Assembly (NCBI GenBank): GCA_001648575.1 | Contig: LQXN01000063.1 | Location: 1-64,000 of the forward strand | Source of the DNA: Sutcliffiella horikoshii DSM 8719 | GTDB lineage: Bacteria; Bacillota; Bacilli; Bacillales; Bacillaceae_I | Reading direction: 5' to 3' | DNA: 64,000 nt | Shown: positions 1-64,000 of the stretch, in pieces | Layout of the letters: every line of letters begins with the position of its first letter | Numbering within the stretch: position 1 is the stretch's first letter | The notes under the pieces: model-generated | Told to the model about the DNA's origin: nothing | The model's database searches: none | Seen by the model: the letters and a program-made list of their open reading frames with translations, nothing else | Program-made: the position numbers and the translations under genes

Positions 1-46
1 GCTTCAATCAACAGCTAGAAATTGAATTTACAACTCATAACTCTTA

Positions 47-92
47 AAGCAGAAGAATGTTTAAGTTTTTAAACCCTCTTCTGCTTTTTTTG
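47..92 (+). terminator. Intrinsic terminator
   Basis: Arms AGCAGAAGA and TCTTCTGCT are separated by about 28 bases and followed by a run of seven T on the plus strand. It probably ends a gene lying left of the window. Confidence 0.6.
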
Positions 93-614
93 TTAAATAA
101 TATTTTTAAATAAATATTTAGGTGGTATTCAATTGATTTCTAGCTAAGAGTACTTTAATCTCTAGTTATCTATGATATTGTAGTCTCAAAAAATAATATG
201 TTTCGTCAAATAAATGAACTTGTAGATTGCATGTTTATCAGGACCGTCCCTTTTTTTTCAGCTTCCTTTAGCTTTGCATAAGTGATGTTGAGAACTGTTT
301 AGCTTTATTTGATGAAAAATGATTTATTCAACTTGACGGTTACGCGATGTGATGGCTTTACAGATCCATCAATGATGTGGTCTTTTCAATGGCAGAGGTG
401 GATCAATTTGATGTATGCGGTTGGCCAAAAACATGGCAATGATCTAAAAATAAATAAAGGGTCGAGGTATTCTTCCCTCGACCTTCTCTTATGAAATCTG
501 AAAAAGAAAAAGATCCATAGCTCCAAAAGGGTAGATACCTGTCTCAAGTGCAAGATTAAATCACTTGGCCCTTCGTCGGGCCATCAATATTGGTAAATGG
601 AAAAAGTAAGCCAT

Positions 615-652
615 AAAAAAGATCAGTGGTTTTGAGCCACTGATCTTTTTTA
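615..652 (-). terminator. Intrinsic terminator of the small secreted peptide gene
   Basis: AAAGATCAGTGG pairs with CCACTGATCTTT around a six-base loop. A run of T on the minus strand and A/T tails on both sides make it potentially bidirectional. It begins four bases after the stop codon of the minus-strand gene at 656. Confidence 0.8.
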
Positions 653-655
653 TGA

Positions 656-856
656 CTATAGGCATACGTGGTTTGGTCCACCTGGGTTATGTGGGTACCA
701 AGTACAAGGTTTTTTGGGACCATAACTACAGTCCGGAACCGCTCCAGCTGGTTGACAGCCCACGTTTCGTGATGCTGATGCATCTACTCCGTATAATGAA
801 GAAGCTAATATTGCTACCATACTTAAAATTCCAAGCTTTTTTCTGAAGTTTTTCAT
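656..856 (-). CDS. Small secreted cysteine-containing peptide, function unknown
   Basis: A 66-residue protein. Residues 1 to about 28 form a Sec-type signal peptide: a basic start (MKNFRKKLG), a hydrophobic core and a small-residue stretch (VDASAS) that could be cut. The predicted mature part is only about 38 residues, with four Cys, several Pro and Gly, and the ending PGGPNHVCL. I chose the second ATG because AAGGAG lies nine bases before it, whereas the upstream ATG (at 865) abuts the ribosome binding site. A strong terminator follows directly, so it is a complete single-gene unit. I do not recognise the family. Four Cys could form two disulfides, as in small toxins or bacteriocins, but no immunity or export gene lies beside it. 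Confidence 0.65.
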   Translation of the reverse strand: MKNFRKKLGILSMVAILASSLYGVDASASRNVGCQPAGAVPDCSYGPKKPCTWYPHNPGGPNHVCL

Positions 857-1396
857 TATGTTCATCTCCTTTTATGTAATACCTAAATAATAACATTAAC
901 CGACATAAAAAATGGAAATATTTCAAATATTTTATATTCTTCTAGGAATAATTACTCTAACACTTATATAAAATGAGTAGTTTGTAATAGTTTAATGTAG
1001 TAACGTTAATTTCCTTATTCTTTATACTTTTCTGCTTAAATAAGACAAAACGGGAGGTATGAACTAAAAAGGAATTTCATATAGGAGCTATTTTATTCTT
1101 GAATACTGGAATAAAGTCGATATATACAACTATCTTATATCTATCATCCACTATAAAATAATCTCAATAATAGAATTATAGACAGGTTCTTCGCTCCAAA
1201 GAATGACGAACCTGCCTTTTTATATTATTTCGATATACTATGCGAGATTAGTCGATATTTATCAAGATAAAAGTAAGACTATCAAACAAGTGAAAGCATT
1301 TTGCTTGTACAAACGTTGGTTTAAAATTAACTTTCTTAGTATACCTTTAACAATTCCTAACAAACGTGCGTCCCCGTGCTTCCAAGCACTACTCTC
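857..1396. other. Intergenic stretch, no clear gene
   Basis: AT-rich DNA upstream of the secreted peptide gene. The only clear structure is a hairpin at 1181-1222 (arms AGGTTC and GAACCT with a plus-strand T-rich tail) that looks like a plus-strand terminator with no intact gene before it. A stop-interrupted frame of about 40 codons precedes it, which may be the relic of a small gene. The plus-strand open frame 1203-1454 runs antisense into the next gene and is not credible. Confidence 0.5.
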
Positions 1397-2026
1397 TCAA
1401 ATCGAATTCATTAAATCAAAAAAGTGTTCAGGTTTTTGTGTTTTGTTAAGTTGATACCATGAGTGTAATGTGGTGGGTGATAACACTTCTAGTTTTTCGA
1501 GTACTTCTCTTGCAAATTCGAGGGGAGCGATTCCGGATGCGGTGATTAGGTTATCACTGGTTGTTACGACCTGCTCCTCCTCGTGAAGCTTTTCTCCTTT
1601 GTAGTTGGGGCATACCATTTTTAAGTAGTCCAAGTTATTACTTGTATGTTTTCTTGTGTCGAGGCAGCCCATATTGGCAAGTCCCATGGTTGCGCCACAT
1701 ATTGCGGCTACTATCGTTCCTTTTTCCAATGCTTTAGCAACTGTTTGAAGGATGGGGTGTTGGGCAGTTTCTCCCCAGGTTTCCCCTCCAGGTAAAATAA
1801 GCAGGTCTGACTTTTTAAAGGTACAGTGATCAAGGGAAAGATCTGGGGTTATGTTGAGACCTCCCATTGTGGTAATCGTTTGTTTGGTTGTTCCTACTGT
1901 TATTATGTTCATAGGGGCGATTTCTTTTTTGAAGTATCTACCAGTGTTTAGTTCAGCGATTAAATAGCCATATTCCCAGTCTGACATAGTGTCGAATACA
2001 TATAAATAAGTTTTTCTTGTTTGCAT
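1397..2026 (-). CDS. DJ-1/PfpI family protein (class I glutamine amidotransferase-like)
   Basis: A 209-residue cytoplasmic protein of the DJ-1/PfpI superfamily, which includes chaperone-like proteins, glyoxalases and proteases. The nucleophile elbow is visible as AAICGAT, placing the candidate catalytic Cys at residue 110. An earlier LILPGGETW loop (about 77-85) supplies the glycine-rich turn typical of the fold, and the length is normal for the family. GGGAG lies about nine bases before the ATG. It stands alone: downstream is empty DNA and upstream is a terminator and a decayed regulator gene. The closest named relative I can suggest is the B. subtilis YdeA type; substrate unknown. Confidence 0.85.
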   Translation of the reverse strand: MQTRKTYLYVFDTMSDWEYGYLIAELNTGRYFKKEIAPMNIITVGTTKQTITTMGGLNITPDLSLDHCTFKKSDLLILPGGETWGETAQHPILQTVAKALEKGTIVAAICGATMGLANMGCLDTRKHTSNNLDYLKMVCPNYKGEKLHEEEQVVTTSDNLITASGIAPLEFAREVLEKLEVLSPTTLHSWYQLNKTQKPEHFFDLMNSI

Positions 2027-2064
2027 TTGCGATTGCTCCCATCATCATTGATATCTCTTAGTAT

Positions 2065-2105
2065 AATAAAACTTCCCTGACAACCGCTGTCAGGGAAGTT
2101 TTATT
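2065..2105. terminator. Bidirectional terminator-like hairpin
   Basis: CTTCCCTGACA pairs with TGTCAGGGAAG around a five-base loop, flanked by AATAAAA and TTTTATT, so it can act on either strand. It overlaps the stop codon of the WYL-type stub that follows. Confidence 0.7.
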
Positions 2106-2334
2106 CTTGATAAAGTTGTATCAATTCTGTAAGGTGTTGCATCATGTTTTCTTTAAGGCTGATCGGTTCAATAATTTTGATAGATGTACCGAAAGGGATG
2201 AGTAAGGCAGGGACATAGGCATGCATCGTTTTTTCTTCAAGGAGGAATGTTGCTTGACTCTCCGTTCTTTCTTGTAAGTAATGCTCAAAAAACCAATGTA
2301 GGCAGATGTTTTTTAGTGAATTCTCTTTCCCGGT
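2101..2334 (-). pseudogene. C-terminal stub of a WYL-domain transcriptional regulator
   Basis: Read on the minus strand, about 75 codons stay open and end in a TAA at 2101-2103. The translation contains LKNICLHWFFEHYLQERTES followed by TMHAYVPALLIPFG. This has the look of the C-terminal region of YafY/YobV-type HTH-WYL regulators, which sense ligands and are often autoregulated. No helix-turn-helix half and no start codon with a ribosome binding site are present upstream, so only the 3' end survives. The family call rests on my reading of the sequence. Confidence 0.5.
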
Positions 2335-2499
2335 AAGTACTTAACGGGAAATGTACCTTCGGAGCTCTTCCTATGCTTCACTATCTAGCTGGTGAAGTAA
2401 GTTATTGTACACACAAAAATTAGTCAATCCTCGTAATGGCATGGGGGATAAAAGAGGTTTTATTTGCTTTCATAAAAACAGACAGCTAGCCACAAATTC

Positions 2500-2862
2500 T
2501 TGACCACCTGCCTTATAACTCTTTCTTCAATTCAAGTCCTGGAAATGGTTCGAGGGACTGTTCCCTCGACCCACCAGGAAGAGTGGCATTTAGATTTCAG
2601 GTATTTTCGTACCCGAGAAGATGACGAAAAACACTTTAGGGATGATATACGTGCAAGAGAAATTATTTGGCGTACTTATGGTCGATTAACCATATTTGAT
2701 AAGAGCCCTATAACAAAATTTACTTTAGCGGTTAGTAATGAAAAAATATATAAGGTTATATTAAAATACCCACCCCGATTGTTAAATCTAAGCGTTTCTA
2801 CCATGTTAATTGATTTAAATACTGGTAAAATTATCGATGATCAAATATTAACATATGAATAA
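2500..2862 (+). pseudogene. Orphan reading frame, probably a gene remnant
   Basis: An open frame of 120 codons whose only upstream starts are TTG-type and lack a ribosome binding site. Its first third runs through a hairpin repeat at 2551-2576 and does not look coding. From about codon 28 to the end the sequence has normal protein character (for example REIIWRTYGRLTIFDKSP and STMLIDLNTGKIIDDQ) and ends cleanly at a TAA before a hairpin. I do not recognise it. It may be the 3' end of a gene truncated by rearrangement. Confidence 0.35.
2551..2576. repeat. Hairpin repeat GAGGGACtgtTCCCTC
   Basis: CGAGGGA and TCCCTCG are perfect inverted arms around CTGT, with GGTT and ACC extending the dyad. 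A related hairpin with GGTCGAGG and CCCTCGACC arms lies near 461-486. It differs from the GGGTCWGACCC palindromes found further right. Confidence 0.5.
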
Positions 2863-2887
2863 GTCTTATTTTTTCTAACCCAAATAA

Positions 2888-2916
2888 GCCCGCCTAGCTG
2901 TAGTAGCTAAGCGGGC
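2888..2916. terminator. Hairpin between decayed genes
   Basis: GCCCGC pairs with GCGGGC, and CTAGCT with AGCTA inside it. There is no clean T-run on either side, so terminator function is uncertain. It lies between the plus-strand remnant ending at 2862 and the minus-strand galE stub ending at 2937. Confidence 0.45.
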
Positions 2917-2936
2917 AATCACATAATAGTAAATAC

Positions 2937-3046
2937 TTATTGTTCCTTAAAGTTCTTCTCATATCGCCATGCATCACGGCAAATCGTCACAATGTCACGT
3001 TTAGCATTCCACCCTAGTTCCCTTTCAAGCTTTAGATGCATCAGCG
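2937..3046 (-). pseudogene. C-terminal stub of a UDP-glucose/UDP-galactose 4-epimerase (GalE-like)
   Basis: About 36 codons remain open on the minus strand and end at TAA (2937-2939). They contain LKLERELGWNAKRDIV and ICRDAWRYEKNFKEQ, matching the usual GalE C-terminus, where a helix with LGW and a late W-R/W motif precede the end. The frame is lost upstream, where the sequence runs into unrelated DNA before the ABC transporter gene. It is most simply the last remnant of an epimerase gene that once closed the polysaccharide operon. Confidence 0.65.
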
Positions 3047-3156
3047 TAACAAGAGGAAATCCTCAGGGTTTTACTCTCCTTGTACGAGAATAGAAATACG
3101 CTATAACTCTTGCATTATTATTCCGAACTTGCCTATTATCACTACATATTAGTTGA

Positions 3157-4917
3157 TTATTTAACGACTTTAGAAATTAGTTCCCCATTTGACATAGTAA
3201 ATACTATATCACAGTTCTCAATTGTACTTAATCGATGAGCAATAATAATTAAAGTTTTATCGCCTTTCAAACCATCAATAGCTTTCATAATTTCCTTCTC
3301 AGTCTCATTATCTAATGCGGATGTAGCCTCATCTAAAAATAAAATTTCAGGATTATGGTATAGTGCTCTTGCAATACCTATCCGTTGTCGTTGTCCACCA
3401 GATAACCTCACTCCACGTTCCCCTACAAAAGTATCTAATTTATCAGGCAAGTTAGATACATGATCTTTTAATTGTGCTTTTTCTAATGCATTCCACACTG
3501 CCTGATCATCAATATCCTTATCCTCTAGACCAAACGCTATATTTCTACGAATAGTATCATCAGAAAGATATATAGATTGAGGGATATACCCAATTTTTTG
3601 TTGCCAGAGTTTTTTTATCTCATTTGTTTCTTTTCCATCTACTTTAACCAAACCTTTGGATGGCTTTAATACTCCCAAAATAATATCAACAATAGTTGTT
3701 TTACCTGAACCTGATTCCCCTATAAAAGCAACAGATTGCCCAATAGGAATTGATAAACTAACATCTTTTACTGCATCTTCATGAGCAGTGGGATAGCAGA
3801 ATGATACATTTTCAACATCTATTGAACTTGTAAACTCCTTTTCCCTATTACTTTCTACTACATTTTGATCTTTAAACCCATCTATCATTGTTGAGCGTTC
3901 TAAACTTTCTGTCACTATATCATGATAAATTACATCAAGAGCTGGTTTATTATGACGTATTTGAGTCAATGAAGTTACCATTCGGTTTATAGATGGCATC
4001 AGCCTAAATGCCGCCATAGCAAACAGAGCTGTAGTTGATAATAATTGGTTTAAATCCTGAGTTTGGATCATAATTACTAAAATTACCATTAATATAGTAG
4101 CAACGACTATTGTTTCTATAAATAAACGAGGTACTTGTTTAATTAATTCATGAAAACGAGTAGAATGTGAAAACTTTTTACTTTCATTTGAATAGGCTTC
4201 TATAAAGAACTTTTCTCTTCCTAATACTTTAACTTCTTTAGCGGCTCCCAATCCTTGATTTACCCATTTAATCATACCACCTTGTGCGCTTTGTTGAGCT
4301 TTACCAGCTTCTGCAATTTTTTTTCGGAATAGTCTTAGAAACACGCCTACCGAAGTTCCCAGGATTAAACCAGATAATATTGTAGCTATAGGGGCCATAA
4401 TTAATAACAGCGCAAGAATTGATAATATAACTAGTAATTCTGTAACAAAAAGAAATGTAGGCACAATTATGCCCTTAAAGACTTTTTGTATTTCAGTATT
4501 CGTATTTCGAACAAGGTCAGCTGAATTCCGCTGTAAGTGAAACGTATATGGCTTCTTTAAATAAGCCGTAAGTAGTTTCTTAGACATTTTAACTTGTTCA
4601 TTATAAATTACTCTATATTGAGTATTGTAAAACCACACTAAATATAAATTTTTCAAAATAAAAAAACCTAAAAGTGCCATGGTAGCTGTAATAAGAAACG
4701 CATTAGTAGATTGAAAGCCTAAAAATTCGTATGCAGCTAGTAAAATTGTTTGTTCAAAAATCATCTCTGGATTAGTTACTATCCCAACAAAAGGAGCAAT
4801 TAACCCAATTCCTAATGTTTCAAACAGTGCAGCAAATATCATTAAAATAAAGAGTATTGAAAATTTCTTTTGTTCTTTTCGTCCAAATAACTTACGCAAC
4901 TTTTGTATATTATTCAT
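3157..4917 (-). CDS. PglK-like ABC exporter / lipid-linked oligosaccharide flippase
   Basis: A 586-residue half-transporter with an N-terminal membrane domain (about six helices in residues 15-320) fused to a nucleotide-binding domain. Walker A GESGSGKTT is near residue 400, the signature LSGGQRQR near 505, Walker B ILFLDEATSALD near 525 and the H-loop His (AHRLST) near 561. FHLQRNSADLVRNTNTEI and MIKWVNQGLGAAKEVKVLG resemble PglK, the ABC flippase of C. jejuni lipid-linked glycans. It is the last intact gene of the cluster, and no Wzx-type flippase is visible, so it probably flips the undecaprenyl-linked repeat unit. I prefer the ATG at 4917; the frame is open to a TTG at 4947, and neither has a strong ribosome binding site. 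Confidence 0.85.
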   Translation of the reverse strand: MNNIQKLRKLFGRKEQKKFSILFILMIFAALFETLGIGLIAPFVGIVTNPEMIFEQTILLAAYEFLGFQSTNAFLITATMALLGFFILKNLYLVWFYNTQYRVIYNEQVKMSKKLLTAYLKKPYTFHLQRNSADLVRNTNTEIQKVFKGIIVPTFLFVTELLVILSILALLLIMAPIATILSGLILGTSVGVFLRLFRKKIAEAGKAQQSAQGGMIKWVNQGLGAAKEVKVLGREKFFIEAYSNESKKFSHSTRFHELIKQVPRLFIETIVVATILMVILVIMIQTQDLNQLLSTTALFAMAAFRLMPSINRMVTSLTQIRHNKPALDVIYHDIVTESLERSTMIDGFKDQNVVESNREKEFTSSIDVENVSFCYPTAHEDAVKDVSLSIPIGQSVAFIGESGSGKTTIVDIILGVLKPSKGLVKVDGKETNEIKKLWQQKIGYIPQSIYLSDDTIRRNIAFGLEDKDIDDQAVWNALEKAQLKDHVSNLPDKLDTFVGERGVRLSGGQRQRIGIARALYHNPEILFLDEATSALDNETEKEIMKAIDGLKGDKTLIIIAHRLSTIENCDIVFTMSNGELISKVVK

Positions 4918-5046
4918 GGAATTTGTACACAACCTTATTTTGATCAATTACAATTCATAATTAATTCTTTTAAACTTAAATTACTAGGTAACAAAGAGAA
5001 AACTTATCCTTTTTTAGCAGAGTACAAAATACCTAAATATAGGATT

Positions 5047-5976
5047 TTATTTTTTAAAAGTCTTTATTTTCCTTAAATCATTTTTCCATAAAACGTACCC
5101 TAAAGGGACTGTTAGTATGTGTAATATCTTAGATTTTATTTCACGATTCTGCGCGATTATACCATCATCACAGTGGAAAGAGAAACGTATAAAATTAGCA
5201 TATTTCTTAACTAATTCCTTTAATGGAATTTTATAATTAGGAGCAATTACATTTATATACTCTTTGAAATAAAACCTTGTTCCTCTTTTGTTAGATAAAG
5301 AGTTTATTAATCTATTTCTTGTTAAACCATCATCCATATATTCCTTATACATCAATATCTTATTAACATATCTGAATTTATAATTAATACCAATTCTATT
5401 CCAAACTATACTTTCCTGTATAAATTTTTCACCTTCGAATACTGGAAATAAATTCACCTTCAATAAATCTGTTCTAATACATTGTGTTTTATCACCTTTA
5501 ATTTTATAAATCACGTTATTTATTATATGATTTGAATCAAATATATCTTCTGGAAATTCATCTCCAATAACTTTATTATTTTTAATATTTGCACATAATC
5601 CTATAACCCCAGCAAACTTATCTCTTTCTTGCTCGTCTATCGATTCCCAATAGTATTTCATAACCTCTAAACAGTCTTCCGTAATAAAATCATCTGAATC
5701 TATTGTTTTGAATAGTTTGCCTGTAGCTTTTTTTATTGCTAAATTTCTAGCGGAAGGTTTCCCCTTATTCTCTTGATAATAGTATTGAAATGGAAAGCTA
5801 ACTTTATTTTTCAACTCATTTAAAACTTCTTTTGTATTATCAGTAGATCCATCATCAACTATTATTAGCTCAAAATTCCTAAACGTTTGTTTTTCTACAC
5901 TCAAAAATAGACGCTCTAATGTGTGTGCTCTATTATATGCAGGGACAAATATTGTAAAGTAATACTTGTATTCCAT
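5047..5976 (-). CDS. Family 2 glycosyltransferase
   Basis: A 309-residue GT-A-fold enzyme expected to add one sugar from a nucleotide sugar to a lipid-linked glycan on the inner membrane face. It opens with the typical TIFVPAYNRAHTLERL strand-helix, followed by LIIVDDGSTDNT (about 39-50), which binds the nucleotide, and TIDSDD (about 92-97), the divalent-metal DXD-type motif. The C-terminal third is basic and specific to the enzyme, so the sugar cannot be read off. GGAGG lies six bases before the ATG. AT-rich like its neighbours. Confidence 0.9.
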   Translation of the reverse strand: MEYKYYFTIFVPAYNRAHTLERLFLSVEKQTFRNFELIIVDDGSTDNTKEVLNELKNKVSFPFQYYYQENKGKPSARNLAIKKATGKLFKTIDSDDFITEDCLEVMKYYWESIDEQERDKFAGVIGLCANIKNNKVIGDEFPEDIFDSNHIINNVIYKIKGDKTQCIRTDLLKVNLFPVFEGEKFIQESIVWNRIGINYKFRYVNKILMYKEYMDDGLTRNRLINSLSNKRGTRFYFKEYINVIAPNYKIPLKELVKKYANFIRFSFHCDDGIIAQNREIKSKILHILTVPLGYVLWKNDLRKIKTFKK

Positions 5977-6106
5977 ACACTTCCTCCTGTGTTATTAAAG
6001 TTCTACTATTGAACACCATTAGATTACTTATATTATGGTATTCAGCTTTTTAGTAGTAATTGATTTCTATGCTAAACTATTTGTTTTTTACATTTTTAAT
6101 AGGTCA

Positions 6107-7099
6107 TTATTTTTTTAATTGATTTAAAAAATCTTCCACTCTTAAATTCCAGCTGTTATTTTTGTTAAACATCCCCTCTTCGAAGATCCATTTATCTTCT
6201 ACATATAAATATCGTCCAGGAGTTCCATTTACACACATTTGATAGGGTTTTATTTTTGAACCAAAAATAGTTTGAAGTTCATTAACAAAAAAAGCTCCAT
6301 GTTCATCTTCAAAAAAGTCTACATTCATTGAATTAAAGTTGCCTATATCACAGACATATTTTAGGAAGTCCATAACAGCTTTAGGAGGAGTATCATAGTT
6401 TGCCTTTCCAGAACCACTTCTTAATCCCTTAGTATCCGGTAATTTCTTATGTGCAAAATAGGAATTGCCTATTTTAACACCTCGCCATTCGTGTTTAACA
6501 TTTATTCGTTCCTGAAAAAGTATATTATTAAATTGTTTATCATCCATTATTGGATATGGGATTTTATATTTGCTTTTTTTCCATTTCGTATAACCTAAAT
6601 TATAAAACTTCCACTTTGTAAACATTTTTTCGATTAATTTAATCGCTTCTTTTTGATTTTTTATAAGTCTTATACCTAGGGAGCCACTCCCTATATTTGG
6701 CTTAAAAAAAATAGGGTAATTTTTGTAAGAAACTGCAAAATCTAATGCTTCTCTTTTATTATAGAAAACAAACGTTTGAGGCATAGGAATGTTATTAGCT
6801 TCTAGCCAGTATGCCATATTTCTCTTATTTTCATAAATAAACAATTCATTATATGAAGGATATATTGGGTACTTTAAAATTTTATTAATAAAATAAAGTT
6901 TTTCATCGTACATTTCTTTCCAAATCGCTTTGCTACAAGATGGCCTAACTAAAAAACCATCACCGTCAAATTGCTCAATATTTTTAATCCAGTCCTTTGA
7001 AGTAATGTCTATAAGTTCGTACTTAATGTTTAAATCCTCACAAGCTTCTATATAATCTTTATGGATATTATTAATTTCCTTTATAACTCCAAGTTTCAT
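6107..7099 (-). CDS. ATP-grasp domain ligase of the polysaccharide cluster
   Basis: A 330-residue protein with a RimK-like ATP-grasp core. NYPIFFKPNIGSGSLGIRLI (about 128-147) is the ATP-binding lysine strand and glycine loop. ILFQERINVKHEWRGVKIG carries the second nucleotide-binding segment. SMNVDFFEDEHGAFFVNELQ (about 259-278) ends in the metal-binding Asn-Glu pair. ATP-grasp enzymes join a carboxylate to an amine or thiol through an acyl phosphate. In this cluster, which also encodes enzymes for a uronic acid sugar, it may amidate or aminoacylate the polymer; that is inference. No signal peptide or membrane span. GAGGG lies seven bases before the ATG. Confidence 0.8.
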   Translation of the reverse strand: MKLGVIKEINNIHKDYIEACEDLNIKYELIDITSKDWIKNIEQFDGDGFLVRPSCSKAIWKEMYDEKLYFINKILKYPIYPSYNELFIYENKRNMAYWLEANNIPMPQTFVFYNKREALDFAVSYKNYPIFFKPNIGSGSLGIRLIKNQKEAIKLIEKMFTKWKFYNLGYTKWKKSKYKIPYPIMDDKQFNNILFQERINVKHEWRGVKIGNSYFAHKKLPDTKGLRSGSGKANYDTPPKAVMDFLKYVCDIGNFNSMNVDFFEDEHGAFFVNELQTIFGSKIKPYQMCVNGTPGRYLYVEDKWIFEEGMFNKNNSWNLRVEDFLNQLKK

Positions 7100-7150
7100 A
7101 AACTAACCCTCGTTTCAATTACACTTTAAACATCACTCATTATAATTTAA

Positions 7151-8320
7151 TCAAGTTTTTGTAATTAATCTTATTAAATTTTTTGTGAAAATTTCAATAA
7201 GATTGATTTCATAAGATGCTTGTCTTAAATACATATATTGAATATATAACCCTAGTAAAACAAATGGTATATAGTATATTATATATAAACTATTAATTAA
7301 TTTATTTTTCCCTTTATTCAGTAGTGGCATCATTAAGATTGGTATAAAACTCAAAACTAAAAATCCAAATCTATCTACAATTAATAAGTTATTAAAGGCA
7401 CCAATACAAAACAGTGATAGAACTAACCCGTAATTATAAAAGCCCTTATACTTTTCAAAAATATTATTTTCCTTCTTCTTTAAGGTGAAATAAATTAAAA
7501 CATAAATCACACAAAATAAGAACTTCATACTTAGGTTTAATAAACCGAAATTACTAAAATTGGAATATCCGGTATATATTTCACCTTTAGTTGATACTTC
7601 ATTCAAGTAAGTAATATTGCTATTATTTAATATATTTATAATGCTATCAGCAAAAAGGCCCCATAAAAGAATACCTCCAACAAATAACCAATTAATTCTT
7701 TTAAATAAGGCGATAAAAATTCTCAAACCTATTAGTATAAGAGCAGAATAGTGTATTAAAGCTGCAAGTAAATAATAGATGTATGATTTTGGTGCCTTTT
7801 CCTTCAAAATAAACTCTTGATACAACCCATAGAAAAATAACGCCATCGCAACAGAGTTTCTAACACCACTTATTGGCCATATCAAATGCATCCACACTAT
7901 AATTATTATAAAGAAGCTTAACGTTATTTTTTGAGAAATTTGCTCTTTTTTTCCAAACTTAAATAAAGGTTTAAGAACAAAATAAAAGGTCAGTATAACG
8001 GCTGAAAACGGTAGTAAACTATAATTTTCTGTAACCGATATGAAGTAGAACCATAAATTTTGGATTATTAGAGGTTGAAACGATAAAACTTCCGAAATCG
8101 ATAAACCATTTAAGTTATCCATTCTTATAAAATGTCTATAAAGATCGTTAGAAGGCCTTGGAATATAATAATATCCTATAAATGCTAGGTTCAGAATTAC
8201 TCCACTCATATACCACATATAATTTTTTCTATCCTTATATATTCCCCAAAATAGAAGAGGAGTTGATAAAAATGGTAGTATAAAATATGCAGCCCCTATT
8301 ATAATTAATATTAATGTCAT
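7151..8320 (-). CDS. EpsG family polysaccharide polymerase-like membrane protein
   Basis: A 389-residue, very hydrophobic protein with roughly ten membrane segments. The early YYIPRPSNDLYRHF (about 51-64) resembles the extracellular loop of EpsG/Wzy-like proteins, where a conserved Asp-x-x-Arg-type segment follows the second helix. WPISGVRNSVAMALFFYGLY (about 148-167) is the other signature, a loop with an Arg next to a helix. The expected role is joining repeat units on the outer face of the membrane. It is the only polymerase candidate in the cluster. GAGG lies ten bases before the ATG. Confidence 0.8.
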   Translation of the reverse strand: MTLILIIIGAAYFILPFLSTPLLFWGIYKDRKNYMWYMSGVILNLAFIGYYYIPRPSNDLYRHFIRMDNLNGLSISEVLSFQPLIIQNLWFYFISVTENYSLLPFSAVILTFYFVLKPLFKFGKKEQISQKITLSFFIIIIVWMHLIWPISGVRNSVAMALFFYGLYQEFILKEKAPKSYIYYLLAALIHYSALILIGLRIFIALFKRINWLFVGGILLWGLFADSIINILNNSNITYLNEVSTKGEIYTGYSNFSNFGLLNLSMKFLFCVIYVLIYFTLKKKENNIFEKYKGFYNYGLVLSLFCIGAFNNLLIVDRFGFLVLSFIPILMMPLLNKGKNKLINSLYIIYYIPFVLLGLYIQYMYLRQASYEINLIEIFTKNLIRLITKT

Positions 8321-8509
8321 ATTTCTTATGCCTCTTTTTAATAGTTTTATATCAAAAATACACTTACAATAACTTCCATATATATTTACCTAACTTTACT
8401 CTTATAGACTCATTAAAAACTCAATTTTTATTATTTAAACACTAACTAAACAGACAGTGGTTCGCTACATTCTTTTCATTTATCTTTAAAGAGTCTAGAA
8501 TGATTATGA

Positions 8510-9601
8510 TCAATCCTCTAACAATTCATAGAAATTACTCATATATTCATTAATCGAGTATTTTTTGCTTTGTTTAATTACTGCGTGCGGATCATACCCT
8601 TCGTTATAAACCTTATATATTTTTTTAACGAAGTCAGTCTTATCACCTTCAGAAATTAAACATCCATTTACATTACCTTCAATAATTTCTGAAATCCCTC
8701 CAGGCATATTAAATGATAATACATAAGTACCACAAGCATTCGCTTCTAATACAACATTAGGAAAAGACTCTCTCGACGATGTTAAAAGAAGCGCAAAAGA
8801 ATTTTTCATATACTTATAAGGATTATCAACAAAACCATGTATTGTAACACGATTATTTAATCTCTTACTAGCAATATACTCTTCTAAACTCTCTCTTTCT
8901 TTTCCATCACCTAATATATTTAAATGAAATTTATCAGGAAGCATTTCTACAATATCAACCATTAATGAATAATTTTTTACTTTTTCTATTCTTCCAACAG
9001 CAATTAGATTGACTTTATCACTTTTCCATAAATCACCTAGATCTGCTTCACTACTTAACAATTCAATTTTTTTATGTTCTATTGGATTATTAAACACAGC
9101 AATTTTATCTGTGGGAACATTAAAATATTCTTGGACTTGATTAGCCATGTAATTTGATTGTACCACTATAAAATCTAATTTTTTTAATAGAACTTTATAA
9201 CCGAGTGCTAGAACTCGTTTTTTTAGAGTCATATCTTTAAATAACCACTCACTATAAACAACGTTCTCTCTACCTATAAAAGTAACTTTTTTCTTGAAGA
9301 ATAGTGATTTGAGGGCTGATAAAATCAAATTAACATGCCCAATTATTGAAAATACATAATTAGGCATTTCTTCCTCTATTACTCTTTTTAGTTTAAAGAT
9401 AGATAGAATTGCACTATTTGAATCCAAATCTATTATTTCTATACTTTCACTTAACTTAGACAAATGCTGTCCTTCTTTTTTTACCAATACCAATTTAACA
9501 TCAAACCTAGACAAATCTATACTATTAAGTATCTTTGTTAAAACTGCCTCGGCCCCGCCATGATGTAAGTTTGGTGCAACAAATAATATTTTTTGCTTCA
9601 T
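8510..9601 (-). CDS. Family 4 glycosyltransferase
   Basis: A 363-residue GT-B enzyme. The N-terminal Rossmann half opens with KILFVAPNLHHGGAEAVLTK, whose HHGGAE loop is typical of GT4. The second half carries NLIAVGRIEKVKNYSLMVDI (about 198-217), the donor-binding strand, and SSRESFPNVVLEANACGTYV (about 277-296), the E-x7-E donor-site motif. It should build the lipid-linked repeat unit at the inner membrane face. The donor sugar cannot be inferred. GTGGAG precedes the ATG by four bases. An AT-rich gap of about 190 bases separates it from the polymerase gene. Confidence 0.9.
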   Translation of the reverse strand: MKQKILFVAPNLHHGGAEAVLTKILNSIDLSRFDVKLVLVKKEGQHLSKLSESIEIIDLDSNSAILSIFKLKRVIEEEMPNYVFSIIGHVNLILSALKSLFFKKKVTFIGRENVVYSEWLFKDMTLKKRVLALGYKVLLKKLDFIVVQSNYMANQVQEYFNVPTDKIAVFNNPIEHKKIELLSSEADLGDLWKSDKVNLIAVGRIEKVKNYSLMVDIVEMLPDKFHLNILGDGKERESLEEYIASKRLNNRVTIHGFVDNPYKYMKNSFALLLTSSRESFPNVVLEANACGTYVLSFNMPGGISEIIEGNVNGCLISEGDKTDFVKKIYKVYNEGYDPHAVIKQSKKYSINEYMSNFYELLED

Positions 9602-9682
9602 ATTTCTCCACCGTTTCCCTTACTTTGCATTTTATTGGGCATCACTTTTTTGTATAAAATAAATTGTACACACGAACTGAGT

Positions 9683-10657
9683 CTATAAATTCCTCTTATA
9701 CCAATCTATAGCAGCTTCAATCCCTCTTTCAAAACTCCAATCTGGATCATACCCTATCATTTCTTTTGCCTTAGAAATACTGGCATTACTGTGCTTAATG
9801 TCGCCTTTACGTTCAGGACCGAAATTAGGCTCTATGTCCTTGCCTAATGCATTACATAATCCTTCATAGATATCTATCAAATATTCTCTACCGCCAAAAG
9901 CTACATTATAAGCCTGTCCAGCTGCTTCACTAGATGCATTACAAGCCTTTAAATTAGCTTCAATTACATTTTCAATATAAGTAAAATCCCTACTTTGTCT
10001 TCCATCACCATTAATAGTCGGTTTATCGTCATTTAAAAGTAATTTTATGAATTTAGGGATTACCGCCGCATATGCGCCATCAGGATTTTGTCTTCTACCA
10101 AATACATTAAAATACCGCAAGCCATATGTGTCTAAACCATAAAGCTTTGAGTACAATCTCCCATATTCTTCATTTACTTTTTTGGTTAGTGCATAAGGAG
10201 ACAGGACATTTCCTTCTATTCCTTCTTTTTTAGGCAAATTCGGCTCATCACCATAGACCGAAGAACTGGATGCATAAACAAATTTCTTCACTCCATTTTT
10301 TCTTGCTGATTCCATCATGTTTAACGTACCTTTAATATTAATTTCCTCATATATTAAAGGCATCTCAATACTACGAGGGACACTTCCCCAAGCTGCCTGA
10401 TGTAAAATGAAATCTATATCCTTACAAGCTGCATCGCAAGTATCTGGATCTAAGATTGTACCTTCAATAAACTCATAGTTAGGATTATCTTTAAATTCGT
10501 CAACATTTTCTTTTTTACCATTAGAAAAGTCGTCCAGGCCTCTAACTTTATAACCTAAATTTAATATTGCTTCAACTAAGTTAGAACCAATAAAACCTGC
10601 CGAACCAGTAACTAAAAACTTTGAACCTTTTGGAAAAACAATATTTTCATAACCCAT
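9683..10657 (-). CDS. UDP-N-acetylglucosamine 4-epimerase (WbpP/TviC-like SDR)
   Basis: A 324-residue extended SDR. The NAD-binding motif GSAGFIGSNLVEA is near residue 17-29. The catalytic Ser-Tyr-Lys set appears as ASSSSVYGDE and PYALTKK (Tyr about 156, Lys about 160). RQSRDFTYIENV is typical of the WbpP/TviC group, which interconverts UDP-GlcNAc and UDP-GalNAc. I start at the ATG with GGAGG eight bases before it; the frame extends five codons further to a TTG inside that ribosome binding site. It follows the dehydrogenase gene by two bases, so the pair probably makes UDP-GalNAc and UDP-GalNAcA. Confidence 0.85.
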   Translation of the reverse strand: MGYENIVFPKGSKFLVTGSAGFIGSNLVEAILNLGYKVRGLDDFSNGKKENVDEFKDNPNYEFIEGTILDPDTCDAACKDIDFILHQAAWGSVPRSIEMPLIYEEINIKGTLNMMESARKNGVKKFVYASSSSVYGDEPNLPKKEGIEGNVLSPYALTKKVNEEYGRLYSKLYGLDTYGLRYFNVFGRRQNPDGAYAAVIPKFIKLLLNDDKPTINGDGRQSRDFTYIENVIEANLKACNASSEAAGQAYNVAFGGREYLIDIYEGLCNALGKDIEPNFGPERKGDIKHSNASISKAKEMIGYDPDWSFERGIEAAIDWYKRNL

Positions 10658-10659
10658 TA

Positions 10660-12039
10660 TTATAGCCTCCAATAATTAAAGCCTAATTTCTCAGCTTCTT
10701 TTCGATCGAACATTCCTTTTATATCAATCAGCACACAATCATTATTAACTAAAGCATTTAACTCACTTGTAGCCGCCACTTCTGACAAAACTTCTGGATC
10801 GATATATTGAGGAGCTCCAAACATATTTTTAATTTCGCCTAATTTGATATCTTTAAATTCTTCATGTGGAACTGCAAAAATAACCGCATCCATACCTTGT
10901 ACTTCATCATTAGTGCAAGGATGAATTTTATATTCATGCCAAAGGTCTTCTTTATCAGCCACTGGATCGATAACCTTCACTTCAATTCCGTATTCCTCTA
11001 ATTCTTTGATTACATCTACAACTTTCGTGTTTCTTACATCGGGGCAGTTTTCTTTAAAAGTAACACCAAAGATGGCAACCCTAGCTCCATTTATTTGCTT
11101 GTTAGCTTTTATCATCTTTTTCACAGTACTTTCAGCGACATACTTACCCATATCATCATTTATTTTTCTTCCTGAAAGAATTATTTGTGAGTAATAACCT
11201 TCTTGTTCTGCTTTGTATGTTAAATAGTACGGATCTACTCCAATACAATGTCCACCTACTAGACCAGGTGAAAACTTCAGGAAATTCCATTTAGTTCCTG
11301 CAGCTTCTAAAACAGCCTTTGTATCAACATTCATTTTATTAAAGATAATAGATAATTCGTTCATAAAAGCAATGTTTATATCACGTTGAGCATTTTCTAT
11401 AACTTTAGCAGCTTCAGCAACCTTTATACTTTCAGCTTTATATACACCCGCATCTACAACTATTTCGTAGACTTTAGCAACAATATCCAATGTGTCCTCA
11501 TCCATACCTGAAACTACTTTTATAATCGTTTCAAGTCTGTGCTCTTGGTCCCCTGGGTTAATACGTTCAGGGGAGTAACCTACTTTAAAATCAACTCCAT
11601 ATACCAAGCCCGATTCTTTTTCTAGAATAGGAACACATATCTCTTCAGTTACTCCTGGATATACCGTTGATTCAAAAACAACAATTGACCCTTTAGTTAA
11701 ATTTCTACCAAGTGTTTTAGTTGCTGATTTAACCGGAGTTAAGTCAGGAGTACGGTCTGATTTAACTGGCGTTGGTACTGCAACAATATGAAACTTTGCA
11801 TCTCTTAATTTTGATTCATCACATGTAAATTCAACAGTTGTATTTTTTATTACTTCATTGCCAACTTCTTTGGTAGGATCAATCCCTTGTTTGTAAAGGT
11901 CAATCTTTTCTTTATTAACATCAAAACCAATAACATCTATCTTTTTTGCAAATGCTACCGCTATTGGCATACCTACATAACCTAAGCCAATAAGTGAAAT
12001 TTTCTCTTCTCTATTTAGGATCTTTTCATATAAGTTCAT
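10660..12039 (-). CDS. UDP-N-acetylhexosamine 6-dehydrogenase (WbpO/TviB/WbpA family)
   Basis: A 459-residue nucleotide-sugar dehydrogenase that oxidises C6 of a UDP-HexNAc twice with NAD to give the uronic acid. ISLIGLGYVGMPIAVAFA near residue 14 is the NAD-binding site. The catalytic Cys lies in SPGLVGGHCIGVDPYYLTYK (about 252-271). GVTFKENCPDVRNTKVVDVI marks the C-terminal UDP-binding domain. The sequence is of the WbpO/TviB/WbpA type rather than the UDP-glucose type, and it is coupled to the adjacent 4-epimerase gene. I start at the ATG preceded by GGAGG; an in-frame TTG upstream lies inside the ribosome binding site. One base separates it from the gene before. Confidence 0.88.
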   Translation of the reverse strand: MNLYEKILNREEKISLIGLGYVGMPIAVAFAKKIDVIGFDVNKEKIDLYKQGIDPTKEVGNEVIKNTTVEFTCDESKLRDAKFHIVAVPTPVKSDRTPDLTPVKSATKTLGRNLTKGSIVVFESTVYPGVTEEICVPILEKESGLVYGVDFKVGYSPERINPGDQEHRLETIIKVVSGMDEDTLDIVAKVYEIVVDAGVYKAESIKVAEAAKVIENAQRDINIAFMNELSIIFNKMNVDTKAVLEAAGTKWNFLKFSPGLVGGHCIGVDPYYLTYKAEQEGYYSQIILSGRKINDDMGKYVAESTVKKMIKANKQINGARVAIFGVTFKENCPDVRNTKVVDVIKELEEYGIEVKVIDPVADKEDLWHEYKIHPCTNDEVQGMDAVIFAVPHEEFKDIKLGEIKNMFGAPQYIDPEVLSEVAATSELNALVNNDCVLIDIKGMFDRKEAEKLGFNYWRL

Positions 12040-12040
12040 T

Positions 12041-13165
12041 TTAATTTTCCTCCACAACAGTAATTTCCATATTTTTTATAATCTCTTTATTAACAATTCT
12101 CACATCATATTTTTCTTTCGCAAGCTCTTCACTTGCAGTACCCATCGTATTACTTTTATCAGGATTCAAAATTAAGTATTCCATGCTATCCACTAACCCT
12201 CGGATATCTTTAACTTTTACCAAGTATCCATTTGCTCCATCAGTAACTGTTTCTCTGCACCCAGGTGCATCACTTGTAATGATTGATCTTCCCATTGCCA
12301 TGGCTTCCAGAACTGTCTTAGGCGTTCCCTCATGATAAGATGGTAATACATAGGTACTACATTGGGCTATAAATGGCCTTACATCACTTTGCTCTCCAAA
12401 ATACTCTATCCCTCCCCTATCTATATAGGGAACTAGCTCTTCTGGTTTTATAGCTGACGGATTGCTATCATACGGGCCAACTAATAAACAACGAACATGC
12501 GGGTATCTTTCTTTAACTTCTTTACATGCTTCTAAATATTCTATTATTCCTTTATCTTTTATAAGTCTACCAATAAAAAGAAATGTGGGAACATCAGGAA
12601 ATGGTGTCGGTTTAAAGTTATTAAGATTAACTCCAGAACCGTTAATAATTACAACCCTATCCTCTTTTATTAATCCATTTTGTATAAACTCATTCTTATC
12701 ATCATGATTTTGGAAGAATACTTTTTTGCTACATTTGCAGGCAACCCAATATTGAATTTTCAATATGTTTTTTACTATACTATTTTTAATACCAGACCCC
12801 CTAAATATCGATCCAAGCCCAGCTATTAATGGATAAACTTCAGATATGCCGTTCAGCTTTGCAGCTATACTCCCATATACAACTGTTTTAGCCTGATATA
12901 CAAATACTTTTTCAGGTCTTTCTTTTTTCATGAATTTATGGAGTTCCATAAATGTCCTCAAATCATTGAGTGGATTTATGCCATTTCTATTTACATATAA
13001 CTGTCTGTAATCAATATTGTGTTCACCGAATTTTTCCTTCCATTCAGTTTCAGGTTCTGAACCTAAGGCAATAACTGAATGGCCATTTTTTATAAACTCC
13101 TTCATCATGTCCATACGGAACCAAAACAAAGATGACGTATGGGCTGATAGCACTGCAATTTTCAT
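12041..13165 (-). CDS. PglA-like family 4 glycosyltransferase
   Basis: A 374-residue GT-B enzyme. The donor half shows VPTFLFIGRLIKDKGIIEYL and then LPSYHEGTPKTVLEAMAMGR (about 291-310), the E-x7-E motif with the HEGTPK variant seen in PglA-type enzymes, which add HexNAc to a lipid-linked monosaccharide. That suits the expected supply of UDP-GalNAc from the following genes. The true start is probably the ATG at 13165 with AGGAG seven bases upstream; the in-frame GTG at 13183 and ATG at 13171 sit on or before that site. It follows the SDR gene by ten bases. Confidence 0.85.
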   Translation of the reverse strand: MKIAVLSAHTSSLFWFRMDMMKEFIKNGHSVIALGSEPETEWKEKFGEHNIDYRQLYVNRNGINPLNDLRTFMELHKFMKKERPEKVFVYQAKTVVYGSIAAKLNGISEVYPLIAGLGSIFRGSGIKNSIVKNILKIQYWVACKCSKKVFFQNHDDKNEFIQNGLIKEDRVVIINGSGVNLNNFKPTPFPDVPTFLFIGRLIKDKGIIEYLEACKEVKERYPHVRCLLVGPYDSNPSAIKPEELVPYIDRGGIEYFGEQSDVRPFIAQCSTYVLPSYHEGTPKTVLEAMAMGRSIITSDAPGCRETVTDGANGYLVKVKDIRGLVDSMEYLILNPDKSNTMGTASEELAKEKYDVRIVNKEIIKNMEITVVEEN

Positions 13166-13175
13166 ACTCATGCTC

Positions 13176-14087
13176 CTACTCACTTTGACTAGTTTCTTTT
13201 TTCTTTAAAAACTCTTGCACTTCTATTCTTATCCCTTCCTCAAAGGGCATAGGGCTATAACCAAAATCACTAGATGCATTATCGTTAGAATAACTTCTGT
13301 TTTCTCCCATTCTCTGAACTCTCTCGATATAATTAAATTTTCCTAGTGTTAATAATTTGAGAATCCTTGCCGCAAAAACTCCTATGCTCAACGGCACGCT
13401 GACATATTTAAGTTCCTTATTCATTTCTTGACTGATTTGTTTAAATACCTCAATCATTTTTATTGGTTTTTCCCCAGAAAGATTATAAGCCTTATCAATC
13501 GTCTCTTTAGGAGACATCAATACAGTATAAAATGCCTTTCCTAAGTCCCTAGCATTTACTGGTTGAATCATACTATTTCCGCCATTAATAACTGGCATAA
13601 ACCTAAGCTTATCGACCATCTTAATAAACTTGCTCATATTCCTATCACAGAGATCCCCATAAATCATAGTGGGTCTCAGAATGGTAACCCTAGTCGGGCA
13701 GTTAGGATCTTTCGTTAATTCTGAGACTTTTTCTTCAATAAGCTTGTACCCCTCTGATGCATACTTGAATTTCGAATAGATCCCAGTTGTATGCACCAAG
13801 ATTGCCCTTTTAACTCTATTCTTGATTGCAGATTCAACAATTATAGGAGAATGATGAATATTATAGATATGCATCACTGTATTAACTCCAACCATGGCTT
13901 TCTCAATAAAATCTTGGTCGTCTAAATCACCAATAACCTTATCTATTTTCAATCCACTACTGTCAATAATTGAAGTGTCAGTAGATTCTCTAACAATACA
14001 ACGGATAGGACCTTCATAGTTGTTATTAATAAGTTCGTGTAAGAAATACCTTCCTGTATGCCCAGTAATCCCTGTAATCAGTAACAA
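13176..14087 (-). CDS. Atypical NAD(P)-binding SDR / sugar epimerase-like protein
   Basis: A 303-residue protein with the dinucleotide motif TGITGHTGRYF at residues 5-15, closest in style to NmrA-like or atypical extended SDRs. The usual YxxxK site is unclear: HTTGIYSKFKYASEGYK offers Tyr-Ser-Lys-Phe-Lys, but not at a standard spacing. LRPTMIYGD (about 138) and a late substrate-binding half are present. Between the sugar transferase and a glycosyltransferase it may reduce or epimerise the 4-keto sugar made by the CapD/EpsC-type dehydratase, which is inference. Translation starts at TTG, with a GGGGG block about seven bases upstream. Confidence 0.7.
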   Translation of the reverse strand: MLLITGITGHTGRYFLHELINNNYEGPIRCIVRESTDTSIIDSSGLKIDKVIGDLDDQDFIEKAMVGVNTVMHIYNIHHSPIIVESAIKNRVKRAILVHTTGIYSKFKYASEGYKLIEEKVSELTKDPNCPTRVTILRPTMIYGDLCDRNMSKFIKMVDKLRFMPVINGGNSMIQPVNARDLGKAFYTVLMSPKETIDKAYNLSGEKPIKMIEVFKQISQEMNKELKYVSVPLSIGVFAARILKLLTLGKFNYIERVQRMGENRSYSNDNASSDFGYSPMPFEEGIRIEVQEFLKKKETSQSE

Positions 14088-14105
14088 ATTCTTCCCCCCG
14101 CTTAT

Positions 14106-14741
14106 TCATGACTTTCTTGAGTCTTTTGTTGCTGCAACTTCCTTCTTCGCAGTAGTCCCAGTCCTACCTTCAACAACACCATCACTTTTAACAACACTCA
14201 CGATTGTTCCAAAAAAACATTTTACATCCATACCTAAACCTATTTTTTCTACATAATCTCCATCTAACTTGGCCTTCACTTCAATAGGAAGTTCATCCCT
14301 ACCATTTATCTGCGCCCACCCTGTTAATCCTGGTGGCACATCATTTGCACCGTACTTATCACGCTCAGTAATAAGATCATACTGATTCCATAACGCAGGC
14401 CTAGGACCAATAATACTCATCTGTCCAACAAAGATATTCCAGATCTGGGGTAGTTCATCTAATGATGTTTTTCTTAGAAATTTACCCATTTTTGTAATAT
14501 ACTGATCTGGGTTATCTAATAAGTGTGTTGGCGTATCCTTTGGAGTATCAATCCTCATTGTCCGGAACTTCAAAATATTAAAGTGTGTTTTATTAATACC
14601 TACTCGCTTTTGTTTAAACAGGACAGGGCCCTTAGAGTCTAATTTAATCCCTACAATAAAAATTAAAAAAATTGGGGAAAGTACTATCAACCCTATTAAT
14701 GAGAGAACAATATCTATTAATCTTTTTATTTTCATATACAT
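14106..14741 (-). CDS. Initiating undecaprenyl-phosphate sugar-phosphate transferase (PglC/EpsL type)
   Basis: A 211-residue monotopic phosphoglycosyltransferase of the bacterial sugar transferase family. One N-terminal hydrophobic segment (about 8-30) anchors it. KRVGINKTHFNILKFRTM, KTSLDELPQIWNIFVGQMS (with the catalytic Asp-Glu pair near residue 95) and GPRPAL are the family hallmarks, followed by PPGLTGWAQINGR. It moves a sugar phosphate from a UDP-sugar onto undecaprenyl phosphate and so starts the repeat unit. The short form without extra membrane helices matches PglC and EpsL. AGGAG lies ten bases before the ATG. The Lys/Thr-rich C-terminal tail is slightly longer than usual. Confidence 0.92.
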   Translation of the reverse strand: MYMKIKRLIDIVLSLIGLIVLSPIFLIFIVGIKLDSKGPVLFKQKRVGINKTHFNILKFRTMRIDTPKDTPTHLLDNPDQYITKMGKFLRKTSLDELPQIWNIFVGQMSIIGPRPALWNQYDLITERDKYGANDVPPGLTGWAQINGRDELPIEVKAKLDGDYVEKIGLGMDVKCFFGTIVSVVKSDGVVEGRTGTTAKKEVAATKDSRKS

Positions 14742-15098
14742 CTATGGTACACTCCTTGAAAGTATTTTTAGTTTGTTAGTACTTAATTAGAACTCATTCC
14801 AACCAACTACTAACCTACTAAACTTATCCTTTGTTGATAGCCACCTCGAAATATCTATTCAATCATCAACATTCAATCACGAAGTTTTTTCATTTTCCCG
14901 TTAATCTCAACCGTGTTTCTTCCTATTAAACTACCATTCAATCAAACCTTAAAAACTAGCAAAAACACTCAAAACCCTTATGCTCCAAGGCTTTCAGCAT
15001 GTTATCTGATTACGATAGTCAGTTCCCATCCTCCACTCAATCAAGAGAGCACATCTATCTCATCTCAACGAAGCAAGTTCTATACTCTCCACAACCCT
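14742..15098. other. Leader or spacer upstream of the sugar-transferase gene
   Basis: About 355 bases between the pilin-like pseudogene and the next cluster gene. I find no frame with a ribosome binding site on either strand and no convincing hairpin. Base composition is AT-rich. It may hold decayed coding sequence or a secondary promoter for the distal cluster genes, but no sigma-A site stood out. Confidence 0.4.
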
Positions 15099-15451
15099 CT
15101 ACAAAAACGGTACATCACCATCATCTTCTTCATTTATATCACCGTGCTCACTACACTCCACTTCCCCTTCGACATAATGATACGTCCCACCTACTGGACA
15201 AACATAGTCATTTTCATTTAAGAATGAAATGAATTCCACATCACTATGAGAACTATCCTTCAAAACCAACTCTTGATGATACCTCTTTTCTAACTCGGAA
15301 GAATTAACATCACAAACCTCATCTTCTGTTTCTTAATATGCCCTAACACAGAAGGTACTGCTATTGCTGCTAATATCCCTAAAATAACTACCACTGTCAA
15401 TATCTCTACCAGTGTCAAAACATCATTCTTCCAAACAAACTTCTTTAACAT
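15099..15451 (-). pseudogene. Type IV pilin-like protein gene with a frameshift
   Basis: The first 42 codons encode an N-terminal pilin helix, LTLVEILTVVVILGILAAIA, with the conserved Glu at position +5. The residue before the cleavage point is Val instead of the usual Gly. After KKQK the frame breaks near 15321-15330. Restoring one base in the A-run there continues into DEVCDVNSSELEKRYHQ, then NDYVCPVGGTYHYVEGEVEC and a TAG at 15099-15101. The two-Cys C-terminal loop (CPVGGTYHY...CSEHG) is typical of ComGC- and pseudopilin-like proteins. Lying inside a polysaccharide operon, it could encode a surface assembly factor in relatives. The break could be real or a sequencing error. Confidence 0.75.
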
Positions 15452-15480
15452 TTGCTTACACCAACCTTCTGATGTATTTT

Positions 15481-15512
15481 AAACAAAAAAATAAAGGGGC
15501 ATTCAACCCCAC
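15481..15512 (-). terminator. Terminator-like hairpin downstream of the EAR-like RNA
   Basis: On the minus strand GGGG and CCCC pair around TTGAATG, extended by weaker pairs, and are followed by TTTATTTTTTTG. It lies between the proposed EAR element and the pilin-like gene, where an antitermination RNA would have something to act on. Confidence 0.5.
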
Positions 15513-15540
15513 CTCACACCACACCATTGATAACTCCTCG

Positions 15541-15660
15541 TATCTAAGGTGGAGATTTTTCCCCACCCACAGTGCAACCGAGTGCCTCCATTGATAAAGG
15601 TAAAGAGACATCACCTATACTTCCTTAATCTATTCACACCTGGGCCGCAAGGCACAAAGA
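15541..15660 (-). ncRNA. Candidate EAR (epsC) antitermination RNA
   Basis: About 120 structured bases directly after gtaB on the minus strand. GTGCC near the 5' end can pair with GGCAC about 80 bases later (closing stem). AGGTGATGTCTCTTTACCT can form an internal hairpin, and GGTGGGGAAAAATCTCCACC forms a hairpin at the 3' end. The block CACTCGGTTGCACTGTGGG lies between them. The EAR element (Rfam epsC) is a roughly 120-nt RNA embedded near the start of Bacillales exopolysaccharide operons that promotes readthrough of distal terminators. Position, size and the hairpin-rich layout fit. I recognise it from layout and partial sequence memory, so a covariance-model search is needed. Confidence 0.6.
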
Positions 15661-15671
15661 GTATCTATCGT

Positions 15672-16565
15672 TTATATTCTAGCCTTCGCCTTCTCAACCA
15701 ACTCTTCCATATACTCCAAAATCTGCCCCCGCAAATCCTCTCTCTCCAAACCAAAATCCAACTGCGCCTTAATAAACCCAAACTTATCCCCAACATCATG
15801 GCGAACTCCACTAAACTCATAAGCAACGACCATCTGTTTCTCATTCAATTCCTTAATCGCATCTGTCAACTGGATCTCTCCCCCAGCACCAGGCGCTTGT
15901 GTTTCCAGGATCTCGAAAATCTCCGGCCGAAGGATGTACCTCCCCATAATCGCATGATTAGAAGGCGCCTCCTCCATCTTCGGCTTCTCCACCAAACTAT
16001 CAATATGGAAACAACCCTCAGCAATCTCTCCATTCTTCTTAGAGATCACACCATACTTTGACACATCCTCCATCGGCACCTGCTGCACACCTAAAACCGA
16101 AGAATTAAACCGCTCATACACTTCAATCAATTGCTTTGTACAAGGCTTGTCCGGAGAATAAACAATATCATCCCCAAGCAACACCGCAAACGGCTCATCA
16201 CCGATAAAGCGCTTCGCACACCCAATCGCATGTCCAAGTCCAAGGGGCTCTTTCTGACGGATATAATGAATATTGGCAAGTTTCGAGATCTCCTGAATCT
16301 CCTCAAGCAGCTCAAACTTCTCCTTCTTCGCCAAAGTCTCTTCTAACTCATAAGACTTATCAAAATGATCCTCAATCGCACGTTTCCCACGACCGCTGAC
16401 AATAATGATATCTTCAATTCCGGAAGCAACCGCTTCTTCGATAATAAACTGAATCGTCGGCTTATCCACGATTGGCAGCATCTCTTTAGGTTGAGCTTTC
16501 GTTGCAGGAAGGAATCGTGTTCCTAATCCCGCAGCTGGAATAATTGCTTTTCTTACTTTTTGCAT
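15672..16565 (-). CDS. gtaB: UTP-glucose-1-phosphate uridylyltransferase
   Basis: A 297-residue GalU/GtaB-family enzyme that makes UDP-glucose from UTP and glucose-1-phosphate in the cytoplasm. The nucleotide-binding start [20 protein letters not shown] and [14 protein letters not shown] are diagnostic. [11 protein letters not shown] (about 129) carries the metal-binding Asp. Length is standard. GGGAGG lies eight bases before the ATG. It is 15 bases downstream of the CapD/EpsC-type gene and 11 bases upstream of the EAR-like RNA, so it is part of the polysaccharide operon. UDP-glucose also feeds teichoic acid and glycolipid synthesis, and a second copy elsewhere in the genome is possible. Confidence 0.95.
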
Positions 16566-16580
16566 CTTGTCTTCCTCCCT

Positions 16581-18416
16581 TTATACCGAAACTCTATTTC
16601 TAAATAAATGCTCTATCTCTTTTTCTTTATTATTCGCAACAGAAAGAAGATAGCTTCTTAATTCTGGTTCACTCATTGAGTCAAAATTCCTTAAGAAGTA
16701 ATTTAGTATATTTTCATCCTTTAAAGGGGCCTTCCCAATATGAATCTTCGGGAAGATATCCGCTTTATGGATCTCATTTTCGTTTAGTAATTCTTCATAC
16801 ATTTTTTCACCAGGTCTGATACCGGAGTACTTAATTCCAATTTCGTCGATGGAGTAGCCGGAAAGTGTGATTAGGTTTTTCGCGAGGTCTACTATTTTGA
16901 CCGGCTCACCCATATCCAATACAAATACCTCTCCACCTCGTGCTAGGGTACCAGCTTGTATTACTAGTCTTGAAGCTTCCGGTATAGTCATGAAGTAACG
17001 AGTCATATCCGGATGCGTCACCGTAACAGGGCCACCAGCCTGAATCTGCTTTTTAAACAGAGGAATAACACTCCCCCTACTTCCAAGCACATTCCCAAAA
17101 CGAACCGCAACAAACTTCGTTTTGCTTTCCTGCGCCAGCTGTTGAACAACCATTTCCGCAAATCGTTTGGTAGAACCCATGATATTAGTCGGATTAACCG
17201 CTTTGTCCGAAGAAACCAAAACAAATGTATCAACGCCAAAAGTATCCGCCGCTTCCGCAACATTTTTGGAACCAAAGATATTGTTCTTCACCGCTTCTTC
17301 CGGATTTCGTTCCATCAATGGTACATGCTTATGAGCTGCCGCATGGTAGACAACATCTGGCTTATATTTTTCCATGATGGTGAAGATCTTGCTTCTATCT
17401 TGTATGTCTGCAATTTCTGTATAAATGTTAATGGTTGTATCGTACTTTGCTCGCAATTCCAACTCGATGGAGTAGATACTGTTCTCCCCGTGACCAAGTA
17501 ATATTAGGTTTTCAGGAGTAAAGTTGGATATCTGACGACAGATTTCCGACCCGATGGAACCCCCAGCTCCTGTTACGAGAACTGTTTTCCCTGTGATGGA
17601 TTCGGAGATACTTTCCATATCAAGTTTTACAGGGTCTCTTCCAAGTAAATCTTCTACTTGTACATCACGGAATTCGTTGACGGATACTTTTCCTGACATG
17701 AGGTCTTCCAACATCGGGATGATTTTTGTTTTTGCATCTGTTTTGACGCATTCCTGATAGATCGTGTTGATTTCTTTTTTCCCTAAGGAAGGGATGGCAA
17801 TGATGATATTATCGATGTCCTTTTGCTCGACAATGGTAACGATGTCTTTTACTCCGCCCAGTACTGGAATATCGAGTATTTGCAGCTTTTGCTTTTTGGG
17901 GTCATCGTCGACGAACGCGACCGGCAGAAGTTCTGCATCCTTGTTATGTAGCAGCTGTCTTGCGACCATTGTACCACCCGCTCCGGCCCCGACTATGAGT
18001 GTGCGCTTCACGTTTTTATTTTTCTTTTGATAGAAATCGCGGTATACCCGCCAAGAAAAGCGGGATCCACCTATTAGGATCATATGCAGCATCCATGTGA
18101 TGATCAGTGCACGGATATACACATTACCGACAGCAATCAGCTGCACAAAGCCAGTAACGGCCACCGAATACGTCACGGCCTTAGTGATTCCCATCAGTTC
18201 TCCAATGCTCGCATACTCCCACGCCTTATTGTACAGCTTGTATGAATAAGCAAATAAATGATGCCAAATGATTAAGGTCAAGGAGCTAAGAAGTAGCGTA
18301 TTGGAGTTGAAAATATTAATATTCGGGATGAGCATCCAAAAGCTCACATAAATAGATGATAGAACAATGAAGGAATCTACAATTATCAGTAGAGACAGCC
18401 GCTTTTTATACGTCAA
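16581..18416 (-). CDS. Membrane CapD/EpsC-type nucleoside-diphosphate sugar 4,6-dehydratase
   Basis: A 611-residue protein with four N-terminal membrane helices (about residues 8-115). A first Rossmann motif LIVGAGAGGTMVARQLL lies near 140. The catalytic extended SDR domain begins at VLVTGAGGSIGSEICRQI near 283. LVSSDKAVNPTNIMGSTKR (about 402-420) holds the active-site region, in which this family has Met in place of the classical Tyr (MGSTK). Members dehydrate UDP-GlcNAc to a 4-keto-6-deoxy sugar, the precursor of QuiNAc, FucNAc or bacillosamine derivatives. The third gene of the operon, it lies between the kinase gene and gtaB. Length and layout match EpsC, YveM and CapD. Confidence 0.92.
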   Translation of the reverse strand: MTYKKRLSLLIIVDSFIVLSSIYVSFWMLIPNINIFNSNTLLLSSLTLIIWHHLFAYSYKLYNKAWEYASIGELMGITKAVTYSVAVTGFVQLIAVGNVYIRALIITWMLHMILIGGSRFSWRVYRDFYQKKNKNVKRTLIVGAGAGGTMVARQLLHNKDAELLPVAFVDDDPKKQKLQILDIPVLGGVKDIVTIVEQKDIDNIIIAIPSLGKKEINTIYQECVKTDAKTKIIPMLEDLMSGKVSVNEFRDVQVEDLLGRDPVKLDMESISESITGKTVLVTGAGGSIGSEICRQISNFTPENLILLGHGENSIYSIELELRAKYDTTINIYTEIADIQDRSKIFTIMEKYKPDVVYHAAAHKHVPLMERNPEEAVKNNIFGSKNVAEAADTFGVDTFVLVSSDKAVNPTNIMGSTKRFAEMVVQQLAQESKTKFVAVRFGNVLGSRGSVIPLFKKQIQAGGPVTVTHPDMTRYFMTIPEASRLVIQAGTLARGGEVFVLDMGEPVKIVDLAKNLITLSGYSIDEIGIKYSGIRPGEKMYEELLNENEIHKADIFPKIHIGKAPLKDENILNYFLRNFDSMSEPELRSYLLSVANNKEKEIEHLFRNRVSV

Positions 18417-18510
18417 CGATGGAACCCTCCTTTTCTTTTGAAGTATTTGTAAGAATTATAGTAATATAGTCATGCTATCAGGTCGAAAAATAGGAGGATG
18501 AGACATCCTC

Positions 18511-19221
18511 TTATTTTGCACCATAATAGTAATAGTACTGGCTATCTTTTTGTTTTTTCATATTCAATACAACTCCAAGAAGCTTAGCGTTCGCAGAGTT
18601 TAATAGTTCTTTAGCCTTTACGGCGCTGTCCTTATCTGTAGACCCACTTGCCACAACTAGTACAGTCCCATCGCATTTATTGGCTAAAATCTGTGCATCC
18701 GTCACTGCAAGTACAGGTGGCGTGTCAAAGATTACAAGATCATAGTCTTGGTACGCTTCAACAAGGAGTTCCTCCATCATTCTGGAGCTCAATAATTCCG
18801 CAGGGTTTGGCGGGATTGGACCACTTGTCAGAATGTCCAAGTTAGCGATTCTTGTTGCTGATATTGTTTCTTTTAGCGTAGACTGTTTGGTCAAAACAGT
18901 CGTCAGCCCTTTGAAGTTATCCTGCTGAAACGTATAATGGGAGGTCGGTTTTCTTAGATCGGCATCCACAAACAATACATTCTTCCCTTGTTGAGCATTC
19001 ACTACTGCCAGGTTACTCGCAGTCGTAGACTTCCCTTCAGACGGACCAGTCGAAGTAATCATGATGGATCTTAAGTCGTTATCGACAGAAGAGAATTGTA
19101 TATTGGTACGGATGGTTCTGTATTGTTCTGAGATTGGTGACTTTGGTAATTTATCAGAAATCAAGTGGCGGCTAGTCGTCGCTTTTGCATTGTTCATCTG
19201 CTTTTTCTTTTTAAGAACCAA
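18511..19221 (-). CDS. CpsD/CapB-family tyrosine kinase (EpsB/YwqD-like)
   Basis: A 236-residue BY-kinase catalytic subunit that partners the membrane protein encoded just upstream. Walker [17 protein letters not shown] is near residue 58, Walker A' [11 protein letters not shown] near 85 and Walker [12 protein letters not shown] near 160. A C-terminal cluster of five Tyr (QYYYYYGAK) is the autophosphorylation site that tunes chain length. I start at the TTG at 19221, eight bases after AAGGGG and giving MVLKKKK, which parallels EpsB. The GTG at 19230 directly abuts the ribosome binding site. It overlaps the end of the preceding gene. No cognate phosphatase gene is present. Confidence 0.9.
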
Positions 19222-19960
19222 CCGTCTCACCCCTTGTTCTGGATTTTGCTTGCCTTTGTTGTCTGATCGCCTGCTGGATATCCTTGTCCTCTATAACCGT
19301 AATGGAACCCAAGACCGGCAATTCAAGCAGTTTTTCTATATCCTGCTCGTTCTTGATCGTGTTATCTAAGAACTCCAGTAAGAATGCAAGGCCGACACCT
19401 GCCATCAAGCCGACGACAAACGCAATTGCCATATTCAGGACTGGCTGAGGTTTAATTGGTGATGGATTCTCGCCTACTTGTGCTGGAGAAAGGATTTTCA
19501 CATTATCCACGTTCATTAGCGATGTCACATCATTCTGGAATACTTGTGCAGTGGTGTTGGCAATAGTGGCTGCCATGACGGGATCTTGGTGTTGAACCGT
19601 GATCTTTAATACTTGTGAATTCCCTTCAGGCCCAACTGTGATAATTGAGTTCAGTGTTGAAAACGTTTCTTGTCCATTAAGCTCTTGGCTTACTTTATCA
19701 AGGATTGCCGGACTTTTGATGATGACATTGTATGTACTGATGATTTCCACGTTGGATCTGATTTGGTTAACATCTACGGTGCCTTGCTCATTTTGGGATT
19801 GATTCACCAATAATTGTGTAGAAGATTGATAGATTGGTGTTAATAAGAAATAGCTCACTACTCCACTTAATGCAGTTGCTAAAACAGTTAGGAGTACGAT
19901 GAGCCATAGGCGTTTTTTTATGGTCTGAAATAGTTCTTTTAGACTAATAGTTTCTTCCAT
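19211..19960 (-). CDS. Wzz-family chain-length / kinase activator membrane protein (EpsA/YwqC-like)
   Basis: A 249-residue polysaccharide co-polymerase. It has a cytoplasmic start ([17 protein letters not shown]), a first membrane helix at about 18-40, an extracellular coiled part with the conserved STQLLVNQ segment, a Pro-rich run (PSPIKPQP, about 175) and a second helix at about 185-205. It ends in a cytoplasmic tail that would bind and activate the kinase encoded next. I start at the ATG with GGAGG five bases upstream; the frame runs open 18 codons further without such a site. First gene of the cluster, probably the target of the regulatory sites upstream. Confidence 0.92.
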
Positions 19961-20033
19961 GACGACCTCCGAATGATAGTTGGTAAAGTTTAAGGATTCT
20001 ACATATATTTTCAATTTCTGCCATACAGAAACT

Positions 20034-20062
20034 ATTATAGTTTAGATTACCTTTCATATCTA
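20034..20062 (-). promoter_or_regulatory. Candidate sigma-A promoter of the polysaccharide operon
   Basis: On the minus strand TAGATA (four of six matches to TTGACA) and a perfect TATAAT are separated by 17 bases, about 74 bases upstream of the first start codon. An inverted repeat TTTCTG/CAGAAA lies just downstream (20016-20032) and could be an operator. Confidence 0.45.
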
Positions 20063-20104
20063 CATAATAATTGTAATTTAGTTGTAATAAAAGAGGAATT
20101 TGTA

Positions 20105-20118
20105 TGAAAGCGCTGTAT
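20105..20118. promoter_or_regulatory. cre-like site upstream of the polysaccharide operon
   Basis: TGAAAGCGCTGTAT matches the catabolite-responsive consensus TGWAANCGNTNWCA at all but the last two positions. It lies about 45 bases upstream of the proposed -35 box and could let CcpA tune the operon. Prediction from sequence only. Confidence 0.35.
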
Positions 20119-20151
20119 ATTTCCACGTAATATTTTACAATTAAATCGGTT

Positions 20152-20181
20152 TTTGTCGAATAATGGGTGTAGCTTGTCGAA
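20152..20181 (+). promoter_or_regulatory. Tandem Spo0A-box-like sites
   Basis: TTTGTCGAA (20152-20160) and CTTGTCGAA (20173-20181) match the Spo0A box (TTTGTCRAA) in the same orientation, 21 bases apart, about two helical turns. They lie between the divergent polysaccharide operon and the plus-strand membrane protein gene at 20252, so either could be the target. Two good sites on one helix face are more persuasive than a single 7-mer. Confidence 0.5.
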
Positions 20182-20251
20182 TGAATAATAATTTGGAATT
20201 TTCTTCATATATATGGTTGTATCTAATGGACGAACTTAGGGGAGATGTTTT

Positions 20252-20716
20252 ATGCGGAGACGGAGAGGCAATCCCATTTTAGTTTTAATTATCGGTTTGG
20301 CACTTACAGTCATTTTGGTCTATCTTTTCTCATCCATTTTCTTGGGTTCTGAACGAAAAGCTAGAAAGGTGGTCCATGAGTTCTATGAACACGAAAGCGA
20401 GGCTGATTTCGGACAATCTTGGGAGCTTTTGCATACCGAGATGCAGGCAAGGTTCGGCCGGGGCGCTTATATACAGGATCGGGCTCATGTGTTTAACGGA
20501 CATTTTGGTGCAGATACTTTTACTTTTGATATTTCTGGTGCGAAGAAGATAAAGAATTGGAAGATGGAGAAGGACGGAGAGACTTTTGGTTCTGTCTATG
20601 CGTTTGAGGTGGAGCAAGAGTATCATGGAAAGTATGGGCATTTTGTGTTTGTGCAGTATGTGTATGTGGTGAGGGAGGATGGAGAGTGGAGGGTGTTGTG
20701 GGATTATAAGGGGTGA
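20252..20716 (+). CDS. Single-pass membrane protein of unknown function
   Basis: A 154-residue protein with a basic start (MRRRRGNP), one membrane helix at about residues 8-30 and an extracytoplasmic domain of some 120 residues. The domain has the look of a small alpha+beta NTF2-like fold: an early helix with KVVHEFYEHESEADFGQSWE and late strands YGHFVFVQYVYVVREDGEWR and VLWDYKG. I do not recognise a named family. GGGGAG lies seven bases before the ATG, so it is a real gene. It is divergent from the polysaccharide operon and shares the region with the Spo0A-box-like sites, so it might belong to the sporulation or biofilm response. Confidence 0.8.
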   Translation: MRRRRGNPILVLIIGLALTVILVYLFSSIFLGSERKARKVVHEFYEHESEADFGQSWELLHTEMQARFGRGAYIQDRAHVFNGHFGADTFTFDISGAKKIKNWKMEKDGETFGSVYAFEVEQEYHGKYGHFVFVQYVYVVREDGEWRVLWDYKG

Positions 20717-20823
20717 TGGTGTGGGGAGAGACTCCACGGGGAGAATAACGGACAATGTCGCACCCCTAAAGTTGCTTGGAGGCAAAGCTTAAGGAAGCAA
20801 CAGTGATTTTTTGCACACAAAAA

Positions 20824-20843
20824 GGGACAGCCTAAACTGTCCC
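20824..20843 (-). terminator. Terminator of the acidic-repeat lipoprotein gene
   Basis: GGGACAG pairs with CTGTCCC around CCTAAA; on the minus strand it is followed by TTTTTGTG. It lies 17 bases past the stop codon. Confidence 0.8.
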
Positions 20844-20860
20844 CCGCTGAATGAAAGAGA

Positions 20861-21094
20861 TTACTGTGTATCTTCTTCATCTTCCATGTCTGTATCGTCT
20901 TCCATGTTTGTATCATCTTCCATGTTCGTATCGTCTTCCATGTTTTGATCATCTTCCATGTCAGGATCTGCAGGTTCTTCCATTGGTGGGTTTTCTTCTG
21001 GCGGAGGAACATCCTGATTGTTACCTGCACATCCCGTAATTAACATTGCCGCTAATGCTGTACCAGATAATTTAATTAACCATTTGCTGTTCAT
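20861..21094 (-). CDS. Small lipoprotein with acidic tandem repeats
   Basis: A 77-residue protein. A lipoprotein signal (MNSKWLIKLS followed by a hydrophobic run) ends in the lipobox LITGC, so Cys22 would be lipidated and the chain anchored on the outer face of the membrane. The mature part is a Pro/Glu-rich linker and then MEDD-type units repeated five or more times (MEDDQN, MEDDTN, MEDDTN, MEDDTD). The DNA there is an 18-base tandem repeat, so copy number may vary between strains. There are almost no hydrophobic residues after the anchor, so it is probably unfolded and strongly negative. Function unknown. GGAG and AAGG sequences precede the ATG. Confidence 0.85.
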   Translation of the reverse strand: MNSKWLIKLSGTALAAMLITGCAGNNQDVPPPEENPPMEEPADPDMEDDQNMEDDTNMEDDTNMEDDTDMEDEEDTQ

Positions 21095-21212
21095 TCAAAC
21101 CTTCTCCTTTCGTATATGGAATTTCAAGACCTTTTTAGCTCGATTTTGCTGGTCCCTTTTTATATTCCCCATTTTCCGAGAAAGTTTGCATGTTTTTAGC
21201 AAATTTTTTAAT

Positions 21213-21644
21213 TTATTGCTTTTGGCCTAACGCAAACATCATTTCCAATTCACAGACAAGTTGGCCATCAACCGTAGCTGTTCCCTTACCCTTGCCGATA
21301 CTGCCGCGCACTCTAGTCATTTCGACCTCTAAACGAAGTTGGTCCCCAGGAACTACTTGTCGTTTGAAACGGCAGTTGTCTATTCCAGTGAAGAAAGCAA
21401 GGCGTCCTTTGTTTTCTTCTTTTTTCAGCATCGCTACCGCTCCGACCTGAGCGAGTGCTTCCACAATTAGCACACCAGGCATTACCGGGAACTGCGGGAA
21501 GTGCCCGTTGAAGAATTCTTCATTTGCAGTTACGTTCTTGATCCCGATTGCGCGTTGCCCTTCTTCTATTTCGATGATTCTGTCGATCAAAAGGAATGGG
21601 TATCTATGTGGAATGATTTCTTTGATTTCGTTAATATCAAGCAT
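21213..21644 (-). CDS. fabZ: (3R)-hydroxyacyl-ACP dehydratase
   Basis: A 143-residue hot-dog-fold enzyme that removes water from 3-hydroxyacyl-ACP in fatty acid elongation. [15 protein letters not shown] at the start and [20 protein letters not shown] (about 46-65) are diagnostic, with catalytic His48 and Glu62. Length matches B. subtilis FabZ (about 141). It lies in the same mbl-flhO-flhP-fabZ neighbourhood as in B. subtilis. It ends near the acidic lipoprotein gene without an obvious terminator of its own, and a duplicated terminator and a bcr-like repeat separate it from the EpuA-family gene upstream. Confidence 0.95.
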
Positions 21645-21702
21645 GTTTTTGTGACCTCCTACTAATAGTTACTTCCAATTATATAGGAAGCCATAAAAAA
21701 TA

Positions 21703-21726
21703 GGAAGTCCTTTGTGGACTTCCTTA
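21703..21726 (-). terminator. Terminator, copy 1 of a duplicated hairpin
   Basis: GGAAGTCC pairs with GGACTTCC around TTTGTG/A; on the minus strand it is followed by TATTTTTTATGG. A second copy lies at 21947-21971 directly after the EpuA-family stop codon but without the T-run. The 22 bases AAGTCCTTTGTGGACTTCCT plus TA are identical in both, so the original terminator appears to have been split from its gene by the repeat element between them. Confidence 0.75.
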
Positions 21727-21750
21727 CAGACTGTTGACAAATCGTGATTA

Positions 21751-21924
21751 TCTTCAGATAAATTTGCATGTACTTGTTGATCTTCGTTCTAGGCGCTTCG
21801 CTTTCCAGCGGGCGGTCCGTAAGCCTCCTCACTCCGTTGCGGGGTCTTACCTGTCCCTTCCTCCCGCAGGAGTCTTCGCGCCTTCCACTACGATCAACAG
21901 GGGTATTGCATATTTCTGAAGATA
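21751..21924. repeat. bcr-like dispersed repeat, copy 1
   Basis: An imperfect palindrome of about 170 bases. Outer arms are TCTTCAGATAAATTTGCA and, at the far end, TGCATATTTCTGAAGA. Inner arms are TGTTGATC...GGCGC and GCGCC...GATCAACA (21775-21899). The centre has a GCCTCCTCAC...GTTGCGGGGTCT block and CTCCCGCAGGAGTC. Related copies lie at 54551-54672 and 56055-56195. Elements of this type are scattered between genes in many Bacillaceae. The copy is bounded by 22-base direct repeats. Confidence 0.8.
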
Positions 21925-21967
21925 AAAATATCTATGTCTACACACTGAAAGTCCTTTGTGGACTTCC

Positions 21968-22270
21968 TTATTCTTTGTTAACAAGGTCTAAGATATGCTG
22001 CCATGTTTCTTTGTTTAGGACATCCATCGGATTTCCGCCGCCAAGTACGCCGTATCCGAACATGGCTCCGGCGATGATTGCGACTGCCATGATGATTAGG
22101 ATTATGATGATCCGCAGCCATATAGGAATAAGACGGATGCGCCATCTAAGTTTCTCTGGCTTCTTACGCTCGTTTGTTGCTGCATGTTCCTCTTGCTGTC
22201 TTGCTTTATTTTTCTGAGCTTTGCGCAATTCTTCCCTTGTTAAGCTCTTTTTCGGTTCTTTTTGCTCCAT
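21968..22270 (-). CDS. EpuA-family small membrane protein
   Basis: A 100-residue protein with a long, charged cytoplasmic N-terminus (about 1-45, rich in Lys, Arg, Glu), one membrane helix at about 48-70 and a short external tail. The tail FGYGVLGGGNPMDVLNKETW followed by QHILDLV is the hallmark of the EpuA family, often labelled RNA polymerase subunit beta in databases for no clear functional reason. GAGGAGG lies six bases before the ATG. It follows flhP by about 100 bases on the same strand and may share its transcript. The biochemical role is unknown. Confidence 0.85.
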   Translation of the reverse strand: MEQKEPKKSLTREELRKAQKNKARQQEEHAATNERKKPEKLRWRIRLIPIWLRIIIILIIMAVAIIAGAMFGYGVLGGGNPMDVLNKETWQHILDLVNKE

Positions 22271-22369
22271 TGCGCAACCTCCTCTTGGACTAAAGTTATA
22301 TTTATGAGTGGGCTATGATCGTAAACTCGGAATAGACTAAATGCCTATTTATTATTAAGAATCGAAGCT

Positions 22370-23206
22370 TTATGATTTCAATCCGTTCACAAGTCCCATC
22401 ATCTGATCGGCGAATTGGACAGATCGCGCGTTGAATTGGTAGGAGCGCTGCATTAGCGTCATTTCGGTCATCTCAGATGCCAGGTCGACATTTGATTGCT
22501 CAAGCATTCCTTGTCTAATGTTAATATCCTCGCGTGCCGCTCCTTGCATGAATCCAACCACATCTTGGGGATTCGCAATTTCTGCTGGTGGTAGAGCAAA
22601 TAAGGAACCAGGTCTTGCCTCAAGCATCTGCGGTCGGATGACCTGTGCCATTCCAAGCTCTTGAGCGATGGCTTGTCCATTATTCAATTCAGCTAGGAGG
22701 ACCCCTCCTGGTTGAAGGTTAATTTCTTTCACATTTTCCGGCAGGATGATCGGTTGTTCGTTACTGCCCAGAACTGGATGTCCCTCTGCCGTTACAAGCA
22801 TCACTTCATTGTTGTTGATCGGTGATAAATAGAATACACCATTTCTTGTGAATTGTGTACTTGTCTGACCATTTTCAGTCACTTGAACGGTGAAGAACTG
22901 ATCTTCTTTAGCTAGTGCAAAGTCTAGCATACGTTCGGTGGATTTTAAAGCACCTTGTGTCAGGTTCAGCTTTGTTTGGGCAAGTCCGGCACCGGAGGCC
23001 ATACGAATCCCAAGTGGTGTGTTCCTGACTGACTCGTACTGATTCAGGCTTTGGTTGTTACTTTGCTGGACTAGTAGTTCCTGGAACGTGGATTGGCGGT
23101 TTTTATAGCCTACCGTATCGACGTTGGCGATATTATGGCCGATTGTATCCAGCTGTTTTTGCAGCTGATTCATTGTATTGGTTGCATTCAGCATGATTCT
23201 GCTCAT
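22370..23206 (-). CDS. flhP: Flagellar hook-basal body rod protein FlhP
   Basis: A 278-residue FlgG-family rod protein. The N-terminal rod motif MNQLQKQLDTIGHNIANVDT and the C-terminal LMQRSYQFNARSVQFADQMM, which together form the coiled rod core, are both intact, with a variable domain between. It is exported by the flagellar type III system and assembles into the distal rod. It pairs with the FlhO gene 31 bases upstream, as in B. subtilis, where both follow mbl. GGAGG lies eleven bases before the ATG. Confidence 0.92.
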   Translation of the reverse strand: MSRIMLNATNTMNQLQKQLDTIGHNIANVDTVGYKNRQSTFQELLVQQSNNQSLNQYESVRNTPLGIRMASGAGLAQTKLNLTQGALKSTERMLDFALAKEDQFFTVQVTENGQTSTQFTRNGVFYLSPINNNEVMLVTAEGHPVLGSNEQPIILPENVKEINLQPGGVLLAELNNGQAIAQELGMAQVIRPQMLEARPGSLFALPPAEIANPQDVVGFMQGAAREDINIRQGMLEQSNVDLASEMTEMTLMQRSYQFNARSVQFADQMMGLVNGLKS

Positions 23207-23236
23207 GGTTGAAGGTTCCTCCTTTCTTTAATTGCG

Positions 23237-24058
23237 TTAGTTGATCCGTCCGATTTCATTGGCTGCTTTTTGCATACTCATGTCATATGCCTGGATGATT
23301 TTCTGATTTGCTTCAAAGGCACGGAAAGCAGCAGTCATGTCTGCCATGGTTTGGGCCGTGTCCACATTGGAGCGTTCGATGTGACCTTGGAGCACTTGAA
23401 ATACTGTATTTGGATTATTGATGGCACTTGGCAGCGGTTGGCCATTCTCTAAGCGATACAAGCCGTTGTTGTCCCGCATTAGGTCATTGGCGTTTGGAGC
23501 ATATGCAATGCCGATACGCGTGTTGATGACTCCATTTTCAAGGATTGTTCCGTCTTGTTGCAGTTCGAATGTGTCAGTCTGCAGTTGAATTCTGGTGTTA
23601 TTTTGGTCAAGGATGTAAAGTCCGTTGTTGGTTGTCAGGTAGCCTTGCTGGTCGACGGTGAAATTACCGTTCCTTGTGTATCTTGGTGTGCCGTCTTGGT
23701 TTTCTACAGTGAAGAAGATGGCTGCTCCTTCAGGCAGGTTTTGGTTTAGAATGGCAAGGTCGGTTTGATTTCCTGTCTGGCGCATGTCACCTTGTGTTTG
23801 GTTTGGTGCTGTTTCTTGCAGGTAGACACCTGTGTGAAGAGCTCCGATGGTTTGGTTCTGGGAGAAAGATATTGGTTTGGTTGTCGGGATATTGGTCTGT
23901 TCCATTTTTTTCAGGAGCAGTTCAGGGAAAGCTCTTAAGGATGATTGGTCGGCTTTATAGCCAGGCGTATTGGCGTTGGACAGGTTATTTGACAGCATCT
24001 CCATACGGCGCTGTTGTGAGATCATTCCGGCTGTTGCAGTGTGGAATCCACGTAACAT
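23237..24058 (-). CDS. flhO: Flagellar basal-body rod protein FlhO
   Basis: A 273-residue FlgF/FlgG-family rod protein. MLRGFHTATAGMISQQRRME and LSNNLSNANTPGYKADQ form the conserved N-terminal rod segment; NVDTAQTMADMTAAFRAFEA and ANQKIIQAYDMSM the C-terminal one. Export is by the flagellar apparatus without a cleaved signal. It is the first gene of the flhO-flhP pair. GAGGTGA precedes the ATG by nine bases. A minus-strand TATAAT at 24110-24115 could be part of its promoter, but I see no good sigma-D site. Confidence 0.92.
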   Translation of the reverse strand: MLRGFHTATAGMISQQRRMEMLSNNLSNANTPGYKADQSSLRAFPELLLKKMEQTNIPTTKPISFSQNQTIGALHTGVYLQETAPNQTQGDMRQTGNQTDLAILNQNLPEGAAIFFTVENQDGTPRYTRNGNFTVDQQGYLTTNNGLYILDQNNTRIQLQTDTFELQQDGTILENGVINTRIGIAYAPNANDLMRDNNGLYRLENGQPLPSAINNPNTVFQVLQGHIERSNVDTAQTMADMTAAFRAFEANQKIIQAYDMSMQKAANEIGRIN

Positions 24059-24173
24059 GATTTTGGTTCACCTCTTGTTTTTGGTAACGTACATATTTAT
24101 CTATTTTCTATTATAGTATATATTTCGAATTGTCGATATATGTAATTTTGTGAATAATTCGAGAGAATGTAAA

Positions 24174-24194
24174 AAGCGCCCTGATTAGGCGCTT
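24174..24194 (-). terminator. Terminator overlapping the end of a small gene
   Basis: AAGCGCC pairs with GGCGCTT around CTGATTA; on the minus strand TTTTTAC follows. The stop codon of the 52-residue frame lies inside the hairpin. Confidence 0.75.
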
Positions 24195-24343
24195 ATTTGG
24201 CAGTGTTTGTGAAGTTGTTGTTTATGATAATTGAGTTTTTTGGTTAGAGATTGTTTCATTGATGCGTCAAGGCAGTCTTTTATGAGTATTTCGTGATAGT
24301 TCGCTCTGATTGTGTGCCACTTTATGATGAGGTTTTGAATCAT
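24185..24343 (-). CDS. Small basic protein of 52 residues
   Basis: A short frame opening with MIQNLIIKWHTIRANYHEIL and continuing IKDCLDASMKQSLTKKLNYH, ending CQISA. A perfect ribosome binding site, GGAGGTG, lies seven bases before the ATG, and a strong terminator starts inside the stop codon, so it is very likely expressed. The chain is mostly helical and rich in His and Lys, with two Cys and no membrane segment. I do not recognise the family. It lies alone between flhO and the acyltransferase gene. Spo0E-like phosphatases are of similar size, but the SxxxD core is not evident. Confidence 0.7.
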   Translation of the reverse strand: MIQNLIIKWHTIRANYHEILIKDCLDASMKQSLTKKLNYHKQQLHKHCQISA

Positions 24344-24500
24344 TTTGGGACACCTCCGGGTTATTTATAGTTATTTAGTTATACCCTTCGTGGGGATTTT
24401 GTAACTTTTTTGGGGTGGGGAGGGAGAGTTGGGTTGAATGGACTAGGTTTTTGGGTGGGAAGGATGCGCTGGGAGAGTCTCGAGGAGGGAAAGGAATGGA

Positions 24501-24562
24501 GGGTCAGACCCCCGCGAGGGGGTTTTTGATTAGTTTAGGTTTTTGTTTTGGGGGTCAGACCC
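24501..24562. repeat. Two REP-like palindromes (24501-24511 and 24552-24562)
   Basis: Two exact copies of GGGTCAGACCC, 51 bases apart, in the intergenic region downstream of the acyltransferase gene. The first is extended by CCCGCGAGGGGG. They belong to the GGGTCWGACCC family with 15 exact copies in this window. Confidence 0.8.
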
Positions 24563-24605
24563 TGTCAGCCCCTTTTGTTGTGCTTCTCTAAATTATGGTT
24601 ATTGG

Positions 24606-24639
24606 AAGATAAAAGGAGCAGCCGGTTTGGGTGCTCCTT
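24606..24639 (-). terminator. Terminator of the acyltransferase gene (direct repeat copy A)
   Basis: AAGGAGCA and TGCTCCTT form the stem; on the minus strand the hairpin ends in TTTTATC. The 34 bases are identical, apart from one, to the terminator of mbl at 26764-26797, so the acyltransferase gene lies between two copies of one terminator. Confidence 0.75.
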
Positions 24640-24657
24640 TTGTGGTGGTGTGTTTGT

Positions 24658-26661
24658 TTAGTTTTTTAGGGCTTGCATTATTTCTTTTTTTATTAGGGGT
24701 GCCATGGTTTTGGCGTAGGTTGCTGTGATGTGGTGTGCGTCTCTGTATATTAGGACATTTCCTTTTACTGGTTTGCAGTAGTCTTCTTCGCATAGGATGT
24801 CGGAGAAGTCTGCGTAATGGATGTTTTGTGGAACGTCTGTCAGTTTGCTGAACGGACTTTCAGTTGGTAATGCTTTTTCCCGTTCTATTGCACATTCTAA
24901 GGAATCTTCTCCTTTTTCCTCCACACATGATGGGACATCAAAGTCAAACCAAGGGTTATCCCTTACGGCAAATACTTTAATGTCGGCATCTTCAAGTGTT
25001 TTCCATTGTTCGACATAGCCTTGAGGAACTTGTTTGTTTGAACCTACATCTGCAGTAGTGAAAACAAGCTCAGGCTTTGTCTCCATCAGTATTTCTATAA
25101 GGTTTTCATTCCACTCCACACAGCTTTCACTTGTATTTTTGTTTTCTCCTTCTGCTGTGAAGCGGCAGGAACTTTTTGTATAGCTGATAATCTTTATCTT
25201 CTCTTCTTCTGCAATCAATTCAAGGGCAGGCAGCCAGTGTGCAGAGTGGGAGCCTCCTACTATTGCAATGGTTTGTGCAGGATCATTTGTATCTCCGTAT
25301 TCGCAGCCGATCACTTCTGATTCGGATAGTTTTTGGTGACATTTATCTGGATATACCTTTGGAAGGTCATCTTTTGCTTGCATGGAGGAAGGCAAAATTT
25401 CTACTCCTTGTTTTGTTTCCTGAAGGTGATAGGTTGCCAATGCACCAGGGTACTCTGGATCTGATACGAAACTTGCAAGCTCTGCATTCGCTTGGTTAAT
25501 TTGGTGTGACCAAGTGCCCGCTAATAGAACTGTCGGGACCATACAAGCAAGGACTACCGAGCTTCGTTTCCATTTTGGGCTCGTTTTTTTCATCGTACGA
25601 ATTGGTTTTTCGATGATATTCGTTGTTAAGTAAGACAACGCTATACTCAGCCCTATAATTAAAAGACCGTGCACCAATGAAACATGATCGTTTCCTGAGA
25701 GGATGAAATAGAATATCAGAATCGGCCAGTGCCATAGATATAAAGCATATGACAAGGTACCTAGCTTTGTCAGAGGTTTGATGCTCAGGAATCTATGTAC
25801 GCCAAATGAACCGCCATTGTTCCCGGCAAGGATGATGAATATGGCAGCAAGTGTAGGCCATAGTGCTGCATAACCAGGAAAGACTGTAGATACTTGGAGG
25901 ATGATTCCACATAAAATGATGGCTATCAGCCCCACCCATCCAATAATAAAGCTGATGGATTTACGAAGAACCACCTGAGAACCAAGTACGGCCACTATGC
26001 CTCCAAGCGCAAATTCCCAAACCCGGGTGAACGTGTGAAAATAGGCAAACGCCTGATTCGTTGAGGTCAGGTAGACAGAATACGCAAGTGAGCTTGTAAA
26101 AACAGTCAATAGAACACCGATGAGCGTGGTTTTGAATTTTAGTTTAAAGACCTTATAGAGTAGGAGAGCCAGACCAAACACGACAGTTGGCCAAAGCACA
26201 TAGAACTGCCCCTGGATGGACATTGCCCAGAAATGCTGAACAGGGCTTGCCTCATTATTTTGCGCAAGGTAATCAACCGCATTAAAACCAAGCTGCCAGT
26301 TTTGATAATAAAAAGCAGAAGCGATAATTTCCTGCACGGTTTGCCCCCACTGCACTTGCGGCAGCCAAAGCATACTCATAATCGTCACGACAAAGAGAAC
26401 AAAAAATGCAGCAGGGAATAATCTTTTTGCCAAACCAAGCAGATAATCAATAAAATCGATTGAACCTTCACGTTGGACCCGCCCAAGCAAGGAAGTCGTG
26501 ATCAAAAAGCCAGAAACCACAAAAAATACATCTACGCCCCCTGAGACGTTACCAAGCCAAATATGATAAATAGCTACCAGCAGCGCCGCTACGGCACGCA
26601 GTCCTTCTATTTCTGTACGAAAACGTTTGGTTGTAGAAATTTGTTGCACGTTAGAAGACAT
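24658..26661 (-). CDS. OatA-like membrane acyltransferase with SGNH domain
   Basis: A 667-residue fusion. Residues about 10-350 form an acyltransferase-3 domain with ten or more helices, opening with RTEIEGLRAVAALLVAIYHI (His18 region) and SGGVDVFFVVSGFLITTSLL. After an eleventh helix, the extracellular part (about 400-667) is an SGNH esterase-like domain with the GGSHSAHW block (about 470) and DAHHITATYAK (about 645) supplying Ser, Asp and His. Such proteins move acetyl groups onto peptidoglycan, teichoic acid or surface polysaccharide. It interrupts the mbl-flhO order found in B. subtilis and is bracketed by 34-base direct repeats, so it may be an insertion. Cell-wall or EPS O-acetylation are the likely roles. 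Confidence 0.9.
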   Translation of the reverse strand: MSSNVQQISTTKRFRTEIEGLRAVAALLVAIYHIWLGNVSGGVDVFFVVSGFLITTSLLGRVQREGSIDFIDYLLGLAKRLFPAAFFVLFVVTIMSMLWLPQVQWGQTVQEIIASAFYYQNWQLGFNAVDYLAQNNEASPVQHFWAMSIQGQFYVLWPTVVFGLALLLYKVFKLKFKTTLIGVLLTVFTSSLAYSVYLTSTNQAFAYFHTFTRVWEFALGGIVAVLGSQVVLRKSISFIIGWVGLIAIILCGIILQVSTVFPGYAALWPTLAAIFIILAGNNGGSFGVHRFLSIKPLTKLGTLSYALYLWHWPILIFYFILSGNDHVSLVHGLLIIGLSIALSYLTTNIIEKPIRTMKKTSPKWKRSSVVLACMVPTVLLAGTWSHQINQANAELASFVSDPEYPGALATYHLQETKQGVEILPSSMQAKDDLPKVYPDKCHQKLSESEVIGCEYGDTNDPAQTIAIVGGSHSAHWLPALELIAEEEKIKIISYTKSSCRFTAEGENKNTSESCVEWNENLIEILMETKPELVFTTADVGSNKQVPQGYVEQWKTLEDADIKVFAVRDNPWFDFDVPSCVEEKGEDSLECAIEREKALPTESPFSKLTDVPQNIHYADFSDILCEEDYCKPVKGNVLIYRDAHHITATYAKTMAPLIKKEIMQALKN

Positions 26662-26763
26662 CCAATGTTTCTCCTTTATTAAAAAGATTAATAATTTTAT
26701 ATAATTCCAGAAACTATCATAACTAAGAATAGAGGGAGTGTAAACAGGAAAAGAGAAGGAGAA

Positions 26764-26797
26764 AAGATAAAAGGAGCAGCCGGTTTCGGTGCTCCTT
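26764..26797 (-). terminator. Terminator of mbl (direct repeat copy B)
   Basis: The same hairpin as at 24606-24639, with 33 of 34 bases identical. It lies 15 bases past the mbl stop codon; on the minus strand it runs into TTTTATC. Confidence 0.75.
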
Positions 26798-26811
26798 GGG
26801 TTGATTGTTTA

Positions 26812-27813
26812 TTAGGCGAAGCTTTTGCTTGGTAGGCGGTCGATGTGGTCTAGCATGACGCCTGTGCCGATTGCTACGCAGTCCATTGGATGTTCTGCGA
26901 TTAGGACCGGGACTTTCAGTTCTTCTGCCAGGAGTTGGTCGATTCCGTGCAGTAGTGCTCCTCCGCCTGTCAGGATGACGCCGCGGTCGATGATGTCTGC
27001 GGATAGTTCAGGCGGTGTGCGTTCGAGGACGCTTTTTGCTGCCTGGACGATGACTTGAACGGATTCGCGCAGTGCTTCTTCGATCTCAGCAGATTTTACT
27101 GTGATGGTCTGTGGAAGTCCGCTTACCATGTCACGTCCGCGGATATCGATGGACTCGTCACGGCCGCCAGGGAATACTGTTGCGATTTCGATCTTGATGT
27201 TTTCCGCTGTACGCTCCCCGATCAATAGCTTGTACTTCTTTTTGATGTACTGAAGGATCTCGGCGTCGAATTTGTCGCCGGCCATTTTAATGGAAGAAGC
27301 TGTTACGATATCACCCATGGAAAGGACCGCAACATCCGTTGTTCCGCCACCGATGTCGACTACCATGTTTCCACTAGGCTGGAAGATATCCATCCCTGCT
27401 CCGATAGCTGCGACTTTTGGCTCTTCCTCCAGATAAATTTTCTTTCCGCCGCTCTTTTCAGCCGCTTCTCTGATCGCTTTTTGCTCAACGGACGTGATGT
27501 TCGTCGGGCAGCAGATAAGGATGCGCGGCTTTGATAGGAAGCCTTTTACGTTCAATTTTTTGATGAAATGCTTCAGCATTGCTTCTGTTACTTCGAAATC
27601 TGCGATGACGCCATCTTTCAGCGGTCTCATCGCTACGATGTTACCAGGTGTACGCCCCACCATCTTGCGGGCCTCTTCCCCTACCGCCAATACTTTGCCT
27701 GTATTCGTGTCAAGTGCTACTACGGAAGGCTCGTTCAGAACGATGCCTTTTCCTTTAACGTGGATGAGTACGTTCGCTGTACCCAGGTCGATTCCAATAT
27801 CCCTTGCAAACAT
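26812..27813 (-). CDS. mbl: Rod-shape actin homolog Mbl
   Basis: A 333-residue MreB-family ATPase, exactly the length of B. subtilis Mbl. MFARDIGIDLGTANVLIHVK is the phosphate-1 loop, VVDIGGGTTDVAVLSMGDIV (about 158) the phosphate-2 loop and GVILTGGGALLHGIDQLLAE (about 284) the adenosine motif. It polymerises under the membrane and guides lateral wall synthesis. The frame is open 42 codons further upstream, but the ATG at 27813 has AAGGAGG before it and matches the family start. Downstream of spoIIID, as in B. subtilis. Confidence 0.96.
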   Translation of the reverse strand: MFARDIGIDLGTANVLIHVKGKGIVLNEPSVVALDTNTGKVLAVGEEARKMVGRTPGNIVAMRPLKDGVIADFEVTEAMLKHFIKKLNVKGFLSKPRILICCPTNITSVEQKAIREAAEKSGGKKIYLEEEPKVAAIGAGMDIFQPSGNMVVDIGGGTTDVAVLSMGDIVTASSIKMAGDKFDAEILQYIKKKYKLLIGERTAENIKIEIATVFPGGRDESIDIRGRDMVSGLPQTITVKSAEIEEALRESVQVIVQAAKSVLERTPPELSADIIDRGVILTGGGALLHGIDQLLAEELKVPVLIAEHPMDCVAIGTGVMLDHIDRLPSKSFA

Positions 27814-28131
27814 CTTCCTTTTTTCCTCCTTGCTTTGTGGGTTGCTTTTTGTGAGTCGCTTGTTGTTTTTTTGGTGTCTTATGTTGTTATATGACTTTAT
27901 GTATATGTTCGTTGATTGTTGTAAAAAACTCTTGAACACTATCTTTAGTCCTAATTGTATATTCTATCACATTTTACAAAATTAAGGGTGAATTTAACAG
28001 TAAATTCATGTCATTTTGTTTAGAATTTTGTCGAATAGGGTATTTATGTCGGTTTATGGGCTGAATGATGATGGTCACGGCCATTTTAAACACAAAAATA
28101 CCAGAGACACTTATGCCCTGGTATCCTCTCG
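27814..28131. other. mbl upstream region
   Basis: About 320 bases between spoIIID and mbl. It holds the spoIIID terminator (28098-28124) and one Spo0A-box-like TTTTGTCGAA at 28026-28035, a single copy that could be chance. I see no additional gene; the plus-strand open frames here are antisense extensions of mbl. Confidence 0.5.
28098..28124 (-). terminator. Terminator of spoIIID
   Basis: ATACCAG pairs with CTGGTAT around a 13-base loop and on the minus strand is followed by TTTTTGTG. It starts eight bases after the stop codon. Confidence 0.75.
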
Positions 28132-28395
28132 TTATTTTACAGCTTCCTCTTCCTTCTTATACTTCATCTTGGTTGCTTCGCCGCCCCGCAAATGCCTGAT
28201 GGATTTATGGTAATCAAGGATTGTTTTCACTTCATTCGCTAAGTCTGGGTTGATCTCCGGCAGTCTTTCCGTCAAGTCCTTATGGACAGTACTTTTGGAA
28301 ACTCCAAATTCCTTCGCAATCACGCGAACCGTTTTCTTTGTCTCCACGATATACTTTCCAATCTTGATAGTTCTCTCTTTGATGTAATCGTGCAC
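28132..28395 (-). CDS. spoIIID: Mother-cell transcription factor SpoIIID
   Basis: An 87-residue DNA-binding protein that switches mother-cell genes between the sigma-E and sigma-K stages. It opens with MHDYIKERTIKIGKYIVETK and has the helix-turn-helix VRVIAKEFGVSKSTVHKDL (about 23-41), then the basic C-terminal helix with IRHLRGGEATKMKYKK. It is nearly the same as B. subtilis SpoIIID apart from a shorter, different C-terminal tail. The start codon is GTG with GGGAGGG upstream. Expected to be transcribed by sigma-E; the site was not clear to me. Confidence 0.95.
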   Translation of the reverse strand: MHDYIKERTIKIGKYIVETKKTVRVIAKEFGVSKSTVHKDLTERLPEINPDLANEVKTILDYHKSIRHLRGGEATKMKYKKEEEAVK

Positions 28396-28720
28396 ACCAC
28401 TCGCCCTCCCTAAATTGTGGATGTTGAGAAGTGTGAAATGAGACCCGCTTATACCGATGTAACGAAGTGCATAAAATTAGAGTTGTATATAAAACAAAAG
28501 TAGGATGGCTGGTGTAATTCTTCGAGACAATCTACGATCCCTCACCTCAAACACTCTCTTTGTATGTTTGGTTAGTATCAGTTTATTAGCTTGGTTGGTT
28601 GTTTATGCCAGAAATGTCTTGAGGGACAAGGGTTTTGTTTGAATTTTTTGAGAATGTCACCGTTTCCACTCTTTAAATGCTATAATTGGGGCGAAAACCA
28701 ATATTTAGGGGGTTCTTACC
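28396..28720. other. Divergent promoter region between spoIIID and a lipoprotein gene
   Basis: 325 bases separating two divergent genes. An extended -10 element for the plus-strand gene is at 28678-28686. A minus-strand TATACAACT near 28470-28490 resembles the sigma-E -10 loosely. No coding frame is supported. Confidence 0.4.
28678..28686 (+). promoter_or_regulatory. Extended -10 promoter of the lipoprotein gene
   Basis: TGCTATAAT is a perfect TGnTATAAT extended -10. The -35 region is poor, which extended -10 promoters tolerate. The expected start of transcription is about 28 bases before the proposed ATT start codon. Confidence 0.55.
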
Positions 28721-29611
28721 ATTAACAAGTTATTATTTTTTTCTATATGCGGTTCATTGATATTGCTTGTAGGATGTCAGATCGGTGCAGATGTAAAAAC
28801 TAGTTCCGGTTTACCAGTACAAGCAGTCCAAGAAGAGACAATTCCTGAGTGGGAGGTTCCAGAGTCGGAAATTTGGCATGGTGATTGGTTGATACCTGAA
28901 ACCTCACCTATCATCGGCAATATTATTATTTATAATGAAACCGAAGAGGGCTTTGATTTTGAAATATCAGTAGAAAATAATGTACCTATGAAATCTGCAA
29001 ACTCTTCAAGACCTATTACTTCTTCAAACGGCACAAGTGGATACGCTTATAAGGATGGATTAGTCGCTGTTTCCGATAGGGATACTTATGGATGCGAACT
29101 CACTTTCCAACTGGGGAAGGACCGGATACTTGTGAGAGGATCAGAGGAATGTACCGACCCGGATCTTACGGTTGACTTTAATCATTCCTTTTCCCTTCCG
29201 GAAGCCTTTGTCATCGATGAATATTTTGTGGAAAGCCTAAAGGAAGGAAAATTCACTCCAGATGGATATGGCATTGGAAATTCAATCAAGAGCATCACGG
29301 ATGTGCTTGGTGAACCTGATGCAAGAATCCAGCGAAATGAAGCAACTTACAATATTTATTCCAATATGGGCTATGGCACTTCTACAGGTGAAAGTCTAGT
29401 TGGATTACTCACTGTCATCCGACCCGAAAAGCTTACACCAGCTGATATTGAGGAGCTTTTGGGAGAGCCGGAACAGGAAGGGCTAAATGAACTAGAGGGA
29501 TTATATTTTTATTACTATATCATTGAGGATGAATATGAATTGTATTTCGAATTTGTACCAGAAGAAAAAACGTTATTGCGCTTCCACTTAAGAGAAATGA
29601 AATTAATGTGA
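28721..29611 (+). CDS. Lipoprotein with DUF4309/YjgB-like C-terminus, apparent ATT start
   Basis: A predicted 296-residue lipoprotein. Reading from ATT at 28721 gives NKLLFFSICGSLILLVGCQ, a textbook signal ending in the lipobox LVGC. The ribosome binding site AGGGGG ends nine bases before the ATT. An in-frame TAG at 28706 leaves only GGG GTT CTT ACC in between, so no ATG, GTG or TTG is available upstream. The next start, TTG at 28757, would cut the signal to seven residues. The C-terminal 120 residues (DGYGIGNSIKSITDVLGEPD onward) resemble DUF4309/YjgB-type repeats that track a small conserved fold. Function unknown. Confidence 0.8.
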   Translation: MNKLLFFSICGSLILLVGCQIGADVKTSSGLPVQAVQEETIPEWEVPESEIWHGDWLIPETSPIIGNIIIYNETEEGFDFEISVENNVPMKSANSSRPITSSNGTSGYAYKDGLVAVSDRDTYGCELTFQLGKDRILVRGSEECTDPDLTVDFNHSFSLPEAFVIDEYFVESLKEGKFTPDGYGIGNSIKSITDVLGEPDARIQRNEATYNIYSNMGYGTSTGESLVGLLTVIRPEKLTPADIEELLGEPEQEGLNELEGLYFYYYIIEDEYELYFEFVPEEKTLLRFHLREMKLM

Positions 29612-29723
29612 TATTTCTCCACCTTAATTGTCAATGATTTGTATTCTTAAATCATTAAAGGTATAGCCCCGTTTACGTCGAATATTTTAGTAAAGGATAT
29701 GATTGCGATGGGAGTGTTGTAGC

Positions 29724-30062
29724 ATGGGCTTGGAAGCAAAGTTGACGTATTCAAAAAGCGGACCGGATTCGGTGATGTTACATTTTGTCGTTGAAAATAC
29801 TGGGGTTTCCAGTGAGAAAGTGACCTTCCGTAGCGGGCAGCGATATGACTATATTTTGTACCGGGACGGCACGAGGGTTGAGCAGTTTTCAGAAGGAAAG
29901 ATGTTCACGATGATCTTTGAGGAAATCATGGTGGCGGCCGGGCAGGAGTTGAGCTTTGATATTCCATTGAAGAATCTTCAGCCTGGTCGTCATAAGGTGA
30001 ATGTGTGGTTGGCAGATTCTGATTGGCCTGATGTGAGGGATCGGTTGGAGTTTGATGTGTAA
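29724..30062 (+). CDS. BsuPI-family intracellular proteinase inhibitor domain protein
   Basis: A 112-residue all-beta protein. SGQRYDYILYRDGTRVEQFS and EGKMFTMIFEEIMVAAGQEL are the BsuPI signature, whose founder inhibits the major intracellular serine protease of B. subtilis; LEFDV closes the domain. There is no signal peptide, so it is cytoplasmic. I start at ATG 29724 with GGGAG nine bases upstream; the frame begins seven codons earlier at a start lacking a site. A terminator follows at once, so it is a single-gene unit. The protease target is not inferable from this window. Confidence 0.85.
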   Translation: MGLEAKLTYSKSGPDSVMLHFVVENTGVSSEKVTFRSGQRYDYILYRDGTRVEQFSEGKMFTMIFEEIMVAAGQELSFDIPLKNLQPGRHKVNVWLADSDWPDVRDRLEFDV

Positions 30063-30070
30063 GAGTGGGG

Positions 30071-30094
30071 ACCCGTCTGAATGACGGGTTTTTT
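30071..30094 (+). terminator. Terminator of the BsuPI-domain gene
   Basis: ACCCGTC pairs with GACGGGT around TGAAT, followed by TTTTTTATTTT on the plus strand. Confidence 0.85.
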
Positions 30095-30118
30095 ATTTTC
30101 GATTGCTTAATCTGCAAT

Positions 30119-30763
30119 TTAGCTAGTTCCTATATTCAACAAGTCCCCCCATGTTTTGATGCCGCGTTCTTGACAGATTTGGAGCAGTTCCGTAAACAGG
30201 AATGCGGTGGTCAATGCATCGCCAAGAGCTGAGTGTCGCTTATAGATTCTTGTGCCAAAGTCCCTGGCGTACTTCTCCAGATCGCGCATGTCGTAGCTAG
30301 GGGCGATATAGCCGATTAGGTTGAGCGTATCAATGGTTTTAGGGTTTTTCCAGGTCATGTTGTTGCGTTTTAGCTCTGCCTGTATCGCTTGCATATCGAA
30401 TGCTATGTAGTGACCGACAAAGCAAGCGGACTGGCCGGCGGCAAAATCCCTTAGATCTTCAATTGCCATCAGCGCTGTGGGTGCTTCATCTGTTTGTTCA
30501 TTGGTGATGCCTGTAAGTTCGGTAATTTCCCGAGGAATTTGTCGATTCGGGTTGATATAGGTTTGATAGGCAGTTTCTTCGATGACTTGAAGGTTCTTTA
30601 TTTTAACTGCGCCAAGTTCGATTATACGGTCATCCTTTGCCACCTTGAATCCGGTCGTTTCCGTATCGAAAACTGTGAACTCCAATTTGTCGACAGGTGT
30701 GGAAAGCGGTATGTTTTCTGCTAAATTGCTCGGGAAATAATGCTTTTTTGCGAATGGAAACAT
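30119..30763 (-). CDS. DnaQ-like 3'-5' exonuclease
   Basis: A 214-residue DEDDh exonuclease. The three motifs are EFTVFDTETTGF (about 28-39, Asp and Glu), FVGHYIAFDMQAIQAEL (Asp near 124) and HSALGDALTTAFLF (about 178, His then Asp). The fold trims DNA or RNA from the 3' end. It is not the PolC proofreading domain. It lies 41 bases downstream of the DUF294 gene; the two recur together next to acetate-type symporters in many bacteria, so a shared signalling or nucleotide role is likely. Start ATG at 30763; the ribosome binding site is GGAGG. Confidence 0.88.
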   Translation of the reverse strand: MFPFAKKHYFPSNLAENIPLSTPVDKLEFTVFDTETTGFKVAKDDRIIELGAVKIKNLQVIEETAYQTYINPNRQIPREITELTGITNEQTDEAPTALMAIEDLRDFAAGQSACFVGHYIAFDMQAIQAELKRNNMTWKNPKTIDTLNLIGYIAPSYDMRDLEKYARDFGTRIYKRHSALGDALTTAFLFTELLQICQERGIKTWGDLLNIGTS

Positions 30764-30804
30764 ATTTTGTAGATACCTCCTCTTGTATGGCGGATGGTCG
30801 CGTG

Positions 30805-32784
30805 TTAGTAATAGGAAAGCATATGGCTTTGGAGCTCCTTGATTAGCCGGATGCTTAGCATGAGTTCTTCCTTTTCACGTGTGGTGAGGGTTGTCAGGTT
30901 AAGGGTTGATGTCAGCTTTTCATTATTCCGGTGTTGGTTGTGCCGGATTCGGACGTAATAGTTGAGTATGGTGCTGATAGATGCTTTGAGATCCTTTTGG
31001 AAATTTTCCGATAGGATCTTTTTTTCGTGGAGCTGGTCTATCTTTTCGATTGGTGTGCCATAGGTGATGCCATGCATGAGTGCAAGTATTTGCAGGCTGT
31101 GGTGATAGGGAAATAGCACTTCTTTTTTTAGGTCAACTTGTTTTTTATTGCGGCGGAACATGGATCTGATTGGTTGCTCCAGGGTTGGAATCGGGTTCTC
31201 CCGTTCGAGTTGGGAGAGTCTGTATAGAAAAATTTTGGCACGGTCTAGTGAATCAGTGACGATTTGTTGGAATTGCCGGTGTAGTGTATCGTCACCGTAT
31301 ATATGGCGATATGAGAAAAAGTTCTGGGCTAGGAGCAGTCGATCGTTGGTGGCCTTAAGTGACCATTCATGGATGCGGGACTCCCATTCCTCCAGTGTGC
31401 CGCGCCAGATTTTATTGGATGCCATCATATCGCCTTTGCATCTTTTATAGCCTGCAAGTTCCAGATTTGCGACGATTTTTTCTGCTAGATCTGCGAAGTA
31501 TCGGGTGGCGATATGGTCGCTATGTGGGCTGTCTTTTGCTTGATTGTCTTGGTCTTCAGGAAGTTCCTCATAGACTAGGAAATGGTCCTGGTCGGTGAGG
31601 AGGAATTGCTCCTTTCTTGCGCCGCTGCCCATGAGGTAGAAGCAGAATTTTGCCGGTGGTGCCGTTGGCATTTCTTTTATGGATAGCTCGATACAACGAT
31701 GGATGAGCTGGTCGTAAAGGGTGTTGATGGCTTCTAAAGTATCGATGATCGGGACTTGCTGCTGGAGCATGGTGTCAAGTGTGGCATAGAGTTGGTTTTT
31801 TATTGGCGGTAGGGCTTCTTTGGTGACTGTTTTAAGTGTTTCTAAGTTTTGGAGCATCGTTGTCGGTTGTTTGGCTTGCAGGAGGTCTGTCAGGGTGACA
31901 AGTCCTGAGAGTTGTTTTTTCTCGTTTGTGACTGGAAGGTGTTTGAAGCCGTTCAGAAGCATGGTGGTGAGTGCTTCATGGTAGTAGGCTGTTCTTTGGA
32001 TGGTGATCGGGTTTTCAGTCATGATGGTTTGGACTTGGTCTGTTGTGCTTTTTCCGGTGGTGATGACGCGGTTGACGAAATCGTGCATGGTTACGATGCC
32101 TTTGATAAGTTCATTTTCTGTGATGATGGCTGCGGTCGTTGTGCTTTTTTTAGAAAGGTTTTCTGCGACGGATTGGATCGTATCGGTTATTTTTGCTTGG
32201 ATGGTGGTCTGGCTCGGTTGCATGAAGTCCTGGACTCTCAAGGTGGTCGGATCGGTTGTTGGGCCCATGCTGTTGCTCATGTTGATTTGCTCGGCTAGCG
32301 AGTTGTAGACGTCATGAAGGCGGGAACTGACCTGGTCTAATATGAAGTCGCGGATGGCAGGTTCCTTCCATCTTTCTTTTAATACACTATAAGGGATGAA
32401 GAGTGCCTCTGTATCGTCAATGGACCGGACTTGAATGAGGGACTGGCTGTGTTGTGCCGACGGGTTTTGGAGCTGATCTGGGTATAGTGGCGTTGTTGGG
32501 TCTGACTGTTTTGCTTGAGGAAAATTGGCGGCTAGAAAATGATGGATGTTGGAGAGGCCGATCAGTTCGTTCGGTTTGATGATTTCGAGGACCTCTTCTT
32601 GGCCATGGGATTTCTGGGAAGGAATATAGACTTCGGCCATGCCGGAAAGCACGAGAAAGACACCTTCGCGGTTTTCGTTTGCGTGGAGGATGATGTCGTC
32701 TTGATTGTAATGGAAGGTTTCGCATTGTTTTTTTATTTTGGATGCCTCGTCTTCTGTCAGATTTTTCGTTAATAGGTGCAACAT
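30805..32784 (-). CDS. cNMP-binding / CBS / DUF294 nucleotidyltransferase-like protein
   Basis: A 659-residue regulator. Residues about 10-140 resemble a cyclic-nucleotide-binding beta-roll (NENREGVFLVLSGMAEVYIP). A CBS pair at about 185-305 (VQDFMQPSQTTIQAKITDTI and IQTIMTENPITIQ-type segments) should bind adenosyl ligands. A DUF294 nucleotidyltransferase-like domain (FYLMGSGARKEQFLLTDQDH, about 390-409) is followed by a helical DUF294-C domain to the end. This arrangement resembles GlnD-type sensors. Adjacent to the acetate-type symporter and an exonuclease, it may sense nucleotides and control uptake. GGAG lies eight bases before the ATG. Confidence 0.85.
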   Translation of the reverse strand: MLHLLTKNLTEDEASKIKKQCETFHYNQDDIILHANENREGVFLVLSGMAEVYIPSQKSHGQEEVLEIIKPNELIGLSNIHHFLAANFPQAKQSDPTTPLYPDQLQNPSAQHSQSLIQVRSIDDTEALFIPYSVLKERWKEPAIRDFILDQVSSRLHDVYNSLAEQINMSNSMGPTTDPTTLRVQDFMQPSQTTIQAKITDTIQSVAENLSKKSTTTAAIITENELIKGIVTMHDFVNRVITTGKSTTDQVQTIMTENPITIQRTAYYHEALTTMLLNGFKHLPVTNEKKQLSGLVTLTDLLQAKQPTTMLQNLETLKTVTKEALPPIKNQLYATLDTMLQQQVPIIDTLEAINTLYDQLIHRCIELSIKEMPTAPPAKFCFYLMGSGARKEQFLLTDQDHFLVYEELPEDQDNQAKDSPHSDHIATRYFADLAEKIVANLELAGYKRCKGDMMASNKIWRGTLEEWESRIHEWSLKATNDRLLLAQNFFSYRHIYGDDTLHRQFQQIVTDSLDRAKIFLYRLSQLERENPIPTLEQPIRSMFRRNKKQVDLKKEVLFPYHHSLQILALMHGITYGTPIEKIDQLHEKKILSENFQKDLKASISTILNYYVRIRHNQHRNNEKLTSTLNLTTLTTREKEELMLSIRLIKELQSHMLSYY

Positions 32785-32853
32785 GTCGGTGGCTCCTTTT
32801 TATGCAGGAAAGAGGAGCAATGCGTTGTGCACTGCCCCTCCCTGCTATTTGGT

Positions 32854-34506
32854 TTATTTGTCGATCCAAACGTCCCCATTTTTGTAGGACATTTGCTCTG
32901 GATAACGAAGGTCTACCACTTCGTCTTGGATTTTTTGTGATGGTGCTTTCGTTCTTAAGGATACGACAACGATCGTGATGATGGCTGCTGCCGCCCCGAA
33001 GACACCTGCTCCTGTGTCGATGATGCCAAGGACGGTGAAGCCGCCGTATTTTGCCGCAAAGATGTAGGATAGGGTGACACCAAGTCCTACAAGCATACCG
33101 GCGATGACACCTTGTGCGTTGGCACGTTTCCACCATACTCCAAGAAGGAGTGCCGGGAAGAAGGTTCCGGATGCGAGCGCGAAGGCCCATGCAACGATCT
33201 GCGTGATGGCTCCTGGTGGGTTAAGCGCTACAAGACCCGCAAGGACGGTAGCGGTGACAATGGTGACCCGGCCGACCATGAGACGATTCTTGTCGGTTGC
33301 ATTCGGTCTCATGACACGATAGTAGATGTCATGTGCGAACGAGGACGAGATAGAGATCATCAATCCACCTGCTGTGGAAAGAGCGGCTGCCATAGCGCCT
33401 GCCGCTACAAGGCCGATGACGAAAACACCAAGGTTGGCGATTTCCGGTGTGGCCATAACTACGATATCGTTTGCGATGATAAGTTCGTTCCATTGAAGGA
33501 TGCCGTCGCCGTTCGTGTCAGCGACTTGCAGTTTTCCTGTGTTTACCCAAGATTCTGTCCAGGCAGGTAGTTGGTCGATCGGTTGTCCTGCCACACGTCT
33601 CATCAGGATGAAACGGGAGAATGCTGCGTATGCCGGTGCGGAAAGGTATAGCAGGCCGATAAAAAGTAGTGCCCATGCGCCTGACCAGCGAGCTGCTTTC
33701 ATGGTGGAAACTGTGTAAAAACGGACGATAACGTGCGGAAGTCCTGCAGTTCCGGCCATCAGTGTGAACATGAGGGCCATGAATTGCCATTTGGTACCGT
33801 TGGTGAACGGTGCAAAATATTCGGATACACCGAGTTCCCTGTCGAGTTCTCCCATTGTTTGGACGATCTGGCCGTAGGAAAGCCATGGTAATGGGTTGTT
33901 TGTCAGTTGCAGGGACATGAATATTACCGGGATCAGGTAGGCGATGATCAGGATGATATATTGAGCCACCTGGGTCCAGGTGATCCCTTTCATACCACCG
34001 AATGCGGCGTAGAATGCGATCAGTACGACCCCGATCATGGTTCCGATTCTAGCATCCACTTCCAGTAAGCGGCCGATAACCACTCCTGAACCGGAAAGCT
34101 GGCCGATGGAGTAGGTGAAACTGATGATGATGGTACAGATGGCCGCGATGACGCGTGCGGTGTGACTGTTGAACCGGTCGCCGATGAACTCGGGTACGGT
34201 GTAGCGGCCGTATTTTCTTAATTGTGGTGCTAAGAGGAAGGTCAAGAGCAGGTAACCGCCTGTCCAACCCATTATGTATGCAAGTCCGTCGTAGCCGAGT
34301 AGCATGATGGTTCCGGCCATCCCGATGAATGACGCGGCACTCATCCAGTCTGCGCCGATGGCCATCCCGTTGAATACTGGCGGTACGCCGCGGCCAGCTA
34401 CGTAAAAGTCGGAGGTTTGTTTTGCTTTGTTGTAGATGGCGATTCCTATATAGAGTCCGAATGTGATCAAAATCAGTGTGAGTGAGACGAGAAACTGGTT
34501 ATCCAA
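32854..34506 (-). CDS. ywcA: Sodium:solute symporter, acetate permease type (ActP/YwcA-like)
   Basis: A 550-residue SSS-family transporter with about 13 helices. GRGVPPVFNGMAIGADWMSA and SFIGMAGTIMLLGYDGLAYI early, then SAASFIGMAGT-type sodium-site residues, are typical of acetate/pyruvate permeases. A loop at about residues 325-340, ADTNGDGILQWNE, has the residues of an EF-hand calcium loop. The start codon is TTG with GGGGG before it. A DUF485 gene lies upstream, the usual partner, and an exonuclease/DUF294 pair downstream. A cre-like site upstream of the group suggests CcpA control. Substrate by analogy: acetate or a similar short carboxylate. Confidence 0.88.
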   Translation of the reverse strand: MDNQFLVSLTLILITFGLYIGIAIYNKAKQTSDFYVAGRGVPPVFNGMAIGADWMSAASFIGMAGTIMLLGYDGLAYIMGWTGGYLLLTFLLAPQLRKYGRYTVPEFIGDRFNSHTARVIAAICTIIISFTYSIGQLSGSGVVIGRLLEVDARIGTMIGVVLIAFYAAFGGMKGITWTQVAQYIILIIAYLIPVIFMSLQLTNNPLPWLSYGQIVQTMGELDRELGVSEYFAPFTNGTKWQFMALMFTLMAGTAGLPHVIVRFYTVSTMKAARWSGAWALLFIGLLYLSAPAYAAFSRFILMRRVAGQPIDQLPAWTESWVNTGKLQVADTNGDGILQWNELIIANDIVVMATPEIANLGVFVIGLVAAGAMAAALSTAGGLMISISSSFAHDIYYRVMRPNATDKNRLMVGRVTIVTATVLAGLVALNPPGAITQIVAWAFALASGTFFPALLLGVWWKRANAQGVIAGMLVGLGVTLSYIFAAKYGGFTVLGIIDTGAGVFGAAAAIITIVVVSLRTKAPSQKIQDEVVDLRYPEQMSYKNGDVWIDK

Positions 34507-34646
34507 TCGTAGGTCCCCCTTTGGGTTCAGTGATATTTTTATCTCGGTTATTGTAAGATTCTTCTTTGTTTGTGAAAATCTCGGTTATGAGATTTTTGTA
34601 TATGAGATGCTTAAGTGTGAGATTCATAGGTGGATGGTCTGTTAGA

Positions 34647-34949
34647 TTAGTGGTCCAATGTTTTGCCTGCGCTCAGGACTTCGTTGGCTTTTTCGTCGAT
34701 GCCGTATTTAGCGTCGATTTTGTCGCTGACTTTGGCGTTGACGAACAGTAAGATGATGAAGGTGATGACGGAGCCTTGTGCGCCCATGTAGTAGTGGAAT
34801 GGGAAGCCTCCGAAAATGGTGAATTGCAAGGATTCGGCGAACAGGACAATGCCGAATGATACACCCAGCCAGATCGCCAAATAAATTAGAATGAACTTGT
34901 TCTTCTCTCTGAAATAAGCATCAGCAACGGATTTCTCGATTTTTTTCAA
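34647..34949 (-). CDS. ywcB: DUF485 membrane protein, symporter partner (YwcB-like)
   Basis: A 100-residue protein with two membrane helices (about 20-42 and 55-77) and a short basic start, MKKIEKSVADAYFREKNKF, typical of DUF485 proteins such as E. coli YjcH, which precede acetate permease genes. The start codon is TTG with GGAGG seven bases upstream. The gap of 140 bases to the symporter gene is larger than usual for the pair. The small protein is thought to help or regulate the transporter, but its mechanism is unknown. Confidence 0.88.
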   Translation of the reverse strand: MKKIEKSVADAYFREKNKFILIYLAIWLGVSFGIVLFAESLQFTIFGGFPFHYYMGAQGSVITFIILLFVNAKVSDKIDAKYGIDEKANEVLSAGKTLDH

Positions 34950-35017
34950 GGGTTTGCCTCCTTTGAATTTTGGTGATGGGTGTCGGGGTTTCGACGTTGA
35001 TGCTGAAATTCCTTTGG

Positions 35018-35028
35018 GGGTCTGACCC
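35018..35028. repeat. REP-like palindrome
   Basis: GGGTCTGACCC inside the sequence CCTTTGGGGGTCTGACCCCTTTTTT between the DUF485 gene and a small membrane protein gene. The T-run on the plus strand makes it terminator-like. Confidence 0.75.
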
Positions 35029-35090
35029 CTTTTTTAATTTTTTTATATTTTTTTTATGTTTTTTAAAGACTTTTACTTTTGTAGTTCTTG

Positions 35091-35273
35091 TTATCTAAGG
35101 CTGAAGATGAATTTGACGGTGTCGAGGAATGGTGCCGGTACTAGGGCGACTTCCACGACGGCGTAGGTGATCAGGGTTGCTATTGGGACTGCGAGTAGTA
35201 TGGGTCTTTGTTTTTTGATTGCCAGGAAGATGCAGGTGGCGGTGATGATTAGGAATAGGTAGAATAAGAACAT
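35091..35273 (-). CDS. Small two-helix membrane protein
   Basis: A 60-residue hydrophobic protein, MFLFYLFLIITATCIFLAIK followed by a short basic turn (KKQRP) and a second helix ending in VALVPAPF. GGAG lies about nine bases before the ATG, so it is probably translated. It is the first gene of the group leading to the DUF485 gene and the symporter, with a cre-like site just upstream. I do not recognise a family. It may be an accessory subunit of the transporter or an independent small protein. Confidence 0.6.
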   Translation of the reverse strand: MFLFYLFLIITATCIFLAIKKQRPILLAVPIATLITYAVVEVALVPAPFLDTVKFIFSLR

Positions 35274-35288
35274 TTTTGTTTCACTCCT

Positions 35289-35302
35289 TTGTAAGCGCTT
35301 TT
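35289..35302. promoter_or_regulatory. cre-like site
   Basis: TGTAAGCGCTTTTA matches TGWAANCGNTNWCA except near the last positions. It lies about 16 bases upstream of the start of the small membrane protein, where CcpA binding would block or tune the symporter group, in line with carbon control of acetate uptake. Confidence 0.4.
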
Positions 35303-35560
35303 ATTTTTTGTCGAATCTCCCTCCTTTTTAGCATTAAGCTTTTTCTGTATTAAAACAGAATTTTATAATAATTCTAATAATTAGATTATGGTATAAGCGT
35401 TGTTTCAAGTCAACTGTTAATTTTTAAAGAGAGTTCTACATTTTTCGCGGATTTTTTTAGATTGTGTATTAGTACAAATGTGGTGCGGATGTAATTCAAC
35501 TTGCTCGCCGGTCGAAAGTGTTTTGATTTGCCCGTGTATTAAATCGCGCATCATTTCTCG

Positions 35561-35588
35561 TTGACACCATTTTCAGGCTGTGTATAAC
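35561..35588 (+). promoter_or_regulatory. Sigma-A promoter of the P-type ATPase gene
   Basis: A perfect TTGACA and TATAAC, 16 bases apart, about 80 bases upstream of the start codon. Confidence 0.65.
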
Positions 35589-35667
35589 AGTATTTTTTTT
35601 AGGAATAGTATGTAGTGAATAAAGTTCGGGTATAGACTGTGTAAGTCTGTTAAGAAAGGAGCTATAT

Positions 35668-38274
35668 ATGGATAAATTCTATAAGTTACCCTTTGAAGAA
35701 GTGATGAAGACTATTAAAGTTACAAAGGATGGCCTTACTGATTCTGAAGTGAAAGAAAGACAGGAGCAGTATGGTTTTAATGAACTTGGAGAAGAACAGC
35801 GAAAAAGCACCTTTCAGGTCTTTTTGGAGCAGTTCAAGGATTTTCTTGTCATTATTCTTATCGTAGCCGCTTTACTATCTGCCTTTTTAGGGAAATTTGA
35901 AAGCACCATCGTGATTGTGGTCGTGGTTATCATCAATGCCATTCTTGGAACCGTCCAGCATGTAAAGGCGGAACAATCGCTCAAAAGCCTGAAAAGCCTG
36001 TCCTCTCCCACTGCCAAAGTTATAAGAAATGGAGATAAAGTTGAAATACCATCCAGGGAAGTCGTGGTTGGAGATATACTCTATCTGGATGCGGGGGATT
36101 ACATAAGTGCGGATGGCAGGATCATCGAAACCCATAGCCTTCAGGTAAACGAAAGCTCCTTGACCGGTGAATCCATCAGTGTTGTTAAAACCCTTGATCC
36201 GATTGATGAGGACGATGTTTCCATCGGCGATAAGACGAATATGGTATTCTCCGGGAGCTTTGTTACATATGGGAGAGCTGTAATTGTCGTAACTGAAATC
36301 GGACAGAAAACGGAAATCGGTAAAATCGCCAACTTGATGGAAAGTGCCAAAGAGAAGAAAACACCGCTTCAGATGAATCTTGATAATTTTGGAAAGAAGC
36401 TTGCCATTGCCATTATCATCATTGCTGTTCTTATTTTTGCGATTGATATCATTCGGGGACGTACGTTGATTGACTCCTTCATGTTTGCCGTTGCCCTGGC
36501 TGTCGCGGCCATACCGGAAGCATTAAGCTCCATTGTGACCATCGTACTTGCGTTTGGCACACAAAAGATGGCAAAGGAAAATGCCATTATTCGAAAGCTT
36601 CATGCAGTAGAAAGCCTCGGAAGCATCTCTGTCATTTGTTCAGATAAGACCGGTACCCTGACACAAAATAAAATGACCGTGCAGAAGGTGTTTCTGGATT
36701 CAGAAATCCATGAGCATGACAAATTGAAACTCGACCAGGAGCTGCATGAAAAATTCCTCCTTATGCAGCTTTTGTGTAACGATGCAGAGACCACCAAAGA
36801 TAAGGAGATTGGAGATCCAACCGAGATTGCCTTGGTGGATTTTGGCGAAGAAATCTATGAATTGGACGAAATGAAAACAAGAAAAACCTACCCTAGACTG
36901 AAGGAAGTCCCATTTGATTCTGACAGAAAGCTGATGAGTACTGTCCATACCCTAGATTCCAAACAGGTACTGATCACCAAGGGTGCCGTTGATGTTTTAA
37001 TGGATAGGGTGGTGAAAATAGAAACGTCAGATGGCATATCCAATTTTTCAGAAGAGGACAGGAAGAAAATCGACGAAGTGAATCATTCCTTTTCGGAAAG
37101 CGGACTGCGTGTGCTGGCTTTTGCTTATAAAGAGGTGGAGAATTATGAGAATATCTCGACAAAGGATGAACAAGACTTAATTTTTGTCGGATTGACTGCC
37201 ATGATGGATCCTCCCCGTGCGGAGTCTAAGGAAGCGGTCGAACGATGCATTTCAGCAGGCATCAAACCTGTGATGATCACCGGAGACCATAAAATAACCG
37301 CTTCTGCGATTGCAAAGGAGATCGGGATTTTCCGAGATGGAGATAAAGCGGTGGAAGGATTTGAGCTCGAAAAGATAAGTGACGAGGATTTAAAAGGCAT
37401 GGTAGAGGACATTTCCGTTTATGCACGAGTATCCCCAGAGCATAAAATACGGATTGTTCGAGCTTGGCAGGAAAAAGGGAATATCGTTGCAATGACCGGC
37501 GACGGAGTCAACGATGGTCCTGCATTGAAACAAGCGAACATTGGAATCGCCATGGGGATCACAGGAACGGAAGTGGCCAAGGATGCCTCTTCCATGGTCT
37601 TGACAGATGATAACTTCTCCACCATCGTTAAGGCGATTGCCAATGGAAGAAGCATCTATGCCAACATCAAAAATTCCATCAGGTTCCTGCTTGCCGGTAA
37701 CACCGCAGGAATTCTATCTGTTCTTTATGCTGCTATCGGCGGATTGCCTGTTCCATTTGCGCCAGTGCATCTGCTGTTCATCAACTTGCTGACAGATAGC
37801 CTGCCGGCGATTGCCATTGGTCTTGAACCTCATAATAAAAAAGTGATGGATGAAAAACCGCGGGATGTGGAAACCCCGCTTCTCAATAAAGTATTTGCAG
37901 CCCGGCTCCTTAGTGAAGGATTCCTGATTGCCGTGGCTACCCTGATCGCGTTTCATATCGGACTCACCATGGACAATCCTTTGACAGCAAGTACCATGGC
38001 TTTTTCCACACTATGTCTTGCCCGACTGTTTCATGGCTTCAACGCACGTTCCAGACAGTCGATATTCAAAGTCGGACTGTTTTCGAACCTCTACTTGATA
38101 GGGGCAGTCGTCATAGGCATCGCACTCCTGCAGCTTGTTCTGCTGGTTGATCCATTAAAGGGGATATTTGAAGTTGCCACACTAACTTCTACCCAGTTCG
38201 GCTATGTCTATGGTCTGGCACTTATGCCACTTGTTCTGATTCAACTGTATAAGTTGATTTTTGTGAGAGATTGA
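35668..38274 (+). CDS. Calcium-type P-type ATPase
   Basis: An 868-residue P2A-type cation pump with the usual ten helices. N-terminal cation-ATPase segment FEEVMKTIKVTKDGLTDSEV; actuator motif SSLTGES (about 160); PEALSSIVTIVL in helix 4 (about 290); phosphorylation site CSDKTGTLTQ with Asp326; hinge MTGDGVNDGPALKQANIGIA (about 610). The helix-4 PEAL and helix-6 motif HLLFINLLTDSLPAIAIG are as in SERCA/PMR1-type calcium pumps, so it likely exports Ca2+ (or Mn2+). Close in kind to YloB. AAAGGAG lies seven bases before the ATG. It is transcribed alone: promoter upstream, terminator after. Confidence 0.92.
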   Translation: MDKFYKLPFEEVMKTIKVTKDGLTDSEVKERQEQYGFNELGEEQRKSTFQVFLEQFKDFLVIILIVAALLSAFLGKFESTIVIVVVVIINAILGTVQHVKAEQSLKSLKSLSSPTAKVIRNGDKVEIPSREVVVGDILYLDAGDYISADGRIIETHSLQVNESSLTGESISVVKTLDPIDEDDVSIGDKTNMVFSGSFVTYGRAVIVVTEIGQKTEIGKIANLMESAKEKKTPLQMNLDNFGKKLAIAIIIIAVLIFAIDIIRGRTLIDSFMFAVALAVAAIPEALSSIVTIVLAFGTQKMAKENAIIRKLHAVESLGSISVICSDKTGTLTQNKMTVQKVFLDSEIHEHDKLKLDQELHEKFLLMQLLCNDAETTKDKEIGDPTEIALVDFGEEIYELDEMKTRKTYPRLKEVPFDSDRKLMSTVHTLDSKQVLITKGAVDVLMDRVVKIETSDGISNFSEEDRKKIDEVNHSFSESGLRVLAFAYKEVENYENISTKDEQDLIFVGLTAMMDPPRAESKEAVERCISAGIKPVMITGDHKITASAIAKEIGIFRDGDKAVEGFELEKISDEDLKGMVEDISVYARVSPEHKIRIVRAWQEKGNIVAMTGDGVNDGPALKQANIGIAMGITGTEVAKDASSMVLTDDNFSTIVKAIANGRSIYANIKNSIRFLLAGNTAGILSVLYAAIGGLPVPFAPVHLLFINLLTDSLPAIAIGLEPHNKKVMDEKPRDVETPLLNKVFAARLLSEGFLIAVATLIAFHIGLTMDNPLTASTMAFSTLCLARLFHGFNARSRQSIFKVGLFSNLYLIGAVVIGIALLQLVLLVDPLKGIFEVATLTSTQFGYVYGLALMPLVLIQLYKLIFVRD

Positions 38275-38291
38275 AAAAAGTATGTGCAATG

Positions 38292-38329
38292 ACCTGTATT
38301 CCATTATCCGCTGGAATACAGGTTTTTTT
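38292..38329 (+). terminator. Terminator of the P-type ATPase gene
   Basis: A 12-base stem, ACCTGTATTCCA with TGGAATACAGGT, an eight-base loop and seven T. Confidence 0.9.
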
Positions 38330-38340
38330 ACATAAAAATG

Positions 38341-38360
38341 ACCGAGCAGTGCTGCTCGGT
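38341..38360 (-). terminator. Terminator of the lipoprotein gene
   Basis: ACCGAGCAGTGCTGCTCGGT is a near-perfect palindrome; on the minus strand it is followed by CATTTTTATG. Confidence 0.7.
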
Positions 38361-38378
38361 TGGGGATGGATTGGCGGT

Positions 38379-38873
38379 TTATAGTGTTTCATCTTCGTAC
38401 TCTACCCCGTGTTCATGCATGAGGTCTTCGAGTTTAATCTGGAATTGGCGGATTTTGGCGCGGCCTTCATCCAGGTGTTCGTTTGCTTCAAATACTTTAT
38501 CGTAGTCTTGTTGTTCGAGGGCGACCCTTATCTTTTTGAACCCTTGAAGCTGGGCGTTGCTGCCTTCGATGTAGATTTCATGGATTTCTCTGACGGCTTC
38601 GGTTTTGGGGCGGATGCTTTCTAGCTTTGTGATGAATTCTTCGTAGGCTGGAATGGTGACGGTGTCGATGATCTCGTACATGGTCCAGTCGTCTGTATAG
38701 TTTTGGCCGGAGACGCTGCCATAGGAGTCGATGGCCTCAAATTCCAGTTCGGCTACTTTTGGCAGCTCGGTATTTATATAGTTGATGAGGTCATCTTTCT
38801 CCGAGTCGGTGGTGGAGCAGGCTGATAGCAGCATAACAAGTAACAGGGCAAACAGGCAGAGTTGTCTTTTCAA
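38379..38873 (-). CDS. Helical lipoprotein of unknown function
   Basis: A 164-residue protein with a lipoprotein signal ending in LLSAC (Cys19), so it would be anchored to the outer face of the membrane. The rest is alpha-helical and acidic, with regularly spaced charged and hydrophobic residues (for example IPAYEEFITKLESIRPKTEA and LEQQDYDKVFEANEHLDEGR) that suggest a helical bundle. I do not recognise a named family. GGAGG precedes the ATG. The gene has its own terminator and stands between the Ca-ATPase and pcp genes. Confidence 0.85.
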   Translation of the reverse strand: MKRQLCLFALLLVMLLSACSTTDSEKDDLINYINTELPKVAELEFEAIDSYGSVSGQNYTDDWTMYEIIDTVTIPAYEEFITKLESIRPKTEAVREIHEIYIEGSNAQLQGFKKIRVALEQQDYDKVFEANEHLDEGRAKIRQFQIKLEDLMHEHGVEYEDETL

Positions 38874-39151
38874 CGGTGGATTGCCTCCTTGTGAGATGGA
38901 TTCTACCTCTTACCATATTTCGGGATGGATTTGTCTTATTACAGTTGGTGGGGAAATGGGGTTGTTTGCTGAGGAATTTGCTGTTTGATCAGGTAGGGAG
39001 AGAGAGCCACTTGGTTATCGGTAAAAAAAGGGCCAGAAGTCTCTCCTGTACCCTATTTATCTATTTAAAGGTTTATATATGGTGATGCACTATTGAGAAT
39101 ATGTGTGGATTTTGGTACAAATTTTTTTGATTGTAGAATTGAGCCCTTCAC

Positions 39152-39805
39152 TCACATCGTTTCAATTGTCAGTTTGATAGCTGCAGTCAGGTCAGCCTGG
39201 GACCAGCTTGGTGTGTTGTTTAGCTGGGTCGCAAGCTGGTGTGAGGCTGGAATGTGGATGAAGCCTGCCGGGATTTGGGCTGTTTTTGGTTCATCTGTTT
39301 CAGTAGGGTTGGCCGCTCTATTGGCGTTTTGATGCGCAAGCTGGTGCAGGACGGCATACATGACGTTATTACATAGGTAGGTCCCTGCTGTATTGGATAC
39401 TTTTGCAGGAAAGTTATTTTCGTTTAAATGGTTTACCATCGCGCGGATCGGCAAGGTGGAAAAGTAGCCGTCGGGGCCTTGTGGGTTGATTGGTGCATCC
39501 TGAAGCACGACTCCATTATTATCAGGTGCACCACCAGCATCCTTACAGTTGATCGCAATTCGCTCTGGTGTTATGTGCGCACGACCCGCTGCAAGCCCGA
39601 GGGAAACCACGGCATCTGGTTGTAGCTCCTCCATATACTCCAATAACAACTTTTCCGATTCGGTGAAATCAACAGGCAACACCCTGCTTATGACTCGGTA
39701 GTGACCAATTATCTGATGGTCCAATTCCTTGACAATCTCCTCTGTTGGATTGATCTTAAAATTCAAAAACGGTTCAAAACCGGTTAGAAGTAGGGTTTTG
39801 GTCAT
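39152..39805 (-). CDS. pcp: Pyrrolidone-carboxylate peptidase
   Basis: A 217-residue cysteine peptidase that removes N-terminal pyroglutamate. LLLTGFEPFLNFKINPTEEI opens the fold. Catalytic residues are Glu81 (ITPERIAIN), Cys145 (SNTAGTYLCNNVMY) and His184 (GFIHIP). The His is about 16 residues later than in the classical B. amyloliquefaciens enzyme because of a Thr/Glu-rich insert at about 160-178, so the order is intact but the spacing is unusual. GGAGG lies about seven bases before the ATG. It is a stand-alone cytoplasmic enzyme. Confidence 0.93.
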   Translation of the reverse strand: MTKTLLLTGFEPFLNFKINPTEEIVKELDHQIIGHYRVISRVLPVDFTESEKLLLEYMEELQPDAVVSLGLAAGRAHITPERIAINCKDAGGAPDNNGVVLQDAPINPQGPDGYFSTLPIRAMVNHLNENNFPAKVSNTAGTYLCNNVMYAVLHQLAHQNANRAANPTETDEPKTAQIPAGFIHIPASHQLATQLNNTPSWSQADLTAAIKLTIETM

Positions 39806-39847
39806 GATGGAAGACCTCCTTTTATTTTGGAAGCGGAGGGACGGTTT

Positions 39848-39878
39848 TGGCTCCTCGATCGATGTTCGAAGGAGCCAG
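39848..39878 (-). terminator. Hairpin after the chromate transporter pair
   Basis: TTGGCTCC pairs with GGAGCCAG around a partly paired TCGA-rich loop; on the minus strand the hairpin is followed by AAAACCG rather than a T-run, so termination efficiency is uncertain. Confidence 0.45.
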
Positions 39879-39899
39879 TGAACCGGCCCACCTGCTTAT

Positions 39900-40430
39900 T
39901 CAAAGTAATATTGCTCCGTAAACTAATGCTCCCACAATGACGTAGGCGGGGTGCACTTTCCATTTTTCAAGAAGTAGGTAGCTCGCGATAATTAGAAACA
40001 CTGTTTGGATGGTGCCGCTTGCTTCGTAGGATTCGGCGAAGAATCGGAAGGCCATGACACCAAGCAGGAGTGCAATGGTTGGTCGCACATAGTTGGACAT
40101 TCTTTTTACTTTTGGTGAGTCCCGGAATTTGTAGAGCAGGCTCATGAGGGCGACCATCAGGATCAGTGATGGTGCGACGGTGGCGAATACACCGACTGCT
40201 GCGCCTAGGATGCCTGCTTGTTCGTAGCCTATGTAGCCGGCCATTTTGGTTGCGATCGGTCCTGGCAGGGCGTTTCCGAGTGCGAGTACTTCACTGAATT
40301 CTGAGACGGTGAGCCATCCGTAGCGGTGGACGACTTCGTTTTCCACAAGCGGAATGGACGCGGGGCCTCCCCCGTACCCGAGTATGCCCGGTATGAAAAA
40401 GGCGAGGAAAATCTCCCAGTAGATCATCAT
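39900..40430 (-). CDS. ywrA: Chromate transporter half, C-terminal type (CHR)
   Basis: A 176-residue half-size CHR-family protein with about five helices. IPGILGYGGGPASIPLVENE (about 14-33) and LGNALPGPIATKMAGYIGYE (about 51-70) are the hallmark motifs. Short CHR proteins work as a pair of homologous subunits with opposite topology, and the partner is the gene directly upstream, whose stop codon overlaps this ATG. GGAGG lies nine bases before the start. The pair exports chromate, or may have another anion as its natural substrate. B. subtilis YwrA/YwrB correspond. Confidence 0.9.
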   Translation of the reverse strand: MMIYWEIFLAFFIPGILGYGGGPASIPLVENEVVHRYGWLTVSEFSEVLALGNALPGPIATKMAGYIGYEQAGILGAAVGVFATVAPSLILMVALMSLLYKFRDSPKVKRMSNYVRPTIALLLGVMAFRFFAESYEASGTIQTVFLIIASYLLLEKWKVHPAYVIVGALVYGAILL

Positions 40431-40990
40431 GGTTGGGTCCCTCCTTTTTCAGGTTTTGGTTTGTCTTTTTTCAGGACAGCGGCTGCGAGTAGCAGGGCAA
40501 TGACGATTCCTGGATGGAGGCCAAGAATCTCAATGAATAGGAAACTAGCCAGGATTAGGAAGATGGCTGCCGTCCAGCCCAGCCCTTTTTGCGATTTTGA
40601 TAGAAAGTCCCATGTCAGGACAGCGAGCAGGACGCCGACAACGGGCAGGACTGCTTTGGTCATGCCTTGCACCCACGCTTGGTCTTTGATGCTTGAGAGA
40701 GTGGTCAGCAGGACGATCATGAGTATGATGGTCGGGATGATGGAGGCCAGGACGGCGTTCATCATACCTGTGTAACCGCCGACGCGGTAACCGATGTAAC
40801 CGGCCATTTTGGTATTGATTGGTCCGGGCAAGGTGTTGGCGAGTGCGAGGATGTCCGAGAAATCATCATCTGAAAGCCATTTATACTTGCCCACTACCTC
40901 CTTATGTACAAGCGGAATGCTGGACGGACCGCCGCCATAACCCAACATCCCGACACGGAAGAATGCGATGAATAAGTCCCATTGCTTCAT
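40427..40990 (-). CDS. ywrB: Chromate transporter half, N-terminal type (CHR)
   Basis: A 187-residue partner of the preceding half transporter. FRVGMLGYGGGPSSIPLVHK (about 11-30) and LANTLPGPINTKMAGYIGYR (about 50-69) parallel the other subunit, showing they arose by duplication. About six helices; a basic C-terminal tail, KKDKPKPEKGG, faces the cytoplasm. Its TGA overlaps the ATG of the next gene, so they are translationally coupled. GGAGG precedes the ATG. It is near the gamma-glutamyltransferase gene, as ywrB and ywrD are near each other in B. subtilis. Confidence 0.9.
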   Translation of the reverse strand: MKQWDLFIAFFRVGMLGYGGGPSSIPLVHKEVVGKYKWLSDDDFSDILALANTLPGPINTKMAGYIGYRVGGYTGMMNAVLASIIPTIILMIVLLTTLSSIKDQAWVQGMTKAVLPVVGVLLAVLTWDFLSKSQKGLGWTAAIFLILASFLFIEILGLHPGIVIALLLAAAVLKKDKPKPEKGGTQP

Positions 40991-41067
40991 GGTGCTGTGG
41001 TTCCTCCTTTTGTGAAGAGGGGCTGACTGACTGTGCTCTACTTTGCTTTGGTGCTTTAGTGGAGTGG

Positions 41068-41222
41068 GGGTCAGACCCCTCTTTAGTTCTTTACTGCTTT
41101 AACGGAGAGCGGGTCAGACCCCTCTTTAGTTCTTTATTGCTTTAACGGAGAGCGGGTCAGACCCCTCTTTAGTTCTTTATTGCTTTAACGGAGAGCGGGT
41201 CAGACCCCTCTTTAGTTCTTTA
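41068..41222. repeat. 43-bp tandem array, each unit carrying a REP-like palindrome
   Basis: Four units beginning at 41068, 41111, 41154 and 41197, each starting GGGTCAGACCC followed by CTCTTTAGTTCTTTA and a spacer ending in TTTAACGGAGAGC. The middle two units are identical; the first differs at one base after TTTA and the last is cut short. The array lies between ywrB and the gamma-glutamyltransferase stop codon. Confidence 0.9.
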
Positions 41223-41235
41223 GCTCTTCATCTCT

Positions 41236-42852
41236 TTACCACGCTGCGATGCAGCCGTCGGTTCTTGGTTCGGTGCCGCCTGTGAGGGTGCCGGTTTTTG
41301 GGTCGCGCCAGATGATTTGGCCGCGGCCGAAGCTGCCTCCGTCGAGTGTGATATGGATGTTGTGGCCTTTGCGTTGGAGAGCTTGGGCCAGGTGTTGCGG
41401 GAAGTGGTGCTCGACGTGCACGGTTTTGTCTTCCATCCATTGCCATCTTGGTGCGTCCAGGGCAGCCTGCGGGTTGAGGTGGAAGTCGACGGTGTTCATG
41501 ACGACCTGCATGTGGCCCTGTGGCTGCATGTAGCCTCCCATGACGCCGAATGGTCCGACGGCTTCGTTGTCTTTTGTCAGGAAGCCAGGGATGATGGTGT
41601 GGTATGTTTTCTTTCCTGGTGCCAGCGCGTTTTCGTGTTCTGGGTCAAGGGAGAAGTCATGTCCCCTGTTTTGCAGGCCGATCCCAGTTCCTGGGACGAC
41701 GACACCCGACCCGAATCCCATGTAGTTGCTCTGGATAAAGGATACCATATTCCCTTCCCCATCTGCAGTTGCTAAATAGACGGTTCCTCCTTTTGGCGGA
41801 GTTCCGGGCTCTGGCGTAAGGGCTGTGTCGGTGATGAGGTCCCTTCTTTCTTTTGCAAAGGAATCGGACAGCAATTCTTCTGCGGTGTGGGTCATGGTCG
41901 TCGTATCTGAGACGTATTTCTTGGCGTCAGCGAATGCGAGCTTCATTGCTTCGATTTGTTTATGATAGGTTTCGAGACTGTCGCGTTCGGTGAAGGTCTC
42001 CTCTTTCAGCATGTTGAGTGCCATGAGGGCGACGATCCCTTGACCGTTCGGCGGGATTTCCCAGACGTCATAGCCTCTGTAATTGACTTTGATTGGCTGC
42101 ACCCATTCCGGTTGGTAGGCTGCAAGGTCTTCGTATGTAAGGAAGCCGTTGTGCTGTTTGGAGAAGTCAGCGATTCTATGGGCTAATTCACCGCGGTAGA
42201 AGGCTTCTCCGTTGGTTTCAGCGATTTGTCTTAGTGTGTCGGCGTGGCCTTTGGAGGACCAGATTTCCCCGATTTCAGGTGCACGGCCGTCTGGTGCAAA
42301 GGTTTCGAACCAGTGATTGAATTCTTCGGTCGTGCAGAATTTTTTATAGGCATTGTAGGCGCCCTTCCAATACTTGCCGAGTGTTGGTGAGATTGGGTAG
42401 CCTTTTTCTGCATAGTCTATGGCAGGCTGCAGCACTTCTGAGAGTGGTAGTTTGCCAAATTTCTTGGATAGCTCTGCCCAGGCGGATGGTGCTCCGGGAA
42501 CGGTCACCGGGATGAGGCCCATTTTCGGCATGGTGTCGTGGCCACGCTCTTTTACTTTATCGATGGAGATGGATTGTGGTGCTGGTCCGCTTGCGTTCAG
42601 GCCATGAAGCTCCCCTTTTGTCCAGACGAGTGCGAATGCGTCGCCCCCGATTCCGTTGGAGGTTGGTTCGACGACGGTCAGGCAGGCAGCGGTTGCGATG
42701 GCAGCATCAATGGCGTTGCCTCCTTTTTTCAGAATGTCGAGGCCAGCTTGTGCGGCTAGCGGCTGCGATGTGGCAACCATGCCGTTTTGGGCGAATACGG
42801 TGTTGCGCTGGGATGGGTACGGGTTGTTGAGATAGTCAAGTTTAAGTGTCAT
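41236..42852 (-). CDS. ywrD: Gamma-glutamyltransferase family protein (YwrD-like)
   Basis: A 538-residue Ntn-hydrolase proenzyme. The nucleophile Thr357 (PPKGGTVYLATADGEGNMVS) is where autocleavage would form the large and small subunits. PTSNGIGGDAFALVWTKG (about 63-80) and the small-subunit SFIQSNYMGFGSGVVVPGTG are family signatures. No signal peptide, unlike extracellular Ggt, so it is cytoplasmic; YwrD-type enzymes are of this kind. The substrate is uncertain (glutathione, gamma-glutamyl peptides or cephalosporin-like amides). It ends just before the 43-base tandem array. Confidence 0.9.
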   Translation of the reverse strand: MTLKLDYLNNPYPSQRNTVFAQNGMVATSQPLAAQAGLDILKKGGNAIDAAIATAACLTVVEPTSNGIGGDAFALVWTKGELHGLNASGPAPQSISIDKVKERGHDTMPKMGLIPVTVPGAPSAWAELSKKFGKLPLSEVLQPAIDYAEKGYPISPTLGKYWKGAYNAYKKFCTTEEFNHWFETFAPDGRAPEIGEIWSSKGHADTLRQIAETNGEAFYRGELAHRIADFSKQHNGFLTYEDLAAYQPEWVQPIKVNYRGYDVWEIPPNGQGIVALMALNMLKEETFTERDSLETYHKQIEAMKLAFADAKKYVSDTTTMTHTAEELLSDSFAKERRDLITDTALTPEPGTPPKGGTVYLATADGEGNMVSFIQSNYMGFGSGVVVPGTGIGLQNRGHDFSLDPEHENALAPGKKTYHTIIPGFLTKDNEAVGPFGVMGGYMQPQGHMQVVMNTVDFHLNPQAALDAPRWQWMEDKTVHVEHHFPQHLAQALQRKGHNIHITLDGGSFGRGQIIWRDPKTGTLTGGTEPRTDGCIAAW

Positions 42853-42910
42853 TTGTTGATCCCCCTATTATTTCGTTATGCGAATTATTTTCTATTATAC
42901 GTAATTTTCT

Positions 42911-43507
42911 TTATTTTTTCAAAATAAGAAATTTTGCTTTGTTGTTGGGGGTGAAATGGATTCTGGTGTTCGGAGTGTTGACGTATTGTGGGTAGGATCC
43001 TTCGTGGTGGGTGGTGGAAAAGTATTTCAGGATGTCTTTTGTTGTGACGAGGGGGTCGTGTTGGTTGTTGTAGAGGTATTGCTTGTAGCTGCTGAACGGA
43101 TAGTCTTCGGGGTTATGGACCATTTTGGCGGCGACCGGGTTGAGATGAATGTATTTGCTGACGTCGATCTGGTAATCGATTTCGTTGATGATGCGGGATT
43201 TGAATCTTCCTTCTAGGACGTGGCCTGTGAGCTTGTATTTGCGGTTAATGTACTGGGCGTATTTGGTGTTGATTTTCTGCATGATGAGGCTGATGTGGGT
43301 GGTTTCTGTTTCTATTAGCAGGTGGGTGTGGTTGGTCATAATGCAGTAGGCATGTAGTTTGAACGGGTATTTGTACTTGATTTCGAGGAGAATGCGCTTG
43401 TAGGTTTGATAATCTTTTGGTTCAAAGAAGATGACGCTTCGGCGGTTTCCTCTGGTGGTGACGTGGTACATGGCTCCGGGGAACCAGATCCTTGGGTTTC
43501 TTGGCAT
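42911..43507 (-). CDS. RAYT-type REP-associated Y1/HUH transposase
   Basis: A 198-residue Y1-family protein. MPRNPRIWFPGAMYHVTTRG is the typical N-terminus, MTNHTHLLI (about 74-82) is the HUH metal site, and VSKYIHLNPVAAKMV (about 129-143) carries the catalytic-Tyr region, with FSSYKQYL after it. Such single-copy enzymes nick single-stranded DNA and are linked to REP palindromes rather than to their own insertion sequence. AAGGAG lies about ten bases before the ATG at 43507. The frame runs open for 73 more codons upstream but crosses two REP-like palindromes. Two exact copies of GGGTCWGACCC lie within 200 bases upstream. Confidence 0.88.
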   Translation of the reverse strand: MPRNPRIWFPGAMYHVTTRGNRRSVIFFEPKDYQTYKRILLEIKYKYPFKLHAYCIMTNHTHLLIETETTHISLIMQKINTKYAQYINRKYKLTGHVLEGRFKSRIINEIDYQIDVSKYIHLNPVAAKMVHNPEDYPFSSYKQYLYNNQHDPLVTTKDILKYFSTTHHEGSYPQYVNTPNTRIHFTPNNKAKFLILKK

Positions 43508-43605
43508 GTAGATGGTACTCCTTTCGGGGATGGGATTGGGGTTAGGGTTGTGTGGGATGCTGGTTGGTGGAGAGGGTTCGACATGTTGGGTGAAAATCCT
43601 TTGGG

Positions 43606-43699
43606 GGTCAGACCCCTTTTCGTCCGCCAAATTCCGACACATTTCCTTACTTAGGTTGTATTCGTGATGAAGGGGGGAATTCCTGCTGGGGTCTGACCC
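43606..43699. repeat. Two REP-like palindromes upstream of the RAYT gene (43606-43616 and 43689-43699)
   Basis: Exact GGGTCAGACCC and GGGTCTGACCC in opposite sense, 83 bases apart, inside TTTGGGGGTCAGACCCCTTTT and GCTGGGGTCTGACCCCCTTT. They lie within 200 bases of the RAYT start codon, the usual place for REP sequences tied to their transposase. Confidence 0.85.
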
Positions 43700-43732
43700 C
43701 CTTTTTGAAAAAAATTTATTGGGCATAAAAAT

Positions 43733-43761
43733 ACCGCCAAACGGTACCTGCGTTTGGCGGT
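43733..43761. terminator. Strong hairpin
   Basis: ACCGCCAAACG pairs with CGTTTGGCGGT around GTACCTG. On the minus strand it is followed by ATTTTTATG, so it may be a second terminator downstream of spoIIQ. Confidence 0.6.
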
Positions 43762-43883
43762 TGAGACATTCTCTGATTTTGTGCGCTGTTGTGTTGTTTG
43801 TGTATCGGTATTGTTAGTATACCCGGGGAGGCTTGGTTTTATTCCTGGGTGGGGGTGGAATGTGGATAAAAATTTTTAATAGA

Positions 43884-43930
43884 AAAAGAGCAGCTTTCCG
43901 GGATTGTTGCCCGTTTGTAAGCTGCTCTTT
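43884..43930 (-). terminator. Terminator of spoIIQ
   Basis: AAAGAGCAGCTT and AAGCTGCTCTTT form a 12-base stem; the minus-strand tail is TTTCTATT. Confidence 0.8.
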
Positions 43931-43982
43931 GGCTCAATAGAGTTTATCGTTCTAGCATTTATTTTATCAACAAGACTTTTTG

Positions 43983-44840
43983 TTATGTTAGATAGCTAAC
44001 GGATTCTTCTTTTTCTTCATCAGAAGATCCTTCGTCGCCGTCTTTGTCTTCTCCATCTTCAGGCTTGTCTTCGCCTTCTGCAGGAGTTTCTTCTTTTTCT
44101 TGTTCACCAGCCGGCTCGCTTCCTTCTTCAGAAGCTTGTCCTTCTTCCTCTAATAGAGAAGTCACTGGTTTGTTAAAAAAGCTGATCGGATTCACTGCTA
44201 CATTGTCTTTGCGGATTTCAAAGTGAACATGTACTGAGTCTTTGTTCAGTTTGTTCGTGTGAGCTTTAGCGATTGTGGAACCTTGTTCTACAAAATCATT
44301 GACCTTCACTTGTACGTCCTTCAATGATTGATAGATTGTTTTCACACCATCTAAATGCTCGATTTCTACCACATTACCTAGGATTGGGTCGTTTTCAACA
44401 TGCGTTACTGTTCCACTTAGGGATGCAACTACATCGAAAGTTTCGCCGTCTTTCATTACGATATCGATACCTGTGTTTGGTTGGTATCTTCCATTGTATT
44501 CAATGAAAGCAGCCTCTTGCTCATCCTTAGATCCATTTTCATCCCAGAATGGCTTTTGGATCAAAGATGAGTTTACGTCCGTTACCGGCATCACAAAGTT
44601 TTCAACCGGGCTGTTTACTTCAACGGAATCTTGATCTCCGTATGAGTTGTTAGGCCCTTGTCCTGGTTGTGCGCTGTTTCCTGGATTACCATCTGTTTCA
44701 CTACCTGCTTGGAACATTAAAACCGCTGTCAAAATGATTGCCGCGCACCCTAGATAGATTGCTGGGAACACCCAACGCTTTTTCATTAAGCGTTGCCAAT
44801 TTGAATTTTGAGAAGTCCGTTTCTTTTCTTCCTCTCTCAT
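43983..44840 (-). CDS. spoIIQ: Forespore protein SpoIIQ
   Basis: A 285-residue forespore membrane protein that pairs with SpoIIIAH across the engulfment septum. One membrane helix lies at about residues 26-45, then a linker and a LytM-like M23 domain (about 118-215). The first zinc His is lost (QPNTGIDIVM in place of HxxxxD) while the later HVHFEIR remains, so it is a non-catalytic scaffold, as in B. subtilis. The tail (about 225-285) is unusually long and acidic, mostly Glu, Asp and Gly. Expected to be read by sigma-F in the forespore; I could not place that promoter with confidence. Confidence 0.93.
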   Translation of the reverse strand: MREEEKKRTSQNSNWQRLMKKRWVFPAIYLGCAAIILTAVLMFQAGSETDGNPGNSAQPGQGPNNSYGDQDSVEVNSPVENFVMPVTDVNSSLIQKPFWDENGSKDEQEAAFIEYNGRYQPNTGIDIVMKDGETFDVVASLSGTVTHVENDPILGNVVEIEHLDGVKTIYQSLKDVQVKVNDFVEQGSTIAKAHTNKLNKDSVHVHFEIRKDNVAVNPISFFNKPVTSLLEEEGQASEEGSEPAGEQEKEETPAEGEDKPEDGEDKDGDEGSSDEEKEESVSYLT

Positions 44841-44976
44841 TGTATCATCACCTCAGCAATCATTCTGAACAGATTCCGAGAATAATATACATCTGGTGTG
44901 AAAAAAAATTTTGAAATGCTTATTTTCCTTCATTGTGGTGGGTTTTATGCATGGGGATGGAAAAAAGTTTGTAAAG

Positions 44977-45060
44977 GGGTCAGACCCCGGCAGGAGCCGG
45001 GGTCTGACGGGTGAACCTCTATTCGACGTAGAAGAGGAAAATCCTTTGGGGGTCTGACCC
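44977..45060. repeat. REPIN-like pair plus a third REP-like palindrome
   Basis: GGGTCAGACCC at 44977-44987 and an inverted partner GGGTCTGACGG at about 45000-45010 enclose CGGCAGGAGCCG. Together GGGGTCAGACCCCGGC and GCCGGGGTCTGAC form one long hairpin. A further exact copy, GGGTCTGACCC, lies at 45050-45060, between spoIIQ and spoIID. Confidence 0.75.
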
Positions 45061-45090
45061 CCAAAGAAAATTTTTTTCTCTCTCCCCTCT

Positions 45091-46119
45091 CTATTTCTTC
45101 GCAGTAACTTTGTTTAGGTATTGGTCTGCGCTAGCGATTTGGACGTCTTTGTAGTAGTGGGAGATGATTTGGGTGTAGCTTTTACCTTCTAGGGCCATGC
45201 CGTTGGCGCCGTATTGGCTCATGCCTACTCCGTGGCCGAAGCCTTTGGTGGTGATGATGATATTGTCGCCTTTTCGCTCCCAGTTGAAGTCGCTAGATCG
45301 CAGTTTGAGGGTGTCACGCACTTCACGGCCTGAGAGCTGCTTGCCGTTTATGTCTACGGTGCTGACACGGTTCCCAGTTGTTCGCGCAATGATCTTCCCT
45401 ACCGCTCCGTCGTTCCCTAGTGTGACGCCCAGCATAGATTGGAACTCCTGAACAGTTAGTGTCACCTGGCTCAAGTATTTCTCGGAGTCGACATCCCATG
45501 GACTTTCCACGCTCCGTAAATATGGTATTTCGTTTGGCCAATATTCTTCTGAGTTTTCGGTATAGCCATTGCTTGTAGAAAAGTAACTTGCAACGATCGG
45601 GGCATTATTATAAGTAAGGACGTTTCCGGCCGTCTCGGCCACCGCCTGTTTTATTTTCTCCATTTTCCAATCAAAATCACCAGAATCCCATATTGCTTTT
45701 AGTTCTTCAGGGCTTTTATATACTTGATGCTGCTCCGTATCCGTTACGTCTGCACCATTTGGCGTACCTAGCTTTTCGTCTGCCAGAAGCTGCCTTAATA
45801 TATACGTGCGCGCGGCCAGTGCTTGAGCTTTCAATGCCTCTAGCTCAAAATCGGCTGGCATCTCTGAAGCGACCACTCCGACAATATAATCTTCTAAAGG
45901 GATATTCTCAATCATTTCTTGCTTATGGCGATACACAGCCACATCAATCGGGGATTCAGCCACTTCCACTTGTGTTTGGACTTCTTGCTTCGTTTTGAGT
46001 TCTTCTGCCAGCTGACCGCTTTCCTTATCGACAAACGGCATGACTAACAAAGTGGGGACCATTAATACCATGACAAATAGGACAGAAGTGAGTACGATAA
46101 TTGGTTTCAAGTTTCTCAT
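45091..46119 (-). CDS. spoIID: Stage II sporulation protein D
   Basis: A 342-residue peptidoglycan lytic transglycosylase that removes septal wall during engulfment. An N-terminal membrane anchor occupies about residues 8-28. [20 protein letters not shown] (about 83-102) holds the catalytic Glu (Glu86 in my count), followed by [29 protein letters not shown] near the C-terminus is the second conserved motif. GGAGG lies nine bases before the ATG. It is downstream of murA in the same direction, though not tightly linked, as in B. subtilis. Confidence 0.95.
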
Positions 46120-46421
46120 AGCGCCGAGCCTCCGATAACAATAAAGTAGTAGGTTGTTGATAGTTGGATACCTTTACTCTTTCATTCTTATGGGAGCGGA
46201 CAAGCAATTATGACTAAAAAGTGGGCAGGTTTGCACGAGATCCGCCCTAAATGTTAAAGCAGGATATTAGAGCCCCACAGCGCAAAAAATACCTATAAAT
46301 ATCTATATTATATATACATAATCCGCCACTTTCAGAAATTTCCTCCCTAAACATCAAAAAAACAGGTCTGATAGAAAAAAAGAAGGAATATTAATAAGTA
46401 GTGAGAAATCTTTTTAAAAAA

Positions 46422-46451
46422 GTTCCTTCGGGGGTCAGACCCCCGAAGGAA
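46422..46451. repeat. Perfect hairpin built on a REP-like palindrome
   Basis: TTCCTTCGGGGGTC pairs with GACCCCCGAAGGAA around a single A, an almost uninterrupted 29-base palindrome with GGGTCAGACCC at its centre. A run of A before it may allow termination of minus-strand transcripts. Confidence 0.8.
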
Positions 46452-46502
46452 TTTCCGCCATCATGTCGAAGTGGCCCCTCGCATTATGAAAAAAAAACAG
46501 AA

Positions 46503-46537
46503 AAAGGGTCAGACCCCTAAAGGAGTCTGACCCTTGA
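46503..46537 (-). terminator. Terminator of murA, made of inverted REP-like halves
   Basis: AAGGGTCAGAC and GTCTGACCCTT form the stem, CCCCTAAAGGA the loop. On the minus strand it is followed by TTTTTCTG. The arms are the two halves of the GGGTCWGACCC family. Confidence 0.8.
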
Positions 46538-46580
46538 TGTAGAATATTATTATATGATTGGCTATTTTAGTGTATGTTGG

Positions 46581-47885
46581 TTAGGCTTCTTTGATTTGCT
46601 CTAGGATGATTGTTTGTTCTTCTTCCATGGAGCTTACGCGTTCGATGTCCGCGCCTAGTGCTGCCAGTTTGTTGTGGAAGTTTACGTATCCACGATCTAA
46701 GTGTTTTAGTTCGGTTACACGAGTGTATCCGTCAGCAATCAATCCTGCTAGGGTTAATGCTGCTGCTGCACGTAGGTCTGTTGCCGCCACTTCTGCGCCT
46801 TGTAGTTTTGAAGGTCCATTGACGACAACGGAGCGTCCTTCGATTTTAATGTCGCCGTTCATACGACGGAACTCTTCTACATGCATGAAGCGATTTTCAA
46901 ACACTGTTTCAGTGATCATGCTAGTGCCTTCTGCCGCTAACAATAAGGACATCATTTGGGATTGCATATCAGTCGGGAATCCTGGGTGAGGCATCGTTTT
47001 GATGTCGATTGATTTTAGCTTCTCCGGTCCGATAACTCGTAATCCGTTTTTCACTTCTTCAAACTTAACGCCCATTTCTTCCATTTTTGCGATTAAAGAG
47101 CTGGAATGTTCCGGCACTGCGCCTTCGACGATAACGTCTCCACCTGTGATTGCAGCTGCTACCATGAATGTACCTGCTTCAATGCGGTCAGGGATGATGT
47201 TGTGTTGGCATCCGTGTAATTCGGAAACACCTTCGATTCGGATGGTTCCAGTACCTGCTCCGCGAACTTTCGCTCCCATGGAGTTCAAGAAGTTCGCCAA
47301 GTCAACGATTTCAGGTTCTTTTGCAACGTTTTCCATGATTGTTGTACCTTCAGCAAGTGTTGCCGCCATCATGATGTTTTCTGTTGCCCCCACACTCGGG
47401 AAGTCCAGATATATTTTCGCGCCTTGTAATCTTCCGTCTACTTCGGCATCGATATAACCATTTCCAACTTTTACTTTCGCACCCATCGCTTCGAATCCTT
47501 TTAAATGCTGGTCGATAGGTCTTGAACCGATTGCACAGCCTCCAGGTAAAGCAATTTGCGCTTTCCCGTTACGTGCAAGCAGTGATCCCATTACAAGTAC
47601 GGATGCACGCATTTTACGTACATACTCGAATGGTGCTTCTGTGTGTAGCTCTCTTGTTGCATCGACAATTATACGATTATTTTCAAAATCAACATCGGCA
47701 TTTAAATAACGCAAAACCTCGTTAATCGTATAAACGTCGGAGAGCTCAGGTACATCTAAGATTTCGCATTTGCCTTTGCTAGCTAATAAAGTTGCGGCGA
47801 TAACAGGTAATACTGCATTTTTGGCACCTTCTACTTTCACAGTACCTTTTAACCTTTGTCCGCCGCGGACGATGATTTTTTCCAA
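46581..47885 (-). CDS. murA: UDP-N-acetylglucosamine 1-carboxyvinyltransferase
   Basis: A 434-residue enolpyruvyl transferase for the first committed step of peptidoglycan synthesis; fosfomycin blocks it. The active-site loop is [15 protein letters not shown] with Cys117. [17 protein letters not shown] at the start and [20 protein letters not shown] (about 365-384) are the family signature. The start is TTG with GGAGGGG before it. Length and context (ywmB upstream, spoIID downstream) match the murAA type rather than murAB. Confidence 0.96.
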
Positions 47886-47917
47886 AACGTTCCCCTCCGC
47901 GTCTTATATTCTATATA

Positions 47918-48742
47918 TTAATATTCAACAGTTATAATTGGCGTGCCTACAATCACGGTAGTCTTATCGCCCATTCCTTGTGTTCGTAACCCAATTTGTA
48001 AGTTCATATTTCCCTGATGTGTTGGAAGAACATTATCCCACGCTTCAGTATATGCGGAAACGGAAACAAAGTTATCCTCCCTAACTTCTTCAATTACTTG
48101 AGCTGAAAACGAGTCTAGCAAAATTTTTGTCGTATTTTGCAAACTATCTTTCATTTTATCACTGAAATCGCCGACCATACAACTAAATATTTCAAAGTTT
48201 TCATGAGAAATATTGGTAAGATCCGAATGGAAGTCGTTTATTATCTCTGCTGCTGCGTCATCCTTCCAGCCATACCCTGTGACCTCATACAATACATACG
48301 AACTCGGGGATGTCTTTGTGTCGGTTGTGATGAGTTGAAGGGTCTCTTCTTGTTTTAAAAAATCATTATAATAAGTCCCAACTGCTTTCCATTGGTCCCC
48401 TTCTTCCATCACATTCCAACTTAGATGGCCCATATTCTGTTTTAAACGATTTAGCTCTTTTTGAAAAGTGACTAAATCCCTAATTTTATAGACGTTCATC
48501 CGCCCATAAAGTTTCCATTCTGTGATATTTATTTTTTCTTTTTGAAAAACTTCAGCGATCTCAAGTATCTCAGTACTGATATCGGTTGGTAATTGAGCTC
48601 TGCTTCTTTCATTCCCAAGAATTACCCCCGTAAAACATATTAAAAAAATAAAAACTAGTCCTATCAATCTATTAATAAAAATGGGCAACCTCTTTTCCCC
48701 CACTTTTGCATTAGTCGTTACACCCTTAGAACCACTCCACAT
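47918..48742 (-). CDS. ywmB: YwmB family protein
   Basis: A 274-residue protein with one N-terminal membrane helix or signal sequence (about residues 22-42, RLIGLVFIFLICFTGVILGN) and an extracellular alpha/beta domain. Families of this kind are labelled TATA-box-binding-like by fold only. The position directly upstream of murA is the B. subtilis ywmB order. ITEWKLYGRM and VLYEVTGYGW are the recognisable segments, and the protein ends TPIITVEY. I start at the ATG at 48742 with AAAGGGG ten bases upstream; the frame extends to a TTG at 48784 without a site. Role unknown. Confidence 0.85.
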   Translation of the reverse strand: MWSGSKGVTTNAKVGEKRLPIFINRLIGLVFIFLICFTGVILGNERSRAQLPTDISTEILEIAEVFQKEKINITEWKLYGRMNVYKIRDLVTFQKELNRLKQNMGHLSWNVMEEGDQWKAVGTYYNDFLKQEETLQLITTDTKTSPSSYVLYEVTGYGWKDDAAAEIINDFHSDLTNISHENFEIFSCMVGDFSDKMKDSLQNTTKILLDSFSAQVIEEVREDNFVSVSAYTEAWDNVLPTHQGNMNLQIGLRTQGMGDKTTVIVGTPIITVEY

Positions 48743-48865
48743 TTCCCCCACGCCCCTTTGCTTGTTACTAACTATTGTGGCCAAGGCGGAGGTCAGAGAT
48801 ACATAGGATCTTTCGTCAAAAACTTTGAGCTTTTGTAAGCTTTTTGAACTTTTTTAGCTTTTTGG

Positions 48866-48876
48866 GGGTCAGACCC
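48866..48876. repeat. REP-like palindrome
   Basis: Exact GGGTCAGACCC within TTTTTGGGGGTCAGACCCCGGC, upstream of ywmB. Confidence 0.8.
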
Positions 48877-49125
48877 CGGCAGGGATTTTAGCTTTCATGT
48901 AGAAGGGCGCAAACAAAGGGATTTAAAGATTGGGTGGATGCCTTTGGGGTTGTCGATTTTGGGGGAGGTTTGTCGGATGGCTTGTATTTGGTGGGGTTTG
49001 GATAGTTTTTGGGGTTTTCTGGACAGTATTTTTGATTTGTCCGCTTGTATTTAGCGTTTTTCCGCTTGTATTCTCCGTTCAGTAGCGGTTTGGGGCATTG
49101 TTAAATCAAGCAATCAACTAAAAAA

Positions 49126-49146
49126 CCAGGGGACCTCTTCCCCTGG
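49126..49146 (-). terminator. Terminator of the DUF1146 gene
   Basis: CCAGGGG pairs with CCCCTGG around ACCTCTT; the minus-strand tail is TTTTTTAG. It lies about 20 bases past the stop codon. Confidence 0.85.
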
Positions 49147-49166
49147 CATGTTCAAAGCATAGATTT

Positions 49167-49397
49167 TCACCAGATCATCGGCAGGCGTTGGGATAGGAAT
49201 ATGTAGTCCAGGAAGAAGTTGCTGACGGTGGATCCGATGGCGATGGTGACCAGGATCAGCAGCAGTCTGATTTGGATGATTTTGTTGGGTTTCATCCATT
49301 TTTCGTATTGGACTGCTTGGAGTGCCCACCAGGTGATGCTGATGAAAAGCAGGTGTGAGATGATGCTGACGAGTGCTTGTACTCCGATATCTACCAT
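49167..49397 (-). CDS. ywzB: DUF1146 family small membrane protein (YwzB-like)
   Basis: A 76-residue protein with two membrane helices (about 5-27 and 44-66). The conserved core is WWALQAVQYEKW, the mid-loop KPNKIIQIRLLLILVTIAIG and the ending NFFLDYIFLSQRLPMIW. This is the DUF1146/YwzB family, found in nearly all Bacillaceae next to the ATPase, complex I and murA region. A GGAGG sits before the ATG. It is expressed alone with its own terminator. Function unknown. Confidence 0.9.
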   Translation of the reverse strand: MVDIGVQALVSIISHLLFISITWWALQAVQYEKWMKPNKIIQIRLLLILVTIAIGSTVSNFFLDYIFLSQRLPMIW

Positions 49398-49456
49398 TGT
49401 TTGATCAGCCTCCTTTTATATTTCAAGAAAGTTTCTTCCTATAATAAATCATAAAA

Positions 49457-49482
49457 AAGAAGGAGCTTGAAAACCCCTTCTT
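49457..49482 (-). terminator. Terminator of the nuo operon
   Basis: AAGAAGG and CCTTCTT form the stem; the minus-strand tail is TTTTTTATG. It lies about 40 bases downstream of nuoN. Confidence 0.8.
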
Positions 49483-49520
49483 TCTTATTAAATCATAGAT
49501 TGCATTATACTGACAATCTG

Positions 49521-51050
49521 TTAATTATCCGTTACGAAGATATCTAATAGAATATCAAAATTGTTACCAAACATGTCTATGGCAAGGCCTGGAAGGATTC
49601 CTAACACCAATGTACCTATTGCGCACAGCACGACCGTGATCCAGATCCCGATTGGAACGTGGATTTTTTCCTGGCTTGCCGCTGGGCGGAAGAACATTTG
49701 GGTCATGATACCGAAATAGTAAAAGTATGAGACTACGGTGGTCAGGATCAATACGGATGCCAAGACGTATGCGTTGTTCGGTTCGGAAATCGCACCGACA
49801 AAAATTGATAGTTTTCCGATGAATCCGGCTGTTACCGGGATACCTGCCAATGAAAGCAAGAATATCGACATCAATCCTGCAAGTAAAGGTGAGCGCTGGT
49901 AAAGTCCGGCGAAACGGCTCAGGTCTTCTGAGTCATCTCTTGCAGTGACCACTTGCAGTATTGCGAGCGCGCCAATGTTCATGAACAGGTAGGCAACCAA
50001 GTAGAACCACATGGCTTCAAAAATGAAGATGAAATCCACGGTTGCCAGTGGTACCAACAGGTAACCTGCGTGTGCCACTCCTGAGTAGGCGAACATCCGC
50101 TTGACATTGCGCTGTCTAAGCGCGACGAAGTTACCGATGATCATGGAGGCAACGGCCAAGACTGCGATGAATTCTCCCATGGAGAACAGCATTGGCAAGC
50201 CTTCAGCTGACCGCGTTGGGAAGAACAAAGTAACGAATAGGCGCAGGACGATGATGAAGCCTGCTGTTTTGGATACGACTGCAAGGAAAGCCGTCACTGG
50301 TGTCGGTGCGCCTTGGTAGACATCAGGTGCCCACATGTGGAATGGTGCGGTCGCAAGCTTGAAGGACAGGCCGACGAACATCATCATGAAAGCGATTACC
50401 AGTAGGAACTGCATGTCTCGTGCGTTGATTTGCGATAGTACGATCCACATTTCCTGCAGGTTGGTCGTGCCGGTCAAGCCGTATACGTAGCTCATCCCAA
50501 ACAAGGTGATAGCGGTGGCGATTCCGCCGTTGATGACGTATTTCATTGCCGCTTCGTTTGATTGCAGGTTCTTTTTGCGAATGCCCGCCAACACATAGGA
50601 AGCCAGGGACAATAACTCAAGTCCGATAAATAATGTGATAAGGTCGCCACTCGAGGACATGATCATGGCCCCGAGGACACCTAATAGCAAGAGGTAGAAG
50701 AACTCCCCTCTATATTCCTTCAATCCTTCTTTCGGCTCGTAGCTGATGGCCATCAGCATGACAAATGCGGCTCCGACTAGGATGAGCGTTTTAAATGCCA
50801 TCGCGAAGCTGTCGAGTCGGTATGTTTCGTGAAGGATGGTGGTGACTTTCATCGGATCTTTATCGTACATGCCTACCAAGAATCCGAGGGCTACAAGGAT
50901 GCTGGCGAATCCGAGCCATCCAAGCAGTCTCCGGTCTATTTTTTTCGGTAAAAATAAGTCCAGTAGTGAGAGAAGGGTTGCTACACCAAGGATGATGAAT
51001 TCCGGTGCCATGACGCTCCAATCAAAGCTGAGTAAGGTTTCTAAATCCAT
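49521..51050 (-). CDS. nuoN: NADH-quinone oxidoreductase subunit N
   Basis: A 509-residue membrane subunit of complex I, one of the three antiporter-like proton-channel subunits, with about 14 helices. MKYVINGGIATAITLFGMSY (about 166-185) and APFHMWAPDVYQGAPTPVTA (about 235-254) hold the key Lys and His. A potential site is GGGGGG about ten bases before the ATG; AAGGAG abuts the start directly. It is the last gene of the operon, seven bases after nuoM, and is followed by a terminator. It works with L and M in the membrane arm. Confidence 0.95.
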   Translation of the reverse strand: MDLETLLSFDWSVMAPEFIILGVATLLSLLDLFLPKKIDRRLLGWLGFASILVALGFLVGMYDKDPMKVTTILHETYRLDSFAMAFKTLILVGAAFVMLMAISYEPKEGLKEYRGEFFYLLLLGVLGAMIMSSSGDLITLFIGLELLSLASYVLAGIRKKNLQSNEAAMKYVINGGIATAITLFGMSYVYGLTGTTNLQEMWIVLSQINARDMQFLLVIAFMMMFVGLSFKLATAPFHMWAPDVYQGAPTPVTAFLAVVSKTAGFIIVLRLFVTLFFPTRSAEGLPMLFSMGEFIAVLAVASMIIGNFVALRQRNVKRMFAYSGVAHAGYLLVPLATVDFIFIFEAMWFYLVAYLFMNIGALAILQVVTARDDSEDLSRFAGLYQRSPLLAGLMSIFLLSLAGIPVTAGFIGKLSIFVGAISEPNNAYVLASVLILTTVVSYFYYFGIMTQMFFRPAASQEKIHVPIGIWITVVLCAIGTLVLGILPGLAIDMFGNNFDILLDIFVTDN

Positions 51051-51057
51051 CTCCTTT

Positions 51058-52590
51058 TCACCCCCCTATCCCTAAAATGATTGTCTTGATGGTGTCTTGC
51101 AGCGGTTGTGCGAGAATGCTCGGGTATACTCCGATCAGGACGATGAAGAATAGCATGGCAAATACGGGAATGTATTCAACTCCGCGCAGGTCCACCACTT
51201 TCTCGCCATAGCCTGCCGCTTTCGTGCCGAATGTCATTCCGAGCACGGCGCGCAGGAGGTAAGCCGCTGTTAAAATGATGCCAAGGGTACCGACTGCAGC
51301 GACGATCGGCATTTCTTCGAATAGTCCCATGAAGGCAAGGAATTCGCTGACAAACCCGGACATGCCAGGCAGTCCGAGTGAAGCCATTGCTCCGACAAGG
51401 AAGAATCCGGCTGTGAGTGGCATCGCTTTTGCGAGTCCTCCCAATTTCCCGATGTCTGTCGTGCCGGTGCGTTCGTACATCACTCCGATTAAAAAGAACA
51501 GGAGTGCCGCGATGAATCCGTGGGAGACAACCTGGAAGATTGCGCCCTGGATACCCGCTTCGTTCAGGGCTGCAAGTCCGATCAAGACGATTCCCATATG
51601 CGAGATACTGGAGTATGCCAGCACCATTTTGAAATCTGTTTGGATGAGTGCTAGGAATGCTCCGTAAAGGAGATTCACGACACCCAAGATTGCTAGAATG
51701 AAAGCAAGCTGGTCAAATTGTTCCGGGAAGATGCCCACTCCGAATCGGATGAGACCGAATGCCCCTATTTTCAAAAGAACACCAGCATGCAGCATGACGA
51801 CCGATGGCGGTGCCTGGACGTGGACCTTCAACATCCAGCTGTGCAATGGCACGATCGGCAGCTTGATGCCGAATGCGACAAGCAATGCGATGAGAAGTCC
51901 CATTCGCAGGTCATCTGACACTTCACCTATAAACATGGCGTCGCTGTTGCCGGTGAACATCGCAGTGATTTCGGCGATATTCATTGTTCCCGTTTTTGTG
52001 AAAAGAACGACGAACACAATTAGTAGAATGGCAGAACCGAGACCGTTGTAAATCAGGAAACGATATGCTGCACTTTCTTTTTCAAAATAGCCCCACTTAC
52101 CGATGAGGAAGAACATCGGAATCAAGGTAAGCTCGAAGAAAAAGAAGAATAATAGCAGGTTTTCTGCTGCAAAGACGCCGAGCATCCCTATTTGTAATAG
52201 AAGGAAAAGGATGAAATAGCCTTTCCATTCTTTTTTCACATGGACGCTTGCGATGGCGGCTAGGGTGGAAAGTACGGCTGTTAATAAAATCATGACAAGT
52301 GAGAAACCGTTGATGCCAAGCTCAAAGGAAATCGGCTGGTACACTTGAAGTCCATAAACTTCTTCAGTCAGCCTCCCGAATGTGATCCACTCGTGTTTGA
52401 TGGCAAATTGCTCAAGTCCCGCCCCTGCCTTATACTGCCAGAACGCGAATAGGGCTAGCACCAAGGATGGCAGGGTCGCGAGGAAACCGACGATTTTGAT
52501 GGCTTCCACGTTTGTTTTGGGTGTAAAAAGAAGCACCAAGATACCTAATAGAGGGGCAAAGATCAACGCTGTCAAAAATATGCTGTTCAT
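51058..52590 (-). CDS. nuoM: NADH-quinone oxidoreductase subunit M
   Basis: A 510-residue antiporter-like subunit with 14 helices. AENLLLFFFFFELTLIPMFF carries the conserved Glu (about residue 150), GIKLPIVPLHSWMLKVHVQA (about 250) the loop near the channel Lys and His, and ISHMGIVLIGLAALNEAGIQ follows. Its ATG overlaps the nuoL stop codon (ATGA), which couples their translation. The ribosome binding site GGGGGG lies eight bases upstream. Confidence 0.96.
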   Translation of the reverse strand: MNSIFLTALIFAPLLGILVLLFTPKTNVEAIKIVGFLATLPSLVLALFAFWQYKAGAGLEQFAIKHEWITFGRLTEEVYGLQVYQPISFELGINGFSLVMILLTAVLSTLAAIASVHVKKEWKGYFILFLLLQIGMLGVFAAENLLLFFFFFELTLIPMFFLIGKWGYFEKESAAYRFLIYNGLGSAILLIVFVVLFTKTGTMNIAEITAMFTGNSDAMFIGEVSDDLRMGLLIALLVAFGIKLPIVPLHSWMLKVHVQAPPSVVMLHAGVLLKIGAFGLIRFGVGIFPEQFDQLAFILAILGVVNLLYGAFLALIQTDFKMVLAYSSISHMGIVLIGLAALNEAGIQGAIFQVVSHGFIAALLFFLIGVMYERTGTTDIGKLGGLAKAMPLTAGFFLVGAMASLGLPGMSGFVSEFLAFMGLFEEMPIVAAVGTLGIILTAAYLLRAVLGMTFGTKAAGYGEKVVDLRGVEYIPVFAMLFFIVLIGVYPSILAQPLQDTIKTIILGIGG

Positions 52591-54455
52591 CCGATGTACC
52601 CCCCTGTGAAGACGAAAATGATGATGAGAATGGCGAGCCCGACGAACGCGACTGCTCCGTATGTCTGGGTTTGGCCGTTCTGGACTTTGGCTCCGAGTCT
52701 ACCGATCTGTTGGGACGCCGCGGCGATTCCCTTCATCGTTCCGTGGACAAGGAACTCGTCGATGTATTTCAGGAACAGGCTGATTACTCTTGTTCCGTAG
52801 ACGAACGTCATTTTGTAAAATTCATCGACAAAATATTTGTTGCGTAAAATGCCGTATAGATGCGGCGCGCCTTGGCTGAACGTTTCGCGCGGGATCGAGC
52901 GGCGGTAGTAAATCAGGTATGCGATCCCGATTCCTGCTGCCGACACAAGAATCGCGGCGATCATGATCCAAAGCGGCCCTTCGATGTGGGACGGTCCGTA
53001 CATGGTGGTCCCTTCTGTCAGCCAGTCCCCGAGAAAATGGCCGAACCAAGGTGTGTTCATGTAACCAGCTACAACTGCCAGAACCCCTAGCACGATCATC
53101 GGGATGGTCATGACGGATGGCGATTCATGGACATGGCGCTGGTCTCCGCGCGCTTCACCTGTGAAGACAAGGAAGAACAGTCGGAACATATAAAATGCCG
53201 TGAAGAATGCGGCGATTAATGCTAATAGAAATAAGAACGGATTTCCGTTTACCCAAGCTGCAAGAAGGATTTCCTCTTTACTGAAAAAGCCTGAGAACAG
53301 CGGAACACCAGTGATGGCAAGGGTCCCGATTAAAAAAAGAATACCGGTGGTGCGCATCTTTTTCCAAAGCCCGCCCATTTGGTCGATGTTTTGGTTATGG
53401 ACGGCATGGATGACACTACCTGCAGCAAGGAACAGCAATGCTTTAAAGAATGCGTGGGTGGTGAGGTGGAAAACCCCTGCCACATAACCCGCAGATCCGA
53501 GTGCAAGCATCATGAAACCGAGCTGACTGACGGTGGAGTAGGCGAGTACCCTCTTAATATCTTTTTGCACAAGGCCGATGGATGCGGCGAAAATCGCTGT
53601 GAACGCACCGACGATGGCGACGGTCATCATTGCGGTTTCGCTTGCATTGAATAGCGGAAACAGAGTCGCAACCAAGTACACCCCTGCTGCAACCATCGTT
53701 GCTGCGTGGATGAGGGCGGACACCGGTGTCGGACCTTCCATCGCATCAGGTAGCCAGGAGTGCAACGGGAATTGACCTGATTTCCCCATGGCCCCGATGA
53801 AAATAAGGATGGCAATGAGGGTCAGCATCCCTGCAGATATCGCACCTGCATTGACCGCTTCAAAAATCACATCATATTCGAAGCTGCCGACCTGCCAGAA
53901 TAATAGGATGATCCCGATAAATAACCCGACATCCCCTATACGCGTCATGATGAACGCTTTTTTGGCAGCGGCTTTGGCATCATTTTTATAAAAATAGAAC
54001 CCGATGAGCAAGAACGATCCGACTCCGACAAGCTCCCAGAAAATGTAGAGCTGAAGCAGGTTCGGCGACATCACAAGTGCCAGCATGGCAAAGGTAAACA
54101 GGCCAAGATAGGCGTAAAACACGTGAAAACGGTCGTCACCCTGCATGTAACCTTTTGAATAGATATGTACGAGTAAGCTGACAAGTGATACTACGACAAG
54201 CATCAAGGCATTTAATTGATTGACTTCATATCCCGCCGTCAGTACGACGTCTCCGATTTGGAGCCAGTCGAATGTGGCTTTGAAGGTTGGTGCTGAAAAC
54301 CGCTCCCATAGTGCCATGAGGGAAAAGATGAGTGATAGACCGATGAGTGCGATTCCGAGGAATGCGCTCGCTTCTTTCATTCTTTTGCCGACTAGCAGTA
54401 GTAGGATAAAGGAGATCAGCGGAAAAAGCGGGATGATCCAGGCATTTTCCATCAT
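52587..54455 (-). CDS. nuoL: NADH-quinone oxidoreductase subunit L
   Basis: A 622-residue antiporter-like subunit with about 16 helices and the long amphipathic tail that runs along the membrane arm. LLQLYIFWELVGVGSFLLIG (about 130-149) has the conserved Glu, GKSGQFPLHSWLPDAMEGPT (about 229-248) the channel Lys/His block, and DIKRVLAYSTVSQLGFMMLA the central segment. AGGGG lies about ten bases before the ATG. It is separated from nuoK by 277 bases containing a bcr-like repeat, the first of two gaps in an otherwise tight operon. Confidence 0.96.
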   Translation of the reverse strand: MMENAWIIPLFPLISFILLLLVGKRMKEASAFLGIALIGLSLIFSLMALWERFSAPTFKATFDWLQIGDVVLTAGYEVNQLNALMLVVVSLVSLLVHIYSKGYMQGDDRFHVFYAYLGLFTFAMLALVMSPNLLQLYIFWELVGVGSFLLIGFYFYKNDAKAAAKKAFIMTRIGDVGLFIGIILLFWQVGSFEYDVIFEAVNAGAISAGMLTLIAILIFIGAMGKSGQFPLHSWLPDAMEGPTPVSALIHAATMVAAGVYLVATLFPLFNASETAMMTVAIVGAFTAIFAASIGLVQKDIKRVLAYSTVSQLGFMMLALGSAGYVAGVFHLTTHAFFKALLFLAAGSVIHAVHNQNIDQMGGLWKKMRTTGILFLIGTLAITGVPLFSGFFSKEEILLAAWVNGNPFLFLLALIAAFFTAFYMFRLFFLVFTGEARGDQRHVHESPSVMTIPMIVLGVLAVVAGYMNTPWFGHFLGDWLTEGTTMYGPSHIEGPLWIMIAAILVSAAGIGIAYLIYYRRSIPRETFSQGAPHLYGILRNKYFVDEFYKMTFVYGTRVISLFLKYIDEFLVHGTMKGIAAASQQIGRLGAKVQNGQTQTYGAVAFVGLAILIIIFVFTGGYIG

Positions 54456-54550
54456 TGTATCAAGTCCCCTTCTTTTACGCAGCTTTGTGTTTGGTGGCTG
54501 CGTTTTTGTGCAAGCTGGTTGCGGAGGTACGTTTTGTATTGCTTTGAAGC

Positions 54551-54672
54551 ATTGATTTTCGCTGCAGGCGCTTGCTTTCCGCGGGGCGGTGCTTGAGCCT
54601 CCTCACTTCGTTGCGGGGTCTCAAGCTACCGCTACCTCCCGCAGGAGTCAAGCGCCTTCCGCTACAATCAAC
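54551..54672. repeat. bcr-like dispersed repeat, copy 2, in the nuoK-nuoL gap
   Basis: TTGATT...GCAGGCGCTTG at one end and CAAGCGCC...AATCAA at the other are inverted arms. Inside are GAGCCTCCTCAC...GTTGCGGGGTCTC and CTCCCGCAGGAGTC, as in copy 1 (21751-21924). About 120 bases. Confidence 0.85.
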
Positions 54673-54732
54673 GTGGAATTTAGAAAATCTTTATTTCTAA
54701 CTGAGCACTAAAACCCCTCTCATGCTCAATAG

Positions 54733-55047
54733 CTAGTTCTTCAACGTATTCATTTCGTCGATGTTTACGGTGCGGCGGTTGCGGTAGAGGGCTATGAGGA
54801 TTGCAAGGCCCACTGCGGCTTCCGCTGCTGCGACGGTGATGGTGAAGAGGGAGAATACTTGCCCTGTTATGGACGGTGCGATGCCGAATTTGCTGAATGC
54901 GACAAGGTTGATATTGACGGCGTTCAGCATGAGTTCGATACAGATCAGGACGATGACGGTGTTGCGTTTTGTCAGAGCCCCGTAAAGTCCGATACAGAAT
55001 AAAATAAGTGCTAGTACCAGGTAGGCTGATAATGGAACTCCGCTCAT
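54733..55047 (-). CDS. nuoK: NADH-quinone oxidoreductase subunit K
   Basis: A 104-residue three-helix subunit. [20 protein letters not shown] (about 34-53) contains the buried Glu, and [20 protein letters not shown] (about 70-89) the second Glu; both belong to the proton path. The ATG overlaps the nuoJ stop codon (ATGA). GGAGG lies about ten bases before the start. Standard length. Confidence 0.95.
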
Positions 55048-55583
55048 TCCTTGGTCGCCTCCTCTTCTACAATGTCCCCGTCTTCGTCATCACGTCTTGC
55101 CAGGATGATTGCTCCGACAAGTGCCACAAGGAGGATCACCGAGGTCAATTCGAATGGAATGACGTAGTGAGCATAGATGGCCACACCGATTTGTTCAGTG
55201 TTGTTCACATGCAGGTCGGCTGATTCTTGTGAGCCAAGGTCGAGGCTGTAGAGTCCAAAGTACATGACTGCTGCAAAGCCGAGGACCCCTGCTCCGACGA
55301 GTATTTTCCTGCCTAGTCCGGATGTTTCGGATTCGTCGTTGTGACGTGTCAGCATGATTCCGAACAGCATGATGATGGTGATGGCTCCCGAATAGATAAG
55401 AATCTGGACAGCGGCTACGAATTCAGCGGAGAGCATGACATAGATGCCGGCGATGCTGATGAAGGTGAACACCAAAGCAACTACCATATGCACGACCTTT
55501 GTCAGGTTCAGCATGAGTACTCCACCGGCGATCGCAGCTATTGCTAGGAAAAGAAATGCGATGAATTCACCGGTTATCGTCAT
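55044..55583 (-). CDS. nuoJ: NADH-quinone oxidoreductase subunit J
   Basis: A 179-residue subunit with five helices. [21 protein letters not shown]-type helix 2 and [20 protein letters not shown] (about 53-72), with the pi-bulge Tyr-Ser-Gly-Ala that is critical for coupling, identify it. Its ATG overlaps the nuoI stop codon. The tail is acidic (about 165-179). It joins the peripheral and membrane arms. Confidence 0.94.
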
Positions 55584-55999
55584 ACTTTGTTCTCCCTTCT
55601 GATGTTCGTATCGTTTTCATCGAGCCATTGCAGGTCTTTGAAAAGTCGATCACGGCTGTATTCGGCAAGCTCGAAGTTGTTGGTCATGATGATGGCTTCT
55701 GTCGGGCAGACCTCTGTACAGAGGTCGCACAGGATACAGATTTCAAAGTTGATATCGTATGTGTCGATGATTTTCCCTTTTTTCGTTGGATCCGGATGTT
55801 TTTTCCCGGTAAGTTGGATGCAGTCTGTCGGGCAGATGTTGGCGCATTGGTTGCAGACGATGCATTTTTCCGGGTAAAATTTTTGGATGCCGCGGAACCG
55901 GTCCGGTAGTGGGAGCGGTTTGTTCGGGTAATCATAGGTGACTTTTTTCTTTGTTAAGTTTTGTAGGGTATATTTTAAACCTTTTGCAAGACCGCGCAT
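55580..55999 (-). CDS. nuoI: NADH-quinone oxidoreductase subunit I
   Basis: A 139-residue ferredoxin-like subunit carrying two [4Fe-4S] clusters in the electron chain towards quinone. The two motifs are CIVCNQCANICPTDCI (about 46-61) and CILCDLCTEVCPTEAI (about 92-107), each with the CxxCxxCxxxCP pattern. FRGIQKFYPEK precedes the first. It overlaps nuoJ by four bases. Upstream, a 414-base gap with repeats separates it from nuoH. Confidence 0.96.
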   Translation of the reverse strand: MRGLAKGLKYTLQNLTKKKVTYDYPNKPLPLPDRFRGIQKFYPEKCIVCNQCANICPTDCIQLTGKKHPDPTKKGKIIDTYDINFEICILCDLCTEVCPTEAIIMTNNFELAEYSRDRLFKDLQWLDENDTNIRRENKV

Positions 56000-56413
56000 T
56001 TTGCTTCACCCCTATGCTTTCGTTACCTTTTTAGTAATGAAAGTGAGTTTTTGTTATTGGTTAGACACCGCTTTTGCTTTCCGCAAATGGCTTCGCTTTC
56101 CACGGGGCGCTTGCGGAGCCTCCTCGGCTTTGCCTGTGGGGTCTCCTCTAAGCGCTACCTCCCGTAGGAGTCTTCGCCCTGTGCTCCAATCACCAGCTAT
56201 AGATCCCTCTAAATTCTGGTGTTATTTAAAGGCTGTTTTCGTATACTTTGTTGCTTTTTCGTATTTTCCAATCAACCCGTTATATTCCTTACTGTCGTGC
56301 TCTTTTCCCTGTTGTCTAAGAATACTGCTTGCAAATTCAAGACTAAATATACAATAAAAAGTCCAATTGCCGACTTTTCATCCATAAATAGCAACAATCT
56401 TTGAGAAAAGAGC
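56000..56413. other. Repeat-filled gap between nuoH and nuoI
   Basis: 414 bases in an operon otherwise joined by overlaps of a few bases. It contains the third bcr-like element (56055-56195) and then a separate imperfect palindrome of about 190 bases (56223-56417) with MITE-like ends. No coding frame is supported, and no terminator with a T-run is evident. Confidence 0.7.
56055..56195. repeat. bcr-like dispersed repeat, copy 3
   Basis: TTATTGG...GCTTTTGCTTTCCGC and CCAATCA at the two ends enclose CTTTCCACGGGGCGC, GGAGCCTCCTCGG and GGGGTCTCC...CTCCCGTAGGAGTC. More diverged from copies 1 and 2, but with the same order of blocks. Confidence 0.75.
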
Positions 56414-56417
56414 CTAT
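56223..56417. mobile_element. MITE-like imperfect palindrome next to the nuoH stop codon
   Basis: The left end TTTAAAGGCTGTTTTCG...TTTGTTGCT pairs with the right end AGCAACAATCTTTG...GAAAAGAGCC...TTTAAA, giving inverted arms of about 33 bases with roughly 70 percent pairing. The right arm touches the TAG of nuoH. There is no transposase inside, and the size of about 190 bases fits a miniature inverted-repeat element. Confidence 0.5.
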
Positions 56418-57424
56418 TTAAAAAATAGTTCCTTCATGATCGCTGAGAAGAAGATGTTTGCCAGTGCTACTGGTAGGAGTACTTTCCACCCGAATTCCAT
56501 GAGTTGGTCTGCGCGCAGGCGCGGGAATGTGACTCGGATCCAGATGAGCACGAATACGACGACGCTGAATTTCAGCGCGAACCAGACGGCGCCTGGGATG
56601 AATCCGAGGAACTCGAATGGTGGCAGCCATCCGCCCAGGAAGAGGACGGTGGTGAGTGATGCCATCGCAAACAGGTATACATATTCTGCAAGCATGAAGA
56701 ATGCCCAGCGGAATCCGGAGTATTCGACATGGTAACCTGCGACAAGCTCTGACTCCGCTTCCGGCAAGTCAAATGGTGTCCGGTTCAACTCTGCTACAGA
56801 AGCTATGACGAAAATAAGGAAGCCGACCGGCTGCAGGATGATTAACCAGAAAGTTTCGCCTTGTGCGGCGACGATTTGATTCAGGTTAAGGCTTCCTGCC
56901 AGGAGGACGACCCCGATTACGGACATGACAAGCGGGACTTCATAGGAAATCATTTGTGCCGCTGCACGCATGCCTCCAAGCAGAGAGTATTTGTTGTTTG
57001 ATGCCCAGCCCGCCGCTACGACGCCGACCGTGGTGATACCGGAGATGGCGATGTAGTAGAGCAAGCCGACCCCGATGTCCGCAAATTGGAAGCGGTCTGT
57101 GAACGGGATGGTGGCAAGCACCATGAACGCCGGTGTGAAGGCGATAACTGGTGCGATGATGTATAATGGTCGATCCGCAAGTTTTGGGATCGTGTCTTCT
57201 TTTATAAGAAGCTTCAAGACGTCGGCTACCGTCTGGAGCAAGCCCCAGGAGCCCCCGACCTGGTTAGGTCCCACACGTCCCTGCATGAAGCCCATTACTT
57301 TACGTTCTGCAAGGATTCCGTATGTTACGAAGCCGAGGACGGCAAGCAACAGTGCCGTTGCCAATCCGAAGAAGATGAAAAAGTTCGTCCAGGATGGTGA
57401 TGAATGCAATAACCCTTCCATCAT
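56414..57424 (-). CDS. nuoH: NADH-quinone oxidoreductase subunit H
   Basis: A 336-residue subunit with about nine helices that forms much of the quinone-binding chamber. MQGRVGPNQVGGSWGLLQTV (about 43-62), AELNRTPFDLPEAESELVAG (about 208-227) and WIRVTFPRLRADQLMEFGWK (about 296-315) are the hallmark loops. Its ATG overlaps the stop codon of nuoD (TAATG). GGAGG lies ten bases upstream. Confidence 0.96.
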   Translation of the reverse strand: MMEGLLHSSPSWTNFFIFFGLATALLLAVLGFVTYGILAERKVMGFMQGRVGPNQVGGSWGLLQTVADVLKLLIKEDTIPKLADRPLYIIAPVIAFTPAFMVLATIPFTDRFQFADIGVGLLYYIAISGITTVGVVAAGWASNNKYSLLGGMRAAAQMISYEVPLVMSVIGVVLLAGSLNLNQIVAAQGETFWLIILQPVGFLIFVIASVAELNRTPFDLPEAESELVAGYHVEYSGFRWAFFMLAEYVYLFAMASLTTVLFLGGWLPPFEFLGFIPGAVWFALKFSVVVFVLIWIRVTFPRLRADQLMEFGWKVLLPVALANIFFSAIMKELFFK

Positions 57425-58524
57425 TAGCCATCCACCTCCCCGAGGACAATGTCAATTGCCCCTAAAATGGCAATCAGGTTCGCCATGTTTTCGCCTTCCA
57501 AAAGCTTTGGTAAGATCTGTAGGTTGTAAAAGGAAGGACGGCGGAATTTTAGTCGATACGGTTCTTTTTTTCCGTCACTGGCAATGTAGCAGCCGATTTC
57601 TCCTCTTGGTGATTCGATGCGTACATATGCCTCTCCCTTTGGCGCCTTGATGATCCTTGGCACTTTTGCCATGATCTCGCCTTCTTTCGGGAACTGAGCG
57701 ACTGCTTGTTCAATGATTTTCAGGGATTCCTCGATTTCTTCCATGCGGCAGTGGTAACGAGCCCAAGCGTCCCCGCCTTCTCGTGTTGGAACGTCAAAAT
57801 CAAAACGGTCATAGATGGAGTAGGGTTCATCTTTGCGGAGATCCCATTTCACCCCGGTACATCTGAGGTTCGCGCCACTCAGGGAGTATGCAAAGGCATC
57901 CTCCTTCGTGTAACGTCCGACTCCCTTCACACGGCTCATGAAAATCTCATTGCCTGTTACAAGGTCATGGTAGCCTTTCAGCTGCTCCCTCATATATGGG
58001 ATAAACTCTTCCACTTTCTCGATCCATCCTTCAGGCGCATCCCACTTCACCCCACCGACACGCATGTAGTTGAAGGTAAGGCGGGCACCTGAGAGCTCAT
58101 TTAATAGATTGATGATCATTTCGCGCTCACGGAACGCATATAGGAACGGACTGACCGCCCCGATATCTAGCAAATATGTACCATACCAAACTAGGTGACT
58201 GGCTACACGGCCAAGTTCCATTGCTAGCACACGAAGATATTCTGCGCGCTCCGGTATCTCAAGTCCCATCATCGTTTCCACCGCATGACAGATGACATAG
58301 TTATTGGTCATGGCGGATAGATAGTCCATCCGGTCGGTATACGGGATGATTTGCGTGTATTGGAGGTTTTCCGCGAGCTTCTCGGTTCCGCGGTGCAGGT
58401 ATCCAATGACCGGTGTCGCTTCCTTGATGATTTCCCCATCGATTTTTATGACAAGTCGGAACACCCCGTGGGTACTCGGATGCTGTGGACCGACATTCAG
58501 TAGCATTTCCTCTGTACGAATCAT
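57424..58524 (-). CDS. nuoD: NADH-quinone oxidoreductase subunit D
   Basis: A 366-residue 49-kDa-type subunit, a relative of the large subunit of NiFe hydrogenases. It forms the quinone site with NuoB. NVGPQHPSTHGVFRLVIKID (about 11-30) with its His, the following PVIGYLHRGTEKL and SPRGEIGCYIASDGKKEPYR (about 309-328) are diagnostic. GGAGGTG lies about six bases before the ATG, three bases downstream of the NuoC stop codon. Confidence 0.96.
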   Translation of the reverse strand: MIRTEEMLLNVGPQHPSTHGVFRLVIKIDGEIIKEATPVIGYLHRGTEKLAENLQYTQIIPYTDRMDYLSAMTNNYVICHAVETMMGLEIPERAEYLRVLAMELGRVASHLVWYGTYLLDIGAVSPFLYAFREREMIINLLNELSGARLTFNYMRVGGVKWDAPEGWIEKVEEFIPYMREQLKGYHDLVTGNEIFMSRVKGVGRYTKEDAFAYSLSGANLRCTGVKWDLRKDEPYSIYDRFDFDVPTREGGDAWARYHCRMEEIEESLKIIEQAVAQFPKEGEIMAKVPRIIKAPKGEAYVRIESPRGEIGCYIASDGKKEPYRLKFRRPSFYNLQILPKLLEGENMANLIAILGAIDIVLGEVDG

Positions 58525-58527
58525 CTG

Positions 58528-59892
58528 CTACACCTCCACATCGTACGGCTCATAGTCTTTACGCAGCGGATAACCTACCCAATCATCCGGCATCATGATG
58601 CGCGTCAAATTCGGGTGTCCTGTAAACTGGATGCCAAGCAGGTCGAACGTCTCCCGCTCCGGCCAGTTTGCCCCTTCCCATATGGGCTGGATGGACGGGA
58701 TGACAGGATTTTCCCGATCTATTTTCACCTTCAATGCCACAGACTGCTTGTTCTTATAAGAATACAAATGGTTGTAGATCTCCATATGCGTCTCAAAGTC
58801 AGTCCCATGCATCTCCGACAAATATTCAAACGTCAGCTGCTCATTGTAACGCAGGAATGAAGCCACTTTAAAATAGTTCTCCGGTTTCGCGACAAGCGTC
58901 GGGACATCTTTTGATAGCGGATTGATGTACGCGTCTTCCAAAAAATCTTCCCCGAGATTGTCCTTGATCACTTTTACGTATTTATCAAGATATTTCTGGT
59001 TTGGTGATGGTGTTGCTGGTGTATCCGAGTCTGTTGCTGTCGTGCCGGCTGCTCCCTTTGCTTTTGCGGCGGCCGCTGCTTTCGCTTTTGCAGCTGCTGC
59101 GGCCTTTGCTTTCGCCTTTGCGGCAGCGATGGCTTTTGCTTTTTCGTCTTGCGGATCTGTTGCGCCTGTGTCTGTTTCGGCTGTACTTTCTGCTCCTCCG
59201 TCACGTTGCTGTTTGGCGAGTGCAGCGGCTTTTGCCTTGGCTGCAGCGGCTGCTTTTGCTTTCGCTGCTGCGATGGCTTTTGCTTTGGCATCGTCGTCGG
59301 TAGCTGGAGCTTCGCCTGCTTCACGCTTTTGCTTTGCCAGTGCGGCAGCCTTTGCCTTCGCTGCTGCGGCGGCTTTCTTTTTGGCTAGCTCCTTGGCGTC
59401 ATCTGTTTCGGTTGCTGGAGCTTCGCCTGCCTCACGGTTTTGTTTTGTCAGTGCGGCAGCCTTTGCCTTCGCTGCTGCGGCGGCTTTCTTTTTGGCCAGC
59501 TCTTTGGCGTCATCTGTTTCGGTTGCTGGAGCTTCGCCTGCTTCACTCTTTTGTTTTGCCAGTGCGGCAGCCTTTGCTTTCGCTGCTGCGGCGGCTTTCT
59601 TTTTGGCTAGCTCCTTGGCGTCATCTGTTTCGGTTGCTGGAGCTTCGCCTGCTTCACTCTTTTGTTTTACCAGTGCGGCGGCCTTTGCTTTCGCTGCTGC
59701 TGCGGCTTTCTTTTTGGCTAGCTCCTTGGCGTCATCACCAGTTGGTGCTTCTGTTTCTTCAGTTGGTTCTTCTTTATTTTGAGAAGCCTGCGCTTCCATC
59801 TTCTTTTTTGCTTCTAATTTTGCAAGTGCGGCAGCTTTTGCCTTGGCTGCGGCCTCTTTCTTTTTTTCATCCAGGCTTTTCTCATCGCTCAC
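58528..59892 (-). CDS. nuoC: NADH-quinone oxidoreductase subunit C with long Ala/Lys-rich repeat extension
   Basis: A 454-residue protein, more than twice the usual NuoC length. Only the last 165 residues are the NuoC (30-kDa) domain, ending with ERETFDLLGIQFTGHPNLTR, MMPDDWVGYPLRKDY. Residues 1 to about 290 are low-complexity, built from KKAAAAAKAKAAALAKQK-type blocks separated by acidic linkers such as EAGEAPATETDDAKE; the unit is 37 residues (111 bases), tandem about four times. This part would be helical and very charged. The start is GTG with AGGTG eight bases upstream. Shorter extensions of this kind occur in other Bacillaceae; the function is unknown. Confidence 0.93.
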   Translation of the reverse strand: MSDEKSLDEKKKEAAAKAKAAALAKLEAKKKMEAQASQNKEEPTEETEAPTGDDAKELAKKKAAAAAKAKAAALVKQKSEAGEAPATETDDAKELAKKKAAAAAKAKAAALAKQKSEAGEAPATETDDAKELAKKKAAAAAKAKAAALTKQNREAGEAPATETDDAKELAKKKAAAAAKAKAAALAKQKREAGEAPATDDDAKAKAIAAAKAKAAAAAKAKAAALAKQQRDGGAESTAETDTGATDPQDEKAKAIAAAKAKAKAAAAAKAKAAAAAKAKGAAGTTATDSDTPATPSPNQKYLDKYVKVIKDNLGEDFLEDAYINPLSKDVPTLVAKPENYFKVASFLRYNEQLTFEYLSEMHGTDFETHMEIYNHLYSYKNKQSVALKVKIDRENPVIPSIQPIWEGANWPERETFDLLGIQFTGHPNLTRIMMPDDWVGYPLRKDYEPYDVEV

Positions 59893-59894
59893 TG

Positions 59895-60407
59895 CTAGAT
59901 CACCTGCTTCCCTGTCTTGGCTTCGTAGCGGATTTTTTCGCGGAGCTTATTGATTCCATAAATAAGAGCCGCTGGGTTTGGTGGACATCCCGGTATGTAG
60001 ACATCTACAGGTACAATTTGGTCCACTCCTTTGACAACGGCATAGGATTTGATATACGGACCACCCGCAGTTGCACAGGATCCCATCGCAATGACCCATT
60101 TCGGCTCAGGCATTTGATCATACAAGCGCTTTAACACTGGTGCCATCTTTTTTGTCACGGTACCAGATACGATCATACAGTCGGACTGACGCGGAGATGT
60201 ACGAAAGAAGGATCCAAAACGGTCGAGGTCGTAATGGGACGAGCCCACCCCCATCATCTCGATTGCACAGCAAGCAAGACCGAAAGTCATCGGCCACATG
60301 GAATTACTGCGGGCCCAAGCTTTCAGCTCCTCCAATGTTGTCAGGAAGATCGTCTGTTTCAGCTCTTCCATTTCCTCTGGTGAAATACTCTCTAAATTTA
60401 GGTCCAT
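59895..60407 (-). CDS. nuoB: NADH-quinone oxidoreductase subunit B
   Basis: A 170-residue subunit holding cluster N2, the last iron-sulfur centre before quinone. The ligands are in [10 protein letters not shown] (two adjacent Cys), [12 protein letters not shown] and [17 protein letters not shown] start at the ATG at 60407, whose AGAAGGTG lies five to six bases upstream; the frame opens seven codons earlier at 60428 without a site. The chosen ATG overlaps the nuoA stop codon. Normal length for the family. Confidence 0.94.
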
Positions 60408-60772
60408 TTCAACACCTTCTTCTTCCATGCGTAAATTAATCCGATAAGTAGTAATACTACGAAAATAAGCATTTCAATCAGTGCAAAAATCCCCAATTTC
60501 TCATATGCCACCGCCCATGGATACAGGAATACCGTCTCCACATCGAAAATGACAAATAATAGGGCAAATATGTAATAACGAACATTAAACTGAACTCGTG
60601 AATCATGAAAGGGATCAATCCCGCTTTCATAGGTCGTCTGCTTTGCAGCACTAGGCTTGTTTGGTCGTAATAAACGACCTATAGCAAGCGCCACGACCGG
60701 AAGTAATACCCCTAGAGCCAAGAATACAACCACTATCAAATAGTTATTTTGATATAAGTTTAGTAGATTCAT
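60398..60772 (-). CDS. nuoA: NADH-quinone oxidoreductase subunit A
   Basis: A 124-residue three-helix subunit, first gene of the operon. [20 protein letters not shown] (about 40-59) holds the conserved Glu-Ser-Gly loop that moves with quinone, followed by [20 protein letters not shown] (about 63-82), the family signature. A sigma-A promoter lies about 70 bases upstream and GGAGG eight to ten bases before the ATG. Confidence 0.95.
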
Positions 60773-60841
60773 GCCCGCCCCCTCCGAAGTCTCTTCTTAT
60801 TTTCAGACTGCTCACAATATTTAAAATTGTAACCGATAACA

Positions 60842-60870
60842 ATTATACCAAATACCAATATCTGTGTCGA
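60842..60870 (-). promoter_or_regulatory. Sigma-A promoter of the nuo operon
   Basis: On the minus strand TCGACA (five of six matches) and a perfect TATAAT are separated by exactly 17 bases, about 70 bases before the nuoA start codon. Confidence 0.7.
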
Positions 60871-61246
60871 CAGCAGATATCCTTATTATGGCTATTGTTT
60901 TTAGGGGGGAGATGGGAAACCAACTTTACTTGATGCTGGTATAGAGAATGATATTTGAAGGCCGCTTGATGAGAGGGGTATCTGCGGAGTTGATTGATAA
61001 TAAAGGAACTTAGTTGAATGAATTAATGCTCCTTTAGCAATTGGGCAGGCTTCGGGTTTTCTAAAACTAGCAAATTGAGGTTTTCGTGAGATTTTTTTAT
61101 GCCATGGGATCACCTTGAGAGCCACTTCACTCAAAACTCTAAAGAAAATTACCTTATATTAATAAAGTGCACATTTGGTTTAGTGAAAGAGGCAGTGAAA
61201 CTGGGGTATTCTGTGCGGTTTTAATTAAAAGAAGGTAGCTAGGTTT

Positions 61247-61390
61247 TCGTTTATCATGAAAAATCAGCAAATATCCTGAAAAAATCAGATTTACCATGAA
61301 AACTTTTAATTTATCAGGAAAAATGGGGTGTTTATCTGGAAGAAAAAGCTTTTATCAGGAAATCGACACACTTCTAGCCATTTCGACACA
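61247..61390. repeat. Degenerate short-repeat array
   Basis: Six variants of TTTATCAKGAAAA (for example TTTATCATGAAAAA, TATCCTGAAAAAA, TTTACCATGAAAAC, TTTATCAGGAAAAA) are spaced about 15-30 bases apart. A direct repeat TCGACACACT occurs twice, 19 bases apart, right after them. No hairpin or coding frame explains it. Confidence 0.6.
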
Positions 61391-61467
61391 CTCACTTCTC
61401 CCTCCCCTCTGCAACGGGACTTGCCCCATGCGTGAAAGCCCCGTGCTTTAACACATCACCGCACAGC

Positions 61468-61478
61468 GGGTCAGACCC
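61468..61478. repeat. REP-like palindrome
   Basis: Exact GGGTCAGACCC followed by CCTCTTCATCTCTTTA, close in sequence to the units of the 43-bp array at 41068-41222. Confidence 0.8.
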
Positions 61479-61527
61479 CTCTTCATCTCTTTAAAGCAAC
61501 AAACTAAACACAAAACACTAACAAAAA

Positions 61528-61571
61528 AACCCCCACCCTCCAAAGCACGTCTGCTCTGTAGGGTGGGGGTT
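61528..61571 (-). terminator. Terminator of the atp operon
   Basis: AACCCCCACCCT pairs with AGGGTGGGGGTT around a 20-base loop; on the minus strand it runs into TTTTTTGTT. Confidence 0.88.
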
Positions 61572-61604
61572 CTGTTCTATAAATTTTATTTTTACAGGGT
61601 ATTG

Positions 61605-62027
<423 letters not shown>

Positions 62028-62031
62028 TTAA

Positions 62032-63531
<1,500 letters not shown>

Positions 63532-63565
63532 TTAGGGGCTGAACGAGCCGCCTCTGCTTTTCCAT

Positions 63566-64000
<435 letters not shown>

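Follow-up and report, generated by a model that had tools for sequence, protein, structure and literature searches.

The gene at 42911-43507 of the 64,000-nucleotide stretch analyzed here (the window), which belongs to the genome of Sutcliffiella horikoshii DSM 8719 (G000), encodes an HUH protein that probably forms, together with a cognate dispersed palindrome (GGGTCWGACCC), a REP-RAYT system of Bacillales; the probability of this reading is put at about 0.8. The palindrome is abundant, biased towards intergenic DNA, found in the same genomes as the RAYT, exchanged together with it, crowded around its gene and conserved in position between two species. The predicted fold of the protein is RAYT-like, and its catalytic motifs are invariant. 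A sequence-only reading had proposed a candidate REP-RAYT system at this place. It is supported, with three corrections: the palindromes are not of the GTAG type, they belong to at least two element types, and not every copy is intergenic, a few being located within genes.

The RAYT gene and its palindromes

The protein had been described as a single Y1/HUH protein of RAYT type, and this description holds. Its reading frame is intact (198 aa), it matches Pfam Y1_Tnp with E=1.6e-13, and its AlphaFold model (pLDDT 91.8) has as best PDB match 4er8, an E. coli RAYT with REP (E=5.7e-10), with IS200/IS605 TnpA structures next. The start at 43507 was picked by its RBS and by agreement with relatives; the longest in-frame ORF reaches 271 aa, and its start would take in two palindromes. 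The NHxH and YIHxNP motifs are invariant in 29 aligned RAYT sequences (window protein included, broken loci left out). As in the RAYT family, the Y1 HUH fold is predicted, NP follows the tyrosine motif, and the gene occurs in single copy at a stable chromosomal locus. As to the C-terminal HTH extension of TnpAY1 subclass 2.1, no HTH domain was found by Pfam search in the window RAYT or in two longer relatives, and only a sub-threshold one in L072.

The genus assignment to Sutcliffiella (Bacillus horikoshii group) agrees with named relatives of the genome. The neighbors of the gene in the window are ggt, spoIIQ, spoIID, and murA. The gene adjoins ggt in all seven named Sutcliffiella loci, as well as in genomes G003, G009, and G017, and spoIIQ is found on its other flank in six of the seven. 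The claim that the gene has no insertion-sequence ends stands for its downstream side, where ggt begins 58 bp beyond the stop, with no palindrome in that gap and the nearest one about 1.7 kb off. Three genomes (G003, G006, and G010) carry an additional, distant RAYT-like gene (34-36% identity). Relatives, all below 60% identity, are present in 12 plasmid records and one phage record.

A recount of the window gave the same 15 exact palindromes, from 24501 to 61478, as had been reported, and the expectation of far less than one by chance agrees with 100 dinucleotide shuffles (mean 0.01, largest 1). Two of them lie within 200 bases upstream of the RAYT, as stated earlier: those at 43605 and 43689 are 98 and 182 bp from its start. 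Over the whole genome (4.68 Mb), the count called for by the sequence-only reading yielded 98 exact copies, and none of the same word read backwards as a control. This genome has a second RAYT match, on contig C28. Bases 87-3881 of that contig repeat window positions 44995-41201 without a mismatch (100% identity) and are most likely an assembly duplicate. Because four of the 98 copies sit on this repeat, 94 distinct copies are counted. Beyond the identical part, at C28 1-105 (L018), two palindrome flanks resemble by eye the stretch C66:97180-97274, and the start of C28 may be an artificial join made at repeats during assembly or a genuine rearrangement ending in palindromes.

The statement that no palindrome lies inside a gene is correct for the window, where all 15 are intergenic given the start at 43507, but not genome-wide, since five of the 98 copies are inside ORFs 277-902 aa long and some ten others are in uncertain ORFs of 63-164 aa; these calls, like the orientation counts below, rest on a crude longest-ORF gene finder. 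The family has the features of REPs in the wide sense, namely many palindromic copies that are mostly intergenic. At gathering thresholds, Rfam matched nothing at the palindromes of the window; its sole match there is an epsC RNA element (RF01735, 15496-15616, minus strand, 103.6 bits).

Table 1. The RAYT gene and palindrome-bearing features of the window.
Feature	Position	Strand	Remarks
RAYT-type Y1/HUH transposase gene	42911..43507	-	198 aa; both motifs (NHTH, YIHLNP) intact
Type A REP unit upstream of RAYT	43577..43616	.	Core 43605-43615; conserved TTCGACAT at 43577-43584 (+ reading)
Second REP unit upstream of RAYT	43661..43700	.	Core 43689-43699; type A-like, diverged box TTCGTGAT
Type B array of four palindromes, 43-bp spacing	41068..41207	+	Spacers are ~8-bp units such as CTGCTTTAA
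Two palindromes 73 bp apart, spoIIQ-spoIID gap	44977..45060	.	Same place in G009
Two palindromes 74 bp apart, spoIID-murA gap	46432..46516	.	Both in strong terminator-like hairpins, - strand, after murA
Type A palindrome	48866..48876	+	Same place in G009; GGGCCAGACCC in that gap in G003
Two palindromes 51 bp apart	24501..24562	+	From exact-word count; no alignment with G009
Type A palindrome	35018..35028	-	Same place in G009
Palindrome with type B flanks	61468..61478	+	Same place in G009

Among the copies, at least two types of composite element can be distinguished (Table 1). Type A, read in the terminator direction, consists of TTCGACRT, about eight variable bases, AAATTCCT, and the core palindrome, which frequently has a pairing outer stem and a T-run. 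The type A set comprises the 33 of 94 copies that match this pattern; the second unit upstream of the RAYT (43661..43700) fails it. Other Sutcliffiella loci likewise have a palindrome upstream of the RAYT. In type B, the cores are spaced by 31-43 bp, with spacers of ~8-bp units containing TTTAA; spacings of 31-43 bp, in direct order in most cases, recur across the window genome. No shared nicking tetranucleotide, which an alignment of flanks had been suggested to reveal, was identified; TTCGAC, which is conserved about 20 nt away from the type A core, is a candidate.

One strand of type A could be read as a sigma-H promoter (AGGAATTT ... GTCGAAT), but this was dropped because T follows GAA in just 12 of the 33 copies and 23 of 33 point to the 3' end of the following gene. 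Separately, sigma-H-like motifs, AGG(A/G)...GT(A/C)GAAT, occur 59-94 bp before the RAYT of L144, L146, L152, and L162, loci of other genera, away from any palindrome. They may be due to chance, and a sigma-H promoter for the RAYT gene itself is possible from these motifs.

Distribution, exchange and positions of the palindromes

The sequence-only reading would have been contradicted by a palindrome density unrelated to the RAYT across relatives; in fact, density follows the RAYT ortholog in the genus and, over a larger survey, the strength of the RAYT match. Among 18 genomes of the family, all 11 genus genomes with a RAYT ortholog (about 85-100% identity) hold 80-100 palindromes each, against 0-1 in the three without one, which have a distant RAYT-like gene or none (G004 1, G013 0, G011 0). 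Genomes of other genera without an ortholog have two copies (G001) or none (G002), and G003 and G017, with RAYTs of 63% and 60% identity, have 15 and 9. In G016, which keeps 91 palindromes, the match to the RAYT is broken into two pieces (85% and 77%) in different frames. This genus-level co-occurrence could reflect a single clade-level event.

Across 299 genomes of the order, sorted by the strength of their RAYT match, those holding at least 10 copies of GGGTCWGACCC or GGGACWGTCCC number 37 of 119 where the match is strong (E<=1e-40), 12 of 48 where it is medium (up to 1e-20), and 4 of 132 where it is weaker or absent. The association gave p=0.0002 in a within-family permutation excluding the own genus. 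The remaining 82 of the 119 strong-match genomes have fewer than 10 copies of either word, these two being the only words counted there. Counts of GGGACAGTCCC were entered for genomes with about eight or more and for a few others, and otherwise as zero, which leaves the tallies of at least 10 unaffected and slightly affects rank tests.

Four genomes without a clear RAYT nevertheless reach 10 copies (G069 65, G244 33, G051 29, and G170 14). A Y1_Tnp search found only short proteins in three of them, which look like IS200 transposases by length and score, and no match in G170 (80% complete). Together with the split RAYT of G016, these exceptions tell against a strict dependence of the palindrome on the RAYT. 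G170 also shows, at two places (L193 and L194), GGGACWGTCCC pairs about 109 bp apart around a near-identical insert, which is a different element type.

The palindrome also changes with the RAYT, a co-switch that exceeds what the sequence-only reading had proposed. The same-locus RAYTs of G003 and G017, only 60-63% identical to the window protein while the neighboring ggt is 91-93% identical, are adjoined by GGGGCCAGACCCC. This variant is present in 47 copies in G003, 39 in G017, 5 in G004, and 1 in G007, and in none of the remaining 14 of the 18 genomes. The spoIIQ-spoIID gap holds GGGCCAGACCC in G003 and G017 and GGGTCAGACCC in G000, and G003 repeats this exchange near 48866 and after murA.

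Mapping was done with 29 of the 92 variant sites (12 from G003, 12 from G017, and 5 from G004). Of these, 15 matched a compared G000 stretch, 14 of them with a core within 450 bp. As stretches beyond C66 1-164000 (the window with adjoining sequence, used in full) were selected for palindromes, only one figure is used: six of the seven G017 variant sites mapped to C66 1-164000 are within 450 bp of a G000 core, while 11% of that stretch is that close. One of the six is the spot before the RAYT itself. The mapped positions suggest that the palindrome switch took place at least partly in place.

Copies are crowded around the RAYT. The window holds 15 of the 94 G000 copies (1.3 expected). In G016, 8 of 68 palindrome clusters are no more than 25 kb from the RAYT, where 0.69 would be expected. 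For the variant, 9 of 47 copies in G003 are within 20 kb (0.54 expected), or six after collapsing neighbors within 1 kb, and 4 of 39 in G017 (0.37 expected), still four after collapsing. When G016 was scanned with windows of 25-100 kb, the peak stood off to one side of the RAYT, by about 14 to 100 kb, whereas at 200 kb it included the RAYT; 0.65-2.2% of all centers score as well as the RAYT. In sampled sequence, GTGCCAGGCAC has six copies in the 20 kb of the G001 RAYT and two in the other 180 kb, and GGGACAGTCCC has seven in the 20 kb of the G004 RAYT and none in the remainder. As a side observation in G016, the strand of GGGTCAGACCC differs by contig half (7+/23- and 38+/23-), replication direction and gene orientation being confounded.

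Positions are shared between species. Of the 23 G009 sites in the region compared, 22 could be mapped onto G000, and all 22 fall in an interval holding a G000 site, with diverged flanks. Differences chiefly concern unit number in arrays (G009 has two units at the place of the window array 41068..41207) and decayed cores. Judged from these alignments, the palindrome sites are old, and the shared intervals suit maintained sites as well as mobile ones. No precise insertions or empty sites were recognized between the two genomes: the G009 sequence opposite G000 site 135335 lacks a palindrome and has gaps unlike a precise insertion, and 24501/24552 and 43605/43689 are not alignable. Since no clean insertion was seen, mobility is something we can only infer. 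A related hairpin-like sequence without the palindrome follows murA in G011 and G013, which have no RAYT ortholog, and may be a decayed or ancestral form.

The same pairing extends to other genera of Bacillales. With no word preset, the commonest GC-rich 11-bp palindrome reached at least three copies in 20 of 32 RAYT-centered 10-kb loci. Without Sutcliffiella, this was the case for 13 of 25 loci, compared with 0 of 36 control windows drawn from two genomes, and no palindrome reached three copies in the other 12. The types found are GGGTCAGACCC, GGGACAGTCCC, GAGCCAGGCTC, GTCACAGTGAC (3), and, in G001, GTGCCAGGCAC, all with a C-W-G center (C-A-G in the GTCAC type). GAGCCAGGCTC, with 15-17 copies in the 10 kb around the RAYTs of L148, L153, and L155 (Rossellomorea and Bacillus salacetis), exceeds the density of GGGTCWGACCC in the window.

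Palindrome type was placed on a RAYT tree of 39 rows, built without the broken loci L162, L165, L166, and L167 and the near-duplicates L138, L139, and L141; G145 was labeled from its whole-genome count and G157 from the commoner of two words. With labels at three or more copies, nine changes are needed, and none of 500 shuffles needed as few (3 of 500 after four near-identical rows were dropped). With labels at two or more, ten are needed, matched by 2 of 500 (0 of 500 without near-identical rows). On this tree, palindrome type follows the RAYT better than shuffled labels do. GGGTC and GGGAC each reappear in several clades, a recurrence read from uneven labels (L158 and L161 were labeled on two copies, L163 was not), while the shuffle test used even rules.

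Known systems and competing readings

REP-RAYT (TnpA-REP) systems have been described in Proteobacteria (Nunvar 2010 PMC2817692; Bertels and Rainey 2011 PMC3116915; PMC8266576). The partnership known there is also found in this Bacillus-like group in a different form, with relatives pairing their own RAYT with their own palindrome. As far as the relevant parts of these papers describe the proteobacterial systems, the likeness covers one Y1 gene with its own family of dispersed palindromes, mainly between genes, a RAYT and a REP that co-evolve, with the RAYT diverging faster than a neighboring gene, and paired REPs and tandem arrays; in Thauera, an excerpt reports REPs as more numerous near the RAYT gene (PMC2817692), a precedent for crowding. 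Overall, the Sutcliffiella system resembles REP-RAYT in every testable feature except the GTAG foot and two-sided flanks, and its mechanism may be alike by analogy.

The system differs from GTAG systems in palindrome form and RAYT type. A GT[AG]G foot is present within 8 nt, on either side, in only 8 of the 98 copies (raw count), the dyad is continuous through a single-base center, unlike proteobacterial REPs as the cited passages present them, and, unlike in the REPtron, where REPs flank both sides, Sutcliffiella palindromes lie upstream of the RAYT only. The protein is closer to TnpAY1 subclass 2.1, for which the consulted sections of Quentin 2018 (PMC6006769) give the Y motif Y[IV]HLNP (or YIELNP), which YIHLNP fits. 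It departs from that subclass in having NHTH (NH[TIVL]H in aligned relatives) instead of NHVH or NH[YF]H, and it is shorter than TIRYT or subclass 2.1 proteins (198 aa against a median of 238; portions of PMC3733652 and PMC6006769). In the excerpted text of Di Nocera 2013 (PMC3733652), TIR families are moderately abundant for TIRYT and have the flank consensus GGGGWSAS, matched by palindromes starting GGGGTCAG or GGGGACAG. The same portions of the two papers report subclass 2.1 without nearby REP-like sequences, whereas the palindrome here has about 100 copies. Within one open-access library, no listed paper concerned a Bacillus or Firmicutes REP-RAYT, and those listed for the exact palindrome words appeared to concern other topics.

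Outside Sutcliffiella, REPIN-like 50-nt units with two palindromes 39 bp apart are present in G145, G185, G248, G157, and G206 and at three named loci (25 distinct units). A covarying REPIN hairpin was rejected, as spacer pairing in these 25 units does not exceed that of shuffles (0.626 against a mean of 0.599 and a maximum of 0.651). Palindromes are found on both sides of the RAYT in G185, G253, G206, L149, L150, L154, and L157, which, together with the 39-bp pairs, suggests that the paired units arose by deletion from an element that carried a RAYT.

It is unlikely that some other protein (a regulator or chromosome organizer) uses the palindromes as double-stranded binding sites, with the RAYT as a passenger of the clade. 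Such sites would account for the dyad symmetry with a single-base center, for a core that stays constant at orthologous places though its flanks diverge, for the absence of any exact site from 1.87 to 3.28 Mb in G016, and for the persistence of palindromes in some genomes without a RAYT, but not for different RAYTs having different palindromes within 10-20 kb, nor for a palindrome and a RAYT (the sole gene compared) having switched together at one locus.

An intrinsic terminator family kept by selection is quite improbable as the origin of the palindromes, although part of the evidence points to termination: type A copies are flanked by A/T runs, their outer stem pairing (4.03) exceeds the shuffle maximum (3.73), 23 of the 33 are oriented to end the neighboring gene (p=0.035), and hairpins resembling terminators are predicted at 46504-46535, 46423-46451, and 45042-45068. 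Termination needs no single 11-base core at about 100 places, missing in sister species without a RAYT ortholog, and arrays and paired units are unlike terminators. Terminator use is better regarded as a later co-option of some copies.

Finally, an ordinary IS200/IS605 element with its ends would share the Y1/HUH fold and the structural matches to TnpA, but is extremely improbable given the fixed locus beside ggt, the palindrome-free ~1.5 kb downstream, and the NCBIfam scores (24 bits for IS200, cut-off 55, against 78 for RAYT, just below its cut-off of 80).

Proposed mechanism and significance

Under the REP-RAYT reading, the RAYT would recognize a cognate palindrome of 11-13 bp, probably folded into a hairpin while the DNA is single-stranded, and would cut and copy palindrome-bearing units to new intergenic sites over long times. 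New copies would land preferentially near the RAYT's own gene, and the protein and the palindrome arms would change together. Many copies would since have been retained, some possibly serving as intrinsic terminators. A further, tentative possibility, which we hold to be somewhat less than even, is that the palindromes were rewritten in place, with inherited REP sites changing their arms together with the RAYT, through RAYT copying or selection on the sites.

If the REP-RAYT reading is right, Bacillota too would have such partnerships, in which the palindrome takes another form and the RAYT is similar to a type for which REPs have been reported as absent. The series of naturally occurring pairs of RAYT and palindrome (GGGTC, GGGCC, GGGAC, GAGCC, and GTGCC arms), for example GGGGTCWGACCCC versus GGGGCCAGACCCC, makes RAYT-REP recognition testable, and makes the long-term retention of RAYT and REP by cells a testable question as well. 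If in-place rewriting is true, a domesticated transposase would be driving a dispersed repeat to evolve in concert, and recognition across Bacillales would follow a code made up of a C-W-G center and variable arms.
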